Origin: Planctopirus ephydatiae
GTDB lineage: Bacteria > Planctomycetota > Planctomycetia > Planctomycetales > Planctomycetaceae
DNA length: 64,000 nt
Direction: 5' to 3'
NCBI RefSeq assembly: GCF_007752345.1
Contig: NZ_CP036299.1
Location: 1,751,001-1,815,000 of the forward strand
Part shown: positions 1 through 64,000 of the stretch, piece after piece
Layout: each line of letters starts with the position of its first letter
Position numbering within the stretch: the stretch's first letter is position 1
Made by a program: the position numbers and the translations under genes
The notes under the pieces: model-generated
The model's database searches: none
What the model was told of the DNA's origin: nothing
Seen by the model: the letters and a program-made list of their open reading frames with translations, nothing else

Positions 1-2010
1 GCCACTTTCGGTCTGATGGTTCACCATCTGAACATCTCGGCCACCCTTAGGTGCGAGTTCCCGCATGTAATCCCGCAATCGCTGAGCACGGAAGCGATCA
101 AGCTTCTGGCCAGATTCGTAAGCCTGGCTGAATGCCTGGTAGGCTGCTTCGCGATTGCCACGATTGAGTTCGAACATGCCACGGTTGTAGAGATCGATCG
201 CGGAGAGTCCCTGAGCGGCAGCGATCGGAGCTGGCGCCTGGGAGTCATCTTCCCAGGGGGATGCTGCAGGAGCCTGATCAGCTCGTGCCAGATCGACTGC
301 AGCCGACTTGGTTTCACCGGCTGGCACTGTGGCACCGGCTGGTTGAACCTTGGTGCGGCTGGCCATCATGGTGGCGGATTCCGCTTCGATATCGGCCAGA
401 ACAGCATCAGGAGTGTCAGCAAAGACTTCGTAAGCGATGTTCATCGCTTCTGCTTTGGTGGCCAGAGCGCGAGCCTTCTCAACCTGACCAGCAGCCAGTG
501 CATTTCGAGCCTGCTTCAGCAGTTCGGAAGCTTCTGTGCGGGCCTTGATGACGGCGGGGTCATGATCGGCGACTGCAGCACCACTGGCGGCGTTGTTGCC
601 CCGTGTGGCCATACGAGCGGCATCGGCAATCACGATTTCTGGACGATCTTCGAAGAGCTGGTAAGTCACTTTGCTGGCACTGGCCAGCTTTTCAGCTTCC
701 ATAGCCTTACGGCGAGCCTCTTCAATCAGTCCACCCTTCAAGGCCGAACGAGCTTCGACCAGCAACTGGGTGACCTGTGCTTTGGCAGCGTTTTCGGCGT
801 TGGATTTGGGGGCATCCTGGGCAGCAGAAGCCTGAGCGATCTTCGCTGCAGACTGGCTGCGAGTTTCAATTTCGGAAAGAATCAGTTCGGGGCGATCATC
901 GAAGAGCTTGTAGGAAGCACCCAGTTTCTGAGCTTCGATGGCTTTGGCTTTGGCAACAGAATACTGTCCGGCCAGCATCGCTTCGCGAGCTTCGAGAATC
1001 AGGGCTGTGGCTCGCTGACTGGCCTCTTCTTCCGGACGCTGCTCGGAAGCCATGGTTACTGTGGGCTTGGTCGCTGCCCCAGTCACGGTGGTGGTTCCCT
1101 GCTTACGATCCAGATCGGCAATCACCAGTTCGGGGCGATCATCAAAGAGACCATAGCTGACTTTCAGCTCCATGGCTGAAAGAGCTTTCTTGCGGGCGGC
1201 ATCGTAATCACCGGTCCGAATATCGTTACGGGCTGAAGTGACCAGTGCCTCGGCCTGAGCCTTGGCGGAACTGCCTGTCAGTCCTTTCACGCCAGGTGAA
1301 GAGGCTTCTTCTTCAGCAGTCAGACTGGCCCAATCGGGAGTCTGGCCTGAGGTGAGTTGAATTTCGCTCTTAGGAGCAGGAGTTGACGGTTCGGCCCAAG
1401 CCATCTGATCGGCTTTGGCAGATGTTCCATCCTGCAACATGGCCAGAAATTCACCGGGCGAAACTTCACCCTTGGAGAATTTGAGGCGAGCCTCGCGAGA
1501 GATCTGGAAAGCCTGGGTTGCCAGAGTGGTCGCATCCTTCGTGCGCCCCTGCTGTGCAGCCACTTTGGCCTGCGACATCAGACGCTCGACACGAGTCTTG
1601 GCTGCCTCATCGACACCAGCCGGGAGACTGGAGCCTTCGGGCGACTGAGACCGGATCGAACTCTGGTCTTCCAGAGTGGACCTGCTGGCCACTGGCGAAC
1701 CCGATGTTCGCTGGCGGGCCCGGCTCAGGTACTCGGCAGCGACCTGACGTTCAGCCAGGTTGAGTTCGCTGTGGTTGACACTGCTGGAGAGAAGGAGCGG
1801 AATCGCTTCTTCGTACCGGCCACGCAGGTAGAGCTCTTTGCCCCGCTTGAAAGCGTCTCGGGCAGCAATCGCCTGCTGTTCTGTCCGCGGGGCATTCCCG
1901 GCAGACAATGTCCTTGTTGTGGTCGCAAGATTTGTCAGCCAGAGTGCAGCGGCGACCAAACTGCTGCACGCGATCAAACCAATGACCCTACCCAAGGTAG
2001 CCTCCTCCAT
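1..2010 (-). CDS. Repeat-containing exported protein, 3' end beyond window (possible secretin-family N-terminal region)
   Basis: An uninterrupted minus-strand frame runs to the window edge, so the C-terminus is missing. From ATG 2010 the product begins with a hydrophobic segment (residues about 9-24, VIGLIACSSLVAAALWL), consistent with export or anchoring. A strong GGAGG lies just inside this start, so a TTG at 1995 is a credible alternative. The body holds at least four imperfect repeats of about 80 residues, each with a helical AR..KA..A stretch ending in a motif like LFDDRPELVIADI (encoded near 1140, 900, 650 and 410). A TPR-like segment follows (LYNRGMFELNRGNREAAYQAF). Planctomycete type II/III secretion proteins can carry comparable N-terminal repeats, so a secretin C-terminus beyond the edge is an inference I cannot test. 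The reverse strand also has a long open frame, but it is low-complexity and antisense to these repeats. Confidence 0.75.
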   Translation of the reverse strand, partial: MEEATLGRVIGLIACSSLVAAALWLTNLATTTRTLSAGNAPRTEQQAIAARDAFKRGKELYLRGRYEEAIPLLLSSSVNHSELNLAERQVAAEYLSRARQRTSGSPVASRSTLEDQSSIRSQSPEGSSLPAGVDEAAKTRVERLMSQAKVAAQQGRTKDATTLATQAFQISREARLKFSKGEVSPGEFLAMLQDGTSAKADQMAWAEPSTPAPKSEIQLTSGQTPDWASLTAEEEASSPGVKGLTGSSAKAQAEALVTSARNDIRTGDYDAARKKALSAMELKVSYGLFDDRPELVIADLDRKQGTTTVTGAATKPTVTMASEQRPEEEASQRATALILEAREAMLAGQYSVAKAKAIEAQKLGASYKLFDDRPELILSEIETRSQSAAKIAQASAAQDAPKSNAENAAKAQVTQLLVEARSALKGGLIEEARRKAMEAEKLASASKVTYQLFEDRPEIVIADAARMATRGNNAASGAAVADHDPAVIKARTEASELLKQARNALAAGQVEKARALATKAEAMNIAYEVFADTPDAVLADIEAESATMMASRTKVQPAGATVPAGETKSAAVDLARADQAPAASPWEDDSQAPAPIAAAQGLSAIDLYNRGMFELNRGNREAAYQAFSQAYESGQKLDRFRAQRLRDYMRELAPKGGRDVQMVNHQTESG

Positions 2011-3110
2011 AAGGCATGCGTGATGCGCTAGACTTCCTGTCGTGCGTACGCGAGTGATGTGATAGTTGGCTGGCATTCAGGGAACGATCAGTCTGGCGTT
2101 GCCTTGCCGCCGGTTTGATCGCCGTCGAGTTGGCTGAAGAACGCTGGGTTCCTCAATCGAATCGACATTCATTGAACGTGTGATTGGAACTGAATGAAGA
2201 GTGATGGAAATGGAGACCTGATCCGGGAAGACCATGAGACCGATTGACACCATCTCTTCATTACACGGAGAGTGGTATTTCAAACCTGAAGGATTGGTCA
2301 ATACGGAGTCGGACATGTGACCAAGAAAATTTTTTCGTAACGTTTGCTGTTTGCTGGAGTTTCGGCAATTTCTGCCATCGACCGGTCAAAAAGTGAAGTT
2401 GCTCCGTCCGAAGAGCCGTTGGTGACGGGTGAGTCCTGGAAGTGAATGCTGTTGGCAATGAGTTTTGCAGTATAATGCGAAGGAGGGTAGGATTCTCTAA
2501 CGCATTGTTAAGTATACGGTTACGGTGTTTGTGGTGACTGTGGGTTGCCAGGGTCCGTTGGTTTTTTGGAGAAACTTCGAGGGCGAAGCATCATGGAATC
2601 TTTGAGAGCCGTCACCATTTAACAGGGTATCTTTTGTTCATAGGAATCTGCCTGCCCAGAAGACTCCGCTCACTCTTTCGATGGGAGCGTCAAAGCAATC
2701 TTAACTGTTTATATTTGAATGGTTTGCAGTTGTTTCCAGACAGTTGGAGCTCCCCTGAGAGGGTTTATTTGAAGAAAAAACTTGGCAACAGTTTGGAGAT
2801 GGCCTGTCGCATCGATCTCAGGGGTTAAATCCAACATTGCGAATGATGGAAACGTAAGATGGCGCGGGTGAAAGGTGTGAACTCTTCACGAGGAATCTCC
2901 AGAAACCGCTTGAACCCCGGAGAGGACTCTCCAAAATAGAATATTGAAGGAATCGAGTCCGGGTATGGTGGGTTGTTCACCGACGACCTATCCATTGGAT
3001 GCAGTGTTAATTTCATTCAATGCTGAGCGAATACAGTCTTAAGTAAGTACCGTGTCAAGGATGGCGACTGGCGAAGATTGGTATTTCTGGTTTGATCCTG
3101 GAATTCCGAG
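2011..3110. other. Intergenic region without a convincing gene
   Basis: About 1.1 kb between the divergent repeat protein and the first DUF3299 gene. Only short open frames without recognisable motifs or good ribosome sites are present. It presumably carries the promoters of both flanking genes; I see no clear -35/-10 pair or RNA gene. Confidence 0.5.
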
Positions 3111-3977
3111 ATGAATATGAGTGCCGTGAACTCTGCCGTGATTGACCCAGGCTCCGACGCCGTCGAAGTGTCGGGCCAGATTTCCCCATTGGATAGCCCC
3201 AAAGAAGTGGATGGCACGGGAGAAACTCTGCCTCGTGAAGATGTCGTCGAAAAAAGCGTCGCGACAACTCGTGTGAGTTCATTGGGCCTCGACTTGCCTC
3301 AAGGTGGCTATTCGGAAGAAGAGTTCTCTTACCGACCGGTTCCCGTGCTCGTTTCGATCTCCGCAGGCCTGGTGATTCTGGGTCTTTCGTCGTTTTTGAC
3401 AGAATGGATGCTCATTTTGCCCTTGCTGGGGATGTTTGCAGCCCTGATGGCGCTACGGAAGATTCGCAATTCCGAAGGAGCCTATTCGGGTGCCGGAGCC
3501 TGCAAAGCGATGATTGTCTGCGCGTCGCTGATCATCGTCGGGGCTGGCTCGCTGCATGCTATGGCCTATATTACGGAAGTCCCCGAAGGGTATCAGCGGG
3601 TGAGCTTTGCTTCGGATATCAGTGCTCACGGCATGAAGGTGGTTGAAGGGAAGGTGGAGCTACCCGAAGCTGTTCAGAAACTGCAGAACCAACCGATCTT
3701 CATCAAAGGCTACATGTACCCGTCCAAGCAGACGGCTGGGATCACCAAGTTTTTACTCTGCAAAGACAGTGGGGATTGCTGTTTTGGTGGAGCGCCCAAG
3801 CCAACGGATATGATTCTCATCAGCATTCCCAAAGAGAAAGCTGTGGATTTTTCTCCCGGACTCAAAGCGGTGGCTGGGACATTTACATTGGCCAATGGAG
3901 CCGAAGCTGACGGGCAGTCACCGGTTTACCAGTTGAATGCCGATCAGTTTTACAGTCCTGCCCGCACGGCTTATTGA
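3111..3977 (+). CDS. Membrane protein with C-terminal DUF3299-like domain
   Basis: 288 residues. An acidic N-terminal tail of about 75 residues precedes three hydrophobic segments (about 80-100, 101-118 and 133-152), arranged like a DUF4190-type membrane module. The C-terminal half carries the DUF3299-like signature: a hydrophobic GYMYPS strand, then TKFLLC and a Cys-rich GDCCFGG. These cysteines could bind metal or form disulfides outside the membrane, but no activity is established. A second protein with the same C-terminal domain follows 250 bp downstream, so the two probably act together. The ribosome site is weak, and the ATG six bases further on is also possible. Confidence 0.75.
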   Translation: MNMSAVNSAVIDPGSDAVEVSGQISPLDSPKEVDGTGETLPREDVVEKSVATTRVSSLGLDLPQGGYSEEEFSYRPVPVLVSISAGLVILGLSSFLTEWMLILPLLGMFAALMALRKIRNSEGAYSGAGACKAMIVCASLIIVGAGSLHAMAYITEVPEGYQRVSFASDISAHGMKVVEGKVELPEAVQKLQNQPIFIKGYMYPSKQTAGITKFLLCKDSGDCCFGGAPKPTDMILISIPKEKAVDFSPGLKAVAGTFTLANGAEADGQSPVYQLNADQFYSPARTAY

Positions 3978-4229
3978 TGGATCTGGGCGAACCTGCTCGG
4001 TGCTTGCTATTGAGTCGTGGCAAGTTGGTTCGACGCATTCTGCAGGATCTCAGGTGCAGGATCACAGTTATTGAGTCGCTTGAAACCATGCGTATCTGCA
4101 TCTTGATTGCATCTGCCGGTGGTTTCATCTGGCGAATTTGCAAGTTAACAGAGTCAATCGTGCTGTTCTCAAAATGTAAAAAACCGTACTCTCTATTGGT
4201 GTTCCTGCGGTTTATGGGAGAGCAGTGTG

Positions 4230-5237
4230 ATGTGGACACAGCCAGGTTTTGAAGCCCGATCCAAGCCCCTATCTCTTCATCGAAGGATCGAGGGTCGCTT
4301 GGGATGGCTCCCGATGCTGCTCGTGCTGACGACCGCCTCAGGATGTTTTCAGAGCGATTACAGCGATTACAAAACATTCGGTGATGCAGATCTGGTGAAA
4401 ACCGCACCAGAGGCGAGCGGACAAAGTGAAGACCAGGCAGAATCTCAGGTCGCAACGTCCAGCAAGGAACCATCCCAGACAGAGCGTGCCTCGGTGAGCG
4501 GTGATAAGCCGCAAGCTGCTGATTCTCAGTCGGCAACTGCCACTGTGGCTGATGCGGGGGCCTCGGAAAGCCTTGACAGTGCCGATGGCAAGATGACGCC
4601 AGTTCGGCCAGAGACCAAGGCGAACAGTTTACGCAGTGATCTCATTGTGGCTCCCGAAGCAGGCGTTGAATCCAGGACCGCATCGGCACCAGTTTCGGCT
4701 CTCAAAGCAGCCAATAGTTCCAATGTTGATCAGCGAGGTGCTGAGGTGATGCCGGCTGATCAGTCCGGCAACAGTTCTGAAACCCCCGTTTTGCGGGAAG
4801 TGAAGCTGCTGATTCCGGAGAAGCAGTTCAGTGCGGAAGGGAAAGATCAGGCGCTGCGTGTTTCTTACGATGATCTGGATCTGCTCAAGGTTCTGAATAT
4901 GGAACCTGTGACCGATCAATGTGTGGAATTGATGCCCGATTGGCTTAAACAACTCAATGGGCAAAAGGTGCGTATTCGGGGCTTTATGTATCCCACATTC
5001 GAGGCCACAGGGATTACTGAGTTTGTGCTGGCTCGTGATAATCAGATTTGCTGTTTTGGTCGAAATCCCAAAGTTTACGACCTGATTGGCGTGAAGATGG
5101 CAGCGGGAAAAACCACGCACTACATTCCCAATCGACCATTCGATGTGACGGGAACCTTTGTGATTGAAAAGGCCTCGGCTGAAGGCGAAATCTTTGGGCT
5201 GTACTGGATTCGTGACGCTGTCATTAACGAGCGCTGA
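4230..5237 (+). CDS. Lipoprotein with C-terminal DUF3299-like domain
   Basis: A positively charged N-terminus and hydrophobic stretch end in the lipobox TASGC (Cys39), indicating a lipid-anchored exported protein. Residues about 45-200 are a low-complexity Ser/Ala/Gln/Glu-rich linker. The last 110 residues match the preceding gene's C-terminal domain (GFMYPTFEATGITEF, then DNQICCFGR). ATG 4230 is chosen because GGGAGA lies 8 nt upstream; an in-frame GTG starts one codon earlier. The shared domain and close spacing suggest a paralogous pair, one membrane-embedded and one lipid-anchored. The molecular function is unknown. Confidence 0.8.
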   Translation: MWTQPGFEARSKPLSLHRRIEGRLGWLPMLLVLTTASGCFQSDYSDYKTFGDADLVKTAPEASGQSEDQAESQVATSSKEPSQTERASVSGDKPQAADSQSATATVADAGASESLDSADGKMTPVRPETKANSLRSDLIVAPEAGVESRTASAPVSALKAANSSNVDQRGAEVMPADQSGNSSETPVLREVKLLIPEKQFSAEGKDQALRVSYDDLDLLKVLNMEPVTDQCVELMPDWLKQLNGQKVRIRGFMYPTFEATGITEFVLARDNQICCFGRNPKVYDLIGVKMAAGKTTHYIPNRPFDVTGTFVIEKASAEGEIFGLYWIRDAVINER

Positions 5238-5316
5238 ACCGTCCCATAAGCCATTGAAATTCATAAGTGAAGTGGATTGATCATCATCCCTGAAGATCGA
5301 TCAGAGAGATACCGGA

Positions 5317-6591
5317 ATGCAAAATCCTATATCGATGTTTTCTTCGCCAGTCGTGTGCCGATCATCACGGGGTCACCAGCCGGTTTGGCAGCGATGTATC
5401 AGTTGGCTCTGTCTCATTTTGGCCCTGGGGCTGATGGTGTCACCTGTCAGGGCGTGCCCGTTTTGTTCGGCACCCAGCAAGACACTTTCAGAGCAGGTGA
5501 GTGATGCTTCGGCTTTGTTAGAAGTGACTTGGGAATCTGCCAAAGATGCTCAGCAGACCGATGTCGGTTCAACGACCTTTCGCATTCTCAAGGTCATCAA
5601 GCAGGCCAAAGATGAGTTCTCAGTCAACGATCTGATTACGCTTCCCAGGTACCGCCCCGGTGAAAAGACGGATCGCTATCTGTTATTTGGAAATGCAGCG
5701 GGAACTGAACTCGACTGGCAACCTCCGGTGGCCGCCAGCCAGTCACTCGTGGAATATCTGCAGAATGCGCCCAAGCCGAATTTGCCGTATCGCGAGCGGC
5801 TGCCTTATTTTATGGGCTATCTGGAAAACAGCGAAACACCCATTTCTGATGACGCATACGGTGAGTTTGCCAATGCGCCGTACGAAGAGATCACTCCACT
5901 TTCTTCAAAAATGCCCCGCGAGAAGTTGCGAGAATGGCTGGTCGATCCCAAAGTTTCTCCGAGCCGCTTGGGCCTGTATGGCCTGATGATGGGGCTTTCT
6001 GGGAATGACGAAGACCGGCAACTGATGGAGAAAAAAATCCTCGAACCCAATACCGATTTTCGCCTGGGAATTGATGGGGTGATGGGGGGCTATCTGCTTC
6101 TCGCGAAGGAGCCGGGTCTGGAGGTTCTTGAGCGGACGAAACTCGCCGATAAGCAGGCCCCGTTCAGCGAAACGTATGCCGCCATGCAGGCTTTGCGATT
6201 CATGTGGCAATACGGTAACGAGACCATCAGCCCCAAACGTCTGCGGAAGTCGATGGAATTGCTCCTCACCCGGCCTGAACTGGCTGATCTGGTGATTGCC
6301 GATCTTGCCCGCTGGAAAGATTGGGAAGTGGTTCCGCTGCTGATTACCAAGTTTGAAGATCCTGAGTTCGGCATCCCATCCATCCGCCGGGCGATTGTTC
6401 GCTTTATGATTTACTGTGCGAAAGATGCTCAGGAAGTGAAAAATCAGCCAGCGTCGGAATCGAAGCTGACACCTGAAGAATTGGCACAGGTTCAAGCACT
6501 TGGCCAGCAAGCCGAAGAGTGGCTCAAGAAGCTCGAAGAAACCGATCCCGGCTTGATTCGAGATGCCCGCCGATTTCTGCTGATCAAGTAA
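5317..6591 (+). CDS. Secreted protein with N-terminal CPFC motif, function unknown
   Basis: 424 residues with an N-terminal signal (hydrophobic ISWLCLILALGLMVSPVRA). Right after the predicted cleavage site is ACPFCSAPSKTLSEQ, a CxxC motif. The rest looks soluble and mostly helical, ending in a HEAT-like region (about 280-400). CxxC directly after the signal could be a thiol or metal site, but I cannot assign a family. It lies 80 bp after the DUF3299 lipoprotein on the same strand and may be cotranscribed with it. Downstream comes a palindromic repeat and a convergent gene. An in-frame ATG at 5332 is an alternative start. Confidence 0.75.
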   Translation: MQNPISMFSSPVVCRSSRGHQPVWQRCISWLCLILALGLMVSPVRACPFCSAPSKTLSEQVSDASALLEVTWESAKDAQQTDVGSTTFRILKVIKQAKDEFSVNDLITLPRYRPGEKTDRYLLFGNAAGTELDWQPPVAASQSLVEYLQNAPKPNLPYRERLPYFMGYLENSETPISDDAYGEFANAPYEEITPLSSKMPREKLREWLVDPKVSPSRLGLYGLMMGLSGNDEDRQLMEKKILEPNTDFRLGIDGVMGGYLLLAKEPGLEVLERTKLADKQAPFSETYAAMQALRFMWQYGNETISPKRLRKSMELLLTRPELADLVIADLARWKDWEVVPLLITKFEDPEFGIPSIRRAIVRFMIYCAKDAQEVKNQPASESKLTPEELAQVQALGQQAEEWLKKLEETDPGLIRDARRFLLIK

Positions 6592-6650
6592 AACTCATAA
6601 GGCAGTGTCTCTACACGTCCCAGAAATCAATGGCATGTTGTGGGTCGTCG

Positions 6651-6682
6651 AGCATGCTTGCTCAGAGCCGCAAGCATGGCAC
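6651..6682 (+). repeat. REP-like palindromic repeat, copy 1
   Basis: 32-bp element with arms CATGCTTGC and GCAAGCATG (9-bp perfect stem, 8-nt loop) followed by GCAC. It lies between two convergent genes. Near-identical copies occur at 13754, 24218 and 48763, and an inverted, diverged copy at 39347. Confidence 0.85.
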
Positions 6683-6718
6683 ATCTGGCGCTGTCTAGGT
6701 CAAATCTTGAAGTCCTGA

Positions 6719-7309
6719 TCAGCAAGCCTGGGGCTTGAGACAGCGTTCGATGGCAGGGAGGTATTCTGCTAAGGGAGCAACTTGCAGTTCGGGCACCTTG
6801 GCTGCTTCGTCGCAACGGCGGAGAAGTGTGGCTTCTTTGAAAAAAGGATGTCTTTCAAACTCAGCCACTTCGTCGGCAGACATCGGGCCACCTTGCAAGG
6901 CAAGGCTTTGTACCGACGGAGCACTTAACTGTGCAAAGTAACCGGGTTCTGCTGCAGCCAGGTATCTTTTCGCCTGGACATGCAGGCAGGCGGGTTGAGT
7001 GACCGCTTCAATGAAACGGGGCTCCAACCACTGAAAAGCCAGCGTCTCATGCATGTCGTCCACGCCATGATCTGGTGCGTCTTCGGGAAGATCGTGGAGA
7101 AGATGGCCGACGTCGTGCAGCAAAGCTGCGACGACCACAGATTCGGGAGCATTGAAGCTTCTGGCGAAGTGAGCAGCTTGCAGGGCATGCTCACGCTGAG
7201 TAACGGCCTCTTTGCCATAATTGGAATCGCCATGCTGAGCAAACAGATTCACGATGGATTCCATCACCTGTTGAGGCGATTCGCTGCCGCAAGTTCCCGT
7301 GGTCGCCAT
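6719..7309 (-). CDS. HD-domain protein of the PhnZ type (phosphonate-degradation HDIG family)
   Basis: 196 residues matching the family of phosphonate-operon-associated HD proteins (TIGR03276), whose characterised member PhnZ is a di-iron oxygenase cleaving 2-amino-1-hydroxyethylphosphonate. Candidate iron and substrate residues are Tyr31, Glu34, His41, His65-Asp66 (LLHDVGH), His69, His87, His109 and an Asp near 166. The spacing of the first six matches what I recall for PhnZ. No PhnY-like hydroxylase, phosphonatase or phosphonate transporter is in the window, so the substrate is uncertain; MIOX-like inositol or phosphonate oxidation is possible. It is divergent from gap, and the 400-bp interval likely contains its promoter. 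Confidence 0.8.
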   Translation of the reverse strand: MATTGTCGSESPQQVMESIVNLFAQHGDSNYGKEAVTQREHALQAAHFARSFNAPESVVVAALLHDVGHLLHDLPEDAPDHGVDDMHETLAFQWLEPRFIEAVTQPACLHVQAKRYLAAAEPGYFAQLSAPSVQSLALQGGPMSADEVAEFERHPFFKEATLLRRCDEAAKVPELQVAPLAEYLPAIERCLKPQAC

Positions 7310-7710
7310 TTATGTTCACTCCGTATTCATTCCCTGGGACGTCAACGATCCACCCAAGCAGTGGCTACATCAATGGCTGTTGACACCGCATGATCGACCT
7401 TCTTTACAGGCTTCAGAGATAATATCGCGTGGATCCCCATCGACTTTCAATGCCACTTTGTTTCCCTCGGGGAAAATTCATAAAGTCCGTGAACTTGAAT
7501 TGTCGCGGCCTGTTGAGGCTGTGTGGAGCGGCAGTCGAGATCGCGAGTGGCGGGTGTCGCATTGGTGATGGTGGATGCGTTGTGCCAGCACCTTGTTGAC
7601 GGGATTGCGCAGCCGTATACTCTGCGACGCATAAGAAAGATCGTCTGTGAGCTTGTCCGACTTCGTTGTTGAGGCAGGTCCAGACTGTACTTCAGTTGAG
7701 GAGTGTGCTT
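7310..7710. other. Divergent intergenic region
   Basis: About 400 bp between the HD oxygenase and gap. No gene is supported. It ends in the gap ribosome site GAGGAG (7698-7703). Promoters for both genes should lie here, but I could not identify hexamers with confidence. Confidence 0.4.
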
Positions 7711-8733
7711 GTGGCCCCGGTGAAGGTTGGCATCAACGGTTTTGGACGTATTGGGCGTGTCGCATTTCGTGCAATGGCAGCCCGCCCGGAAGAATTTGAA
7801 ATTGTCGCCGTCAACGACCTGGGTAAGCCTGATTCTCTCGCTATGCTCCTGAAGTACGACAGCGTTCATGGCCGATTCCCTGGCACTGTGGAAGTCGATG
7901 GCGACTCAATCGTCGTCAACGGCAAGAAGGTCAAAGTGGTTGCTGAACGCGATCCCCGCCAGCTTCCCTGGAAGGCCATGGGCGTCGAAATCGCTCTCGA
8001 ATCGACCGGTTTCTTTACTGCTCGTGCGAAGGATGGAAAGCCTGGTTACGACAGCCATCTGGAAGCCGGTGCCCGCAAGGTCATTCTTTCTGCACCTGCC
8101 AAGGATACACCTGACCTGACCGTCGTGGTGGGTGTCAACGACAACCAGCTCACTCCCGAGCACAAGTGCATCTCGAATGCGAGCTGCACGACGAACTGCC
8201 TGGCTCCAGTGGCAAAAGTGCTGCACGAAAACTTTGGTATCGTCAAGGGTTTGATGACCACTTGCCACGCCTACACCAACGACCAGCGTCTCGCTGATCA
8301 GTTGCACGATAACATTCATCGCTCACGAGCTGCAGCCGTGAATATTATTCCCACATCGACCGGTGCCGCTAAGGCCGTCGGTGAAGTGCTGCCAGAACTC
8401 AATGGCAAGCTGACCGGGATTTCGCTGAGAGTCCCTGTGCCTTGCGGCAGCATTACCGACCTGGTTGCCGAACTCGGCAAGGACGTGACTGTTGATGAAG
8501 TGAACGCTGCTGTGAAAGCTGCTGCCGAAGGCCCGCTGAAGGGAATTCTGCAGTACAACACCGATCCCATCGTTTCGAGCGATGTGATTGGTAATGCTCA
8601 CAGCTCGATTTTCGACGCTCCCTGGACCATGGTCCTCCAGAAGCGGATGATCAAGATTCTGAGCTGGTACGACAACGAGTTTGGCTATTCCAACCGGACA
8701 GCCGACCTCATTGCCAAGGTGGCCAAGCTCTAA
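7711..8733 (+). CDS. gap: Glyceraldehyde-3-phosphate dehydrogenase
   Basis: Cytoplasmic glycolytic enzyme oxidising glyceraldehyde 3-phosphate to 1,3-bisphosphoglycerate with NAD(P). The protein starts [13 protein letters not shown] (Rossmann NAD motif). It carries the catalytic motif [12 protein letters not shown] and the conserved C-terminal [12 protein letters not shown]. The start is GTG 7711: GAGGAG lies seven bases upstream, and 340 residues fit the family, whereas an upstream ATG at 7666 adds 15 unrelated residues. A strong Rho-independent terminator follows, so it is probably transcribed alone. Confidence 0.97.
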
Positions 8734-8743
8734 TTGGATGATG

Positions 8744-8780
8744 ATGACCACCGGGGCGGATGGCCCTGGTGGTCATTTTT
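8744..8780 (+). terminator. Rho-independent terminator of gap
   Basis: A 14-bp stem (arms 8744-8757 and 8763-8776, one G-U pair) with a 5-nt loop, followed by TTTTT. It begins ten bases after the gap stop codon. Confidence 0.92.
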
Positions 8781-8960
8781 GAGTCTTCTCTGATCAATAA
8801 GCGCGAGTTTAGCGATCAGAACCTCTGGCTGAGGATGTCTCCTCGGCCCTGTCGGTCTGGCGGTTCCTTGGGAATCCGTGGGTTATCGACCAGTCTGCAT
8901 TGAAAAAATGATGCAGGTCTGGTTTCCGACAGGCAATAATGGTTTGTCCTCAGGTACTGT

Positions 8961-9665
8961 ATGGTTCCGAATCCTTCTCGACTTGATGCTGCATTGGGAA
9001 GCCAGATCCCTGTGATCGCTCCTTCAATGCTCAAAGTCGATTTTGCTGATCTCGCGACAGAAGTCGGTCGGCTGGAAGAGGCCAATGCACATCTGCTGCA
9101 CTGGGATGTGATGGACGGGAACTTTGTTCCCAATCTGTCGTATGGAGCCATGCTGATTGCGAGTGTCCGCAAGAGAACGTCCTTGTTCTTTGACGCACAC
9201 CTGATGATTGCTAACCCGGAAAAGTATGTGGATGAGTACTTAGCCGCCGGATGTGACGCCATCACAGTTCATATTGAAGCGGCACCAGAGCCCGCCGAAA
9301 TTCTCCAGAGAATTCGAGCCGGTGGTGCGCATGCTGGTCTGGCGATTAACCCGCATACACCACTTTCACACCTCGAGCCATGGCTGGAGCAATGCGATCT
9401 GGTGCTTGTGATGAGTGTACAGCCGGGGTTTGGTGGTCAGAAATTTATGCCCGAGGTGCTCGATAAGGTTCGCGCTTTGCGAAGCCGGCTCGCACCACAT
9501 GTCCGGCTTTCGATTGATGGCGGGATTGGTACGACGACGATTGCTGCAGCATCCGCTGCAGGGGCACGCCTGTTTGTTGCAGGAAGTGCAATTTTTGATG
9601 CCAGCGATTATGCCGTTGCCATGAGGCAACTGGAGCAGTTGGCATCTTCTTCTTTGGAGTGTTGA
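8961..9665 (+). CDS. rpe: Ribulose-phosphate 3-epimerase
   Basis: Interconverts D-ribulose 5-phosphate and D-xylulose 5-phosphate in the pentose phosphate pathway. 234 residues with a TIM-barrel layout. Family motifs in order are IAPSMLKVDFADL, HWDVMDGNFVPN (metal and catalytic Asp), DAHLMI, the phosphate loop VQPGFGGQ and SIDGGI (second catalytic Asp). The next gene begins six bases after the stop, so the two form an operon. Confidence 0.96.
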   Translation: MVPNPSRLDAALGSQIPVIAPSMLKVDFADLATEVGRLEEANAHLLHWDVMDGNFVPNLSYGAMLIASVRKRTSLFFDAHLMIANPEKYVDEYLAAGCDAITVHIEAAPEPAEILQRIRAGGAHAGLAINPHTPLSHLEPWLEQCDLVLVMSVQPGFGGQKFMPEVLDKVRALRSRLAPHVRLSIDGGIGTTTIAAASAAGARLFVAGSAIFDASDYAVAMRQLEQLASSSLEC

Positions 9666-9670
9666 GGCAT

Positions 9671-10462
9671 ATGTCTCGCTGTTCACACGTTGTTCTGGTG
9701 CAACCAGGGGCAACGGAATTGTGTTCACAAATGCGTGTTGTTGGCGGGCTCGATGTTTCGCTTTCTCCCCGAGGGATTGAGCAAGTCGCTGCGACCGGAA
9801 CTTTTCTTCACGAACTGGTCACCAAAGATCTGGCTGTCGGGGCGATTTACTCGTCAGACTCTGGGCCGGCTTTCGAATCGGCTCAGATCCTGGCCAGTCA
9901 ACTGGGCTTGCCGATCGTCGCGACACCTTTGCTCGCCAATCAGTCACTGGGATTGTGGGAAGGCCTGCAGAAGTCTGAAATCGAGCGAAAGTACGGCCGC
10001 CGATTCTGCTCAAAAAGTACCTTTCTGGATGTGGAATCGCCCCCCGAAGGAGAATCCGGCGATGATGTGCGCCAGCGTGTGGCCACAATTCTGAGAAAGG
10101 CCACCAGACGGTATCTGGGGTTAATCATCGTGGCCGATGATCCACTGATTCGCTACGTGCGGGAATTTCTGTCGCCAGCCGAAACGATGATGCTGGAAGC
10201 TCCCGAACGTGGACTTTCTTCGAGTCAGACTGTTCCCGAAAAGCAAAAATTACCCAGATCCTCGGGCGATTCTGACCATGAGCTGGCGACAGTCAAGTTG
10301 GCTGAAGTTGATCATTGCCACTGCGAATTATTGACAATTTGCAACACGATCCCGGCACCACGAATGGCCAGCCGCTGGTCAATTTTCAGTGGCTGGATAG
10401 GACAGTCAGCTGGTGCCCATTCCGACTTAGTAACGCCAGTGGCAGAATCGCAGACCATTTAA
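9671..10462 (+). CDS. Histidine-phosphatase-fold protein lacking catalytic residues (probable pseudoenzyme)
   Basis: The N-terminal half follows the phosphoglycerate mutase/histidine phosphatase fold: an opening strand, GLDVSLSPRGIEQ, IYSSDSGPAFESAQ and LWEG. The active site is absent. The RHG motif reads VQPGAT, the arginine of the second motif is missing, and the late His motif reads VADDPL. Catalysis by the usual phosphohistidine mechanism is therefore not expected; a binding or regulatory role is an inference. The C-terminal 90 residues look low-complexity and unrelated. ATG 9671 is preferred over GTG 9659, which lacks a ribosome site. It is six bases behind rpe. Confidence 0.75.
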   Translation: MSRCSHVVLVQPGATELCSQMRVVGGLDVSLSPRGIEQVAATGTFLHELVTKDLAVGAIYSSDSGPAFESAQILASQLGLPIVATPLLANQSLGLWEGLQKSEIERKYGRRFCSKSTFLDVESPPEGESGDDVRQRVATILRKATRRYLGLIIVADDPLIRYVREFLSPAETMMLEAPERGLSSSQTVPEKQKLPRSSGDSDHELATVKLAEVDHCHCELLTICNTIPAPRMASRWSIFSGWIGQSAGAHSDLVTPVAESQTI

Positions 10463-10741
10463 GTGCATGGATATCAGGCTGAGGCATTTCCAGCATTGTC
10501 GTGAAAAAATTGATCCCGGTTTGTTCACGACCTGTCGTGTACTCTCGGCAAAATTTCCCGTTTTCGTTATACTGCCAAGAATGAAAGTCTGTGGCCAAAG
10601 GACATGGCCGCCAGCCGTCAACGTATGAAAACCGTGTTCCTGTGAGATCATCGGAACAAGCGATATCCTGGACATCGAAATTCAACAGTGAGTATCCTGA
10701 GAAGATTGATTCATCAGGACTTACTGGGGTAAGGATCATCA

Positions 10742-11599
10742 ATGAGCACCGGCGCACCCTTGGACGCAATCACTTCCAATGGCCAGATGCGACCTAAGCG
10801 GGGCGTCCCTGACGGTCTGTGGATTCAATGTGAATCGTGTAAGGCGACCGTCTTTCGCAAGCAGGTGGAGAAGAATTTCCACCTTTGCCCCGAATGCGAC
10901 CACCATTTTTATGTTCCGACGGCTGAACGCATCGCCCAACTGCTGGATGAAGACAGTTTTGAAGAGTGGTTCAGTGAGTTGGCACCCAAGGATGTTCTGG
11001 GCTTTGTCGATTCACGGCCCTATCACGAGCGACTGAAGGCCGAGCAGAAGAAAACGGGCATGCGCGATGCCTGTACTGTGGGCCGAGGCTACATGCGTGG
11101 CCGACCATTGGTCTTTGCCACGACAGATTCTGCTTTCATCATGGGGTCGATGGGATCTGTGGTCGGCGAAAAACTGACGCGTGCGGTCGAGAAGGCCACC
11201 GAATTAAAACTGCCACTGGTGATTGTTTCCGGCTCTGGTGGCGGCGCCCGTATGCATGAAGGGATTGTCTCTTTGATGCAGATGGGTAAAGTCTCTGCGG
11301 CATTGGCCCGCTATCATGAAGCAGGGGGATTGTTTATCTCCGTGCTGACGAACCCGACGATGGGTGGTGTCGCAGCCAGTTTTGCTTCGCTCGGTGATAT
11401 TACCATTGCTGAGCCCAAGGCCCTGATTGGTTTTGCCGGCCCGCGCGTGGTGAAAGCGACCTGTAAAATTGAACTTCCTGATGATTTTCAGACCAGCGAG
11501 TTTCTGCTGAAGCATGGGTTTGTCGATCGCATCGTCTCCCGGCCGCAATTGAAGCAGGAACTGGTGCGGATTATCGACTATTGTTCCAAGTCGTGGTGA
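10742..11599 (+). CDS. accD: Acetyl-CoA carboxylase carboxyltransferase subunit beta
   Basis: The zinc-bearing beta subunit of the carboxyltransferase, which transfers CO2 from biotin to acetyl-CoA to give malonyl-CoA. 285 residues match AccD length. The N-terminal zinc ribbon is Cys30-Cys33 and Cys49-Cys52. The crotonase-fold core carries [25 protein letters not shown] and IGFAGPRV. The C-terminal HGFVDRIV is typical. accA is not in the window. The 280 bp upstream hold no gene; TATACT near 10567 is a possible -10 without a good -35. Confidence 0.96.
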
Positions 11600-11683
11600 T
11601 CGGTCGTCATGCAGAGCACATGCTCTCTGTTCTCTGTAAACTTTGAGATCTGCCAAACACCTCTTAAACGAGCCGGAGCAGGA

Positions 11684-13291
11684 CTAATCTCGCAGAGGTG
11701 CCAGAACGGGAGGCCAGTCCTTGTCAGAGACTTCGGGAGTGACGCCACCCGGAGGAAGTGACTTGCCAACCGCCTCTTTCAAGAGAGCCGAAAGCTCGGT
11801 GATTTTGGCGGCGTATTCAGGTTTTTCGGCCAGGTTGTTCAATTCTTTGGGGTCCACCAAATGATTGTACAACTCGCGACCCCGCTGGCCATCATCCCAT
11901 TCGGTGTAGCGGAACTGGTCGGTTCTCAGGCTGTAACCAAAGAAGCGATTGCTGTTGGGTTGTGGTTGAGGAACTGACGCAGCGGTTCCCTTTTTGGCGG
12001 CGGCTCCCGCACGATTGGGATTTCCTTGATTCCGCATGACCTGAGTCAGCGCCCAGCCGCGACCTTTCGCCTGTGGATCGCTCAGCAGGGAAACCAGCGA
12101 TTGGCCTTGCAGACTGGCGGGAGCGGGAATTTTCGCCAGCTTTACCAAAGTCGGATAAAGATCGACCTGTGAGACAGGTTCTGAAATCACGTGACCAGCC
12201 CTGGAGACTCCGGGAGCAGAAATGAGCAGTGGGACTCGGGCACTTTCTTCAAACAGACTTTGCTTCTGCCAGAGACCATGCTCCCCGAGGTGATAGCCAT
12301 GATCACTGGTGAAAACGACAATCGTATTGTCGACGAGGCCATTCTCTTTCAGAGAGGCCAGGACTCGCCCTACCTGGGCATCCATAAAGCTGATGCTGGC
12401 AAAATAGGCTTGCAGGACTTCCTGCCGTACGGGATCAGTGAGTTGATCCTGCTCCTTCTTAGCGCTGGCCAGTGCCGGCTTAGGAATATCGAGCTGATCT
12501 TCCTCAATGCCTGGAATCAGAGGCATTTCAGATCGATCATACCAGCCGAAATAAGGTTCGGCAGGTGCGACGAATGGGGTGTGTGGGCGATAGAAGCCCA
12601 CCGCAAGAAAGAATGGCTGCTCCGGGTGCTGAGCAAAACGTGTGAGTAAAAGTTCGGCTTCGGTGGCGACCTTGCCATCGGTATGTTCGAGATCTTGACC
12701 GGGGGATGCGTACCAACTCAGTGTGCCACCAAATTGACGGGGTGTGAGAGTATGGATTCTGGTTTCTTCCTGCAGGTGATCAATCCCTGCGGGATTGATT
12801 TTCAATTCCCACGAAGCCGGATCGTCATGACCATCCGTTCCAATCGATGTCGGAACGTTGTAGTGATAAAGTTTGCCAATTCGGGCCGAGAAATAACCAG
12901 CCTTGCGAAACTGTTCGGGGAGACTGGAGTGCTGAGGGATCGATTGCCGGAAGATCTGCGAATTCTGCAGAATGCCGGTCGAGTTGGGGTACAGACCTGT
13001 CAAAATGGAATTGCGACTGGGGCCGCATAGAGGAAAGGTGCAGTAGGCTTTGTCAAAACGTACTGATTGCTGAGCAAGTCGATCAATGTTTGGCGTTTTG
13101 GCAAGAGGATGGCCATAGCATCCCAGAGAGTTATTCAGATCATCCGCGATAATGAAGAGGATATTTGGCCGGGATGTTTGCGGAGAACCGGGGGCGCGTG
13201 ATGAATCTTCAGCAAGAATTGATGAGACCGATAGTATCATCGATAGAGCAATTCCCACGGAGGTAACGAGGCTGACAAGGCGGTGAATCAT
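11684..13291 (-). CDS. Secreted sulfatase, iduronate-2-sulfatase type
   Basis: 535 residues from ATG 13291, which is preceded by AGGAG and opens a signal peptide (MIHRLVSLVTSVGIALSMIL). The sulfatase signature CGPSR follows LCTFP-like context; its Cys would become formylglycine. Metal-binding motifs are ADDLN near the N-terminus and TSDHGYHLGEHGLW in the middle, the latter typical of iduronate-2-sulfatase-like enzymes. Such secreted sulfatases are abundant in planctomycetes that feed on sulfated polysaccharides. The exact substrate cannot be read from sequence. It converges on accD. Confidence 0.92.
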   Translation of the reverse strand: MIHRLVSLVTSVGIALSMILSVSSILAEDSSRAPGSPQTSRPNILFIIADDLNNSLGCYGHPLAKTPNIDRLAQQSVRFDKAYCTFPLCGPSRNSILTGLYPNSTGILQNSQIFRQSIPQHSSLPEQFRKAGYFSARIGKLYHYNVPTSIGTDGHDDPASWELKINPAGIDHLQEETRIHTLTPRQFGGTLSWYASPGQDLEHTDGKVATEAELLLTRFAQHPEQPFFLAVGFYRPHTPFVAPAEPYFGWYDRSEMPLIPGIEEDQLDIPKPALASAKKEQDQLTDPVRQEVLQAYFASISFMDAQVGRVLASLKENGLVDNTIVVFTSDHGYHLGEHGLWQKQSLFEESARVPLLISAPGVSRAGHVISEPVSQVDLYPTLVKLAKIPAPASLQGQSLVSLLSDPQAKGRGWALTQVMRNQGNPNRAGAAAKKGTAASVPQPQPNSNRFFGYSLRTDQFRYTEWDDGQRGRELYNHLVDPKELNNLAEKPEYAAKITELSALLKEAVGKSLPPGGVTPEVSDKDWPPVLAPLRD

Positions 13292-13437
13292 GGGAAACTC
13301 CTGCGAAGAGCGAATGGCGTCGATGTGAATTCCTGTTGTTATCGTTCGTAGCTTGGCAGATATCCCGCGACATCGCATCAAGAATCTTGATGGTCTACGC
13401 AATTCTGCTGAACACAAAGAGAAAGTGACGACATTCC

Positions 13438-13662
13438 ATGCATTGTAATATCGATCAGAAGGGACGCCGGTTCCGCATGATTGGCGGGATCATTTGTACC
13501 ATCGGCGGGCTGGTCTGCCTGGGTGTGGCTGTGGCCGGATTGGCGGTGATTGCGATGGTCTGTACCGGGATTGCCCTGCTGATTTCGGGGGCATTTCAAA
13601 TTTACGAGGCACGTAAAGGCTGGTGTGCCATTCGCGCGATGGGCTTCAAGACCCCGATTTAG
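13438..13662 (+). CDS. Small membrane protein (DUF2892/YgaP-like)
   Basis: 74 residues. A short Cys-containing lead (CNIDQKGRRFR) is followed by two closely spaced hydrophobic segments (about 15-32 and 36-53), then a polar tail with GWCAIRAMGFKTP. The layout resembles small YgaP/DUF2892-like membrane proteins, some of which accompany rhodanese or redox functions. The assignment is by resemblance only. It is divergent from the sulfatase. Confidence 0.65.
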   Translation: MHCNIDQKGRRFRMIGGIICTIGGLVCLGVAVAGLAVIAMVCTGIALLISGAFQIYEARKGWCAIRAMGFKTPI

Positions 13663-13753
13663 GTTGGATGGGCACTTGGTGGTGCGTACGAACACATGCT
13701 CATCGTGAGGAGTCTACAAATTCCCGAAAACGATATTGAGTTGGGGTCTGCAC

Positions 13754-13785
13754 AGCATGCTTGCTCGAAGCCGCAAGCATGGCAC
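13754..13785 (+). repeat. REP-like palindromic repeat, copy 2
   Basis: Same CATGCTTGC-N8-GCAAGCATG stem plus GGCAC flank as at 6651, with one loop difference. It sits between convergent genes. Confidence 0.85.
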
Positions 13786-13852
13786 ACAAATTACTCTTAA
13801 TCCACGAATCCGAGAGAGGTGTTTAAAACTCTGGATACGATGGAAGCTCGGT

Positions 13853-15148
13853 TTATTGGTTTTGTCTGGAAGTTTCGATTGATCGAGACGACTGGCGAGC
13901 CAAAGCTTTCTGGCGCTCGGGTTTTGTGGCGTGCCAGACTGCGCGGAGCATTCGTTCCTGAGCGATCGAAAACTCTTCGCCACGACGGCTCATGGCAATT
14001 GCGGCCGTCTCGAGCAGCGGTTCGATGCTGGAAAGCTCTTCGATCTCTCCATGCCAGAATCTGGTAAACGAAGGAATATGCTTGGGGAGAAGTTCGCCCG
14101 CCGGGAGAATCATACTCATCACGCCCACGGCACTTCCCGTATTGAACATGCTCCCCAGACCCGTTTTCACGTGGTCGGCAAGAAAGCAGCCCACCTTTTT
14201 CTCACCCGTTGCGATCGATGTGCCACCAATCGGGACGGAAACATTCGAGTAATCGTTTTTCAAGTCGCTATTGGTCGTAATGGCCCCCAGATTCACCCAC
14301 GAGCCGACATAGCTGTGGCCCAGAAAACCATCGTGATACTTGTTCGAGAAGCCTTGAAAGACCGAATTCTCGATCTCTCCACCCACCCGGCACATGGGGC
14401 CAAAACTGGTACCCGCTCGCAGGTTCGTACGGAAAAGTTGAGTCCCCGGGCCAACATAGCAGGGGCCTTCCATACGGGTAAACGCCTGAATAACGGCATC
14501 GCGGTCGATGTAAATGGGGCCACCCGTCGTGTCGAAGACAACGAAAGGATCGACTTTGGCAGATTCATGAACCCACAGCGCATGCGCTGGCCCTACGATG
14601 GTAAAAGCCTGGTTTGGGAGAGCTTTCTGTTCGCCCTGAGATGATTGTCGGAAGCCATGATCCTCACAGATCTGCTGCTCATTCCCATTGATTAGATCCC
14701 AGGGTCTTCGCAGGATCTTTCCGGGTGAGACGACCCGCTTACGGGATTGAGCCAACCGGACGAGCGATTCGTCGAGGTGATGATCGAGTAGCAGGGTGGA
14801 TTCGAGTGGATCGCAAACCATCCAGGCAATTTCTCCTTCGACAATTCCCACGGATTCATCACTGAACTCCGGGATGTCTGCGGGATTGCAGAGCCATTGA
14901 CCATTCAGCAACAGTGTGTGACCACCCGCCAGCCAGCGGACATCATTGACGTAAGCATCGGGATGGGATTCGCAATACGTTTCGAGAAGGTGCGGACGAA
15001 TAATCGCCCCCCATTCATCCGGCTGCAAAACTTTCAGCCAGCGTTCGCGTGTGGAAAAGTGGCCCGTCAGTAACTCGAACACGGGACGAACCCAGATGAG
15101 TGGCTCAAGAGTTGATGAGGTGGAGTTTTCAAATATTGCCAGACGCAT
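13853..15148 (-). CDS. GlmU-like sugar nucleotidyltransferase/acetyltransferase (planctomycete type)
   Basis: 431 residues. The N-terminal part (MRLAIFENSTSS, WVRPVFELLTG, ERW) matches the alternative GlmU family (TIGR03991, GlmU_N-type nucleotidyltransferase). Residues about 200-370 form a left-handed beta-helix with hexapeptide-like repeats (VDPFVVFD, CYVGPGTQ, GEIENSVFQGFSNKYHDGFLGHSYVGSWVNLGA in pieces). The expected role is making UDP-N-acetylglucosamine or a related activated sugar for cell wall and lipid synthesis. Whether both activities are present is not shown. The C-terminal tail is basic and low-complexity. Confidence 0.85.
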   Translation of the reverse strand: MRLAIFENSTSSTLEPLIWVRPVFELLTGHFSTRERWLKVLQPDEWGAIIRPHLLETYCESHPDAYVNDVRWLAGGHTLLLNGQWLCNPADIPEFSDESVGIVEGEIAWMVCDPLESTLLLDHHLDESLVRLAQSRKRVVSPGKILRRPWDLINGNEQQICEDHGFRQSSQGEQKALPNQAFTIVGPAHALWVHESAKVDPFVVFDTTGGPIYIDRDAVIQAFTRMEGPCYVGPGTQLFRTNLRAGTSFGPMCRVGGEIENSVFQGFSNKYHDGFLGHSYVGSWVNLGAITTNSDLKNDYSNVSVPIGGTSIATGEKKVGCFLADHVKTGLGSMFNTGSAVGVMSMILPAGELLPKHIPSFTRFWHGEIEELSSIEPLLETAAIAMSRRGEEFSIAQERMLRAVWHATKPERQKALARQSSRSIETSRQNQ

Positions 15149-15473
15149 GACGGGATTCCCTTCGCTGTCGTGCTTCCTGCAGAATTTTCATTGTGTCATT
15201 GTCAATTTAGGCAATTCGAATTTTCTGGTGAAGACGACTTTTGAATTCCTATATGTGGTTTTGGTGGAGGGGGAGCGATTTGGGTAAATTTGCTGCGTTG
15301 ACACAAACTTCACTCCTTTCTTCGAAACGGCTTGCTAAACTGATTGTGGTACATTGGTCGTCGATCATGGACCAAAGTGCGTGGTGCGACAACGGCCACT
15401 TTCTCATGATGTCCAGGTTAGTTTTCCAATCGTCTGAGTGATCCCATCACCCTCCATCTTTAAGAGTTCCATC
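15149..15473. other. Divergent intergenic region
   Basis: 325 bp between the GlmU-like gene and the next plus-strand gene. No gene or clear regulatory element recognised. Confidence 0.4.
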
Positions 15474-16607
15474 ATGCTTGCTCCTCAAACATCGACTTTG
15501 AATGGGTCTCAGCCTGCCAGGTTACAGGTCAGTGATGGTAAGGGCGATTGCTGGATCAAGATTGGCACATCAACACGCGCAACACGCATGCTGAGGGTGA
15601 GAGCTGCGCTGCTGGTTCTGGGTGTTCTGGGAACGCTGGGTGGAACAGTTTCTTCGGCGTTCGCCCAGCAGGGCGTGGCTCCGTCACCGACACCGTTATC
15701 AGGTGCGACTCCTGTGGCTGCACCTGTGCCTCCGCTACCTGCGAGTGAAGAGCCACTGGCTATTGTCACCAGCTTTTCTGAGAAGTATGGCCAGGCCTTC
15801 AATGCGGCGAAGATTGATGACCTTATTGCCTTGTGGCGTGCGACGGGAACCTATGAGGACGAAACCGATGGGCTTGTTGTGACTGGTCATGCAGCACTCA
15901 AAGAAGGATTTGGCAATCTCTTTAAAGATAACCCTGGCCTGCGGATCATCGCGAATGTGCAATCGGTGCGACCCGTGACCAAGGAAGTCTTGATGTTCGA
16001 AGGGATCGTGACCACCAGTGCTCCGGAGAGTGACACCACGGTCTCAAGATTTGAGGCTGTGCTGGTCAAAGAAGGAAATCAGTGGTTACTCGATTCGGTA
16101 AAAGAATCGGCAGCGGTCGAAGGGAAGGCCATGCTGCAGAACCTGGCCTGGCTGGTGGGTGAGTGGCGCGACGACAATCAAGAGGTTTCCATTGAGACGA
16201 CCGTGCGCTGGTCAAGTCAGCAGGCTTTTCTGATTCGAGCTTACAAGGTGCGAGTTGGTGAAGAGATCAGCCATGAAGGGACTCAGGTGATCGGCTGGGA
16301 CGCTCAGCAGAAGACGATCCGTTCGTGGAATTTTGAATCGGATGGTGCTTTCGGAGAAGGCCTCTGGACCCTGGCCAGTGGCGAGTGGACGATTCGCAAT
16401 ACACTGACACTGGCTGATGGAACACGCGGCTCTTCGCGGCAGATCTTGAGGCCGGAATCGGCAGATGCCTATACGGTCGAATCCGTTGGTCGCGAGTTGG
16501 GAGGTGTGCCATTTCCATCCACGGGAGAGATTCGCGTGATTCGCGTCAACAGCGAGTCGATGACTCAGGTGGATTCAGTTCCCAATGCGAATGTTCCAGG
16601 TCGGTGA
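15474..16607 (+). CDS. Exported NTF2/SnoaL-like (DUF4440-type) protein
   Basis: From ATG 15474 the product is 377 residues. A GTG 36 bases upstream and an ATG at 15588 (just before the signal core VRAALLVLGVLGTLGG) are alternatives. The signal ends near SSAFAQQG, followed by a Pro/Ala-rich linker. Residues about 90-210 resemble the SgcJ/EcaC DUF4440 cone fold (FNAAKIDDLIALW, TGTYEDE, GHAALKEGF). The C-terminal part (WLVGEWRDD, VIGWDAQQKTIRSW) resembles DUF1579-like beta domains. The function is unknown. Confidence 0.75.
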   Translation: MLAPQTSTLNGSQPARLQVSDGKGDCWIKIGTSTRATRMLRVRAALLVLGVLGTLGGTVSSAFAQQGVAPSPTPLSGATPVAAPVPPLPASEEPLAIVTSFSEKYGQAFNAAKIDDLIALWRATGTYEDETDGLVVTGHAALKEGFGNLFKDNPGLRIIANVQSVRPVTKEVLMFEGIVTTSAPESDTTVSRFEAVLVKEGNQWLLDSVKESAAVEGKAMLQNLAWLVGEWRDDNQEVSIETTVRWSSQQAFLIRAYKVRVGEEISHEGTQVIGWDAQQKTIRSWNFESDGAFGEGLWTLASGEWTIRNTLTLADGTRGSSRQILRPESADAYTVESVGRELGGVPFPSTGEIRVIRVNSESMTQVDSVPNANVPGR

Positions 16608-16744
16608 GTTGCTTATGGCGTACCTGTTCTGAGGATGGAGCCATCTCAGATATTGAACGCCCACATTGGTATTGAGACCGAGACGCATTGATTATCGAGA
16701 CCAGGACTCCACTCCACATGCCGGGCGACATCCAGGGGGCGATC

Positions 16745-18799
16745 ATGTATCAGAAAATTTCATGGACTTTGGCAGTTTCGCTTTCGCTGGCATCGCTCTC
16801 GCCCGTCTGGGCGATTGGTGGTCGAGGCGGTGGTGGCGGTGGCAATCGGCCAAATATCTCGCGACCCTCTGGCGGCGGTGGAGGGGGAGCAGCAGCAGCC
16901 CGGCCATCCATGCCCTCCAGACCAGCAGCACCGACCGCCCGGCCCAGTGCGCCAGCGGCCCGGCCCAGTGCACCAGCAGCGAGGCCTAACCTGCCGACCG
17001 CCAGACCGAATACGCCAGCCGCCCGTCCATCGCTTCCGGCCAATCGACCGAACTCATTGCCATCGGGTGGCATTTCCAGACCTTCAGGAAACAATCGCCC
17101 CACGTTACCGACAACGAGGCCCTCGGCACCGACCTTGCCCACGACTCGACCTGGGGTGGGTGGTGGTGCAGCCCAGACACGCCCGACACTGCCTCAAACT
17201 CGACCATCACTTCCCGAGAACCGTCCGGGCGTTGGTGGTGGAATTGGTAATCGCCCAGAAGTTGGTGGCAACAGGCCTTCCATCAATCGCCCGGGGACAT
17301 CAAATCCGGGAACCACACTTCCCGGTGGCATCGGAAATATTGGCGGAAATCGTCCCGGGGTAACTCGCCCGTCATTGCCGGAAGGGGGGATCAATCGCCC
17401 CGGTACGACGCGCCCAGATATTAATAGGCCCGATATCACCAGGCCTGACATTACGCGTCCTGGAACGGGGCGTCCGGATATCTCTCGCCCGGACATTTCC
17501 CGACCAGACGTTTCTCGCCCGGGCATTGGGGGTGGAGCAGGCCGTCCGGGTGTGGGTGGGGTCACACGCCCCACGCCGGGGGATCTGGGTGATTTTCTGG
17601 GCATGCAACGGCCCATCCGACCAACGGAACCTCCAGCACGGCCATTGCCAGGTCGCCCCGGGATTGGTGAACTCCCAGGGATTGGAGAGCGGCCCGGGAT
17701 CGGAGAGCGGCCCGGGATTGGAGAACGCCCGGGGATTGGAGAACGCCCAGGGATTGGAGAACGCCCAGGGATTGGAGAACGCCCAGGGATTGGAGAACGC
17801 CCAGGGATTGGAGACCGACCAGGGATCGGAGAGCGGCCCGGCATTGGCGATCGCCCCGGGATAGGAAACGGTCAACGGCCAGACTGGAGTCGTCCTGAAG
17901 ACCGACCACGACCGGGACGTCCAGGCGATATTAACATCAACAATCGCCCCAGCTGGGTGAACATCAATGACAATCAGATCAATGTCATCAGGAATAACTG
18001 GGGGAATGCAATCAGGCCGTTGCCAGGTCAGCCCGGCATGGGGAACTGGCTCAATGACCACCCCAACCGTCGAGATTATTGGAACAGTTGGGGCGGTAGT
18101 GTTCGTTCATCGTGGGGATACAACGGTGTTCACAGGAACTGGTATGGCCCCAACTGGTGGGGGAGTCATCCTCATGGCTGGGGCGGTTGGCACTTCCATC
18201 GCTGGAGTGTCTGGCAAAGTCCGAGTTTCTGGTGGAGAGTTCCCGTCTGGACCACATTTGCTACATGGTTTACGTGGAGGCAGCCTCCTCCAGCCGTTGT
18301 TTGGTCACAGCCGGTCTTCTTTGATTATGGGACGGGTGGAAACGTGGTGATTAATTCTGACTCCGTCCTGATTAATGGCCAGGTGGTTGCGACACCTGCC
18401 GAGTTTGCAGAAAGTGCCGCAGTTCTGGCGACAGTCCCGGCACCTGCGAATGACGAAGAGGCGGCAGCCATCGAATGGATGCCACTGGGGACATTCGCCA
18501 TTTCGACAGACCGCGATGACAAGAGCCCTTCACTCAGCATTCAACTGGCTGTGACCCGCACAGGGATCATCGGCGGAACGCTGTTTAATGCAGAGACTGA
18601 TGAAGCGACAGCCGTGCAGGGTCAGGTTGATTCTGAGACGCAAAGAGTGGCCTTCCGCATTGGCACCACGGATGACCTGGTGATCGAAACCGGACTTTAC
18701 AACCTCACTCAGAATGAAGTGCCTCTGCTGGCTCATTTTGGAGTCGAGACAACCGAAAATTGGCTCATGATTCGGCTCGATCCACCCGAAGAAGAGTAA
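16745..18799 (+). CDS. Secreted low-complexity Pro/Arg/Gly-rich repeat protein
   Basis: 684 residues from ATG 16745, which opens a signal peptide (YQKISWTLAVSLSLASLSPVWA) and follows AGGGGG. A start at 16688 would bury the signal. After the signal comes a Gly run, then about 350 residues dominated by RP, ARPS, NRPG and RPDI units, with about twelve tandem PGIGER hexapeptides. Residues about 430-520 are rich in Trp, Asn, Gly and His. The last 130 residues form an ordinary beta-rich domain. Such composition suggests an extracellular or envelope structural role; this is an inference. The nearby genes give no pathway. Confidence 0.85.
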   Translation: MYQKISWTLAVSLSLASLSPVWAIGGRGGGGGGNRPNISRPSGGGGGGAAAARPSMPSRPAAPTARPSAPAARPSAPAARPNLPTARPNTPAARPSLPANRPNSLPSGGISRPSGNNRPTLPTTRPSAPTLPTTRPGVGGGAAQTRPTLPQTRPSLPENRPGVGGGIGNRPEVGGNRPSINRPGTSNPGTTLPGGIGNIGGNRPGVTRPSLPEGGINRPGTTRPDINRPDITRPDITRPGTGRPDISRPDISRPDVSRPGIGGGAGRPGVGGVTRPTPGDLGDFLGMQRPIRPTEPPARPLPGRPGIGELPGIGERPGIGERPGIGERPGIGERPGIGERPGIGERPGIGERPGIGDRPGIGERPGIGDRPGIGNGQRPDWSRPEDRPRPGRPGDININNRPSWVNINDNQINVIRNNWGNAIRPLPGQPGMGNWLNDHPNRRDYWNSWGGSVRSSWGYNGVHRNWYGPNWWGSHPHGWGGWHFHRWSVWQSPSFWWRVPVWTTFATWFTWRQPPPAVVWSQPVFFDYGTGGNVVINSDSVLINGQVVATPAEFAESAAVLATVPAPANDEEAAAIEWMPLGTFAISTDRDDKSPSLSIQLAVTRTGIIGGTLFNAETDEATAVQGQVDSETQRVAFRIGTTDDLVIETGLYNLTQNEVPLLAHFGVETTENWLMIRLDPPEEE
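17655..17870 (+). repeat. In-frame 18-bp tandem repeat
   Basis: About twelve consecutive 18-bp units coding PGIGER/PGIGDR hexapeptides inside the Pro/Arg/Gly-rich protein. Several central units are identical in DNA as well as protein, pointing to recent expansion. The length is a multiple of three, so unit changes would keep the frame. Confidence 0.9.
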
Positions 18800-18838
18800 T
18801 CGCTGGTGGTTGGGTGAGAATCGCAAACTTCACTGAGC

Positions 18839-20770
18839 TCAGGGGCTGGTTGTGGCCTGCTGAAGCTTGTTGAGAATTTCACGACTCTCGGGCCTGTCTT
18901 GAAGAAGTGAGTTCAAGATGTCGATGGCCTCCTCGCGCCGGCCGGTGGCGAGGAGGACATCGGCTAAAAGTTCACGCGTGGCAAAGTTCGGGCCGGGAAT
19001 TGTTAATCCTTCCCTCAAAGCTGCCTCGGCCTTGGGGAGATCATTCAGTCGGACATACGCTCTCCCCAGGTTGTACCAGGTATCGACGTGATCTCGCTTG
19101 AGAGCCGCCGATTTCTGGAGTGCGACCACAGCCTCCTGAGGATTGATTTCGACCAGTGCGTCGCCCAGATTCAGCAGGTGCAGGCTGTTGTCGGGAGCCA
19201 ATTCATGGGCTTTGCGGAACATGACTGCAGCGTCTTCGGGGATTTTCATCGCCAAAAGCACGAGTCCGAAATCGGCGTAAGACTCGGCACTCCGTGGGTA
19301 GTTTCGGACGAGATAAGCTGCATGCGTAGCCGCTTTTTCGAGACGGTTGTCTGCCAGATAATTGCGAACGAGTGAAGATCGCGGCCTGGCGGCATCGGGA
19401 TATTTCTGAATCGTATCGAGGAAAACAATTTCTTCAGAACGGTAGACCGTGTTGCGTGCGTGAGTCACGAAGGCCAAAGCGAGTGCCAACGGAAGGCATA
19501 TGACAGTGCAAATCCATGTGGATGACTTCTCAGGCAAATGCATCTGGTCACTAGCCAGACGAGCGAGTTGATAAATGGCGAGTACAAAAGCTGCTGCCAG
19601 AAATGCCAGTGGCAGATACATGCGATGCTCAAAATAGGCATCAGCAATTGGAACAAAGCTGGATGTGGGCCCCAGCACGAGGAGCCACCCACCCAGTAAG
19701 AATCCCGTGCGTGGATAGCGAAAAACGATCCAGCCGATGATTGGCAACATCAGAAGAAATGGCCATGCCTCTGGCAGTGCATCGAAGACCGAGGCTTTCC
19801 ATTTCCAGCACGGGTCAAGGGCTTGCCCACTTGGCCAGATGGAAAGTTGAAGGTACTTAAGAATGACTCCTGGTTGAGTGAGTGCATACTCCCAAGAAGT
19901 GCCATGGTTTGTTTTCCCAACCCCGGCTTTCGCATACTCCTCCTGATGGAACCACATGATGAGAAACAACGTGGCAAGGGTCGACCAGCACGCGAGATGA
20001 AACTTCCACCGTAATCGGAACAACTCCCGGAATGTGCTGGAAAAAAAGGCTCGATCCAGCCACAGAATCATGAGAGGTGCAGTGACGACCAGTTCCTTCG
20101 AAGCCAGACCCAGTATCAAAGACAGGACGGTTAGGCACGCTGGAATCCAGCGGCGTGTCGTAATTGTGGAGACAGCGCCAATCAGCGCAGTGAGGTACCA
20201 TATCGTGGCCAGCGATTCCTGACGCTGATAGATATAAGTCACCGCCTGGGTTTGCAGCGGATGCAGGGCCCAGATGAGGCTGATCAGCAGCGAGATCTGA
20301 AAGGAATCTCGCTGCAGATCAGGCGGCATCCCAGGACTCCGCCTGATGATTTCGCCAACGAGTCGATAAAGCAGGATCGAATTGATGATGTGAATCAGCA
20401 CGTTGACGATCTGATAGCCAAAGGGATCATCGGCACCGATCGCATAGTTGATCGCGAACGTCGTATAGGCAACGGGACGGGTATTGGACCACAGATACTC
20501 AGGGGGCCATAACTGATAGATGGATTTGTCCCCTAGTAACACGGCCTGCCCATCAAACACAAAGACAGCCTGAGTGGCATTGGAATAGGCCACAATGACG
20601 AGCATGGCTATTGAAATCGAGGCGAAGATCGAGAACCAGCTTTTGCCTGACGGAAAACCAGCAGATTGTTCTTTCGCAGGTTTCTCTTCTATGGCCTCTG
20701 TGGAACTAGTGCGATGCCTGATGTTGCTGCTTTGCGCACGGTTCGTTGAACGCGGATTGGCAGAATTCAT
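18839..20770 (-). CDS. Polytopic membrane protein with C-terminal TPR repeats
   Basis: 643 residues from ATG 20770 (TTG 20794 also in frame). About ten hydrophobic segments occupy residues 45-440, in the layout of PMT/TMTC-like glycosyltransferase proteins. Then four or more TPR units (about 460-640), such as YADFGLVLLAMKIPEDAAVMF and TWYNLGRAYVRLNDLPKAE in parts. The early region includes a loop Asp as in C-type glycosyltransferases, but no activity can be assigned. It is divergent from a GT2 gene, and a link to surface glycosylation is an inference. Confidence 0.8.
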   Translation of the reverse strand: MNSANPRSTNRAQSSNIRHRTSSTEAIEEKPAKEQSAGFPSGKSWFSIFASISIAMLVIVAYSNATQAVFVFDGQAVLLGDKSIYQLWPPEYLWSNTRPVAYTTFAINYAIGADDPFGYQIVNVLIHIINSILLYRLVGEIIRRSPGMPPDLQRDSFQISLLISLIWALHPLQTQAVTYIYQRQESLATIWYLTALIGAVSTITTRRWIPACLTVLSLILGLASKELVVTAPLMILWLDRAFFSSTFRELFRLRWKFHLACWSTLATLFLIMWFHQEEYAKAGVGKTNHGTSWEYALTQPGVILKYLQLSIWPSGQALDPCWKWKASVFDALPEAWPFLLMLPIIGWIVFRYPRTGFLLGGWLLVLGPTSSFVPIADAYFEHRMYLPLAFLAAAFVLAIYQLARLASDQMHLPEKSSTWICTVICLPLALALAFVTHARNTVYRSEEIVFLDTIQKYPDAARPRSSLVRNYLADNRLEKAATHAAYLVRNYPRSAESYADFGLVLLAMKIPEDAAVMFRKAHELAPDNSLHLLNLGDALVEINPQEAVVALQKSAALKRDHVDTWYNLGRAYVRLNDLPKAEAALREGLTIPGPNFATRELLADVLLATGRREEAIDILNSLLQDRPESREILNKLQQATTSP

Positions 20771-21189
20771 GGCGTCACATTTCTGGGGAAGCAACTCGTG
20801 ACTTCAAGGCAAAGTGCCACATCGCTGCTGCGTGGCAATCTTAAAGAATGGGCAGGTTAAGACCGTCAACAAAATCAGTTTTTTCAGACGCCATCAACGA
20901 CCCTACACGGCATTAGGGAGGGGAGAGTCGTGTCGGTCAAGCCACCCCTCACTGTTCATGAAGAATTCATTCAGCATCAGTTTATTCACCAATCTTCTTG
21001 AAAATACACCAATGGTCACAAGTGTGGCACTGCAAGGCAACCTGTGGTTCCTGAAATTCTGCCTTGAGATCAAGTGGGATTCGAATATGAACCGAAATTC
21101 ACAGTCGCTTCACCGGTGATTCGCGAATAGACAGAAAGATTCACTCGCTTTGAAGATGGTTCAGTGGTTCTTTCCATGGTGAGTGTGTA
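20771..21189. other. Divergent intergenic region
   Basis: About 420 bp between the TPR membrane protein and the glycosyltransferase. No supported gene. Promoters for both presumably lie here. Confidence 0.4.
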
Positions 21190-22422
21190 ATGATTTCCTC
21201 CAGGCTGCTCCCTGAGACAATAAACGACGGTGTCACGATTGCAGATTTTTCTGGCGAATATCCCATGCCGGCCATAGAAGTTTCGGTGGTCATGCCGTGT
21301 CTGAATGAAGAGCGGACAGTGGTCGTTTGTGTTGAAAAGGCACTGCAGACCCTCGCTCGGCTGGGAGTCGTGGGTGAGGTGGTTATTGCCGACAATGGCT
21401 CCTCGGATCGCAGCGTTGAACTGGCCACCGAAGCGGGAGCGCGAGTGGTGCACCAGACCCAGAAGGGATATGGCAGTGCCCTCCAAAAGGGATTCGAAGA
21501 AGCCCGTGGCACTTACATCATCATGGGCGACTGCGACGACAGCTACGATTTCACTGACCTCGAACGATACATTCAGGAACTTCGTGCCGGGGCCGATCTG
21601 GTGATGGGTAATCGGTTGAAGGGTGAAATCAAGCCCGGAGCCATGCCTCCACTCCATCGCTACTTTGGGAATCCGGTACTCAGTGGATTCTTGAATCTGC
21701 TCTTTCGCACAGGAGTGGGTGACTGTCACTGCGGAATGAGAGGTTTTCGTAAAGAGGCTTACCAGTCGCTGGGCTGCCACATGCCAGGGATGGAGTTTGC
21801 CAGTGAGATGGTCATCAAAGCCAGTCGGGCGAAACTCAAAATTCGCGAGATTCCGATTGTTCTTTCGCCAGATGGGCGAGATCGACCGCCTCATTTGCGA
21901 AGTTTTCGAGATGGCTGGCGACACCTCAAACTCATCTTGATGTATTCGCCTTCGTTTCTGTTCCTGCTGCCAGCCGTCGTGATGATTGCACTGGGGCTGT
22001 TGGCTGCTCCCGTCGCTTTGCTAGCGGGTTATGGAACATATGAGACAATCTTCGGCCCGAACTTTTTGATCATGGCCGCCTTCATGGCCATTGCTGGAGC
22101 CCAGATATTCTTCCTTGGTCTGATTGCTCGTCTGCAGGCTCACCGGGTAGACCCGGTGTTTGCCAGTCCACGTGTGGATTGGCTCCTGAGAACCTTTTCC
22201 GTTGAGCGAGGATTGATCAGTGGTGGCATTCTTTCACTGATTGGATTCGGCCTGACAATTCCTGTCGTGAGCGAATGGGTTCGCTCGGGGACAGTGTCTC
22301 AACCGGCATTGTGGATTCTCTCGGGAACTCTGCTGGTTCTCGGCGTACAGACTATGTTTGGATCGTTCCTGATTGGTGTCCTTGAGCTGCAGATCGAGCG
22401 ATCCAAGCAGAAGAAGCTCTAG
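21190..22422 (+). CDS. Family 2 glycosyltransferase with membrane-anchored C-terminus
   Basis: 410 residues. An N-terminal GT-A domain shows VSVVMPCLNEERTV, ADNGSSDRS and the metal-binding GDCDDSYDF, like polyprenyl-phosphate (dolichol-phosphate) glycosyltransferases. CHCGMRGFRK lies in the acceptor region. Four hydrophobic segments follow (about 250-275, 285-310, 345-365 and 370-395). The likely role is transfer of a sugar to a lipid carrier for surface glycans; the sugar is unknown. An internal ATG at 21265 is an alternative start closer to the conserved domain. Confidence 0.88.
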   Translation: MISSRLLPETINDGVTIADFSGEYPMPAIEVSVVMPCLNEERTVVVCVEKALQTLARLGVVGEVVIADNGSSDRSVELATEAGARVVHQTQKGYGSALQKGFEEARGTYIIMGDCDDSYDFTDLERYIQELRAGADLVMGNRLKGEIKPGAMPPLHRYFGNPVLSGFLNLLFRTGVGDCHCGMRGFRKEAYQSLGCHMPGMEFASEMVIKASRAKLKIREIPIVLSPDGRDRPPHLRSFRDGWRHLKLILMYSPSFLFLLPAVVMIALGLLAAPVALLAGYGTYETIFGPNFLIMAAFMAIAGAQIFFLGLIARLQAHRVDPVFASPRVDWLLRTFSVERGLISGGILSLIGFGLTIPVVSEWVRSGTVSQPALWILSGTLLVLGVQTMFGSFLIGVLELQIERSKQKKL

Positions 22423-22505
22423 AGCCTTCCAGGACAACATAGCTTGAAGATAACAGCCGAAGTGCTGTCACATCGTCTTTTGTGAGCATCCGTAGACTCT
22501 GCCGC

Positions 22506-24044
22506 TCAATTGCCATTCATCCGGCGGATGTCGTCATTCCAGGCTCGGTTTTCTCGAATGGCCTCTTTGGTTCCTTCGCTCAGGCCACCGCCAAACCCTT
22601 CCCAGACGGGTTGATCGGAACTCGGCATGCTTTTGGAAATTTCATCGAGAGCATTCATCACTTTCCCCATCTGCTCAGCGAACTGACCGATCATTTGCAT
22701 CTCAGCCAGATTGCCGGCCTCGGCTGCTGGGAGATCTTTTTTGGCTTGAGCGTAGCCCGCATCAGCCGCCTTACGAATCCAGAGTGCGGCTGTCTTGTCG
22801 TTTCGTTTGACGCCATCGCCATAGGCAAAGCATAAGCCGTATTCGTACATTCCTTCGGGGTAGCGCAGATCGGCGGATTTGCGAACCCAGGCGGCATAGG
22901 TCTTGAAGTTCTGCTTCACTCCACCCCGGCCCATTGCAAAAAACTTGGCGGCATGGAGCATCGCTAACGGATTACCGGCATTGGCACTTTGGAGGAAGTA
23001 TTCGAGAGCCGTCTTTTCATCGAGGGTAACGCCAGTCCCAGTGACATACAGGACTCCCATCGTATTGAGGGCATCGGGCTGCCCCAGTTTGGCGGCCTTT
23101 TCGTACCATTCGATGGCTTTGGGGAGATCACGTGGGAGAGCCTGGTTATTCAGGTAGAGATCGCCCAGTCGCTTCATGGCCAGGGCGTTGCCGCGATCTG
23201 CCGCCGTGCGGTAATGCGTTTGACTGGTCTGCACATTTTTGGCCACACCTGTTCCCAGCAAGTAGCAATCGGCCAGTCCCACCATGCCATTCGTATCGCC
23301 AGCAGATGTGGCTTTTCGATACCACTCGACGGCTAATGATGAATTGGCAGATGTCCCGACCCCTTCTCGATACATATGGCCGAGCAAAGTCATCGCTTCG
23401 GGGTCTTGTAGTTCGGCAGCTTGTTTCATCCAGCGAAATGATTCGGCAGCATCGACCTTTTTGGAGCGGCTATCGACAAGTACAGCGGCCAGCGTGACCA
23501 TGGCGTCGGCGTGATTTTTGGCTGCCGCTTCCCGGAGAAGTTCTTCGCCTTTGGCCCAGTTTTTTGTGACCCCTTTGCCTTCCAGATAGCAGCGGGCCAG
23601 GTTGGTTTGACCCGTCAGGTTGCCTGTGGCTGCCGACTGGCGATAGAGGTCAAACGCTTTGGTCGATTCGGCTTTAACGCCACGGCCAAAGTGGTACATA
23701 TTCCCCAGGAGAGAAAGCCCTCTGCCGTCTTTGGCATCGGCGGCTTTCTTGAAGAGTTCAAAGGCTTTGGTGTCATCTTTGGAAACACCAATGCCGTCGA
23801 GATAACAGAGTCCCAGCTCGATATGAGCTTCGATGTTCCCTTTTCTGCTGAGTGATTGGAAGATTTCGAAGGCCTGCTGCTGATCGACCGACGACTTCGA
23901 TGCGACCAACCTCTTGCCCTCAGCAATAGAGGGTGTTCCCTGGGCAGCTTGTAGTATGTTGGTTATGCCGACAAGGCCGACGATAGCCATCAACCACAGG
24001 CCGGCCATCAACCCACGGAATCTGCTGTTTGGCTTTTTTCTCAT
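22506..24044 (-). CDS. Exported Sel1-repeat protein
   Basis: 512 residues. The basic N-terminus and hydrophobic MAGLWLMAIVGLVGI form a signal or anchor; GGGAGAGA precedes ATG 24044. Residues about 55-430 contain roughly ten Sel1 repeats of about 36 residues, seen as A...LG.CY..G.GV.KD..KA...... units. Sel1 arrays mediate protein interactions; no partner is evident. The tail (about 440-512) is helical, with EGTKEAIRENRAW. Confidence 0.9.
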   Translation of the reverse strand: MRKKPNSRFRGLMAGLWLMAIVGLVGITNILQAAQGTPSIAEGKRLVASKSSVDQQQAFEIFQSLSRKGNIEAHIELGLCYLDGIGVSKDDTKAFELFKKAADAKDGRGLSLLGNMYHFGRGVKAESTKAFDLYRQSAATGNLTGQTNLARCYLEGKGVTKNWAKGEELLREAAAKNHADAMVTLAAVLVDSRSKKVDAAESFRWMKQAAELQDPEAMTLLGHMYREGVGTSANSSLAVEWYRKATSAGDTNGMVGLADCYLLGTGVAKNVQTSQTHYRTAADRGNALAMKRLGDLYLNNQALPRDLPKAIEWYEKAAKLGQPDALNTMGVLYVTGTGVTLDEKTALEYFLQSANAGNPLAMLHAAKFFAMGRGGVKQNFKTYAAWVRKSADLRYPEGMYEYGLCFAYGDGVKRNDKTAALWIRKAADAGYAQAKKDLPAAEAGNLAEMQMIGQFAEQMGKVMNALDEISKSMPSSDQPVWEGFGGGLSEGTKEAIRENRAWNDDIRRMNGN

Positions 24045-24217
24045 GTTCTCTCCCGGCGATTCGTGATTGCTCAGTCGACTGATGCAACTCTGCGCTTTCC
24101 TGACGCAATTACATGCGAAAAGCAGGAATCATCTGTGCCAGAATTTTCCAGGACTTTTCAGATTTGCCAGAAAATCACACACATCGCAAAAATCAATGGT
24201 GAGTTGGAAGTCAGTCA

Positions 24218-24249
24218 AGCATGCTTGCTCGGAGCCGCAAGCATGGCAC
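24218..24249 (+). repeat. REP-like palindromic repeat, copy 3
   Basis: Same CATGCTTGC-N8-GCAAGCATG stem and GGCAC flank as copies at 6651, 13754 and 48763. Confidence 0.85.
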
Positions 24250-24316
24250 GCAAGGCGCATGGAAATCCTGGAATTCGTATCAGATCTCCCTCCAGCTCCA
24301 TGTGATCATTGAAGAT

Positions 24317-24364
24317 CATGAAAAATAGAGAAAGCCAGATCTCCTCGGGGAAGATCTGGCTTTC
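24317..24364 (-). terminator. Rho-independent terminator of the S41 protease gene
   Basis: On the minus strand a 13-bp stem (arms GAAAGCCAGATCT and its complement, 24330-24364) with a 9-nt loop is followed by TCTATTTTTC. It begins 41 bases after the protease stop. Confidence 0.85.
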
Positions 24365-24404
24365 ATTGTTTCAACTGTTTGGAAAGCTGCTGGAAGTTGG
24401 CCAG

Positions 24405-26048
24405 TTATCTGCGGGCGAGCTGCCTGCGGAGTGAGTTCATCCCCGCCGCGAGATCCTGATCGTCTTCGGGATTCTCATTTCGCAGGCCGCGATAGGCGGT
24501 TAACTGTTCCGAACTAGCTGGCACTTGAACATCAGGTTCAACGCCAATTTTGCCGTAAGTGTTGCCATTGGGCGAGTAGAACTTGGCCGTTGTGAGCCGA
24601 AGACCTGTCGAAGATCGACCAGGAAGAATGCTCTGGACGCTCCACTTGCCATAAGTTTTGCGGCCTACCAGCACACCGCGGCCATGGTCGTGAATGGCAC
24701 CGGCGACGATTTCGCTGGCACTGGCACTGTCGCCATCGACAAGAATCACGAGTGGAACGTTCCAATCATTACCGCGAGTGGCGGTGTAGCTCCAGTTCTG
24801 ATCCTGTGTACGACCTTTGGTAGAAACAATCATGCCATCATCGAGGAAGCGGTCGAGAACTTCGACAGCCGCTGTCAGGAGGCCACCCGGGTTGCCTCGC
24901 AAATCCCAGATGAGAGCCTGCATTCCCTGGCTGCGGAGATCTTTCAGTGCCGCATCGAGTTCAGCGGCTGAATTCTTCTGGAAGCCAGTCATCTTGATGT
25001 AGCCAATCCCGTTCGCAGGATCGACAATCCGCACTATGGGGATGCTCTTCACCTTAACGGCCCGGCGGCTCAGTTCGGTCTGGCGGATCTGCTCAGTGCG
25101 TGGGTTTTTCAGATCGAGACGCACACGGCTATCGGGAGTTCCCTGAAGATGCTGGGCCGCCTCTTCCGTACTCATGTTGAGGCAGTTGATCCCATCAATC
25201 GCGACGATGTAGTCACCCGGGGCAGCACCACCTTCTTCGGCTGGACTCTCGCTCAGGACGTTGATCAACAGCATCCCTTTACCAGCTTCGGCCTTCATTT
25301 CAATGCCGATCCCGACGAATTCGCCTTCGATATTGCTGTAGAGATCATCCAGACGGCCAGGTGTCAGGAAGCTGCTGTATTCATCGAGGGCATTACAACC
25401 ACCGAAGACATATTCCATGACGATGGCACCGGGAGCAATTCGCAGTTCGGAATAGGCGGAGCGTGCGACTTCGGTCACAACCATGCGGGCTTCTTCCATG
25501 CTGCCGCAAGGCCGATTCCAATAGCGATCACGAAGCATGGCACGGAAGGCACCAATGGATCTTTGCGAGGCGGAGGAGACATTCTTCGCGAGGAATTTTT
25601 CGTTGGTGAGAGCGACGTACAGACTCTCGGTGCCGTGGGCGATAAATGCAGTGGGGCTGATCGTATCAACATAGTATTTGCGAACTTTGAGCAGTGCGTC
25701 ATCAAGGAAGACGAGCGATTCGTCGAGTGATGAGGCGGTCAGTCCGTCGGTGTAGCTTTTGTCGGCATAGCGACGATCGACCGAAAACTGAATGCGAGTT
25801 CGTCTGAGGCCGTATTTGAGTTGGGGATTTTCAGGCCATTGTTTAAGGGCCTTCTCGTAAAGGCCGATGGCGTCCACCCACTGTCGATTTCTTTCGAAAT
25901 CAGCCGCACGCTCGATGGCGGCTTTCTCAGTGGCTGGTTCGCTTTCTGTCGCTTGAGCAGTCGGGGCGAATGCCACGGACCAGCCCAATGCCAGAAATGC
26001 GAGATAAGTCCAAACGGAATTTGAGCGCAGTCCAAATGGTGGATGCAC
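24405..26048 (-). CDS. S41-family carboxyl-terminal processing protease
   Basis: 547 residues with a signal peptide (WTYLAFLALGWSVAFA). Residues about 45-90 hold a TPR-like unit. A PDZ domain (about 245-315) carries GIGIEM and PGDYIVAIDGINC. The tail-specific protease core shows GYIKMTGF, DLRGNPGGLL, the catalytic serine in DGDSASASEI and the catalytic lysine in GRKTYGKWSVQ. Such periplasmic enzymes trim C-termini or degrade envelope proteins; the substrate is unknown. Confidence 0.94.
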   Translation of the reverse strand: MHPPFGLRSNSVWTYLAFLALGWSVAFAPTAQATESEPATEKAAIERAADFERNRQWVDAIGLYEKALKQWPENPQLKYGLRRTRIQFSVDRRYADKSYTDGLTASSLDESLVFLDDALLKVRKYYVDTISPTAFIAHGTESLYVALTNEKFLAKNVSSASQRSIGAFRAMLRDRYWNRPCGSMEEARMVVTEVARSAYSELRIAPGAIVMEYVFGGCNALDEYSSFLTPGRLDDLYSNIEGEFVGIGIEMKAEAGKGMLLINVLSESPAEEGGAAPGDYIVAIDGINCLNMSTEEAAQHLQGTPDSRVRLDLKNPRTEQIRQTELSRRAVKVKSIPIVRIVDPANGIGYIKMTGFQKNSAAELDAALKDLRSQGMQALIWDLRGNPGGLLTAAVEVLDRFLDDGMIVSTKGRTQDQNWSYTATRGNDWNVPLVILVDGDSASASEIVAGAIHDHGRGVLVGRKTYGKWSVQSILPGRSSTGLRLTTAKFYSPNGNTYGKIGVEPDVQVPASSEQLTAYRGLRNENPEDDQDLAAGMNSLRRQLARR

Positions 26049-26741
26049 CTTGAAGCCCCCCTCAAGGATCGAACAAGAACGTCGGCAATCGGAGAAGGCT
26101 TTGCGCTACCCGCGTGGCAAAACCTTCTTCAGACAGCGTGACGAGTGGAAGTGGGCAACAGCAATGTTTCTTTAATGAAACTTCTGTTGTCCGTACAAAA
26201 CGACTATAGGTCGCCCCGTGCACAGGTCAAACTGGATTCCTCTTGCCAATTTTCGCTCTTTGTAAGAACCGTCACAAACGGACAGCAGCTCGTTGATTCT
26301 TGGGAAATCTGCCTGTTGAGACTCAATATTTCGAGCACGATTTCAATCGTTGTTCGAAATGTTCGAATCCTTCAGCAAACGCCCGATGAAAACAACAGCT
26401 CCCTGAAGCCTGGGCCTATTCAGCGGTCTGTGGTCGAGTCAAACTGGCGATATCAATGAGCGATACGATGGCCTGCTGACCATCGACCGCCTTTTCGAAA
26501 TGGGTGCCATCAAACAGGGTTGTTCGACCCAGGGTCTCGTACCGCTGGAAAGTGCTCCTTCCGTGGCAAACGTCATGTCCGCAAGAGGTGCAAGCAAGTC
26601 ACGTTCCGCAGGGGGGCGATCGAGCAACTTGCCGAATTGTCGTCAGCGGATCTTCGAACTTAAGTTCTGACTCCACAATCGGAAGCGAATCATCGTATAA
26701 TCTGTCAAAAATGTGTTCTTCTCGGGACCCGGAAAGTCTAC
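26049..26741. other. Intergenic region with possible decayed zinc-ribbon frame
   Basis: About 690 bp between divergent genes. No intact gene is supported. The minus strand 26416-26598 reads openly through a CTSCGHDVCHG motif but has no start codon, and the same frame upstream is interrupted by TGA at 26599-26601. A TATAAT hexamer at 26696 may serve dnaJ. Confidence 0.4.
26673..26701 (+). promoter_or_regulatory. Possible promoter of the DnaJ-like gene
   Basis: A perfect TATAAT (26696-26701) lies 40 bases before the ATG. The hexamer 17 bases upstream (CCACAA) is a poor -35, so the call rests on the -10 alone. Confidence 0.3.
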
Positions 26742-27674
26742 ATGCCTGCTCAGGATTACTATTCAGCACTTGGTGTTACAAAAACTGCAACGGCTGATGA
26801 GATTCGCAAGACCTATCGCAAACTGGCTCGCGAGTACCATCCCGATGCCCGCCCGGGGGATGCTGCGGCTGCCCAGAAGTTCAAAGAGATCCAGGAAGCT
26901 TACGACGTCATTGGTGACGAAGAGAAGCGTCGCAAGTACGATCAGTTAGGGCACGATTTCTACAAAGCCTCTAATGGCGAAGGCGGCGCAAACCCCTACG
27001 GTCGTTCACCTTTTGGAGGAGGTGGAGCCGGTGGTGCCTCGGCGGTCGATCTGGAAGAACTGCTCGGTGGTTTTGGGTTTGGTGGTTTTAGTGGCGGGGC
27101 TAGAGCAGGTCGTGGTGAAGGTGGCAGGACTCGAAGATCAACACCACGCGATATTGAAATGTCTGTGACCGTTCCCTTTGAAAAAGCCATTCTTGGCGGA
27201 AAGATCGATGTCCATCTTTCGCATTTGAATGGTGGTGAAAACGTCTCGGTCTCAGTTCCAGCAGGAATCGAGACTGGCAAGAAGATTCGGCTGGGAGGAA
27301 TGGGCCCGGAGAATCAAGGCGATGTGCTGCTCGATGTGTTTGTCGCGCCTCACAAATTCTTCCGTCGCGAGAACCGGGATATTCTCGTCGATCTTCCACT
27401 GACGCCGGCTGAAGCAGCGTTGGGTTGTAAGGCCGATGTCCCCACATTGGCTGATGGCATGATTACTCTGACCATCCCGCCCGGCACATCTTCTGGTGCA
27501 CGTTTACGAGTCCGGGGAAAAGGGGTGGCAGCGACGAAAACAGCGACGGCCGGCGACCAGTTTGTGGTGATAAAAATCGTCGTCCCCAGATCATTAACTG
27601 CTGAAGAGATAGAACTTTACGAAAAATTGAAGCTCGTCGGTCAGCCTGCTCCCCGTGACGGAATCTGGATATGA
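26742..27674 (+). CDS. DnaJ/CbpA-like co-chaperone without zinc fingers
   Basis: 310 residues. The J domain (1-70) carries the HPD motif (YHPDARP) needed to stimulate DnaK ATPase. A Gly/Phe-rich linker (about 85-125) follows. The C-terminal substrate-binding domains (about 135-295) include RDIEMSVTVPFEKAILGG, the usual PAGIETGKKIRLGG and a closing GDQFV. The four CxxCxGxG motifs of DnaJ itself are absent, which makes it the CbpA class. The next gene overlaps by four bases (ATGA), indicating translational coupling. Confidence 0.93.
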   Translation: MPAQDYYSALGVTKTATADEIRKTYRKLAREYHPDARPGDAAAAQKFKEIQEAYDVIGDEEKRRKYDQLGHDFYKASNGEGGANPYGRSPFGGGGAGGASAVDLEELLGGFGFGGFSGGARAGRGEGGRTRRSTPRDIEMSVTVPFEKAILGGKIDVHLSHLNGGENVSVSVPAGIETGKKIRLGGMGPENQGDVLLDVFVAPHKFFRRENRDILVDLPLTPAEAALGCKADVPTLADGMITLTIPPGTSSGARLRVRGKGVAATKTATAGDQFVVIKIVVPRSLTAEEIELYEKLKLVGQPAPRDGIWI

Positions 27675-28351
27675 ACAGAGCTGTGGATGGTCTCTGGAAA
27701 TCTCCATTTCAAGAACCTGCGCCTGTCGATTTGGTTGTTGTACCAACGCGAAAAAATCATTGGCAGCGAGGTTGGTGGCTTCTTGCTGTGCTGCTTTTGT
27801 TGGGTTCTCATCCACTGCAGGCTGCCCCTCGTACAGAACAATCTGCCGTCAGTCCAGTTCAGGGTGCGGCTGAACAACCCATAGAACTTGTCGAACCGGC
27901 AGAATCACTTCTCCCGTCAGAGAATAGTGGAAAATCTGACGCGAATCAGGCGGGTGGAGAGACTGGTGATGCCGAGGAGGCTCGTGACAACGGTGAGGCG
28001 GCGAGATCCCGTTTATTGGCAGATGACGTTAAGCGAAAGCAGTTGCGAGCGAAGGCGTGGGCCGGGTTGGTCGCGCTGGCTGGAATTCTGATAGCCGGTG
28101 GGATGCTGATCCTGTTAACGCTTGTCGGGGCTCGGCGGCTGAAGCGACTCAACCGTCGTCCACTTCCGCCGCAACATCGGATTCCGGAATACTGGTTTAT
28201 CAATAAATCTCCTCCTGTGTTGCCCCCTGGTGCTCAGAAAAGTTCTGCGAATCAGGAACTTTCAAATGGTTCATCGCCTGGCAATCAGGAAAATGCTTCT
28301 CCACCAGTTATGGAAGATGACAGACCCACCCCTCCGGATCATGGGGCGTAA
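27671..28351 (+). CDS. Two-segment membrane protein of unknown function
   Basis: 226 residues, starting in an ATGA overlap with the DnaJ-like gene. Hydrophobic segments are at about 36-52 (WWLLAVLLLLGSHPLQA) and 128-150 (GLVALAGILIAGGMLILLTLV). Between them is an acidic Glu/Ala/Ser-rich region. The C-terminal 70 residues are Pro-rich with RPLPPQHRIPEYWF. Nothing identifies a family. Coupling to the co-chaperone suggests a shared expression context only. Confidence 0.65.
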   Translation: MNRAVDGLWKSPFQEPAPVDLVVVPTRKNHWQRGWWLLAVLLLLGSHPLQAAPRTEQSAVSPVQGAAEQPIELVEPAESLLPSENSGKSDANQAGGETGDAEEARDNGEAARSRLLADDVKRKQLRAKAWAGLVALAGILIAGGMLILLTLVGARRLKRLNRRPLPPQHRIPEYWFINKSPPVLPPGAQKSSANQELSNGSSPGNQENASPPVMEDDRPTPPDHGA

Positions 28352-28522
28352 AATCCAGTATCCTGTCATCAAACGGTGAAGATCTGTCTTAAGCCGCAAC
28401 TGGCAAGATCAGCTTTTCCTGGATGAAGTGATCTTCGTCTGTCAACTTGCAGCGCACATTCCTCTTCCCTATACTCATCTTCGTAACATGCAAGCGTCAG
28501 AATTGATGCTTCGTTGAGCATG

Positions 28523-28595
28523 GCTAGGTAGCTCAGTTGGTAGAGCACAGGACTGAAAATCCTGGTGTCGCCGGTTCGATCCCGGCCCTAGCCAT
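28523..28595 (+). tRNA. tRNA-Phe (GAA)
   Basis: Complete cloverleaf: acceptor stem 28523-28529 with 28588-28594, D arm with AGTTGGTA loop, anticodon stem CAGGA/TCCTG with anticodon GAA at 28556-28558, T arm GCCGG-TTCGATC-CCGGC, discriminator A. CCA is not encoded. A T-rich run follows. Confidence 0.97.
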
Positions 28596-28865
28596 TTTTC
28601 TCTTTTGCGTCTCGCCAAATCCTTCCGGCGATGGATGCTTGCTCGTGATCCCCACTGCTCCTGATTGTCGAGCTTTGGGTGAGTCTAAAGAGTGATCACC
28701 CTGCGTGTGATTCACTGCGCCCGACGTTCTGTTTTGAGGTGCTCAACGACGAGTTGGCCTCGAACTTTGCAGGGGAAAGCTGGAATCCATCAATGAGTGT
28801 GGATACATTAAGGCGATGTGATGTAACGATTTTCCTGCCTCGATGATCCCACCGTGAGACTTGGC

Positions 28866-29867
28866 ATGCCGAACGCCCCGATCTATTTTTGGCGCACTTC
28901 TGCAGGAGTGTTGGCTTTCCTATCGATGGTAGTGTTCCTGGCACAGGCCAGCGTTGCCGTGGCTGCGGAAGCACCTGTTTCATCGCAGCAAGCGACTTTA
29001 TCCAGCACGGATCGACTGGTGTGGATTGGCCCGACATGGGTCGAGCAGGATGTGCGAACAGGTGCCATGGAAGCAGAACTCCAGAGCCGCCTGGGAGGTG
29101 AGACATTTGTACTCAGGAATCTCGGCTGGAGTGGAGATACCGTTTGGGCGGAAAGCCGGGGGATTTTTGACCCGCCAGCAGCCGGTTATTCGCGCATGCT
29201 GGAGTTGGCAAAAGAACTGAAGCCCACCACGATCTGGCTGAGCTATGGGGCTAATGAGTCGTGGGCCGGGCCGGCTGGTCTGGAGAAATTCGTCAGCCAG
29301 TACAAAAAACTCGCCCATGATCTCACATCCAGCACGGGGGCAAGAATAGTTTTTGTAACGCCATTTGCGTTTGTTCATTCGCGAGGGCAATACCGTGATC
29401 CTTCCTCTCAGAATGGGAACATGGCGTTGTATGTCGAAGCGATCCGCAAGCTGGCAGCCGAGCAGCAGGCTCCGGTGATTGATTTGTTTGCCGAAGTGAA
29501 GGGGGAACCGCCCCTGGAATCGATGAACGGGATTCACCTGGAACCGGAGGGTGAGCGTCGATTAGCCCGTCGGCTGGTAGATCAGATTCAATTTGTTAAT
29601 GCAGAGGGCCAGGCTCTCAAAGGGTTGAAGCTCACACAAGCCGAACAGGAAGAGCTTCGCAGAGCCATCGTGGCGAAGAATACGCTGTTTTTTCATCGCT
29701 GGCGGCCACAGAATGTTACGTACCTGACCGGCTTTCGTAAGCACGAACAAGGGAATAACGCCGTTGAGATTGCCCAGTTCGATCCACTGGTCGATGAAGC
29801 CGAAAAGGCGATCGCTGCCTGGCTGAAGAGCCATCAGTCGAAAACCACGTCGCCTGCGACCAACTGA
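28866..29867 (+). CDS. Exported SGNH-hydrolase-fold protein with altered first motif
   Basis: 333 residues from ATG 28866 (GTG 28854 also possible) with a signal peptide ending near SVAVAAEA. Later SGNH blocks are visible: block II NLGWSGDT, block III LSYGANES and block V NGIHLEPEGERR. The first block, normally GDS with the nucleophilic serine, reads WIGPTWVEQ, so ordinary esterase chemistry is doubtful. It lies 130 bp before the PVC dehydrogenase gene in the same direction, a common planctomycete pairing. Confidence 0.8.
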   Translation: MPNAPIYFWRTSAGVLAFLSMVVFLAQASVAVAAEAPVSSQQATLSSTDRLVWIGPTWVEQDVRTGAMEAELQSRLGGETFVLRNLGWSGDTVWAESRGIFDPPAAGYSRMLELAKELKPTTIWLSYGANESWAGPAGLEKFVSQYKKLAHDLTSSTGARIVFVTPFAFVHSRGQYRDPSSQNGNMALYVEAIRKLAAEQQAPVIDLFAEVKGEPPLESMNGIHLEPEGERRLARRLVDQIQFVNAEGQALKGLKLTQAEQEELRRAIVAKNTLFFHRWRPQNVTYLTGFRKHEQGNNAVEIAQFDPLVDEAEKAIAAWLKSHQSKTTSPATN

Positions 29868-29999
29868 TTTCTTCTACTAAGCGTACTGAATACAGGGCCG
29901 GCCAATACAGCATTGAGCCCCTTGTTAATCCTGACTGGCTGGTTCTCCCAGCCTGCTCTTCAATGTGACGAACTTCCTGAGTCAACAGGGTGATTTTCT

Positions 30000-32900
30000 A
30001 TGTCTTCTTCGTGTCATCGAGATCGGTTTCCCAGCCTGCGTCTGCTGCTTCTGGCGATGTTCGCTGTCTTGTGTTGGGGTAACGAGGGGTTCGCCCAGCG
30101 CGACTTGAAGAACATTCCGGTTCCTGATCCGGCTGAAGAACTCAAATCGCTGGAAGTAGCGGACGGGTTTGAGATCAATTTATTTGCTGCGGATCCACTG
30201 ATCCACAAGCCCATTCAAATGAACTTCGATGCTCAGGGCAGATTGTGGGTGGCGGCATCAGAGATCTATCCGCAGATCGAACCTGGTAAAGTCGCCAACG
30301 ACAAGATCCTCGTACTTGAAGATACGAATGCTGATGGTCAGGCCGACAAGACAACGGTGTTTGCCGACGGGCTGTTAATTCCGACGGCTGTCATCCCGGG
30401 GGATGGCGGCGCCTACGTGGCCAACAGCACCGAACTGGTGCACTTCAAAGATACTAATGGGGATGGCAAAGCCGACGAATCCCGAGTGATCCTCTCTGGA
30501 TTTGGAACAGAAGATACCCACCATATTCTGCACACCTTCCGCTGGGGGTTTGATGGGCTGCTCTATATGAATCAGTCGATTTATATTCACAGCCATATTG
30601 AGACACCTTTTGGCGTGCGGCGGCTGAATGCGGGAGGGATCTGGCAATATCGTCCACCGACGGGACAACTCGAAGTCTTCGCGCGAGGATGGGTGAATAC
30701 CTGGGGACATCACTTTGATCGATATGGGCAGTCGTTTGCGACAGACGGTGCTGGTGGGGAAGGGATTAACTTTGTGGTGCCGGGGGCTTCGTATCCGACG
30801 GCGGCGAACAGCCCGCGAATTCTCCATGGCCTGAATCCCGGAAGCCCCAAGCATTGTGGACTGGAAGTGGTGGATGGTCGGCATCTGCCCGATGACTGGC
30901 AGGGTGACTTGATTACCAATGATTTTCGTGGCCATCGCGTTTGTCGGTTCAAGCTGACACCGGAAGGGACGGGGTATGTATCCAAACCTATGCCCGATCT
31001 GGTCCGCACCAATCACGTGGCTTTCCGGCCGATCGACATCAAGCAGGGGCCTGATGGGGCCATCTACATTGCTGACTGGTACAACCCGATCATTCAGCAC
31101 GGTGAAGTCGATTTTCGCGATCCCCGTCGCGATCACACACATGGCCGCATCTGGCGCGTGACGGCTAAGGGGCGTCCACTGGTAAAAACTCCTGCTTTGC
31201 AAAGCCAGTCGAGTGCAGAACTCGTGGCATTGCTGACAGCTCCGGAGCAGTTTACCCGCCAGCAGGCCAAACTCGTCTTGCGGGAAAGGCCCAAAAGCGA
31301 AGTGATCGCTGCACTGGAAAAGCACGCAGCCACTCTGCCGGCCGATGATCCCTTGAGGAATGATTGGCTGCTGGAATCGTTGTGGGTGAGAGTCGCCCAT
31401 GAAGCCCCAGACTTTAAGACCTGCGAAGTACTGCTGAATTCCAGCGATTATCGCCTTCGTGCCGCGACTGTGCGTGTACTCGGCCATTGGCAGAAGGATT
31501 TGAATTCCGAATCGCCAGTGATGGTGAAGTTGCTGCAACTCGCGAAAGACCCGCATTCGCAAGTGAGAATGGAAGTAGTGCGGACACTTTCCGCCGTAGG
31601 GACAGCAGATGCGGCACGAGCCGTCTTGAGTGTGGCTGCAGAGCCGATGGATGAGTTTCTGGAGTATGCCGTGTGGCTTTCGGCCAATGAACTGGCGCCA
31701 GTCTGGCATGCGGCTGTTCTTCAGGGGAAGTGGTCTCCCGGAGATCAAGCGACATCACCCGCTACGGCAAAGAGTTCAATTGAGCCGTGGCTGTATGGCA
31801 TCAAGGCGACCAAAGCCGTGACGCTTATCCCAGTGCTGGTGCAATGGCTGCAGGCGGGAAAGATCCCTGAAGCTGAGATTGCCTCGACGATGGAGATTAT
31901 TGGAAGTCTCGGCGGCCCCCCTCAATTGAGCCTCGTATTGAATGCCGCAATTGATCAGACGACTCAGGCCACCCAGCGATCCATACTGCTGGAAGCTCTC
32001 GCGGGAGCGAAGAAGTCGCGGGATATTCAGCCTGCGGGAAGTCTGGAAAAGATCGCTCCTTTCGTTCAATCAAAAGAGTTGCGTGAGCAGCTCGTGGCAG
32101 TGGAACTGGCCGGGTTGTGGAAGCAGGCTCAATTAGCGGGCGATATTCGCCTGTTGGCCAGTGATCGAAATCGGGATGTCAGCCTGCGGGTGGTGGCAGT
32201 GCAGGCGCTCGCGAAATTGGGAGGAGCAGAGAACCAGACACTTCTGGAGCAGCTTTCAAAGCCTTCCGAGAAGGTGGCCAATGCTCCGGTTGTCAATGAG
32301 GCCGATGGTGTGCGATTGGCTGCGATTCGCGGGCTGATGGTCTCAGCCAACGAAGCGTCGTCTCAGGCAGCGGCTCGCTGGTTGGCCGAAGGGCCGGCAC
32401 CTGATGTCGTGAGTGAGCTGCTCCAGACATTCCTGCGGGAAAAGGGTGGTGCTGTGCTGTTGGCCAAAAGTCTGGTCACGGTAAAACTCAGCGAAGATAC
32501 CGCCAAGCTCGCCTTGCGATCAGTCACAGGTTCCGGACGCGAAGAACCACAGCTTCAGGCCGCTTTGCGAGAATCTGGCCATCTGGGGAGTGGCCCGAAG
32601 GTGTGGGCAACGGAGGAGTTGGAGAGCATTCTCAAAAAGGTCTCGACCGAAGGGAATGCCACCCGAGGCGAGCAAGTCTTCCGCCGGGCCGAACTGGCCT
32701 GCATGAAGTGCCACGCGATTGGTGGTGCCGGAGGTGCTGTGGGGCCGGATCTGGTGAGTATTGGTGCCAGTGCGCAGCTCGATTATCTGCTCGACTCGAT
32801 GGTCACACCGAACAAACAGGTTAAAGAGAATTACAACACGGTGATTCTGGCTTTGGCGGATGGTCGCGTCCAAAGCGGGATTGTCACTCGAAAATCAGCC

Positions 32901-33545
32901 AGTGAGATCGTTCTGCGGGATGCCAACGACGTCGAAGTTGTGGTGCCTGTCAAAGAGATTGAAGAGCAGAGTGCCGGGACTTCGCTGATGCCGGCTGGTC
33001 TGGCGGATGGTTTGACTCAAACAGAACTGGCCGACTTGATCACCTTCCTTTCCCAACTGGGAAAAATTGGGCCCTATGCACCATCTTCCGGAAAGTATGC
33101 AATGCGCTGGGAAGTGCTGGTGCCCACAGATCCGGCCTGGACGAAGCTGTATCGCACTTCGGATACTGAGCTGTTGCGACAAGGACAGGGCCTGGAATGG
33201 AAGACCGCCTACAGTCAGGTGGATGGAGCTTTGCCACTGGCTGACCTGCCCGCCTTCCGCACTCGCGACCGGTTGGCAGAAAAGGCCCGGCAGGTAATGT
33301 TCCTCAAGACGACCGCCACGGTGACAACCGCCGGGGAAGTGGTCTTGAGCCTCAATGATCCTGCAGGGGTCGAGATCTGGATTGATGGCGAGTCGATACC
33401 TCAATCGCAGATTGTTCGCAAATCGTTAGGTGCGGGCAATCATGTCATCTATCTGGCGATTGATCTGCAGAAAAGAACGAATGAAGTGCGGTTGGAACTC
33501 GCGGCCGAGAAGGGGGCCCAGGCGAAATGGCAGATTAAGCCATAA
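30000..33545 (+). CDS. PVC-type membrane-bound dehydrogenase with HEAT repeats and haem c domain
   Basis: 1181 residues with a signal peptide (SLRLLLLAMFAVLCWGNEGFA). The N-terminal 400 residues form a beta-propeller like TIGR02604 (LWVAASEIYPQ, ADGLLIPTAVIPGDGG, NTWGHHFD, ADWYNPIIQHGE). About 400-890 is HEAT/armadillo-like helical repeats. A c-type cytochrome domain follows near 895-1030 (TIGR02603) with the haem motif CMKCH. The final 130 residues form a beta-sandwich with LSLNDPAGVEIWIDGE. It is typical of planctomycetes and verrucomicrobia, probably oxidising a periplasmic substrate; the substrate is unknown. Confidence 0.93.
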   Translation: MSSSCHRDRFPSLRLLLLAMFAVLCWGNEGFAQRDLKNIPVPDPAEELKSLEVADGFEINLFAADPLIHKPIQMNFDAQGRLWVAASEIYPQIEPGKVANDKILVLEDTNADGQADKTTVFADGLLIPTAVIPGDGGAYVANSTELVHFKDTNGDGKADESRVILSGFGTEDTHHILHTFRWGFDGLLYMNQSIYIHSHIETPFGVRRLNAGGIWQYRPPTGQLEVFARGWVNTWGHHFDRYGQSFATDGAGGEGINFVVPGASYPTAANSPRILHGLNPGSPKHCGLEVVDGRHLPDDWQGDLITNDFRGHRVCRFKLTPEGTGYVSKPMPDLVRTNHVAFRPIDIKQGPDGAIYIADWYNPIIQHGEVDFRDPRRDHTHGRIWRVTAKGRPLVKTPALQSQSSAELVALLTAPEQFTRQQAKLVLRERPKSEVIAALEKHAATLPADDPLRNDWLLESLWVRVAHEAPDFKTCEVLLNSSDYRLRAATVRVLGHWQKDLNSESPVMVKLLQLAKDPHSQVRMEVVRTLSAVGTADAARAVLSVAAEPMDEFLEYAVWLSANELAPVWHAAVLQGKWSPGDQATSPATAKSSIEPWLYGIKATKAVTLIPVLVQWLQAGKIPEAEIASTMEIIGSLGGPPQLSLVLNAAIDQTTQATQRSILLEALAGAKKSRDIQPAGSLEKIAPFVQSKELREQLVAVELAGLWKQAQLAGDIRLLASDRNRDVSLRVVAVQALAKLGGAENQTLLEQLSKPSEKVANAPVVNEADGVRLAAIRGLMVSANEASSQAAARWLAEGPAPDVVSELLQTFLREKGGAVLLAKSLVTVKLSEDTAKLALRSVTGSGREEPQLQAALRESGHLGSGPKVWATEELESILKKVSTEGNATRGEQVFRRAELACMKCHAIGGAGGAVGPDLVSIGASAQLDYLLDSMVTPNKQVKENYNTVILALADGRVQSGIVTRKSASEIVLRDANDVEVVVPVKEIEEQSAGTSLMPAGLADGLTQTELADLITFLSQLGKIGPYAPSSGKYAMRWEVLVPTDPAWTKLYRTSDTELLRQGQGLEWKTAYSQVDGALPLADLPAFRTRDRLAEKARQVMFLKTTATVTTAGEVVLSLNDPAGVEIWIDGESIPQSQIVRKSLGAGNHVIYLAIDLQKRTNEVRLELAAEKGAQAKWQIKP

Positions 33546-33582
33546 GTCGTCATCAGTGAGCCCTTGAGGTCTGGAGTAGATA

Positions 33583-33624
33583 TCAAATGCGACTTGAAAG
33601 CTAACCCCTTCAAGTCGCATTTGA
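33583..33624. terminator. Long perfect hairpin between convergent genes
   Basis: A 16-bp perfect stem (33583-33598 with 33609-33624) and 10-nt loop lie 38 bases after the PVC dehydrogenase stop. No strong T run follows on either strand, so termination is likely but unproven. Confidence 0.65.
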
Positions 33625-33688
33625 ATTTAGTGCTGGTATCGCTCGTGTAAAAACGCACCAATCAATTTGACCATCTCGAATCGTTCTA

Positions 33689-34276
33689 TCACTTCGAAAG
33701 ACTATGCTCACCACCTTCATGATTGTGCCCATGGTTATGGCTGTGTGCGAGCTTACCACTATAGGGCTTGCCATCAACGGTTACGACCAGTCTGGCCGAG
33801 ACTCCGTGCACATCCAGCTTTTCGCAGAGCACTTTATCCTGTGATACAAACTTCGACGATTTTCCTGCTGGATCATTCGTATCCGGCATAGCAGGCAATT
33901 TGAACTGCTCGGCTTTTCCTGCCAGCGACAAATTCATGATCATATCGGCTGCTTCAATCGGGACGCTATTTTTAGCGCTTCCATCGAGTAAATAGATTGT
34001 GACGGTTCCCGCCTCGTCATCGTGTACCACTTCCGCATGGTATTCATCATTACCTAATTCCACGAGTTGCCCATGATGCGGCCCTTCTGCCGAATGAGCA
34101 TGCCCGTGATCGTCATGGGGCTTCGCAGGGGTAGCGGAAGTTGTGGTTTGTTTCGCAGGGCCTGACTCTGCTCCACAACCTGCCATTAAACTCCCGGCGA
34201 GGCCCAGTCCAGCCAGGCAAATCACCGGATTGAATCGTCCAGCCAAACGATGATGAACACAAGTTGTCACGAGCAT
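33689..34276 (-). CDS. His-rich lipoprotein of the metal efflux cluster
   Basis: 195 residues with lipobox SLMAGC. The mature N-terminus is His/Asp-rich (HDDHGHAHSAEGPHHG) and the C-terminus is His-rich again (HSHNHGHNHEGGEH). Between them is a beta-rich core. It is placed last in the minus-strand RND efflux cluster, 194 bp after the pump gene. A periplasmic metal-binding or metal-delivery role is inferred from composition and context. Confidence 0.8.
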   Translation of the reverse strand: MLVTTCVHHRLAGRFNPVICLAGLGLAGSLMAGCGAESGPAKQTTTSATPAKPHDDHGHAHSAEGPHHGQLVELGNDEYHAEVVHDDEAGTVTIYLLDGSAKNSVPIEAADMIMNLSLAGKAEQFKLPAMPDTNDPAGKSSKFVSQDKVLCEKLDVHGVSARLVVTVDGKPYSGKLAHSHNHGHNHEGGEHSLSK

Positions 34277-34470
34277 GTTTTTCCATCCTTGAGTCGGTAG
34301 CTAACCATAAACAGCTTATTAAAGCACTATTTGTTTGTGACTGAATCAGCAAACGCTGAGCCAGCCACTTCCAGAGATTCCCGCAGTAAAACTCAGTATG
34401 ACCCGTCGAACTCCATTTCCTTGGATTAGATTCTTATAGAAGAAGTCGAAACAACCAAATGCTGCCATGG

Positions 34471-37400
34471 TTATCTGTCAACAACCGATGGCCCTGGAAT
34501 GACAGAATCTCCCTCAACGTGAGAAGTTGTCAGCTCGTCATGTTCTATTAAAGGGGTCTCTGTGTGTGTCTGACTGACGACACGCGCAGCCGACCTCAAG
34601 CCAAACAGCCAGAACAAAGCCGGGTGGACAAAGAAGTCGAGCATTGTCGAACTGATGACCCCTCCCAGGATCACTGTCGCGACCGGATAAAGGATTTCTT
34701 TCCCCGGTTCATCAGCTGCCAGCACCAATGGCACCAGGCCAATTCCCGCCGTCAGTGCCGTCATCAACACAGGTGCCAGCCGCTCGAGACCAGCACGCAC
34801 AATCATCTCTTTCGTCCAGCCTTCACCCTCATAACGGACGAGATGGAGATAATGATTCAGCAGCAGAATTCCATTTCGTGAAGCAATCCCTGTCAGCGAG
34901 ATAAAGCCCACCATGGCAGCGATTGTCAGCGTCTGCCCGGTCATGACCAGTGCCACCACCGAACCGATAAACGCCATGGGCAAAGCCGTCATGACCTGGA
35001 GTGATAAATTGACAGAGCGAAACATCGAGTAGAGCGCCAGGAAGATTCCCATGAGCGAGATACCAAAGAGAAGAGTGATCATCCGACTGGCCGACTGCTG
35101 ACTTTCAAACTGCCCGCTGTACTCCACGAAATAGCCTTCCGGGAGACTGGCGATCACGGGTTCTATTTTCTTTTGAATGTCCTGCACCACATCGACCACG
35201 CCCCGCTCAGAGACATTGCATTGTAAGACCACCCTGCGGCGCACATTTTCTCGATTCACCGTATTGGGCCCAGCTGATTGATAGATCTTCGCCACCGCTT
35301 CCAAAGGCACCTGTCCACCTTCAGGCAGATCAATGGTCAGCCTTTTCAGTGCCTCCAGATTCTCTCTGGCACCGTCATTCAAACGGACCAGCAGATCGAA
35401 TTGTCGCTGCCCTACCAGTACCTCAGAGACCACTTCTCCATTCATCGCTGTCGCTATGAATTCATTGATCTCACTGACAGAGAGCCCATTGAGCAGCAAC
35501 TTGTCGCGATCCACCTCGATCCTCAATTGAGGGATCATCACTTGTGGTTCAAGGAGTGGATCTTTAACTCCGGGAATCCCTTTCATGACTGAGAGCATCT
35601 CTTCGGCCTTACGCCTCAGCACATCGAGATCGTCACCATAGATCTTGATACCAACCTGGGCCTTCACCCCCGAGATCATGTGCGATATCAGATGGGCAAT
35701 CGGCTGCTCGACGGCGGTCACGATTCCGGGAATATCCGCCATCGCCTCGCGAATCTCGTTAAGCAGTTCTTCCCGACTGCGCGGAGATTCAGGGTCGAGT
35801 TCGATGAGGTATTCACTCATGTTGACCCCCTCGGCATGTTCATCGAGTTCAGCTCGCCCGGTGCGGCGGGCAAAGGAGTCAATCTCTGATACTTCCTGCA
35901 AGCGTTCTTCAACTTTGCGATTGATCTCGTTCGATGTTGCCAGCGAAGTTCCCGGCGGCAAAACCACATTGAGCTGAATTGTCCCTTCGTTAAAAGGAGG
36001 GAGAAAATCCTTCTCCAGATGAGCCACAAAAATCCCGGCAATCACCACCATGACCATCGTCACCGTGAGGTTCAGCCGCGGGAATGTCAGACTGAAGCGA
36101 ATGATCTTCTCGGCCACCCACTTGAGACCTCTCAGTACAAAACTGTCCTGCCCGTGATCCATCAATCGGGCATTCCCTAGCAGCCAGTAAGAGAGCACGG
36201 GGGTCACCGTCAATGAAACCAGTAACGAAGCCATAATCGAGACGATGTACGCCACACCCAGGGGTGTAAAGAGCTTGCCTTCCATCCCGGTGAGAGCAAA
36301 CAGCGGCACAAACACCAGGCAGACAATCATCGTTGCAAACACGACCGAGTTGCGAACTTCCGTACTGGCCTGATAAACCACCAGCAATGCCGGCTTGGGC
36401 TGCGCTGCCTGCCGGTTCTCTTTCAACCGGCGGAAGATATTCTCCACATCGACAATCGCATCGTCGACGAGTTCACCAATGGCAATTGCCAATCCTCCCA
36501 GCGTCATCGTGTTGATCGATAAGCCAAAAATGGAGAAGACCACTGCGGTCAAGGCGAGCGATAATGGAATCGCTGTAAACGTGATGAACGTAGTGCGGAA
36601 ATTCATCAGAAAGAGGAACAGCACAATGACCACCAGAATGCCCCCATCCCGCAGGGCTTCGATCACATTCTCGATCGCACGGTTGATAAAATCTTTTTGA
36701 GCATAGGTTGGCTGAATACGAATATCAGCAGGCAATCCCGCCTTAAGCTCTTCAACAGCCTTAAGAATGTTTTCTGTAATCAGGCGAGTATCTGCGCCCG
36801 GTTGTTTATTGATTGTCAGGATGACTGCCGGCCCTCCGGAGAACTTGCCGTGCTCTGCTTTTGCAGCAGATTCATCAGATTTGGTCGCAACCGATTCGCC
36901 TTTCCGTCGTACAAAGACACTGCTGTCCCCCCGCTTGACTTGCGGCCCTTCCATCACCTGGGCAACTTGCGCTAAAGCAACCGGCCGGCCATCGCGTATT
37001 GTGACCACCACCTTTTGCAGGTCCTCGATCGATTGAATCCGTCCCAGCGCACGCACCAGCAATTCATTGGGCCCCTGCTGGTCGAGATAACCCCCCGTCG
37101 CATTTTGATTACTCTCAACAACTGCCTGTTTCACCTGATGTAATGTCACGCCGTACTGCAATAGTGCGTCGGGATCGACCAGCACTTGAAACTGCTTCCT
37201 TCCGCCACCCATCGTGAAGACTTGCGAAACTCCCGGGACGGTTAACAGACGCTGACGCACCACCCAATCGGCCAGAGTTCGCAGTTCAACAGGATTGGTT
37301 TTGCCATCTTCGCTCCACATCCCCAGCATGAGGATCTGTCCCATGATGGAAGAAATCGGTGCCAGAGTGGGCACGACTCCCGCAGGCATACGGTCCTGCA

Positions 37401-37749
37401 CCAGTTGCAACCGTTCCATGACAATCTGACGGTCGGTATAGATATCCGTCCCCCAGTCGAATTCGACATAGATGACCGAAATCCCGATCCCTGATGAACT
37501 CCGTACCGCCTGAACGCCATTGGCTCCATTGATGGCTGTTTCAATAGGAAACGTAACAAGCGTTTCGACCTCTTCCGGAGCCAGCCCCGGAGCTTCGGTC
37601 ATAATGACCACCCGTGGTCGATTCAAATCCGGGAAGACATCAATCGTCGCCTGCCAAGCCTGCCACGTTCCATACCCCATCAGGAATACAGCGACAACCA
37701 TCACAAACATCTGCTGACGCAGTGCAAATCGAATCATCGCGTTGAGCAT
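34471..37749 (-). CDS. Heavy-metal efflux RND transporter (CzcA/CusA family)
   Basis: 1092 residues, full length for the family. An inner-membrane proton-driven pump expelling metal ions through a tripartite complex. The first helix is followed by the porter region (PGVSQVFTMGGGRKQF), then the HME-RND signature GELVDDAIVDVENIFRR in helix 4 with the proton-relay aspartates. The second porter domain and six more helices follow, ending at DFFVHPALFWLFG. It starts 14 bases after the adaptor stop, so they are cotranscribed. Specificity (divalent Zn/Co/Cd or monovalent Cu/Ag) is not read with confidence. Confidence 0.95.
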   Translation of the reverse strand: MLNAMIRFALRQQMFVMVVAVFLMGYGTWQAWQATIDVFPDLNRPRVVIMTEAPGLAPEEVETLVTFPIETAINGANGVQAVRSSSGIGISVIYVEFDWGTDIYTDRQIVMERLQLVQDRMPAGVVPTLAPISSIMGQILMLGMWSEDGKTNPVELRTLADWVVRQRLLTVPGVSQVFTMGGGRKQFQVLVDPDALLQYGVTLHQVKQAVVESNQNATGGYLDQQGPNELLVRALGRIQSIEDLQKVVVTIRDGRPVALAQVAQVMEGPQVKRGDSSVFVRRKGESVATKSDESAAKAEHGKFSGGPAVILTINKQPGADTRLITENILKAVEELKAGLPADIRIQPTYAQKDFINRAIENVIEALRDGGILVVIVLFLFLMNFRTTFITFTAIPLSLALTAVVFSIFGLSINTMTLGGLAIAIGELVDDAIVDVENIFRRLKENRQAAQPKPALLVVYQASTEVRNSVVFATMIVCLVFVPLFALTGMEGKLFTPLGVAYIVSIMASLLVSLTVTPVLSYWLLGNARLMDHGQDSFVLRGLKWVAEKIIRFSLTFPRLNLTVTMVMVVIAGIFVAHLEKDFLPPFNEGTIQLNVVLPPGTSLATSNEINRKVEERLQEVSEIDSFARRTGRAELDEHAEGVNMSEYLIELDPESPRSREELLNEIREAMADIPGIVTAVEQPIAHLISHMISGVKAQVGIKIYGDDLDVLRRKAEEMLSVMKGIPGVKDPLLEPQVMIPQLRIEVDRDKLLLNGLSVSEINEFIATAMNGEVVSEVLVGQRQFDLLVRLNDGARENLEALKRLTIDLPEGGQVPLEAVAKIYQSAGPNTVNRENVRRRVVLQCNVSERGVVDVVQDIQKKIEPVIASLPEGYFVEYSGQFESQQSASRMITLLFGISLMGIFLALYSMFRSVNLSLQVMTALPMAFIGSVVALVMTGQTLTIAAMVGFISLTGIASRNGILLLNHYLHLVRYEGEGWTKEMIVRAGLERLAPVLMTALTAGIGLVPLVLAADEPGKEILYPVATVILGGVISSTMLDFFVHPALFWLFGLRSAARVVSQTHTETPLIEHDELTTSHVEGDSVIPGPSVVDR

Positions 37750-37763
37750 GACGAACCTCTCAA

Positions 37764-39314
37764 TTAATGACTGTGCCCGGCGTGCGGATCAACTCCGCCA
37801 CCCGACTTATTCTTGAGGGCCATCTGCAATTGATGCGCACCACGCAGTGCGACAACATCTCCCGGAAAGACCGATCCGTCATTCTTGATCACGGCATACG
37901 ACTGATCGCGATAAACCACATGCACAGGAACACGTTCAAAATGTTTCCCGTTCTGCTGGAAGACAAATGCTTCAGCGCCTTCCTGGGCAATCGCATCGAC
38001 CGGCAGCACGATCTGCTCACGCCACTCCTCGACGGGAACCCGGAGCTGCAAGCGTTGTCCAGGGCGATATTTCCACTCGTTGAAACGCAGTCCGTTCGGA
38101 GAGGGAACAGAGCGGGTTAACTCATTCGGCAAGCGAACATAAAACGAAAGACTTCGCGACAGGACGTTGATATCACTGGCCGCATAGAGCAATTCCAGCC
38201 CTGGTAATTGTTCGGCTGGCTTTCCGGCCTGCTCAAATACAGCCGTCACTTTCCAATGATTGGCTGCCGCCGTCGCAAGCAGTGGAGCATCCTGCTCAAA
38301 GGCCCGGCCTTCGATATACAGTTCCGACATATCGGATAGCACAGCCAGAGTTTCTCCCGCCTGAACACGCTCCCCTTTGCTGACGAGAACTTCCTGAAGA
38401 ATAAGAGCCGTTTTGTCTGCATGCCCTGCCGCTGGCACATCACGGGGAAGATGCGGTTCACCTGGTGGATGGGAATCGTGATCACTCTCACGGAAATTAA
38501 CCTGGGAAATGCTGTTGTCCGTCAGTTCGATCTCATTTTCAGCATGCCGATCCGGTGATGGCACCCGGATCTGCAGGTCTCTGAGGAGTCGCCGGTGTTC
38601 GATAATGTCCTGAATCTGACGGTCGGATAGTCCTTGCAGCCTTAATGCCTCTTTCTGCGCAGCCAGCAGCACTTCCAGCTTCTCTTTGGCGTATTGCCGC
38701 TCCAGCATGGTTCGCTGAGGGATCGCGCCCGACCTGGTCACTTCTTCCAAACGGGCGATTTCCCGCTGTTCGACATCGAGATCACCAATGGTTTTGAAGA
38801 GTTCTGTCTGGGTCGCGACCAGTTCATCAGCTGTAATTCGAAGCTCAAACAGCAACGTTCCCGGAGTGATCGCTTCACCCTGAACCGCGTGGACATGAGT
38901 AATCACACCCGCCATCGGTGTCGAAACTTGAATTCGTGTTCGACCGGGGCGTTCCACCACAATGGCCGGCACTGTGATTGAGCGGACAAACGTCTCCAAC
39001 TGAATCGGTTTCAAAGATTCTTTGGTCAGCCCGATATTGCTCATCGCCTGCGGTGAAAGCTCCAGCGAATTCGCATCATCATGCGCATGGTCATGATCAC
39101 CATGATCATGGCCCGTCGCTTCAGCACCCTCACCGTGAGGATGGTCATCCGTAACATTCACCCTCTTCTGCGCTGAGATCGTATGGCGAACCCAGCCCTG
39201 AGCATGGGGCCACCAATAGCTGGCTGTCAGGCCTCCTGCAGCGAGAAGCACGATGGCTCCAGACCACCAGATCCATTCCCATGAGCATTTACGGAACCAG
39301 ATGGAAAGATTCAC
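37764..39314 (-). CDS. Efflux RND periplasmic adaptor (CzcB/CusB family)
   Basis: 516 residues. An N-terminal membrane segment (WIWWSGAIVLLAAGGLTASYWW) precedes a His/Asp-rich patch (HDHGDHDHAHDD). The lipoyl-like hairpin (TPMAGVITHVHAVQGEAI) and coiled-coil arms (about 165-260) follow, interrupted by a His-rich insert. Beta-barrel and membrane-proximal domains end the protein, with a closing HAGHSH. It links the RND pump to an outer-membrane channel. The His patches suggest metal handling in the periplasm. No outer-membrane factor gene is seen nearby. Confidence 0.93.
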   Translation of the reverse strand: MNLSIWFRKCSWEWIWWSGAIVLLAAGGLTASYWWPHAQGWVRHTISAQKRVNVTDDHPHGEGAEATGHDHGDHDHAHDDANSLELSPQAMSNIGLTKESLKPIQLETFVRSITVPAIVVERPGRTRIQVSTPMAGVITHVHAVQGEAITPGTLLFELRITADELVATQTELFKTIGDLDVEQREIARLEEVTRSGAIPQRTMLERQYAKEKLEVLLAAQKEALRLQGLSDRQIQDIIEHRRLLRDLQIRVPSPDRHAENEIELTDNSISQVNFRESDHDSHPPGEPHLPRDVPAAGHADKTALILQEVLVSKGERVQAGETLAVLSDMSELYIEGRAFEQDAPLLATAAANHWKVTAVFEQAGKPAEQLPGLELLYAASDINVLSRSLSFYVRLPNELTRSVPSPNGLRFNEWKYRPGQRLQLRVPVEEWREQIVLPVDAIAQEGAEAFVFQQNGKHFERVPVHVVYRDQSYAVIKNDGSVFPGDVVALRGAHQLQMALKNKSGGGVDPHAGHSH

Positions 39315-39346
39315 AATGCGCTTTCTATGAAATCATGGCGCTCTGA

Positions 39347-39376
39347 GTGCCATGCTTGCAGTTCTGGGCAAGCATG
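39347..39376 (-). repeat. REP-like palindromic repeat, copy 5 (inverted, diverged loop)
   Basis: The 9-bp stem arms and the GCAC flank match the other copies on the minus strand, but the 8-nt loop is different (AGTTCTGG on the plus strand). A conserved stem with a changed loop suggests the structure matters. It lies just upstream of the adaptor gene. Confidence 0.7.
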
Positions 39377-39595
39377 TTTTCGCAACCGACAGAGCGTTGT
39401 TGTTTCCTACGAAACCTATATCTCGGGAGACACAGCCCACGCAGATTTTAAGCGTCGGGCTGAGAGGACAGTGTGCAGAAAGCATGGACATCAATCAGAC
39501 GTCGCACCCACGCTTCGGTGAAACAAGAATCGGCAATCGGCGACTGCAGGTCGCCCGAAGAGATTGCCGCAGGCTCACAGCCAGGTCGTCATGGC

Positions 39596-40075
39596 TTAAA
39601 TGCGCCAGGTCTGAGTGATGGCGCAACGCTCGCGCGCAGAATCGGGCAGCGACCTTTCGATCACGCCGCACCAGACGCTTTCTTGGAGTTGGTCGATCAA
39701 TCGCAACTCGTGAAGATCTGAAGGGAAAAAATCCCATGCTTCAAAGCTGATTTTCTCTGAGTGGTTGGCAATGACCACACCCAGATCAACCGCACAATCC
39801 TCCTCTTCACAGGGAGGATGCTCTGAGGGCTGCGGTTCACCCGCAGCCTGCCCGACCAATGCAACTTCTGCTGGAACTTGCTGAGACGAGCCGTGAGCAT
39901 GACCACAGCAGGAACGTGTGGAGTGAGTGCGAACCAGGGCTTCATCGGCCACTGCAGCAGTGACCTGGGCATCGCCCGGCAGCATATGCACATGATGCCA
40001 GCAGCACCCGAAAATGCTGTGAAACAGCATCGGCACGAGTGCAATCAAGCTGACAACTTTCCCGCTCACTTCCAA
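39596..40075 (-). CDS. Exported Cys/His-rich protein upstream of the RND genes
   Basis: 159 residues with an N-terminal hydrophobic signal (VVSLIALVPMLFHSIF). Metal-ligand-rich stretches follow: FGCCWHHVHM, then SCCGHAHGSS, then CEEEDC. Position and strand make it the first gene of the metal efflux cluster, about 280 bp before the adaptor. A metal-binding or sensing role is inferred; no family is recognised. Confidence 0.7.
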   Translation of the reverse strand: MEVSGKVVSLIALVPMLFHSIFGCCWHHVHMLPGDAQVTAAVADEALVRTHSTRSCCGHAHGSSQQVPAEVALVGQAAGEPQPSEHPPCEEEDCAVDLGVVIANHSEKISFEAWDFFPSDLHELRLIDQLQESVWCGVIERSLPDSARERCAITQTWRI

Positions 40076-40293
40076 TAACCTGCCTTACTGCACGAGGCCA
40101 CCTTAATGTTCAGTATTCTGAAAATATCCGCATTTCCGAACATTGAGTCAACTGAGGTTTCTGCACGAATGGTAGATCGAAAAGATACGGTGCTTGTCAG
40201 TCAATCAACTCTTCTTGTCGGCAGCACCTACTGCTGAAGCTGTGCCAGTAAATCCAAAGACGTCGATGCACACACGACAACTCTACTCACAAA

Positions 40294-41565
40294 TCACGAA
40301 GATTTAGGCTTCCGGCGAGATGGTCTCACAGGCCGCTTCGCTGGTCCTAGTCGCGAGGTTTTCTCGACAATCCCTTCATCACTGCGATACTCGAACACCA
40401 GCGGATGATCCGATTGCGGGTCGGCCACTCGCAACGAGATTTTTCCATCGAGGACATTACTGAGCAGGTCGCCGCATACTTCGGCTCTCCAGCCCTGCAT
40501 CAGCCGGGGTGTTCCATGCCGCTTGTCCCCAAAGACATGCCATCTCACCAGATGCCTCAGGTCAGCCGTCTTCCCCACAATCGACATGGCCACATTCATT
40601 TCAGCACACCGGTTGGCCAGCGCAATTCCAAGAAGCTGACCCAGCAATTGCTCATCATGCGACTGATCGTCCTCCGGCTCCGGGGGCCTCGAAGGCAACT
40701 GATCTTCAGGGAGCGTCAGGGCGGTATCAATCGCTGCGAGAATCTCTGCGGCCGCCTTGCGATACTCTGTCCGATTCATATCCCGGGTCGCGACCAGTTC
40801 ATCAATGTTAGCTGGCTGGCGTCGAGCCAGCTCAATCAACAGGTCATCCCGCAAGATGCGTCGTGCAGGCTTATCACGCGCCTCCGCTTCATGCTCCCGC
40901 CACCAGAAAACATTCTTGGCCACAGCCAGTTCGCGGGAATTCAACTTGTGCAGCCCAGGCAGCTTTAACCAGGCCTCGTCCGCTCGTTCCAGTACCACAT
41001 CGCGAACCAGTCGGGTGAATTCATCTTCAACCCAGGCCAGTCGATTTTTTTTCTTCAAATCGGCCGATTGTTTCGCCCAGATGGGCAGGATGTGCTGCAC
41101 GTCTTCGAGGGCATAATGCACCTGCGACTTCGTCAATGGTCTTCGCCGCCAGTCCGAACGTGTCTCTTTCCCGTGGGATTTATGACCCAGAACACGCTTC
41201 ACCAGCGCATCGTAACCCAATGGAAAACTCCGACCTCGAAATCCTTCCGCAATCTGCACGTCTTTAAAGTTGACCGGAGCCTGTCCCGTGTTGGTGACAC
41301 AGAACCGCGCTTCTTCGCGACCACCATGCGCCACCACCACGATGTCAGGATCCAGCATGATCTCCCACCAGGGAGCCAGATCACGCACTTCAAACGGATC
41401 GACCAGAACTGCTCGATCAGGTGTCGCCAGCTGCAGCAGGCACAATTCGGGACGCCAGGTAAACTCCGAAATAAACTCCGTATCGAACCCCACAATCCCC
41501 GCTTGACGGATGGATTTGCAGAATGCTTCAAACTCATGCTGCTGAGTCATCAACGATTCGGTCAT
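40294..41565 (-). CDS. rnd: Ribonuclease D-like 3'-5' exonuclease
   Basis: 423 residues. The DEDDy exonuclease domain (1-200) shows GFDTEF (motif I), AHGGREEARF (motif II), a downstream FKDVQIAEGF Asp and YALEDVQHILP (motif III). An HRDC domain (about 215-290) follows, then a tail with a second helical region and a basic end (RRKPKSS). It likely trims tRNA or other structured RNA 3' ends. The motif II acidic residue is Glu where RNase D normally has Asp, a conservative change. The extended C-terminus exceeds E. coli RNase D (375 residues). Confidence 0.9.
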   Translation of the reverse strand: MTESLMTQQHEFEAFCKSIRQAGIVGFDTEFISEFTWRPELCLLQLATPDRAVLVDPFEVRDLAPWWEIMLDPDIVVVAHGGREEARFCVTNTGQAPVNFKDVQIAEGFRGRSFPLGYDALVKRVLGHKSHGKETRSDWRRRPLTKSQVHYALEDVQHILPIWAKQSADLKKKNRLAWVEDEFTRLVRDVVLERADEAWLKLPGLHKLNSRELAVAKNVFWWREHEAEARDKPARRILRDDLLIELARRQPANIDELVATRDMNRTEYRKAAAEILAAIDTALTLPEDQLPSRPPEPEDDQSHDEQLLGQLLGIALANRCAEMNVAMSIVGKTADLRHLVRWHVFGDKRHGTPRLMQGWRAEVCGDLLSNVLDGKISLRVADPQSDHPLVFEYRSDEGIVEKTSRLGPAKRPVRPSRRKPKSS

Positions 41566-41840
41566 TAATTCCTGGCCCGAAAATCGAATTCAAATAATGC
41601 AATCTTTGTCATGACGAATTCCTGCCGCCATGAATTCCAGCTTTTCCAAACATCATCCCCGCTGGCACGAACTGTAGCAACACTCCTGACTTAAGGATCA
41701 TCTGCCAGCAGAAAAAATCCTCAACCACAGGTCAGGTCATCGGTTTTGTACTGGAAAATGGCTTTCAGAACGTGTCCAATCCCATCAACAAAGCACGATA
41801 CGAATATGCATGTGTACATGTTTTAATCAGGGGAACACAA

Positions 41841-42683
41841 TTGCTCAAAGATCAATTTCAGGCCGTGCCAGATTCATCACAACTCCAGCAGATCGAACGC
41901 GATCTGCGCTTCTACCCAACCACAAATGCACACCCACAAGTCCTTTCTCAAGAACAAGTTGAGCAATTTAACCGTGATGGATACATCAAGGATCTGACGA
42001 TCTTTTCCCCTTCGGAAATCGCCTCGATCCGCCAGCAATTCGATGAATTACTTTCTCGCACACTGGCGACGGGGGCTGATAGTTATTCCATCAGTTCGGC
42101 ACATCTCAAGTATGGATTCTGCTGGGATCTGCTGACGAATTCCCGCATTGTGGCGATTGTCAAAGATCTGCTGGGTGAAAATGTCGTCGCCTGGGGTTCG
42201 CATTTCTTCTGCAAAATGCCCGGAGACGGTAAAGCCGTCGCCTGGCATCAGGATGCCAGCTATTGGCCTCTGAGCCCTTCTCGCAATGTGACTGCCTGGC
42301 TCGCCATCGACGATGCTGACATCGAAAATGGTTGCATGCGATTTATCGCCGGCTCGCATCAATACGGGCACATGACCTTCCGCGAAAGTAATCCCGCCGA
42401 ACATAATGTCCTCAATCAGACCATTGAAAATCCCTGGCAATTTGGCCACGAAGTCATCGACTCGCTGGCAGCAGGGCAGATTTCCATTCACTCTGATCTT
42501 TTGCTCCATGGTTCCGAAGCCAACAATTCCTCCCGACGTCGTTGCGGATTAACTCTTCGCTATGCCGCTGCAGAAGTCCGTGCGGCTCTCGACTGGAATC
42601 AGAAAGGAGTCATCGTCAGTGGCAGCGATCCCTCAGGACACTGGGCAAATCGTCCACGCCCCACTCGGGATCTTCCCGAGTGA
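41841..42683 (+). CDS. Phytanoyl-CoA dioxygenase (PhyH) family protein
   Basis: 280 residues from TTG 41841, which has AGGGGA six bases upstream; a GTG at 41772 lacks a ribosome site. Fe(II)/2-oxoglutarate oxygenase of the PhyH family: LSQEQVEQFNRDGYI opens the fold, WHQDASYW provides the HxD iron ligands, and SDLLLHGSEANNSS supplies the distal His and the 2-oxoglutarate-binding region with RRRCGLTLRY. The substrate is unknown. It lies 166 bp before recJ in the same direction. Confidence 0.85.
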   Translation: MLKDQFQAVPDSSQLQQIERDLRFYPTTNAHPQVLSQEQVEQFNRDGYIKDLTIFSPSEIASIRQQFDELLSRTLATGADSYSISSAHLKYGFCWDLLTNSRIVAIVKDLLGENVVAWGSHFFCKMPGDGKAVAWHQDASYWPLSPSRNVTAWLAIDDADIENGCMRFIAGSHQYGHMTFRESNPAEHNVLNQTIENPWQFGHEVIDSLAAGQISIHSDLLLHGSEANNSSRRRCGLTLRYAAAEVRAALDWNQKGVIVSGSDPSGHWANRPRPTRDLPE

Positions 42684-42848
42684 TCGTCCCGGACTTCACT
42701 CGCATCGAGGGGAGCGTCGTGCATCCCCCATGGCTCTCCACAGTCGCTACCAGTCAAAGCCGCTCTGGCTCCATTTGGATTTCACACTCATCGTGGTACG
42801 CTCTGCGGGGTGACAATCCCGTCACTTTGAGCATGGAGTAATGAGTGT

Positions 42849-44600
42849 ATGGTCTCGACAGAGCGGCGGGTCTGGCAATATGCACATGTCGATCAAGAAT
42901 CCATTCGCAGGCTGGCCGCAGAACTGCAGATCAGCCCACTCCTGGCTCGCGTCCTTGTCGCCCGTAAGATTCATACCCGCGAAATGGGTTTGAAGTTCTT
43001 CTCCCGCAAACTCAGCGAACTTCACGATCCCGAACAGTTGCCGGGCATCAGTCAAGCCGCCGACCGCATCGTTGAAGCCATTAAACATCAGCGACTCATC
43101 ACGATATACGGCGATTACGATGTCGATGGTGTCACTGCCACCAGCCTCTTGTGGCATTGTATCCGTCTCGCGGGTGGTCGCTCCGAATACTATATTCCAG
43201 CCCGTCTCGAAGAAGGTTACGGGCTCAACAGCACGGCCATCGAAACTCTCGCAGCCCAGGATCCATCCCAGCTCGTCGTCAGTGTCGATTGTGGCATTAC
43301 CAGTCTTATCGAAGCCAGACGCGCCCGCGAACTCGGCCTCGAACTGATCATTACTGATCATCACCAGTTTGCCGAAAATTTCCCGGAAGAAACGATTCTC
43401 GTCCACCCTCGTCTGCCCGGTAGCAGCTACCCATTCGGCGAGCTTTGCGGTGCCGGCGTCGCCTTCAAACTCGCCTGGGCTGTCTGTGCTCGATTAGGGG
43501 ATGGCAAAAAGGCTTCTCCCCGCATGAAAGAGTTTCTCTTAAGTGCCATTGGCCTGGCAGCCATCGGTACCGTTGCCGACGTCGTTCCCTTAATGGGAGA
43601 AAACCGTGTTCTCGTTCACTATGGCCTTTCCACCATCGGCGAGAAATCCTCCATTGGTCTGAAGGCACTCATCAAAGCGGCTGGACTTCACGAAAAAACA
43701 TCTCTCGCGGCAGATGATATTGGCTTTTCCCTGGGCCCACGAATTAATGCTGCAGGCCGCTTAGGGCAAGCCCGCCTCGCTGTCGAACTCCTGACGACCG
43801 ATAACGAAGATCGAGCGCAGAAACTGGCTGCCTACCTCGATGAACTCAACAAACAGCGACAATCGCTCGAACGAAAAATGTTCAAGCAGGCCAAAGATCT
43901 CGTCAACGATCACCCTGCCTGGAGCGAAGAAAAAGCACTCGTGCTCACCCATGACGAATGGCATGCCGGCGTGATTGGTATCGTCGCTGGCAAAGTGGCT
44001 GAAAGTTTTCAACGACCTGCCATTCTCCTGGGCCCTTCGACTTCAGCCGATATTCTGCAAGGCTCTGGCCGCTCATTCGCCGGATTTAATCTGCATGAAG
44101 GGCTGGTCGCTTGCCGGGAGCACCTTATTACGTTCGGTGGTCACCATGCGGCAGTCGGCATGAAGTTGTCCCGCAAGCATTTGGAGGCATTCCGGGCGTC
44201 GCTGGTCGATTTTGTCTCTCAGAATCACTCGGTCGAACCAGGTTCAGCCCCTTTGCCGATCGATGCCGAAGTGACTTTTCAGGAAATCAGCACGCGCGCT
44301 ATTGAAGAACTCGATCTGCTGGCCCCTTTTGGCAGTGCCAACCCTCGCCCCATGTTCGCCGCGACTCGTGTGGAACTGGCTGCACCACCGAAAACCATGG
44401 GTGAAGGGGGACGCCACTTATCGCTCCTGCTCAAGCAGCACGATAAAACCTTGCGGGCCGTCGCGTTTGGCCAGGGAGAATGGGCTGACGAGATTGCCGC
44501 ACACGCCGCGATTCACCTGGCCTTTCAGCCCATCATCAATGAATTCCGTGGCCAGAGAAATGTCGACCTGCACATTAAAGACTGGGCCCCCGCCACTTAA
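42849..44600 (+). CDS. recJ: Single-stranded-DNA-specific exonuclease RecJ
   Basis: 583 residues, normal RecJ length. Degrades single-stranded DNA 5' to 3' in recombination and mismatch or base-excision repair. DHH-family motifs in order are YGDYDVDGVTA, VDCGI, ITDHHQF and LCGAGVAFK. The DHHA1 domain carries GGHHAAVGM, and the OB-fold follows (about 480-575). GGAG lies ten bases upstream of the ATG. Confidence 0.96.
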   Translation: MVSTERRVWQYAHVDQESIRRLAAELQISPLLARVLVARKIHTREMGLKFFSRKLSELHDPEQLPGISQAADRIVEAIKHQRLITIYGDYDVDGVTATSLLWHCIRLAGGRSEYYIPARLEEGYGLNSTAIETLAAQDPSQLVVSVDCGITSLIEARRARELGLELIITDHHQFAENFPEETILVHPRLPGSSYPFGELCGAGVAFKLAWAVCARLGDGKKASPRMKEFLLSAIGLAAIGTVADVVPLMGENRVLVHYGLSTIGEKSSIGLKALIKAAGLHEKTSLAADDIGFSLGPRINAAGRLGQARLAVELLTTDNEDRAQKLAAYLDELNKQRQSLERKMFKQAKDLVNDHPAWSEEKALVLTHDEWHAGVIGIVAGKVAESFQRPAILLGPSTSADILQGSGRSFAGFNLHEGLVACREHLITFGGHHAAVGMKLSRKHLEAFRASLVDFVSQNHSVEPGSAPLPIDAEVTFQEISTRAIEELDLLAPFGSANPRPMFAATRVELAAPPKTMGEGGRHLSLLLKQHDKTLRAVAFGQGEWADEIAAHAAIHLAFQPIINEFRGQRNVDLHIKDWAPAT

Positions 44601-44854
44601 GTCTCTTGACCTCAGTAGCAAAACCCCTCGCCCAGATCGACATCATAGATCAGGGTGAGATCCGTCCTCATCTCATGAAGTAGGGGGCAAGAAGTTCCAA
44701 CGAATTGAACCATCTTCGATATGCATAAATTCCGGACATTGGAAACTCTACTTGCGTCCATCGCCGTCACTGACACACAAGGCAACAAGACCGCTTCATC
44801 CCTTGCAAAGCTGGTATTTCCTGGGATTCGCTGATAAAGCCCTCTCCAACAAGC

Positions 44855-46249
44855 CTAACCGGCTGCTCCCTGGATCTTCTCCAATCGCTCACGAGTATCT
44901 TTATAGCTGTAATCGACAGCCAGTACTTCGTTGTAATGGTTCTCGGCTTTAGTGTTGTCTTCTGATTGTTCGTAGAGTCGTGCCAGTATGTAATGACATT
45001 CCTTGTAAGGATCGGGGGTATCCTGAAAATTTAATTTGGAAACGGCCTTTTCGAACTGTCGGCGCGCCAGATCATTCCTTTTCTCAGCAAGGAAGCACTT
45101 CCCGAGATTGACCAGCACTGTCGCCTCATTGCGAGGATCATTCGCCGCCTGCTGATAGAGTGGGATCGCCTGAGAATACTTCTTCAACCGGAAGTATCGC
45201 TCGGCCAGTTCGAACTTGATCTTTAGATCAGCCGGATACCGATCAATTCGGCGTGTGAACACGTCCACTTCCCGGGCAATCAACTCTTTCGCAATTTCAG
45301 CCGCTTTGGCTTTGGCGTTCGCATCTCCCTTTTCGGCAGCGTCGCGTAACTGTTCGAGTTGTCGCTTTGTCAGAAGAATCTCCACATCTTCCCATTGCTC
45401 TCGCAAATTGGGATCACTGGAAACTTCCAACCCTTTCTTCAGTATCTCCGCCTGTTCGGCGAACTTTCCTTCCTTACGGTAATACTCGGCCAACTTCACA
45501 TAGTGGCCCACATTCTCTGGCTCTTTACGAATCTGCCTTTGCAAATCGGCTTCGATCGACATTCCCGGCCCGTCGGCTTCTTCGGCCTTCGTCAATCGAT
45601 CATGCTCGTAACCACGCTTCACTTCCTGAGTATCTTTTGCCTTTTCGTACCCACCACGATCAATGGTCTGGCTGGCACCCAATTGCGTAATCTTGGATCG
45701 ATACGATCCATTCAAAGGCTCCAGCTTGGCCAATCGCTGATAGATACCGACCGCCCCCTGATAGTTGCCACGCTGCTCGTAAATGTCCGCCAGCGAGATC
45801 AGAAAAGTCTTATTTTCAGGTTCAGATTGAACCGCTTTCTCATAAGCCCAAGTGGCCACCTCTTCAAATCCTCGTTCACGGCAGCATTCACCCACATCAT
45901 GATTGAACTGCCCATCCCAAGGGTTCAGCGCCAGTCCTTCTTCGGCGGCCTTATCCATCTCCGCCCAGTCTTTGGCTGTGCGTGCCTTCTTCACCCGGCC
46001 CCGCAAACTGTTCACCTTCAGGAAAACCATCCGGGCGCCAGTCTTGTTATTGCCGTATTTCTTCTCCTCGACACCCCGCAAGGCCTGACGATAGTTCATA
46101 AACTCAGGGAAGAATTGCACGGCATTGCCAAACATCTCGATGGCAAAGTCCCAGTTCTGCCGGGACATCGCCTCCGTCCCCTTTTTCCACCATTCATTGG
46201 CGATTTTTTTCCGGCGGTTATTATCTTCCTGAGTTCCAAAATCGACCAT
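44855..46249 (-). CDS. TPR-repeat protein
   Basis: 464 residues from ATG 46249 (a longer start at 46375 adds 42 poorly conserved-looking residues). TPR units occupy most of the protein: early (EWWKKGTEAMSRQNWDFAIEMF), middle (FLISLADIYEQRGNYQGAVGIYQRL, KLAEYYRKEGKFAEQAEILKKGL in pieces) and C-terminal (ILARLYEQSEDNTKAENHY). No signal is obvious, so it is probably a cytoplasmic scaffold. Partner unknown. Confidence 0.85.
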   Translation of the reverse strand: MVDFGTQEDNNRRKKIANEWWKKGTEAMSRQNWDFAIEMFGNAVQFFPEFMNYRQALRGVEEKKYGNNKTGARMVFLKVNSLRGRVKKARTAKDWAEMDKAAEEGLALNPWDGQFNHDVGECCRERGFEEVATWAYEKAVQSEPENKTFLISLADIYEQRGNYQGAVGIYQRLAKLEPLNGSYRSKITQLGASQTIDRGGYEKAKDTQEVKRGYEHDRLTKAEEADGPGMSIEADLQRQIRKEPENVGHYVKLAEYYRKEGKFAEQAEILKKGLEVSSDPNLREQWEDVEILLTKRQLEQLRDAAEKGDANAKAKAAEIAKELIAREVDVFTRRIDRYPADLKIKFELAERYFRLKKYSQAIPLYQQAANDPRNEATVLVNLGKCFLAEKRNDLARRQFEKAVSKLNFQDTPDPYKECHYILARLYEQSEDNTKAENHYNEVLAVDYSYKDTRERLEKIQGAAG

Positions 46250-46580
46250 CGCAGGAATCCCGTGAAGTCTCAAAGTATTGTCGTTCGATGCGAATTCATG
46301 ATGACCCAGCCGGATCGACTCCAGACCAGATCTATCGAAAGAGTACACGGAAGCGAAGATCTTGCCAATCGGCAACTCGACTCACTCCCACGCTTTTGCA
46401 GATCGGGCCGGCTGAGATCCCTCAATCAGCAGCCATAAACCACGAACCAGCCATGCCCCATGAAGCATCTTGCTTTCAATCCACTCGTGCAGCATGATCT
46501 TCGAGATCTCGTCCAATCCAGGTTCCACTTGCTGAGTTTCGATCTGAATTGTCTCGATCAAGTTCAAGGATTCACCCGCT

Positions 46581-47609
46581 ATGAAAACCGTTTTTCTACT
46601 CCACCGTCACATGGGCTGAATCTCCTCACGACGGTACTGCTGTTAGCCCTGGTGCTGGTTTTTCGACGCATTCAGTGGGAATCACCTCCTGTCACGCTGC
46701 AGGTGAAACCGACGTCACCAAGGTCGATGACGACTTTGCCCTCCAGGAGAATATCGCGGCGAAGTCACCATCGAAGAAGGCAAAATTCCCGTTGGAGCAC
46801 AGGTGATCGCCCGTGGAAAAGGGAAGTTTCGCCTTGTCGGATATCCTCTGGCCTCCCCGGTGAAGGATGGGATTCCACCCGTAAGCATGAAGTGGAAGGG
46901 TCGCGAACCGGCGATCAGGTCACGTTTCAGGGAGAAGAATTTACTGGCACTCTCTCAGCAACTGGCATCACCGTCATGAACAGTGACGGCAACAAAATTG
47001 GCGAGCTGAAGAAAGTCATTCGCAAAAGCCCGACTTTAGGAACGCAGCCTCCCGAAGGGGCTGTTGTCCTCTTTGACGAAAAAGGCACCAATCGGTTTCC
47101 CGGCGGCAAACTCTCCCCTGAGGGCTGGCTGATGCAGGGGGCGACCAGCGAACCAACTTTTGATGACTTCTCACTCCACCTCGAATTCATGCTCTCCTAC
47201 GCGCCGGATAAGCTGGGGCAAGGGCGAAGCAACAGCGGTTTATATCTGCAGGGTCGCTACGAAGTGCAGATTCTCGATTCTTTTGGCCTCGAAGGAAAAG
47301 ACAACGAGGCGGCATATATACCGTCAGTGCTCCGCGGTCAACATGTGCTTCCCGCCTCTGCAATGGCAGACTTATGATGTGGACTTTACAGCCGCTCGCT
47401 TTGATGAGAGTGGCAAGAAGCTCGAAGACGCCAAAGTCACTGTTCGTCACAATGGCACATTGATTCATAAAGAGATCAAAATCCCGAAAGCCACGACAGC
47501 AGCACCACTCCCCGTGAAACCCACACCCGGCCCGATTTTCTTACAGGATCATGGCGATCAGGTACGATTTCGGAATATCTGGGTACTCCCCAAATCCTCA
47601 ACGAAATAA
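46581..47609 (+). pseudogene. DUF1080 (3-keto-disaccharide hydrolase type) protein, frame broken six times
   Basis: Reading across three frames gives one protein. MKTVFLLHRHMG leads to a hydrophobic signal, then DDFALQ, YRGEVTIEEGKIPVG, GLPGEGWDSTRKHEVEG, FDEKGTNRFPGG, SNSGLYLQGRYEVQILDSFG and WQTYDVDFTAARFD, typical DUF1080 blocks. Breaks lie near 46613 (GGG), 46659 (T5), 46746 (GG), 46845 (CC), 47311 (GG) and 47336 (GG). Each is repaired by adding one base to a homopolymer. No stop substitutions are needed, so the gene may be intact in the organism and the breaks sequence errors. DUF1080 proteins are secreted glycan-related proteins common in planctomycetes. Confidence 0.8.
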
Positions 47610-47613
47610 CTTC

Positions 47614-48644
47614 TCACCTGCGGTGAAAGCATTGAGGCAGCGTCAGGATGGCGTCGAACAGGTCGCGCGTCACATTGGTTTCGACAGCCATGCGCGGCAC
47701 AGCTAAAGAATCGACCCGGGTGGCTGTGCCGTAACCTCCGAAATAGGTAAATGACCAGTCGAAGCCGTGATAGGCTAACAGCTCACGGGTGTCGTTGTTA
47801 AAACTCCCTCGCCCCCCCACCGGGAAGCTGAACCACCGGCACGCTTTACCAAGCTCTTCCGTCAATCGCTGCTGGCAGTTGCCAATCTCGAAATTCTGTT
47901 CATCGCGGGATAGGTTCGCCAGGATCGTGGGTGGTGGTATGTCCGCCAAAAGACATGCCGCCACGCTGCATTTCTCGAATCTGGTCCCAGTTCATCCACA
48001 ACTTCTCACCGATAAGCTCAGGAGCCCGGCCAGTGCCTAAAGCTTCACCCAGGTAGCTCATGAAGAGCTTCGTCCGACCTCCATTGAGCGTCTTGTAGCG
48101 TTTCAACAGGGTTTTCACAGCTTTCTGGCGATCCGGCTCATCGAATGTGATGGTTTCCATATACCACTCACTGGCCGGTAAGTGGTCGCGTGGTGATGTC
48201 CTGACCATCCAGGCAATCTCATCCCACCACGGCACAAGCTGATCATCGATAAAACCAGTCGTCACAAAAAACACGCAAGGCGTGTTGTAAGCCTTCAAAA
48301 TCGGATATGCAAATTCGTAGTTATCAATGTATCCATCATCGAATGTCAGCATGACATGCCGACCTCGACGACGACTGAAGGCCTCTGTCAATTCTTCGGG
48401 ACGAATCACATCAAAGTCGAGACTCACTCCTCACCTGGTATTCGAAATCTTCAATCGAAGCACTCCACAGCTCTCGATCCAGCAAAGAATTCGAACCATC
48501 TCCAACTCGATGGTAATTCAGAATCAAGACACCATTCCACAAAGGACAATGGCGCAGTATCGGCCCGCACCCTGAATTACTCAGAGCTTTAGCGAACAGT
48601 TCTTGCTTGGATAATCCCCAGGGCATGCCTATGAATTCCTTCAA
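47614..48644 (-). pseudogene. Polysaccharide deacetylase (NodB-type), frame broken twice
   Basis: Three minus-strand pieces in different frames join into one CE4-like deacetylase. The N-terminal piece has ILNYHRVGDG. The middle piece has LTFDDGYIDNYEFAYPIL and GGMSFGGHTTTH (Asp-Asp pair and HxxxH metal motif). The C-terminal piece has RWFSFPVGGRGSFN and closing FTYFGGYGTATR. Breaks are near 48420-48430 and 47926, each net minus two bases or plus one. The start is TTG 48644 or ATG 48626. It would deacetylate N-acetylated or O-acetylated polysaccharides. Confidence 0.8.
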
Positions 48645-49359
48645 TTCATCAAACGAGGTAGATCACTCCTCACGAGACCACTTTTCAGCTGGGATCAAGA
48701 ACCGGCTGAAATGTTGATCGGAGATCTATCCCAGATATCAAAAGTGCGTCGCGAGTCGATCAGGCATGCTTGCTCCGAGCCGCAAGCATGGCACACTGCT
48801 GAGATGTTGACCTGAGACTCAGACCACGATTTGAATCTGGCATTCTCGTAAGCTTCGGCTGTTTTCTTTCGTCTCTTGATGCAAATGTACTGCAGTCAGT
48901 CTAGTGCAATTTTCTCCACAAGAGCCTCAAGGAGTGCTCAAGTTTTCAATGATCTCAGGTACTTTATATACGTAGAATCGTTGATACTGATCGATATGTT
49001 TTAATCGTTACAAACGGCCGATATCCAACCCGTCGATGATCATTTCTCGAGCGTCACAAGTCCGGGCTCTCTGGAACCACATGGCTTAAAATCTGTCTTC
49101 TGTCGGAATGAACTCACTCAAAGCGAGGGAAAACCCTTATTCTCTGCCGTCAAAATGGAAGAATCGATAATCTCGCACATTCGATTTCGTTGATATTTCT
49201 TGAAGGTGGCATTCGTCATCGGGATGTTTCCAAAACGCAACCTAGGTTCACAATTGTCCGATCGATCATCCGAAGTGAGCCCCGGGACGTGTGATCACTG
49301 TCGCACTCCAGCGGTCAACACCACCAATTCTTCGGACTGGCACCGTGCAGGTAAGTGTC
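48645..49359. other. Intergenic region upstream of the Amt-kinase gene
   Basis: About 715 bp between divergent genes, AT-richer than the surroundings. It holds REP-like repeat copy 4. An open frame starting at 49200 contains CDHCRTP but changes into the Amt frame only by chance overlap; I do not call it a gene. Confidence 0.45.
48763..48794 (+). repeat. REP-like palindromic repeat, copy 4
   Basis: Same 9-bp stem, 8-nt loop and GGCAC flank as the other plus-oriented copies, here between divergent genes. Confidence 0.85.
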
Positions 49360-50419
49360 ATGCTCGATGCGTTTCAATCCGTTTCCCTCTTGTGGGTGAT
49401 GTGCGCCGCAATACTCGTTTCATGATGCAGGGTGGTTTCTGCCTGCTGGAAGCCGGTGTCACCCGCACCAAAAACAGCATTAACGTCGCGCTGAAAAACC
49501 TCACGGACTTTTGCATTTCAGCCATGATTCTGGCTGTTTGGCTACGGCCTCATGTTCGGCCAATCTGCCTATGGGTGGATTGGCACTTCTCACTTCATGC
49601 CTGATGAGCAATTCTTCTCCATTGGTAGTACCCCCACAGCGGCCTCGGCCATCGCGTTAGGATTTTTCCTGTTCCAGATGATGTTCTGTGGAACATCGAC
49701 CACGATTGTTTCCGGTGCGTCGCAGAGCGAATTCGCTTCGCCGGGTATCTAGTCCTCTCCGTCGTACTCTCCGGATTGATCTATCCATTGTTTGGACACT
49801 GGGCATGGGCGGGGCGGATACAGGATCTCCCACCGGCTGGCTGGCAAAGCTGGGCTTTGTCGATTTCGCAGGCTCTACAGTGGTCCACTCGATTGGCGGA
49901 TGGTTTTCTTTAGCAGCCGTTATGATCATTGGCCCCAGACTGGGACGCTTTGATACCAAAGCACCTCGCATTCGTGGACATAACCTCGTTCTGGCAACTT
50001 GCGGTGTCATGCTCCTCTGGGTCGGCTGGTTTGGCTTTAATGGCGGCAGCACGTTAGCACTCAACGCACAGGTTCCTCGAATTCTGGTTGCTACCAATCT
50101 GGCTGCAATTGCCAGTTGTTTAACAGCTCTCTTTATGGCCTGGTGGATCGAGAAACGTGCCATTGTTGAAATGACGCTCAACGGGGCATTGGGCGGGCTC
50201 GTGGCCGTGACCGCGTCATGCCACATTATTCCCTTTTGGGGAGCGGTCCTCTTGGGTGTTGGTGCCGGTGTCATCTCCGTCGCAGTTACTTATTTACTCG
50301 ATGATTTCAAGATCGACGATGTCGTCTCTGCAGTTCCTGTTCACGCAGCCTGTGGACTCTTTGGAACCGTCTTCTCTGGCCACTCTTTACTCCTGAGCAA
50401 AGTTTCCAGCACGGCATGA
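49360..50419 (+). pseudogene. Ammonium transporter (Amt) domain, frame broken; N-terminal part of an Amt-kinase fusion
   Basis: Across frames the sequence reads as an Amt channel. MLDAFQSVSLLWVM opens the first helix, then [50 protein letters not shown] (first pore His and substrate-site Asp), GFNGGSTLALN and [14 protein letters not shown] (second pore His). Breaks, each a loss, lie near 49418 (T), 49530 (two bases), 49719 (G), 49811 (G) and 50380 (C). After the last break the frame continues as [11 protein letters not shown] directly into the downstream kinase, so this is one gene with it. The start at ATG 49360 is tentative. Confidence 0.85.
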
Positions 50420-52365
50420 GTTGCCTGGAGCAATTTGGTGTGCAGTTGCTGGGCTCCGGGGTCGCGTTTGTCTGGGCATTTGGTGTCGGTGGAGTCTGTA
50501 TTCATCTGATTAATAAAGTCATGCCTCTGCGCGTCAGAGCCCGCGACGAAATTGTGGGATTAAATTTTGTCGAACATGGGGCTTCCAACGACCTGGCCGA
50601 ACTAATGAGTACTATGAACGATCATCGCACCCGCGGTGATTTCAGCCAGCACGTCTTTGTTGAGCCACATAGTGAAGTTGGCCAGATCGCTGCAGAATAC
50701 AACCGCGTGCTGGATCGCGTAACGGATGAGATTCGTGCCCGCGAAGAAACCACCCACGCCTTGAAATCTGCCGAAGAAAAGTATCGCAGTATCTTTGAAA
50801 ACGCCGTCGAAGGGATCTTTCAAACCTCGCCGAGCGGGATCTACATGAATGTGAATCCCTCTCTGGCGAAAATCTATGGCTACGATTCTCCCAACGATTT
50901 GATTGGCTCCATCGGCGATATTTCGAAAGATCTCTATGTCGATCCACAAAGACGTGCTGAGTTCTGCCGTCTGATTGAAACCGAAGGGGCTGTCAAAGGT
51001 TTTGTCTCGGAAGTTTACAGGCGTGATGGCAGTACCATCTGGATCTCCGAAAACGCTCATCCGGTGAAGAATGCCGCTGGTCGCATTTTATACTATGAAG
51101 GCTCTGTAGAGGATGTCACAGAAGTTCGACGTGCGGAACAATGGCGAGCTGAAAAGGCCGAAGCTGAAGCAGCTAACGATGCCAAAAGCCAGTTTCTTGC
51201 CAAGATGAGCCACGAGATCCGGACGCCGCTCAACGGTGTCATTGGTATGCTCGACTTGCTCAAAGCCACTTCACTTGATGATCGCCAGAAACGCTATGTG
51301 ACTATCTGTCGTTCATCGGCCGATACCTTGCTGGGTTTAATTAACGATATTCTCGATCTCTCCAAAATCGAGGCCGGTCGTATGGAACTGGCACTTGTTG
51401 ATTTTGATCTGCACCAACTGGTTGAAGATATCTCCGAGATGTTCGTCCATCGTGCGGAAGGCAAAGGCATCGAACTGGCCTGCCATATTGCTCCCGATGT
51501 CCCTCAGCGAATTGAAGGGGATCCCGAACGGTTGCGGCAGATCCTGGTCAATCTTGTCGGCAACGCTCTCAAGTTTACTTCTGTCGGTTATGTCCTCATC
51601 AAGGTTTCGATGGCTCAATCCCCGACTGGCGAGCATCGCTTGCAGATCCATGTCAAAGATACAGGGATCGGAATTGCGCCAGCTCAGCAACAGAAGCTTT
51701 TCCAGCCCTTTACCCAGGCCGATGTCACCACATCTCGTCGATTTGGCGGTACCGGGTTGGGGCTATCGATCTGCCGTCAGTTGGCCGACTTGATGCAGGG
51801 ATCCATACAGATTGAAAGTGCCGTCGGTGTCGGTACGACATTTACTGTCGACCTGCCGTTAACCTCTGCTGAGGTTTCAACAGATGATCCAGAGCATGAG
51901 CCATTAGCCGGGCTGCGTGTTCTGCTGGTCGATGATAACGAAATCAATCTCGAAATTCTCAGCGAACATCTGGTTGCCTGGGGCTGCCGGGTCAGTAAAT
52001 GCCTCTCAGCCGATACCGCATTATCACTATTAAGTAAACCAGCGACCTCAGGTCCAGCTTTCTCGATCGCCATTATCGATAAACAAATGCCAGGCTTTGA
52101 TGGTGAAATGCTCGCCAGCAGTATTCGCAAGTATCCACACCTGGATTCCCTGCGCATTCTCATGCTGACCAGTGTGGACTTCAGTGATGCCGCAGTGGAT
52201 GGCATTCCCCCCTGGGATGCGTGGATCAATAAACCTGTCCGGGCAGGACGTCTGCTCGAGATGTTGCAGAAACTGCGCGACTACGTTCCTTTAGAAATTG
52301 CTCGTGAATCGTCTGCACAACAACCACCATCAGAAACCAAAACACCTTCCGCGCGCGAATTCTGA
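50416..52365 (+). CDS. PAS-hybrid histidine kinase, continuation of the Amt domain
   Basis: Residues 1-55 are the last Amt helix ([20 protein letters not shown]). A coiled linker follows, then a PAS domain (about 120-240: [17 protein letters not shown]) with a PAC tail. HisKA carries [11 protein letters not shown] with the phospho-accepting His. HATPase_c carries [14 protein letters not shown] and [10 protein letters not shown] receiver follows ([12 protein letters not shown], Asp in IIDKQMP, Lys in NKPV). The frame ends at TGA 52365, but the next receiver continues in another frame after a one-base loss near 52345. The ATG at 50416 is therefore probably internal to a longer protein. Confidence 0.9.
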
Positions 52366-52394
52366 TTGCCGACGATAATGAGGTCAACCTGATT

Positions 52395-53327
52395 GTGACC
52401 ACCGAGCTGGTCAGGTCGTTAGGCTTCGATACAGAGACAGCCGCTGATGGGTCAATTGTCCTGGAGAAACTGAAATCGCAAACTTATGACCTGATACTTA
52501 TGGATTGTCAGATGCCGACACTCGACGGCTTTGAAACCACGCGGAAGATTCGAGAAATCGAAAAACAAGCTCAGAATGGAGAGCATATTCCAATTGTCGC
52601 TTTAACAGCGAATGCCATTCAGGGAGATAACGATCGCTGCCGACAGGCCGGCATGGATGGCTATCTCACAAAGCCAATTGACCATGCTCAATTGAGTAAC
52701 ACGTTGTTGCAAATACTGACAACTCATCAGCCGGTTCCACAGCAAGAACACAAAGTTGATATTGAGTTATCCCGCAAAAAGAATCTGCTAACACAATCGT
52801 CCGCGATCTCTGTAGAAACAATTCCACAAGTAGTGACGGCTATCGAAACGATTTCACCTGCAAAAAATATTACGAAGTCAATTCTTTCTTCAGTCTCTAG
52901 TGATTCCATTGCGATACCAGAGGCCATCATTGATGTTCATCAGCAAATGATCGAAGCGGTGCAATTTCAGGAATTGGTCAATCGCTGCCGGAGAGATCAC
53001 GAGTTCGCCCTGAGAGTTCTTCAAAAATTTGCCACACGTATACTTGCTGATAAGGCACAATTCGCACTCGCTTTAGCTGCCGAAGATTCAAAAACTCTCA
53101 AATCGTTATCCCACTCCTTGAAAGGTGCCGCAGCTAACGTTGGTGCGACTCGATTGGCCCAATTGGCTGGAAATCTCGAACAGCAGATCAGCGACGATTC
53201 TTTAACTGTTCATGAACAGAATATGAATGACTTATTCAATGAAATTGATACAGTCAGAGAGTGGATCGATCGAAAGTTTCTGGCGGAGCATGCTCCAGCC
53301 AGTGCTGCTGGATCGGTGACTCTCTAG
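52395..53327 (+). CDS. Second receiver and HPt domain of the Amt-kinase
   Basis: A second receiver domain is encoded, with its first strand ([11 protein letters not shown]) lying just before this start in the same frame, so the GTG 52395 start is artificial. Phosphoacceptor Asp is in LILMDCQMP, followed by VALTANA and the Lys of LTKPID. The C-terminal domain (about 190-295) is an HPt with its phospho-His in SHSLKGAAANVGA. This completes a phosphorelay HisKA-REC-REC-HPt. A separate REC-HD-GYP protein follows 50 bp downstream and is the likely output. Confidence 0.88.
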   Translation: MTTELVRSLGFDTETAADGSIVLEKLKSQTYDLILMDCQMPTLDGFETTRKIREIEKQAQNGEHIPIVALTANAIQGDNDRCRQAGMDGYLTKPIDHAQLSNTLLQILTTHQPVPQQEHKVDIELSRKKNLLTQSSAISVETIPQVVTAIETISPAKNITKSILSSVSSDSIAIPEAIIDVHQQMIEAVQFQELVNRCRRDHEFALRVLQKFATRILADKAQFALALAAEDSKTLKSLSHSLKGAAANVGATRLAQLAGNLEQQISDDSLTVHEQNMNDLFNEIDTVREWIDRKFLAEHAPASAAGSVTL

Positions 53328-53377
53328 TGTCGTCCATGGGTGGTCGTGTGGTTCTCCGGTAACGAGGAGCGTCAGAG

Positions 53378-54391
53378 ATGAAAATCCTGATTGTTGATGA
53401 TGACGACATGATCCTCGAAATGCTCGAGCACACTTTAGTACCTGCCGGGTACGAGGTCCTTCGTGCCCATAATGGAACGATGGCTCTGGAAATTCTGTCG
53501 CAGGAACCTTGTCGACTCGTGATTTCTGACTGGGATATGCCCGGCATGAGTGGAATCGATCTCTGCAGAGCCGTCCGCTCTCAGGATTTCGTCAGCTATG
53601 TCTATGTCCTGCTGCTCACCAGCCACAATAGCCGGGAATCCCTGGTGGAAGGGATGATTGCCGGTGCCGATGATTTCGTGAACAAACCCTTCGATCCCGA
53701 AGAACTTCTGGTGAGATTAAGAGCCGGAGTCAGAGTTCTCTCGCTGGAAACTCGTGAAGTCCTCATTCACTCGCTGGCCAAACTGACTGAATCCAGAGAT
53801 CCTGATACTGGTCACCATCTGGAGCGTGTCCAGCACTACTCGCGAGTTCTGGCCGATGAATTGAGCCGCTCAGAGCGTTATCGCGATATGATTGATGCGG
53901 AATTCATCCGTCTGGTCTTCCTCACCAGCCCGCTGCACGATATTGGCAAAGTCGGTGTGCCCGATAGCGTGCTTCTTAAGCCGGGGAAGCTGACGAGTGA
54001 AGAATTTGAAGTCATGAAGAGACACACGACCTTAGGCTCGGAAACGCTGTCTTCTGCACTCGAACGCATGCCCGAAGCCAGATTTCTCCAAGTCGCTAGA
54101 GATATTGCCGCCAGCCATCATGAAAAATTCGATGGTTCCGGCTATCCCGCCGGTCTTAAAGGAACCGAAATTCCACTGGCTGCCCGGATCGTGGCTCTGG
54201 CCGATGTTTACGATGCGTTAACCACCAAACGCGTTTACAAAGAAGCCTGTTCGCCCGAAGTCACTCGCGAGATTATCGTCAATTCATCCGGGACTCATTT
54301 CGACCCGGACGTTGTGGACGCTTTTATCTCCTGCGAACATATGTTCGACGTGATTCGCGAACAATTTATGGATATCTCAAAACTCTCCTGA
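53378..54391 (+). CDS. REC-HD-GYP response regulator, probable cyclic-di-GMP phosphodiesterase
   Basis: 337 residues. The N-terminal receiver (1-120) has ILIVDDDDM, phospho-Asp in VISDWDMPG and Lys in VNKPF. The HD-GYP domain (about 135-330) has HHLERV, HDIGKVGVPD, and HHEKFDGSGYP, the full set of metal ligands and the GYP motif. The family hydrolyses cyclic di-GMP. It starts 50 bp after the Amt-kinase frame, in the same direction, and is likely its cognate output; this pairing is inferred from position. Confidence 0.94.
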   Translation: MKILIVDDDDMILEMLEHTLVPAGYEVLRAHNGTMALEILSQEPCRLVISDWDMPGMSGIDLCRAVRSQDFVSYVYVLLLTSHNSRESLVEGMIAGADDFVNKPFDPEELLVRLRAGVRVLSLETREVLIHSLAKLTESRDPDTGHHLERVQHYSRVLADELSRSERYRDMIDAEFIRLVFLTSPLHDIGKVGVPDSVLLKPGKLTSEEFEVMKRHTTLGSETLSSALERMPEARFLQVARDIAASHHEKFDGSGYPAGLKGTEIPLAARIVALADVYDALTTKRVYKEACSPEVTREIIVNSSGTHFDPDVVDAFISCEHMFDVIREQFMDISKLS

Positions 54392-54466
54392 GAAAAAAGA
54401 CTCTCGCTGTCGGAGGTTTTCTATCCCCATTGAGATGATGAGATTACCGTTTCCAATCGAAGAGTT

Positions 54467-55909
54467 TCATGCCGATAGTCGATGGAATCTGTCTCGGACT
54501 GCGGGTTGAAATGATCGCAGGTTTTCTACTATTCGTTCCAGCCCCATCGAACGTGACCCTTTCACAAGAATCACATCGCCCTCTTCGATCCAGCATTCCA
54601 GCAGCATCCACGCCATTTCGACATCTCGAGCGACAGCCAACCGATGTGATGAAAGATTCGTCGCCTTGGCCGCTTTGGCCACCAGATCCGCATGCTGGCC
54701 CACAGCCAGGATAAAGTCGATCGAAAGCCCGCCCGCCAATTGTCCCACACGACGGTGTTCCCGCTCGCTGATCTCACCTAACTCGGCCATATCGCCCAGC
54801 ACTGCGATGGTACGGGTTTCTTCGCGTTCTCCCAGCTCTTCTAATGTGCGTAGTGCCGCTGCCATGGCCGAAGGGCTCGAATTGTAGCAATCATCCAGAA
54901 TCGTCAGTGATGAATGTGAAATCAGCGAACAGCGGCCGCTTACTGGCTGCCACTTGGCCAATTGATCTGCGATCTCGGCATTCGAGATTCCCACTTCCCG
55001 CCCCACGGCAATCGCCAGGCCTGCATTCTGAACAAAATGGCGGGCGACCGTTCGAATGAAGTAGTCCTGGCCATCCATCACAAATCGATAGCCATCCCTC
55101 ACAGCACGAACCTGCTGAATCGTCCAGTCGTTGACGGCATCTTCACCGACAGTCACGGTGCGGCAATGGGCCTTGTCTTTAAGAACCAGAGCAAATGGAT
55201 CATGCCCCGGAAAGAATGCCACTCCATTTTCGGGCAACGATTCAAACAGTTCTGCCTTTGATTCGGCCACACTGAGTGGTGTCCCGAACGTTGCCAAGTG
55301 AGCCAGACCAATCGACGTAATAACTCCCATTTCGGGTTGGGCAATTTCACATAGTCGTGCGATATCCCCTCGCTGGCCGGCCCCCATTTCGAGAACTGCA
55401 AACTCATCCTGTGTACATTCGAGTTCAAGAATTGATAACGGCAACCCCAGTGTATTATTAAAATTGGCAGGGCTTTGCCGACCAGAGTATCTGGCCTGCA
55501 ACACTTCGTAGAGCATCGAACGTGTACTCGTTTTTCCCACGCTCCCGGTAATGCCCACGACCAGGCCATCAAACTCATCGCGATGACTCGCAGCGATTAA
55601 CTGCAAAGCCAAAACCGAATCTGCCACTACCACAGCCGGTATTGATAACTTGAGCGAGGCGAACTCCGCCTCGAAGTGACGTTCAATAATGGCAAAGGCG
55701 GCACCTGCCTTCGCGGCATCACTCAGGAATAAATGCCCATCCCGCTGACCCGTCGACAGAGCGAGAAACAGGTCTCCTTCGTTAAGTTTTCTCGAATCAA
55801 TCGATACCCGGCCCGAGAACTTCTTTTCAGCGGTAGCGACAGTTCGCTGATCACCCAGAATTGTCCCGCAAAGCATCGTTGCCAGAACGTCAAGCGGATG
55901 TCGTTTCAT
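54467..55909 (-). CDS. murF: UDP-N-acetylmuramoyl-tripeptide--D-alanyl-D-alanine ligase
   Basis: 480 residues. Adds D-Ala-D-Ala to UDP-MurNAc-tripeptide in the cytoplasm, the last step of precursor assembly. N-terminal substrate domain (FSGRVSIDSRKLNEGDLFLAL in part), ATP loop GITGSVGKTSTRSM, central NFNNTLGLPLSILE and EMGAGQRGDIARL, C-terminal LDDCYNSSPSAM. GGAGG precedes the ATG by four bases. murE is 154 bp upstream on the same strand, so they are likely an operon. Confidence 0.95.
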   Translation of the reverse strand: MKRHPLDVLATMLCGTILGDQRTVATAEKKFSGRVSIDSRKLNEGDLFLALSTGQRDGHLFLSDAAKAGAAFAIIERHFEAEFASLKLSIPAVVVADSVLALQLIAASHRDEFDGLVVGITGSVGKTSTRSMLYEVLQARYSGRQSPANFNNTLGLPLSILELECTQDEFAVLEMGAGQRGDIARLCEIAQPEMGVITSIGLAHLATFGTPLSVAESKAELFESLPENGVAFFPGHDPFALVLKDKAHCRTVTVGEDAVNDWTIQQVRAVRDGYRFVMDGQDYFIRTVARHFVQNAGLAIAVGREVGISNAEIADQLAKWQPVSGRCSLISHSSLTILDDCYNSSPSAMAAALRTLEELGEREETRTIAVLGDMAELGEISEREHRRVGQLAGGLSIDFILAVGQHADLVAKAAKATNLSSHRLAVARDVEMAWMLLECWIEEGDVILVKGSRSMGLERIVENLRSFQPAVRDRFHRLSA

Positions 55910-56063
55910 CGCGCCTCCACGATGAATACAACACCATTCAAACCAGGCATTAAGCTGCAGATCATGAGAACGTCAGGCTTTCGATGAAGATGCGGGCAAA
56001 GACACAACAATTCGCCATCCTTATCCCGCTTCGATCCAGAAAAGTCGTTGGGTATCGTCGGCA

Positions 56064-57719
56064 TCAGGCGCTCACACGCTGCAAGGAATCTGTTTCGACA
56101 GTGGCCGGATTGAGCAGAATGGCATCTGTCTGTAAAGTCATTCCCATGGGCGAAACAGCGGGAGACATATCGCTGTAACCAGATACTGTGTAAGGGTTTT
56201 CACTGAAAGTCGCTACTGGTGACAGCCGATTCAGCACTTCTTTGGATCGATTTTCCAGTAGCTCACGCACCACTCGCCGATCATCGAAAGGGAGATGACT
56301 TCCTCCGATAATCTGCTCGCTCTCATGTCCCTTCCCGGCAATCAAAATCATGTCACCGGGCAGCGCCTGCTCAATGGCATGTTGAATTGCCAGCTTTCGG
56401 TCGACTTCAATCACGACTTCGACCTGTTGTGCAGGTACCCCATCGCAAATCTGCTGAATGATCTTTTCGGGGTTTTCTGATCGCGGATTATCACTGGTAA
56501 TGATGGCGACATCGGCCTGGCTGGCAGCGCGACCCAGCAGTGGCCGTTTGGTGGCATCGCGATCTCCGCCAGCTCCAAAGACACAAATCAACCGGCCTCT
56601 CGTCAGCCCGCGCAGCGAACATAACGCTCTGCTCAATGCATCAGGGGTGTGAGCGTAATCCACAAAAATATCAAACGGTTCACCCCAAGTGCAGCGTTCC
56701 ATTCTTCCCGGCACTGGCCGAAACTCTTCCAAGGCTTCTGCCATCGATAAAAAGGGAACTTTCCAGGCCAGCCCGGCAGCTAAAGCTGCCAGTGCGTTCT
56801 CGATGTTGTGCCGCCCGAGAATGCGGAGCTTCATCTGCATCACCTGACCCTGGTATTGCACACGGAATGTCGTCCCGCTCAAAGATTCACTCAGAATCTG
56901 AGCCGAGAGCTCGGCATCGACATTCACGCCATAGCGAATCAGACGGCATTCCGCAGGCACCTGACTCACCAGCGAGGCGGCTCCCGGGTCGTTGATATGT
57001 AGCGCGATGGTTCCCCCAGGTTTGACGAGATCCAGAATTCGGGCTTTGGCTTCGCGATATCGGGCAAAATCACCATGATAATCGAGATGATCGTGCGTGA
57101 TATTGGTGATAATCGCACAATCAAGTGGTAACGCGGCAGCTCTCGATTGATCCAGAGCGTGACTCGATAGTTCCATGGCCAGATGAGTTGTCCCCCGGCT
57201 GACCATGCGATGCTGCCAGAAAGCCATCAATTTCGCATCAGGAGTCGTCAATACCGAGGGCTCTGCACGATAACCATCAAAGTATTCCACGGTTCCCAAT
57301 AAGCCCGTCCGATGCCCGGATTTGGCCATCAGCGCTCGCGTCATCCAACTGACTGTCGTTTTTCCATTGGTCCCCGTGACACCCATCATTCTCAGACGGC
57401 TGGCGGGATGACCGTACAGCGATTGCGAGAGATAAGCATAAGCGGCCCGAGGATTCGCCACGAGACATTGGGGAAGCGGGCAATTCGCTAAGACTTGAGA
57501 AGTCACCACTCCCACAGCGCCGCGGGAAATGGCCTCTTCGACAAACTGGCTGCCATGACTACGTCGACCCGGTGCTGCCACAAACAATGTTTTCGGGCGA
57601 CACTCACGACTGTCGAGTGTGACATCGTTGAAGTAGATGTCACCCGCCCCCATTAACTCTGCGGTCGGAAGATGATCTTTCAGACTCAGTGATGCGGGGA
57701 GAGCATGCTGTGGTGGCAT
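56064..57719 (-). CDS. murE: UDP-N-acetylmuramoyl-L-alanyl-D-glutamate--2,6-diaminopimelate ligase
   Basis: 551 residues. Adds the third stem-peptide residue. ATP loop GVTGTNGKTTVSWM; MELSSHALDQSR; ITNITHDHLDYHGDF; and DNPRSENP, the motif tied to meso-diaminopimelate rather than lysine. AAGGAGG lies ten bases before the ATG. A tail of about 60 residues beyond the usual C-terminus is odd and has no motif. With murF it argues for DAP-type peptidoglycan, once disputed in planctomycetes. Confidence 0.95.
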   Translation of the reverse strand: MPPQHALPASLSLKDHLPTAELMGAGDIYFNDVTLDSRECRPKTLFVAAPGRRSHGSQFVEEAISRGAVGVVTSQVLANCPLPQCLVANPRAAYAYLSQSLYGHPASRLRMMGVTGTNGKTTVSWMTRALMAKSGHRTGLLGTVEYFDGYRAEPSVLTTPDAKLMAFWQHRMVSRGTTHLAMELSSHALDQSRAAALPLDCAIITNITHDHLDYHGDFARYREAKARILDLVKPGGTIALHINDPGAASLVSQVPAECRLIRYGVNVDAELSAQILSESLSGTTFRVQYQGQVMQMKLRILGRHNIENALAALAAGLAWKVPFLSMAEALEEFRPVPGRMERCTWGEPFDIFVDYAHTPDALSRALCSLRGLTRGRLICVFGAGGDRDATKRPLLGRAASQADVAIITSDNPRSENPEKIIQQICDGVPAQQVEVVIEVDRKLAIQHAIEQALPGDMILIAGKGHESEQIIGGSHLPFDDRRVVRELLENRSKEVLNRLSPVATFSENPYTVSGYSDMSPAVSPMGMTLQTDAILLNPATVETDSLQRVSA

Positions 57720-58110
57720 AATTCGGCGCCTCCTTGCGCTGCCGCTACCAGCTTCCTGCCAGTCTGCGGTTCATCTCAACTCGTTGTCCAGCCATCGTTG
57801 AATATCGCATTGCCCAGTGCTGACCAGCACTTCAAAATCACTCGATTCCACCTCTCAATAATTGACCCGTTTCGTCAATTGGTGTGCCTGATTCTGCCTG
57901 ACTGAAGGCGAGTGGTTCCTGTCGCACTCGACACTATTCCATCGACCAGCGTTGATCTGTTCTTCCGATACAGTCTCATCGTGACGGGTTGGTCCCGATC
58001 AATCATCGAATTCTGGCGATTTGACAGTTTCGGTCAAGATGAAGCGGCAATTCCTGCCGCACTCGGACACGACTGGATAAAGTTGCCAGAAACCGACTCC
58101 TGCGACGAGA
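57720..58110. other. Divergent intergenic region
   Basis: About 390 bp between murE and the UvrA paralogue. No supported gene or clear regulatory motif. Confidence 0.4.
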
Positions 58111-60639
58111 ATGACAGGCATGAATCCCGCACCTATCCTGATCCGCAATCTTTACGTGCACAATCTGCAGGGAGTCGATCTCGAGATCCCCCTGCAGCAG
58201 CTCGTCGTGGTCAGCGGGGTGAGTGGTTCAGGGAAGTCGAGCCTGGCCTTCGATACACTTTTTGCAGAAGGTCAGCGGAGTTACATCGAAACTTTTTCAC
58301 TGGCCACGAGGCAACTTCTCGAAAAGTTCGAGCGTCCTGCCGTCGATCGACTGGAAAACATTCCGCCGACAATCGCTTTGCGACAACTCGCGCAGACAGG
58401 TGACAAATCTCGACGCCAGTATGTCGATGCTCAAAACTTCGGCTCTGTGACCAGCATTGCCGACCATTTGAAGCTGCTGTTTCTTCGTTGTGGCAGCCTG
58501 ATCTGCCCCACTTGCCAGCGTAAAATCACTTCATCCTCTCCGGCAGAGGTGGCCCAGCGGCTTGCAAAACTCCCACAGGGAACACGAATTCTGGTGACCA
58601 TGAAGGTACCGGAAAAATCGGCTCTTAAATCATCTTTGGACTCACAAACTGCAGGTCCCAGCCGGAATTCAACGAAGCGTACCGCACCGCCTCGCTTACC
58701 AACAGAAAAAGCACATCAGGCTCTCATCGAAGAACTCCGTCAGCAAGGTTTTCGCCGAGGTCTCTTTCAAACAGAAGCTCCCTCCGAAAACTTTGTCACT
58801 CACGAGTTTTCCAAAGATCTGCCGCAGCATTTCGAACTTGTCGCTGTCATTGCTGATCGCTTAATCGCAGGCTCACAAACCATCGAACGCATGCTCGAAA
58901 GCTGCGAAACAGCCATGCGATACGGAGCCGGCATGATCGGCATTTGGACGCAAGTTCCTCTACCAGAAAGCCCACACTTTGCCTGCACGATGGATGGCCA
59001 GGCCTGGTACCGGCACGAGTTCAACACACGCTACCGATGCGAACCTTGCCAACGAGATTTTCCGAAGCCACAACTGGCAATGCTCGATGATGAGCCCCCC
59101 CCACAAACCCCAGAGAATACCGTCTCAGCCTCGACGTTGCTTCAGCAGTCGCTGCGCCTCGGAAATGTCAGTTGGCAAAATGCTGGCGAACAATCGCTAA
59201 ACCAACTCGACCACTTGCTACAGCAAGCGAGGAAGGAATACTTGGCTTCTGGGGGTTTCGAAGAGACTTCGAACCTGCGAGATCGATCCTTGTGGGAGCA
59301 TGTTCTCCAGAGAATCGAATGGTGCCGCAGGCTCGGGTTGGATCACCTGCCGCTTTCCAGAAGCGTGAGTGATCTTTCGGGAACTGAATATCGCCGGGCC
59401 AGGCTCATCCCGCTCCTCTCAGCGGGTCTGGTCAATACGCTCTATATTCTGGATGAGCCACTCGCCGGACTGGATGACCAGACAGCAAGCATCGTGCTCG
59501 ACGCCATCCAGAGCCTCTTAAAGAGTGGCAACAGCCTGCTCATGGTCGAGCACCATCCCCTGGCGAAAAAACGAGCCAACTTTGTGATTGAAATGGGCCC
59601 GGGAGCTGGCAGTGAAGGAGGCCGCATCGTTTACGCTGGTTCTTCTCCTGCGCCAACACAGTCGATGCCGGAACATGATCAGGTCAAACTTTTATCCCCA
59701 CCCAAGGGCTTGCGGGAACCCGCCGGCTGGATCGATCCCGGCCCGATCAACCTCAAAAATCTCCAGCAATTTCAATGGAAGCTTCCGCTGGGTCTCATGT
59801 GTGTCGTCACGGGTCGGCATGGATCTGGGAAATCAACGGCACTCATCGATGCTCTTCAGCCGACTTCCCATGGAGACACACTTCCTGCACTCGCTGGCCA
59901 TCCCCTCTGGATGGTCGATTCGTCACCACTCAAGGGACAGCCCAGTCAGATGCTGATCGGCTTGCTCGATCTTTTCGGGGAAGTTCGAGCACTCTTTGGC
60001 CAGACACCAGAAGCCAAAAACCGGCAATTGACAGCCAGGTTCTTCAGCCTGCATGTCGCCCAAAGCGGGCGCTGCTCTCAATGCAAAGGGACAGGCCAGA
60101 TCTCTGCCGATCTCACCTTTTTCAATGAAGCCTCGATGACCTGCCCGAACTGTCACGGGAAGCGTTACCGCCGCGATGCTCTGGAAATTCGCTACCGGGG
60201 GCTGAATATTGCGGAAGCACTTGATCTGACTGTCGCGGAAGCCCTTACATACTTCAAAGGGCACCACAAACTTCAAAGTCTGCTCACGACGCTCTCACGG
60301 ACGGGATTGAGATACCTGCGCCTGGGGCAAACTTTGAAGTCACTCTCCGGCGGAGAACGACAACGCATCAAACTGGCCCTGGCACTTGGTCAGCCCGTCG
60401 AAAATGGCATTTTTATCTGCGATGAGCCCACCATGGGCCTGCACGATCAGGATGCTCACCAATTGATGCATGCCTTTCAGGAACTGGTCAGCATTGGCCA
60501 CACCGTCTGGCTGGCCGACATCCATCCGGTGGCATTATCCTGGGCCGACTGGGTGATTCAGCTCGACTCGCAAACTCCGCTGACGTCGTCAGAAGTCCTG
60601 TTCTCTGGCCCAGCGACCACATTCCGTCAGAGCGAATAG
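58111..60639 (+). CDS. UvrA paralogue with a degenerate first ATPase signature
   Basis: 842 residues, about 100 shorter than canonical UvrA. First ATPase: VSGVSGSGKSSLAFDTLFAEGQRSYIE, with CPTC and CEPC zinc pairs, but the signature reads LSGTEYRRARL instead of LSGGE, before the Walker B ILDEPLAGLDD. Second ATPase: GRHGSGKSTALIDAL, zinc module CSQCKGTG...CPNCHGKRYRRDALE, intact LSGGERQRIKLA and CDEPTMGLHD. This looks like a UvrA-like protein rather than the main repair UvrA. Its target is unknown. ATG 58120 is an alternative start. Confidence 0.85.
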   Translation: MTGMNPAPILIRNLYVHNLQGVDLEIPLQQLVVVSGVSGSGKSSLAFDTLFAEGQRSYIETFSLATRQLLEKFERPAVDRLENIPPTIALRQLAQTGDKSRRQYVDAQNFGSVTSIADHLKLLFLRCGSLICPTCQRKITSSSPAEVAQRLAKLPQGTRILVTMKVPEKSALKSSLDSQTAGPSRNSTKRTAPPRLPTEKAHQALIEELRQQGFRRGLFQTEAPSENFVTHEFSKDLPQHFELVAVIADRLIAGSQTIERMLESCETAMRYGAGMIGIWTQVPLPESPHFACTMDGQAWYRHEFNTRYRCEPCQRDFPKPQLAMLDDEPPPQTPENTVSASTLLQQSLRLGNVSWQNAGEQSLNQLDHLLQQARKEYLASGGFEETSNLRDRSLWEHVLQRIEWCRRLGLDHLPLSRSVSDLSGTEYRRARLIPLLSAGLVNTLYILDEPLAGLDDQTASIVLDAIQSLLKSGNSLLMVEHHPLAKKRANFVIEMGPGAGSEGGRIVYAGSSPAPTQSMPEHDQVKLLSPPKGLREPAGWIDPGPINLKNLQQFQWKLPLGLMCVVTGRHGSGKSTALIDALQPTSHGDTLPALAGHPLWMVDSSPLKGQPSQMLIGLLDLFGEVRALFGQTPEAKNRQLTARFFSLHVAQSGRCSQCKGTGQISADLTFFNEASMTCPNCHGKRYRRDALEIRYRGLNIAEALDLTVAEALTYFKGHHKLQSLLTTLSRTGLRYLRLGQTLKSLSGGERQRIKLALALGQPVENGIFICDEPTMGLHDQDAHQLMHAFQELVSIGHTVWLADIHPVALSWADWVIQLDSQTPLTSSEVLFSGPATTFRQSE

Positions 60640-60785
60640 CACGATTTAATCACCAGATTCTGCCAGAAAACCTGCATGACCACCGCGCAGAAATTGCGGC
60701 AAATGCACAAAAACAAGGCAGGTGAGATTACGTTTTTCTAACGAAATCACCCGCGATTGTGCGACAACAATGCAGCATTGCCTAT

Positions 60786-60801
60786 TGGTATAGCGTTTGC
60801 T
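60786..60801 (+). promoter_or_regulatory. Sigma-54-type (-24/-12) promoter of glnA
   Basis: TGGTATA-N4-TTGCT, with GG and GC separated by exactly ten bases as sigma-54 requires. It lies 53 bases before the GTG start of glnA, leaving about 40 bases of leader. An imperfect palindrome at 60721-60751 upstream could be an activator site. Confidence 0.65.
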
Positions 60802-60853
60802 TAACTATGGAGAACTGATTTCTGTTATCTCCTTGCGCCAGGAGTTGCCTTTC

Positions 60854-62275
<1,422 letters not shown>

Positions 62276-62444
62276 TTGACGTACTATGCTCATCGCCGAA
62301 CATAGCATCCTGTCACGTCTAGTCAGGTCGCCGGGAAGCCATGCAGGCGAGCCGCTATGTCGGGTGCATGAAGTTCTTACGCAATGCACCATCTTGCCGC
62401 TGGAAAAGTCAAAGGGGTCAGAACTCTTTTTGCAGATCCTAATT

Positions 62445-62466
62445 GGCAGGCGGGAGCCTGCCCTAC
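62445..62466 (+). repeat. Palindromic 22-bp repeat, copy A
   Basis: GGCAGGC-GGGA-GCCTGCC plus CTAC; 7-bp perfect stem. Identical to 62806-62827, with further similarity extending about 15 bases upstream (TTTTGCAG). Confidence 0.85.
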
Positions 62467-62557
62467 GAGGCTGTGCAGGTGAGGATGGTCGACATCCTTC
62501 AAGTGCAATTGGCTCAGTTGTCGGTCTACGGTTCACGAACCCGCGAAAAACCATCCA

Positions 62558-62681
62558 CGAGCCGGAAGCGTCAGCGACGGGCATTCTCCGATTTCTCTTG
62601 AGTAACAAGTTTGGCTATCAACTCGACTTGTCGTGGTTCTAACAGAAGCTGAGAGTCCCCGTCGCTGACGCTTCCGGCTCG
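62558..62681. repeat. 24-bp perfect inverted repeat pair with 76-bp centre
   Basis: Arms at 62558-62581 and 62658-62681 are exact reverse complements (starting CGAGCCGGAAGCG). The similarity continues with mismatches on both sides. The centre has no gene. The arm sequence resembles a dispersed repeat widespread in planctomycete genomes, from memory. Confidence 0.85.
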
Positions 62682-62805
62682 TAAAGCTCGTGAAGTCACC
62701 CTGGGGTATTTCTCTGAGAACTGGCTCAACCAAAGTGTTCCGCACACACGCGAGGATCGAACCAGCCGGTTGGGTTAAGTCAAAAGAATTTTGCAGCACC
62801 CAATC

Positions 62806-62827
62806 GGCAGGCGGGAGCCTGCCCTAC
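62806..62827 (+). repeat. Palindromic 22-bp repeat, copy B
   Basis: Identical to the 22-bp copy at 62445-62466, 361 bp apart in the same orientation. Confidence 0.85.
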
Positions 62828-62853
62828 AAAAATGGCGATAGCAGTCAGCCCGT

Positions 62854-64000
62854 TTATCGGCGGGTTGAGGCTCGGTTTCCAGCAGTATTTGGCCCTGGTG
62901 CTGCGGGATCGGTAATCACTTGAATCACGTCATCGCGATGGAGTGGTCGGAGCATGTTCTCAGCCACGACCTGCACACCGATCGGGTTATCCCCTTCGCG
63001 AGAGGCTTCCAACTCCAGTTCGAATGGTAATTCGGCACCAGCCGCCACCGAGCCGGGAATTTGAAAAATGATTCGCGAACCCTGCTGTGTCGGCTGCACA
63101 GGGCCATCCACACTGATGAGCTTCAAGCCGGGGGGAATATCGATCGCCAGTGCCACACTTTGAGCCGGTGCGCTGCCGCGATTCTTGACGACGAGCCGAG
63201 AGTGAACGCGTTCACCCACAGCAATCAGCTTCTCTTCGTTCATCGGGATAATCGTGATTGAAGGGAGCCCTTCGGCTTTTGCTGTCGCACTGACAGTCGC
63301 TTTCGCACCCTCTCCACTGATCGCAGAAACTGTGGCAGCCACTTCACCGGTCTGTCGTGCGGTCAATCGAGTGCTCAATGTTCTTGTCGCCCCGGGTGGG
63401 AGCTCACGGATTTCCCAGCTCACGGTACGAGTTGTGGTATCGAAATCGCCTCCTTCACTGGCATCCGCAAAGTCGTAACCGGTCGGGATTTCTTCCACGA
63501 CTTTGATGTTTCTCAAAACCGCACTGCCCTGATTCTGCACGAGGTTATCAAAGCGGGCCGGGCGTCCCACGATGGCACGGGAGGGAACCTGATGAGTAAT
63601 CGCCAGGCCACTCCCCAGCACCACGATCTCCTTCTGAGCTTCAATGGGCCGCATTCCCTGAGCGAGCACGGTCACCTGATTTTTCAATCGACCGACTCGA
63701 GTTGGTACCACTTCGAGTAACACATCGTGAGATTCCCCAGGAGCCAGATCGCCCACGAGATACTCGACATCTTTGCCCGCAGGATGATCAATTCCTTCCG
63801 GAAGCAGATCCCGCACGATGACGTTCTTGGCCGTGTTTTTACCCAGATTTTTGACCCGGAACGTCATTTCGAAGGCTTTTCCGAGAGTCACCTCGGCAGG
63901 AACATCACTCCGAAGATCGATTTCCGCAGCAGCCACGACAATTTCAGCGGCCACTTCCGAGACAAAACTGACGCGTGCCACACTGCCAATCTGTCCTTCT
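62854..64000 (-). CDS. DUF11-type surface protein, 5' end beyond window
   Basis: The frame is open to the window edge, so the N-terminus is missing. The visible 380 residues are three successive beta-sandwich modules of the DUF11 (CARDB/Ig-like) kind: FRVKNLGKNTAKNVIVRDLLPEG, then VQNQGSAVLRNIKVVEEIPTG, then VKNRGSAPAQSVALAIDIPPG in pieces. Such repeats occur in large secreted or surface proteins that mediate adhesion or envelope structure. The C-terminus (PNTAGNRASTRR) shows no membrane anchor. Confidence 0.85.
   Translation of the reverse strand, partial: EGQIGSVARVSFVSEVAAEIVVAAAEIDLRSDVPAEVTLGKAFEMTFRVKNLGKNTAKNVIVRDLLPEGIDHPAGKDVEYLVGDLAPGESHDVLLEVVPTRVGRLKNQVTVLAQGMRPIEAQKEIVVLGSGLAITHQVPSRAIVGRPARFDNLVQNQGSAVLRNIKVVEEIPTGYDFADASEGGDFDTTTRTVSWEIRELPPGATRTLSTRLTARQTGEVAATVSAISGEGAKATVSATAKAEGLPSITIIPMNEEKLIAVGERVHSRLVVKNRGSAPAQSVALAIDIPPGLKLISVDGPVQPTQQGSRIIFQIPGSVAAGAELPFELELEASREGDNPIGVQVVAENMLRPLHRDDVIQVITDPAAPGPNTAGNRASTRR

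Follow-up and report, generated by a model that had tools for sequence, protein, structure and literature searches.

Judged by its conservation among relatives, a genuine sigma-54 promoter precedes the glutamine synthetase gene glnA in the window (the whole stretch of 64,000 nucleotides that was analysed), and the two TGC-N11-GCA dyads found upstream of this promoter are new in this analysis. We consider it highly probable that glnA is controlled by this promoter together with an NtrC-like activator acting at the dyads, likely as a switch for nitrogen scarcity. What we observed is a conserved promoter element, enriched dyads, and the presence in the genome of genes encoding RpoN, activators, PII, GlnD, and GlnE; from these we infer the transcription start, binding, looping, acting protein, and nitrogen signal of the following scheme. 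Transcription of glnA would start near 60812 from the promoter at 60786-60801, where RNA polymerase containing RpoN would be held as a closed complex. An NtrC-like sigma-54 activator (receiver, AAA+, and Fis-type HTH domains) would occupy the paired dyads ∼131 and ∼100 bases upstream, loop to the polymerase, and open the promoter, most likely under nitrogen scarcity with PII and GlnD as the sensors. The core features of the locus are as follows.

60786-60801, plus strand: sigma-54 promoter core, with TGGTATA at -24 and TTGCT at -12 (sequence and fixed-spacing conservation).
60812, plus strand: predicted transcription start (from the GC at 60799-60800).
60854-62275, plus strand: glnA, type I glutamine synthetase, with a likely GTG start and ATG 60863 possible (profile match).

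The genome holding the window is a single contig of 5.21 Mb, and its named relatives are nearly all labelled as Planctomycetota or genera of this phylum. The glnA product scored 632 bits against a cut-off of 429.15 for type I glutamine synthetase, and the tyrosine of its YDLAPEE motif is residue 401 when numbered from the GTG. Direct reading of 60786-60801, which was re-checked, gave TGGTATAGCGTTTGCT, with GG at 60787-60788, GC at 60799-60800, exactly ten bases between them, and the TGG and TTGC(A/T) flanks of a -24/-12 promoter; the preliminary description of the site as TGGTATA-N4-TTGCT with this spacing was thus accurate. When the C of the GC is taken as -12, the predicted +1 falls at 60812, the same position that had been expected there. 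The element stands 52 bases before the likely glnA start codon and 146 bases past a UvrA-like reading frame that ends at 60639. This reading frame, directly upstream of glnA (58111-60639), encodes a protein of 842 amino acids that scored 476.9 bits against the curated UvrA cut-off of 729.8 bits and stays below the curated cut-offs.

The match within the window would carry little weight by itself; the significance of the promoter derives from conservation among relatives. TGG-N8-TTGCT occurs three times in the window compared to 2.67 expected in shuffles, which is the chance level, and TGGCACG-N4-TTGCW with up to three mismatches occurs 115 times compared to 112 expected, with TGGTATAGCGTTTGCT being one of the three-mismatch matches. 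For the comparison with relatives, 110 glnA loci (L002-L111) were reduced to 89 by setting aside 18 duplicates and three loci with less than 150 bases upstream, and removal of near-identical upstream regions yielded sets of 83 and 46 loci. The strict pattern GGYAY-N4-TTTGC precedes glnA in 42 of the 89 distinct loci (38 of 83 in the nonredundant set, 36 of 81 without the window's own genus) and is absent from 47 of the 89 upstream regions. Other GG-GC spacings (6-9 and 11-15) were found in none or one of the 89 loci, and the strict pattern was not detected on the reverse strand or, in 82 loci, in the stretch 700 to 1000 bases upstream. A looser score placed a promoter site in 49 of the 89 loci. 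A motif search that made no prior assumption recovered GGcAt-N4-gTTTGCat as the best 16-base motif in the 83 nonredundant upstream regions, with 470.7 bits and an estimated share of 0.76, compared to 192.4 bits for far-upstream sequence and 79 to 82 bits for three shuffles (shuffles here and in the palindrome search kept base composition only). Within the genus, four congeners share an identical stretch of 23 bases around the element, even though the leader of one of them (L019) has diverged. The comparison of related strains proposed in the preliminary description revealed a promoter conserved in a spacing-specific manner.

Sigma-54 promoters probably precede glnA in more than 42 of the 89 loci, because a variant, GGCGC-N4-(T/A)TCGC, has the same spacing and accompanying dyads in six loci (L071, L079, L080, L081, L084, and L095) that were counted as lacking the strict site. 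The pattern TGGYAYNNNNTTTGCW, which was chosen after the relatives had been seen, occurs once in the 5.21-Mb genome, at glnA, and its reversed control occurs twice. The classical consensus TGGCACNNNNNTTGCW gave three genome sites compared to one for its control; two of these (L142 and L143) lie inside long reading frames, the third is L141, and these matches were used neither for nor against the promoter. As 141 of 150 genomes from the order carry rpoN, loss of the motif cannot be correlated with loss of rpoN.

Upstream of the promoter core we found two exact dyads and one imperfect dyad, for none of which a strand is assigned.

60673-60689: distal dyad TGCATGACCACCGCGCA, TGC-N11-GCA, center ∼-131, a probable enhancer site (enriched in relatives, kept in L019).
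60704-60720: proximal dyad TGCACAAAAACAAGGCA, TGC-N11-GCA, center ∼-100, a probable enhancer site (enriched in relatives, kept in L019).
60758-60774: imperfect dyad TGTGCGACAACAATGCA, five of six end bases, center ∼-46 (sequence).

The two exact dyads, 31 bases apart, are both retained in the diverged leader of the congener L019, and exact dyads occupy the offset of the imperfect one in the loci of nine relatives. A palindrome search upstream of the promoter yielded a 17-bp TGC...GCA motif with 162.6 bits compared to 40.8 bits for the shuffle; motifs at other widths were weak or looked clade-specific. Among the 46 nonredundant promoter-bearing loci, TGC-N11-GCA is present in 39 copies distributed over 31 loci, the exact dyad being missing in the remaining 15. 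Controls in the same loci gave 2 to 13 copies for spacers of 3 to 21 bases other than N11, one to six copies for twelve other inverted words with N11, and one copy of TGC-N11-GCA in the stretch 750 to 1000 bases upstream. The glnA coding region was tried as a further control and discarded; its 41 dyads in 32 loci represent shared codons, since 31 of them fall at one homologous position and seven at another. In the 40 loci without the strict site, N11 was again the commonest spacer (22 dyads in 14 loci, with other spacers reaching 16), a weak excess. The window as a whole is not enriched in dyads (17 compared to 26.7 expected). The leader dyads are the only pair among these 17 that lie at most 60 bases apart. 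A single pair at this distance would be no great rarity in 64 kb, and it is the location and conservation of the leader pair that give it weight. Among 43 dyads of relatives, 14 have their centers at -36 to -59, and 26 promoter-near dyads display a period of ∼11 bases with a nominal Rayleigh p of ∼1e-5, a value that is the best of seven periods and uncorrected for ancestry.

The TGC-N11-GCA frame is that of the enteric NtrC consensus TGCACCAnnnTGGTGCA, as given in the available portions of PMC8743547 and of PMC4987338, in the latter within a table. The inner bases of this consensus, TGCACC...GGTGCA, are matched only in part by the window's dyads. Two exact 17-bp dyads, placed in tandem and 70 or more bases upstream, give the layout of an NtrC-type enhancer, and the pair probably represents NtrC-like enhancer sites.

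A search for the proteins that such a promoter would need identified RpoN with its activator-interacting, core-binding, and DNA-binding domains, scoring over its cut-off; the preliminary description had made its proposal depend on this gene. The RpoN box reads ARRTVTKYR here, the usual form being ARRTVAKYR. The genome contains 18 matches to the sigma-54 activator domain, 13 of them strong (>110 bits). Seven activators that were scanned all matched HTH_8 (L123 just below the cut-off), and six possess a receiver. The activator loop is GAFTGA in L112, L114, and L119, GAYTGA in L121, and GSFTGA in L115, L116, and L118. Four further activators of the genome (L113, L117, L120, and L122) have altered loops (GAFTSA, GSFTDA, or GSFTSA) in place of GAFTGA and may thus depart from the usual mode of sigma-54 promoter opening. 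Four proteins, L112, L114, L119, and L121, combine a receiver, a Sigma54_activat domain, a Fis-type HTH, and a GAFTGA-type loop and thus are NtrC-like response regulators, none of which is linked to glnA. No protein of the genome exceeded the curated NtrC cut-off (TIGR01818, 558.6 bits), and none is therefore assigned as an NtrC (NR(I)) ortholog; the best scores were 421 bits in the genome search and 435.1 bits for the whole protein L117. The DNA-binding helix of L121 gave Fis as its first match and NtrC (1ntc) at an E value of 0.0045, and no activator was selected on this basis. On the sensory side, the genome has three PII matches, GlnD above its cut-off beside two of them, and GlnE. Of the nitrogen control of glnA that was first proposed, the sigma-54 part is well supported, and an NtrC-type activator finds indirect support in the dyads with their NtrC frame and in PII, GlnD, and GlnE, but this activator would be an NtrC-like protein below the NtrC cut-off.

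Related elements were observed at ammonium transporter genes. The second ammonium transporter gene (G000:2890818-2892353) is preceded by AAGGCACGCTCGTTGCT, with its GG 146 bases before the start, and by dyads.

L184 4354-4800 (G000:C1:2892353-2892799): stretch at the second transporter gene that holds TGC-N11-GCA dyads and a sigma-54-like site (retained in part of the relatives).

We looked at 13 of the 30 transporter loci L148-L177 (L148-L160, own locus included); eight had a site scoring at least 5/7 within 700 bases, the same eight had dyads, and the other five had neither. No clear sigma-54 site was found before the other transporter gene, which adjoins the PII and GlnD genes. The two PII genes have a CGGGCACAAAACCTGCT site between them. 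The window also contains an ammonium transporter-histidine kinase fusion (PAS, HisKA, HATPase_c, receiver, and receiver-Hpt) at 49419-53327 that is broken across frames, with five PF00909 pieces in order, one of them with an internal TGA. It is either a decayed gene or a sequence error.

Several other explanations deserve consideration. The promoter could be a chance match to a short consensus, as the chance-level frequency of the motif alone in the window would allow; this idea is extremely improbable and was dropped on the spacing-specific conservation, given that the fixed spacing is maintained in many genera and that the motif was recovered without prior assumption. Another alternative involves a conserved element upstream of the core.

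60778-60783, plus strand: TTGCCT, -34 to -29, an extension conserved in a clade-specific manner (conservation).

Relatives conserve TTGCY at -34 (60778-60783 in the window), and the -10 place (60802-60807) reads TANNNT in part of them. TTG at -34 occurs in 24 of the 49 promoter-bearing loci, the window among them, and TANNNT accompanies it in 16 of these 24 compared to two of the 25 loci without TTG. This co-occurrence may represent an overlapping sigma-70-type promoter or merely shared ancestry. If it were the former, TTGCCT could serve as the -35 element and an A/T-rich -10 element overlapping the GG-GC core could complete the main promoter, with sigma-54 unused or secondary. We judge this very unlikely: the GG and GC are invariant and are retained in loci that lack the TTG, the copy in the window, TTGCCT-N18-TAACTA with TAACTA at -10, is a weak one, and a sigma-70 scan of the leader yielded nothing.

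The promoter and dyad enhancer could also be as described, with an activator, for example one like AtoC or ZraR, that answers a signal other than nitrogen. The lack of any protein above the NtrC cut-off fits such a view, as do the scores of L112 and L119, which are higher with the AtoC model than with the NtrC model, and the histidine kinase encoded beside L114, which is nearest to AtoS and ZraS, all of these matches being below cut-off. We nevertheless find it improbable, because the genes concerned are glnA and an ammonium transporter, the dyads are in the NtrC frame, PII and GlnD are present, and L114, L117, and L121 match the NtrC model best, although below its cut-off.

The preferred reading, a sigma-54 promoter with an NtrC-like enhancer serving nitrogen scarcity, has its closest parallel in glnAp2 of the glnALG operon of Escherichia coli and Salmonella. 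There, as here, a -24/-12 core lies before glnA, two 17-bp TGC-N11-GCA dyads are situated at a similar distance upstream, and PII, GlnD, and GlnE are present; the anatomy is that of the enteric glnA switch, and it is the assignment of an activator as NtrC that failed when tested. In E. coli the NtrC sites are ∼90 and ∼140 bases upstream and at least 70 bases are needed, according to the accessible part of a review (PMC7408454). Unlike glnAp2, the present system lacks both an NtrC above the cut-off and ntrBC genes adjoining glnA, the half-sites of relatives tend toward TGCCYA in place of TGCACC, the -24 half is GGTAT rather than GGCAC in the window, and relatives frequently carry dyads at -36 to -59, short of the 70-base distance given in that part of the review. 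A survey of sigma-54 regulons (PMC12316311), in the portion available, predicts promoters in Planctomycetia with glutamine-synthetase-like COGs mentioned in passing, and describes glutamine synthetase control as mainly a feature of Pseudomonadota and NtrB/NtrC conservation as limited in Planctomycetota; in contrast to the present results, that portion neither names glnA nor includes enhancer dyads. Within the literature collection that was searched, we found no report of a sigma-54 glnA promoter with NtrC-like sites in Planctomycetes.

Taken as a single promoter, the element is ordinary. Its relevance is that a nitrogen switch resembling the textbook case of gut bacteria probably exists in the distant planctomycete phylum, which would extend the classic combination of a sigma-54 glnA promoter and an NtrC-like enhancer far beyond Proteobacteria; the exact sites and the short list of candidate activators offer a route to the planctomycete nitrogen regulator. 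A bolder proposal, which we regard as rather unlikely, is a planctomycete sigma-54 nitrogen regulon (glnA and the ammonium transporter) whose activator uses the same dyad without being an NtrC ortholog. In many lineages its dyads would be helically phased beside the polymerase (-36 to -59), nearer than is the norm for looping activators, and one clade would have its sigma-54 core embedded in a sigma-70-type promoter, forming a two-way switch.

The start of glnA was also reassessed.

60840-60844, plus strand: Shine-Dalgarno sequence AGGAG for GTG 60854 (22 identical bases in four congeners).

The AGGAG lies nine bases before GTG 60854, inside the block of 22 bases that is identical in four congeners, and this GTG is the likely start by sequence; ATG 60863 is possible, and no in-frame ATG exists upstream of it. 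Of the 89 loci, 77 have a start-like codon at residue 4 and 24 have one at residue 1, 23 of the latter also showing a Shine-Dalgarno-like stretch. The preliminary description had moved the start to GTG 60854 on the grounds that an upstream ATG would fall inside the promoter. The Shine-Dalgarno sequence and the conserved block favor the new start, but the reasoning was wrong: the ATG at 60807-60809 precedes the GTG by 47 bases, in another frame, and the in-frame codon within the promoter is TTG 60797. The segment 60829-60844 (CTCCT-TGCGCC-AGGAG) can form a small hairpin over the Shine-Dalgarno AGGAG; it was flagged as terminator-like by a scan, both of its arms are kept in the congener with the diverged leader, and translation control by this hairpin is possible.
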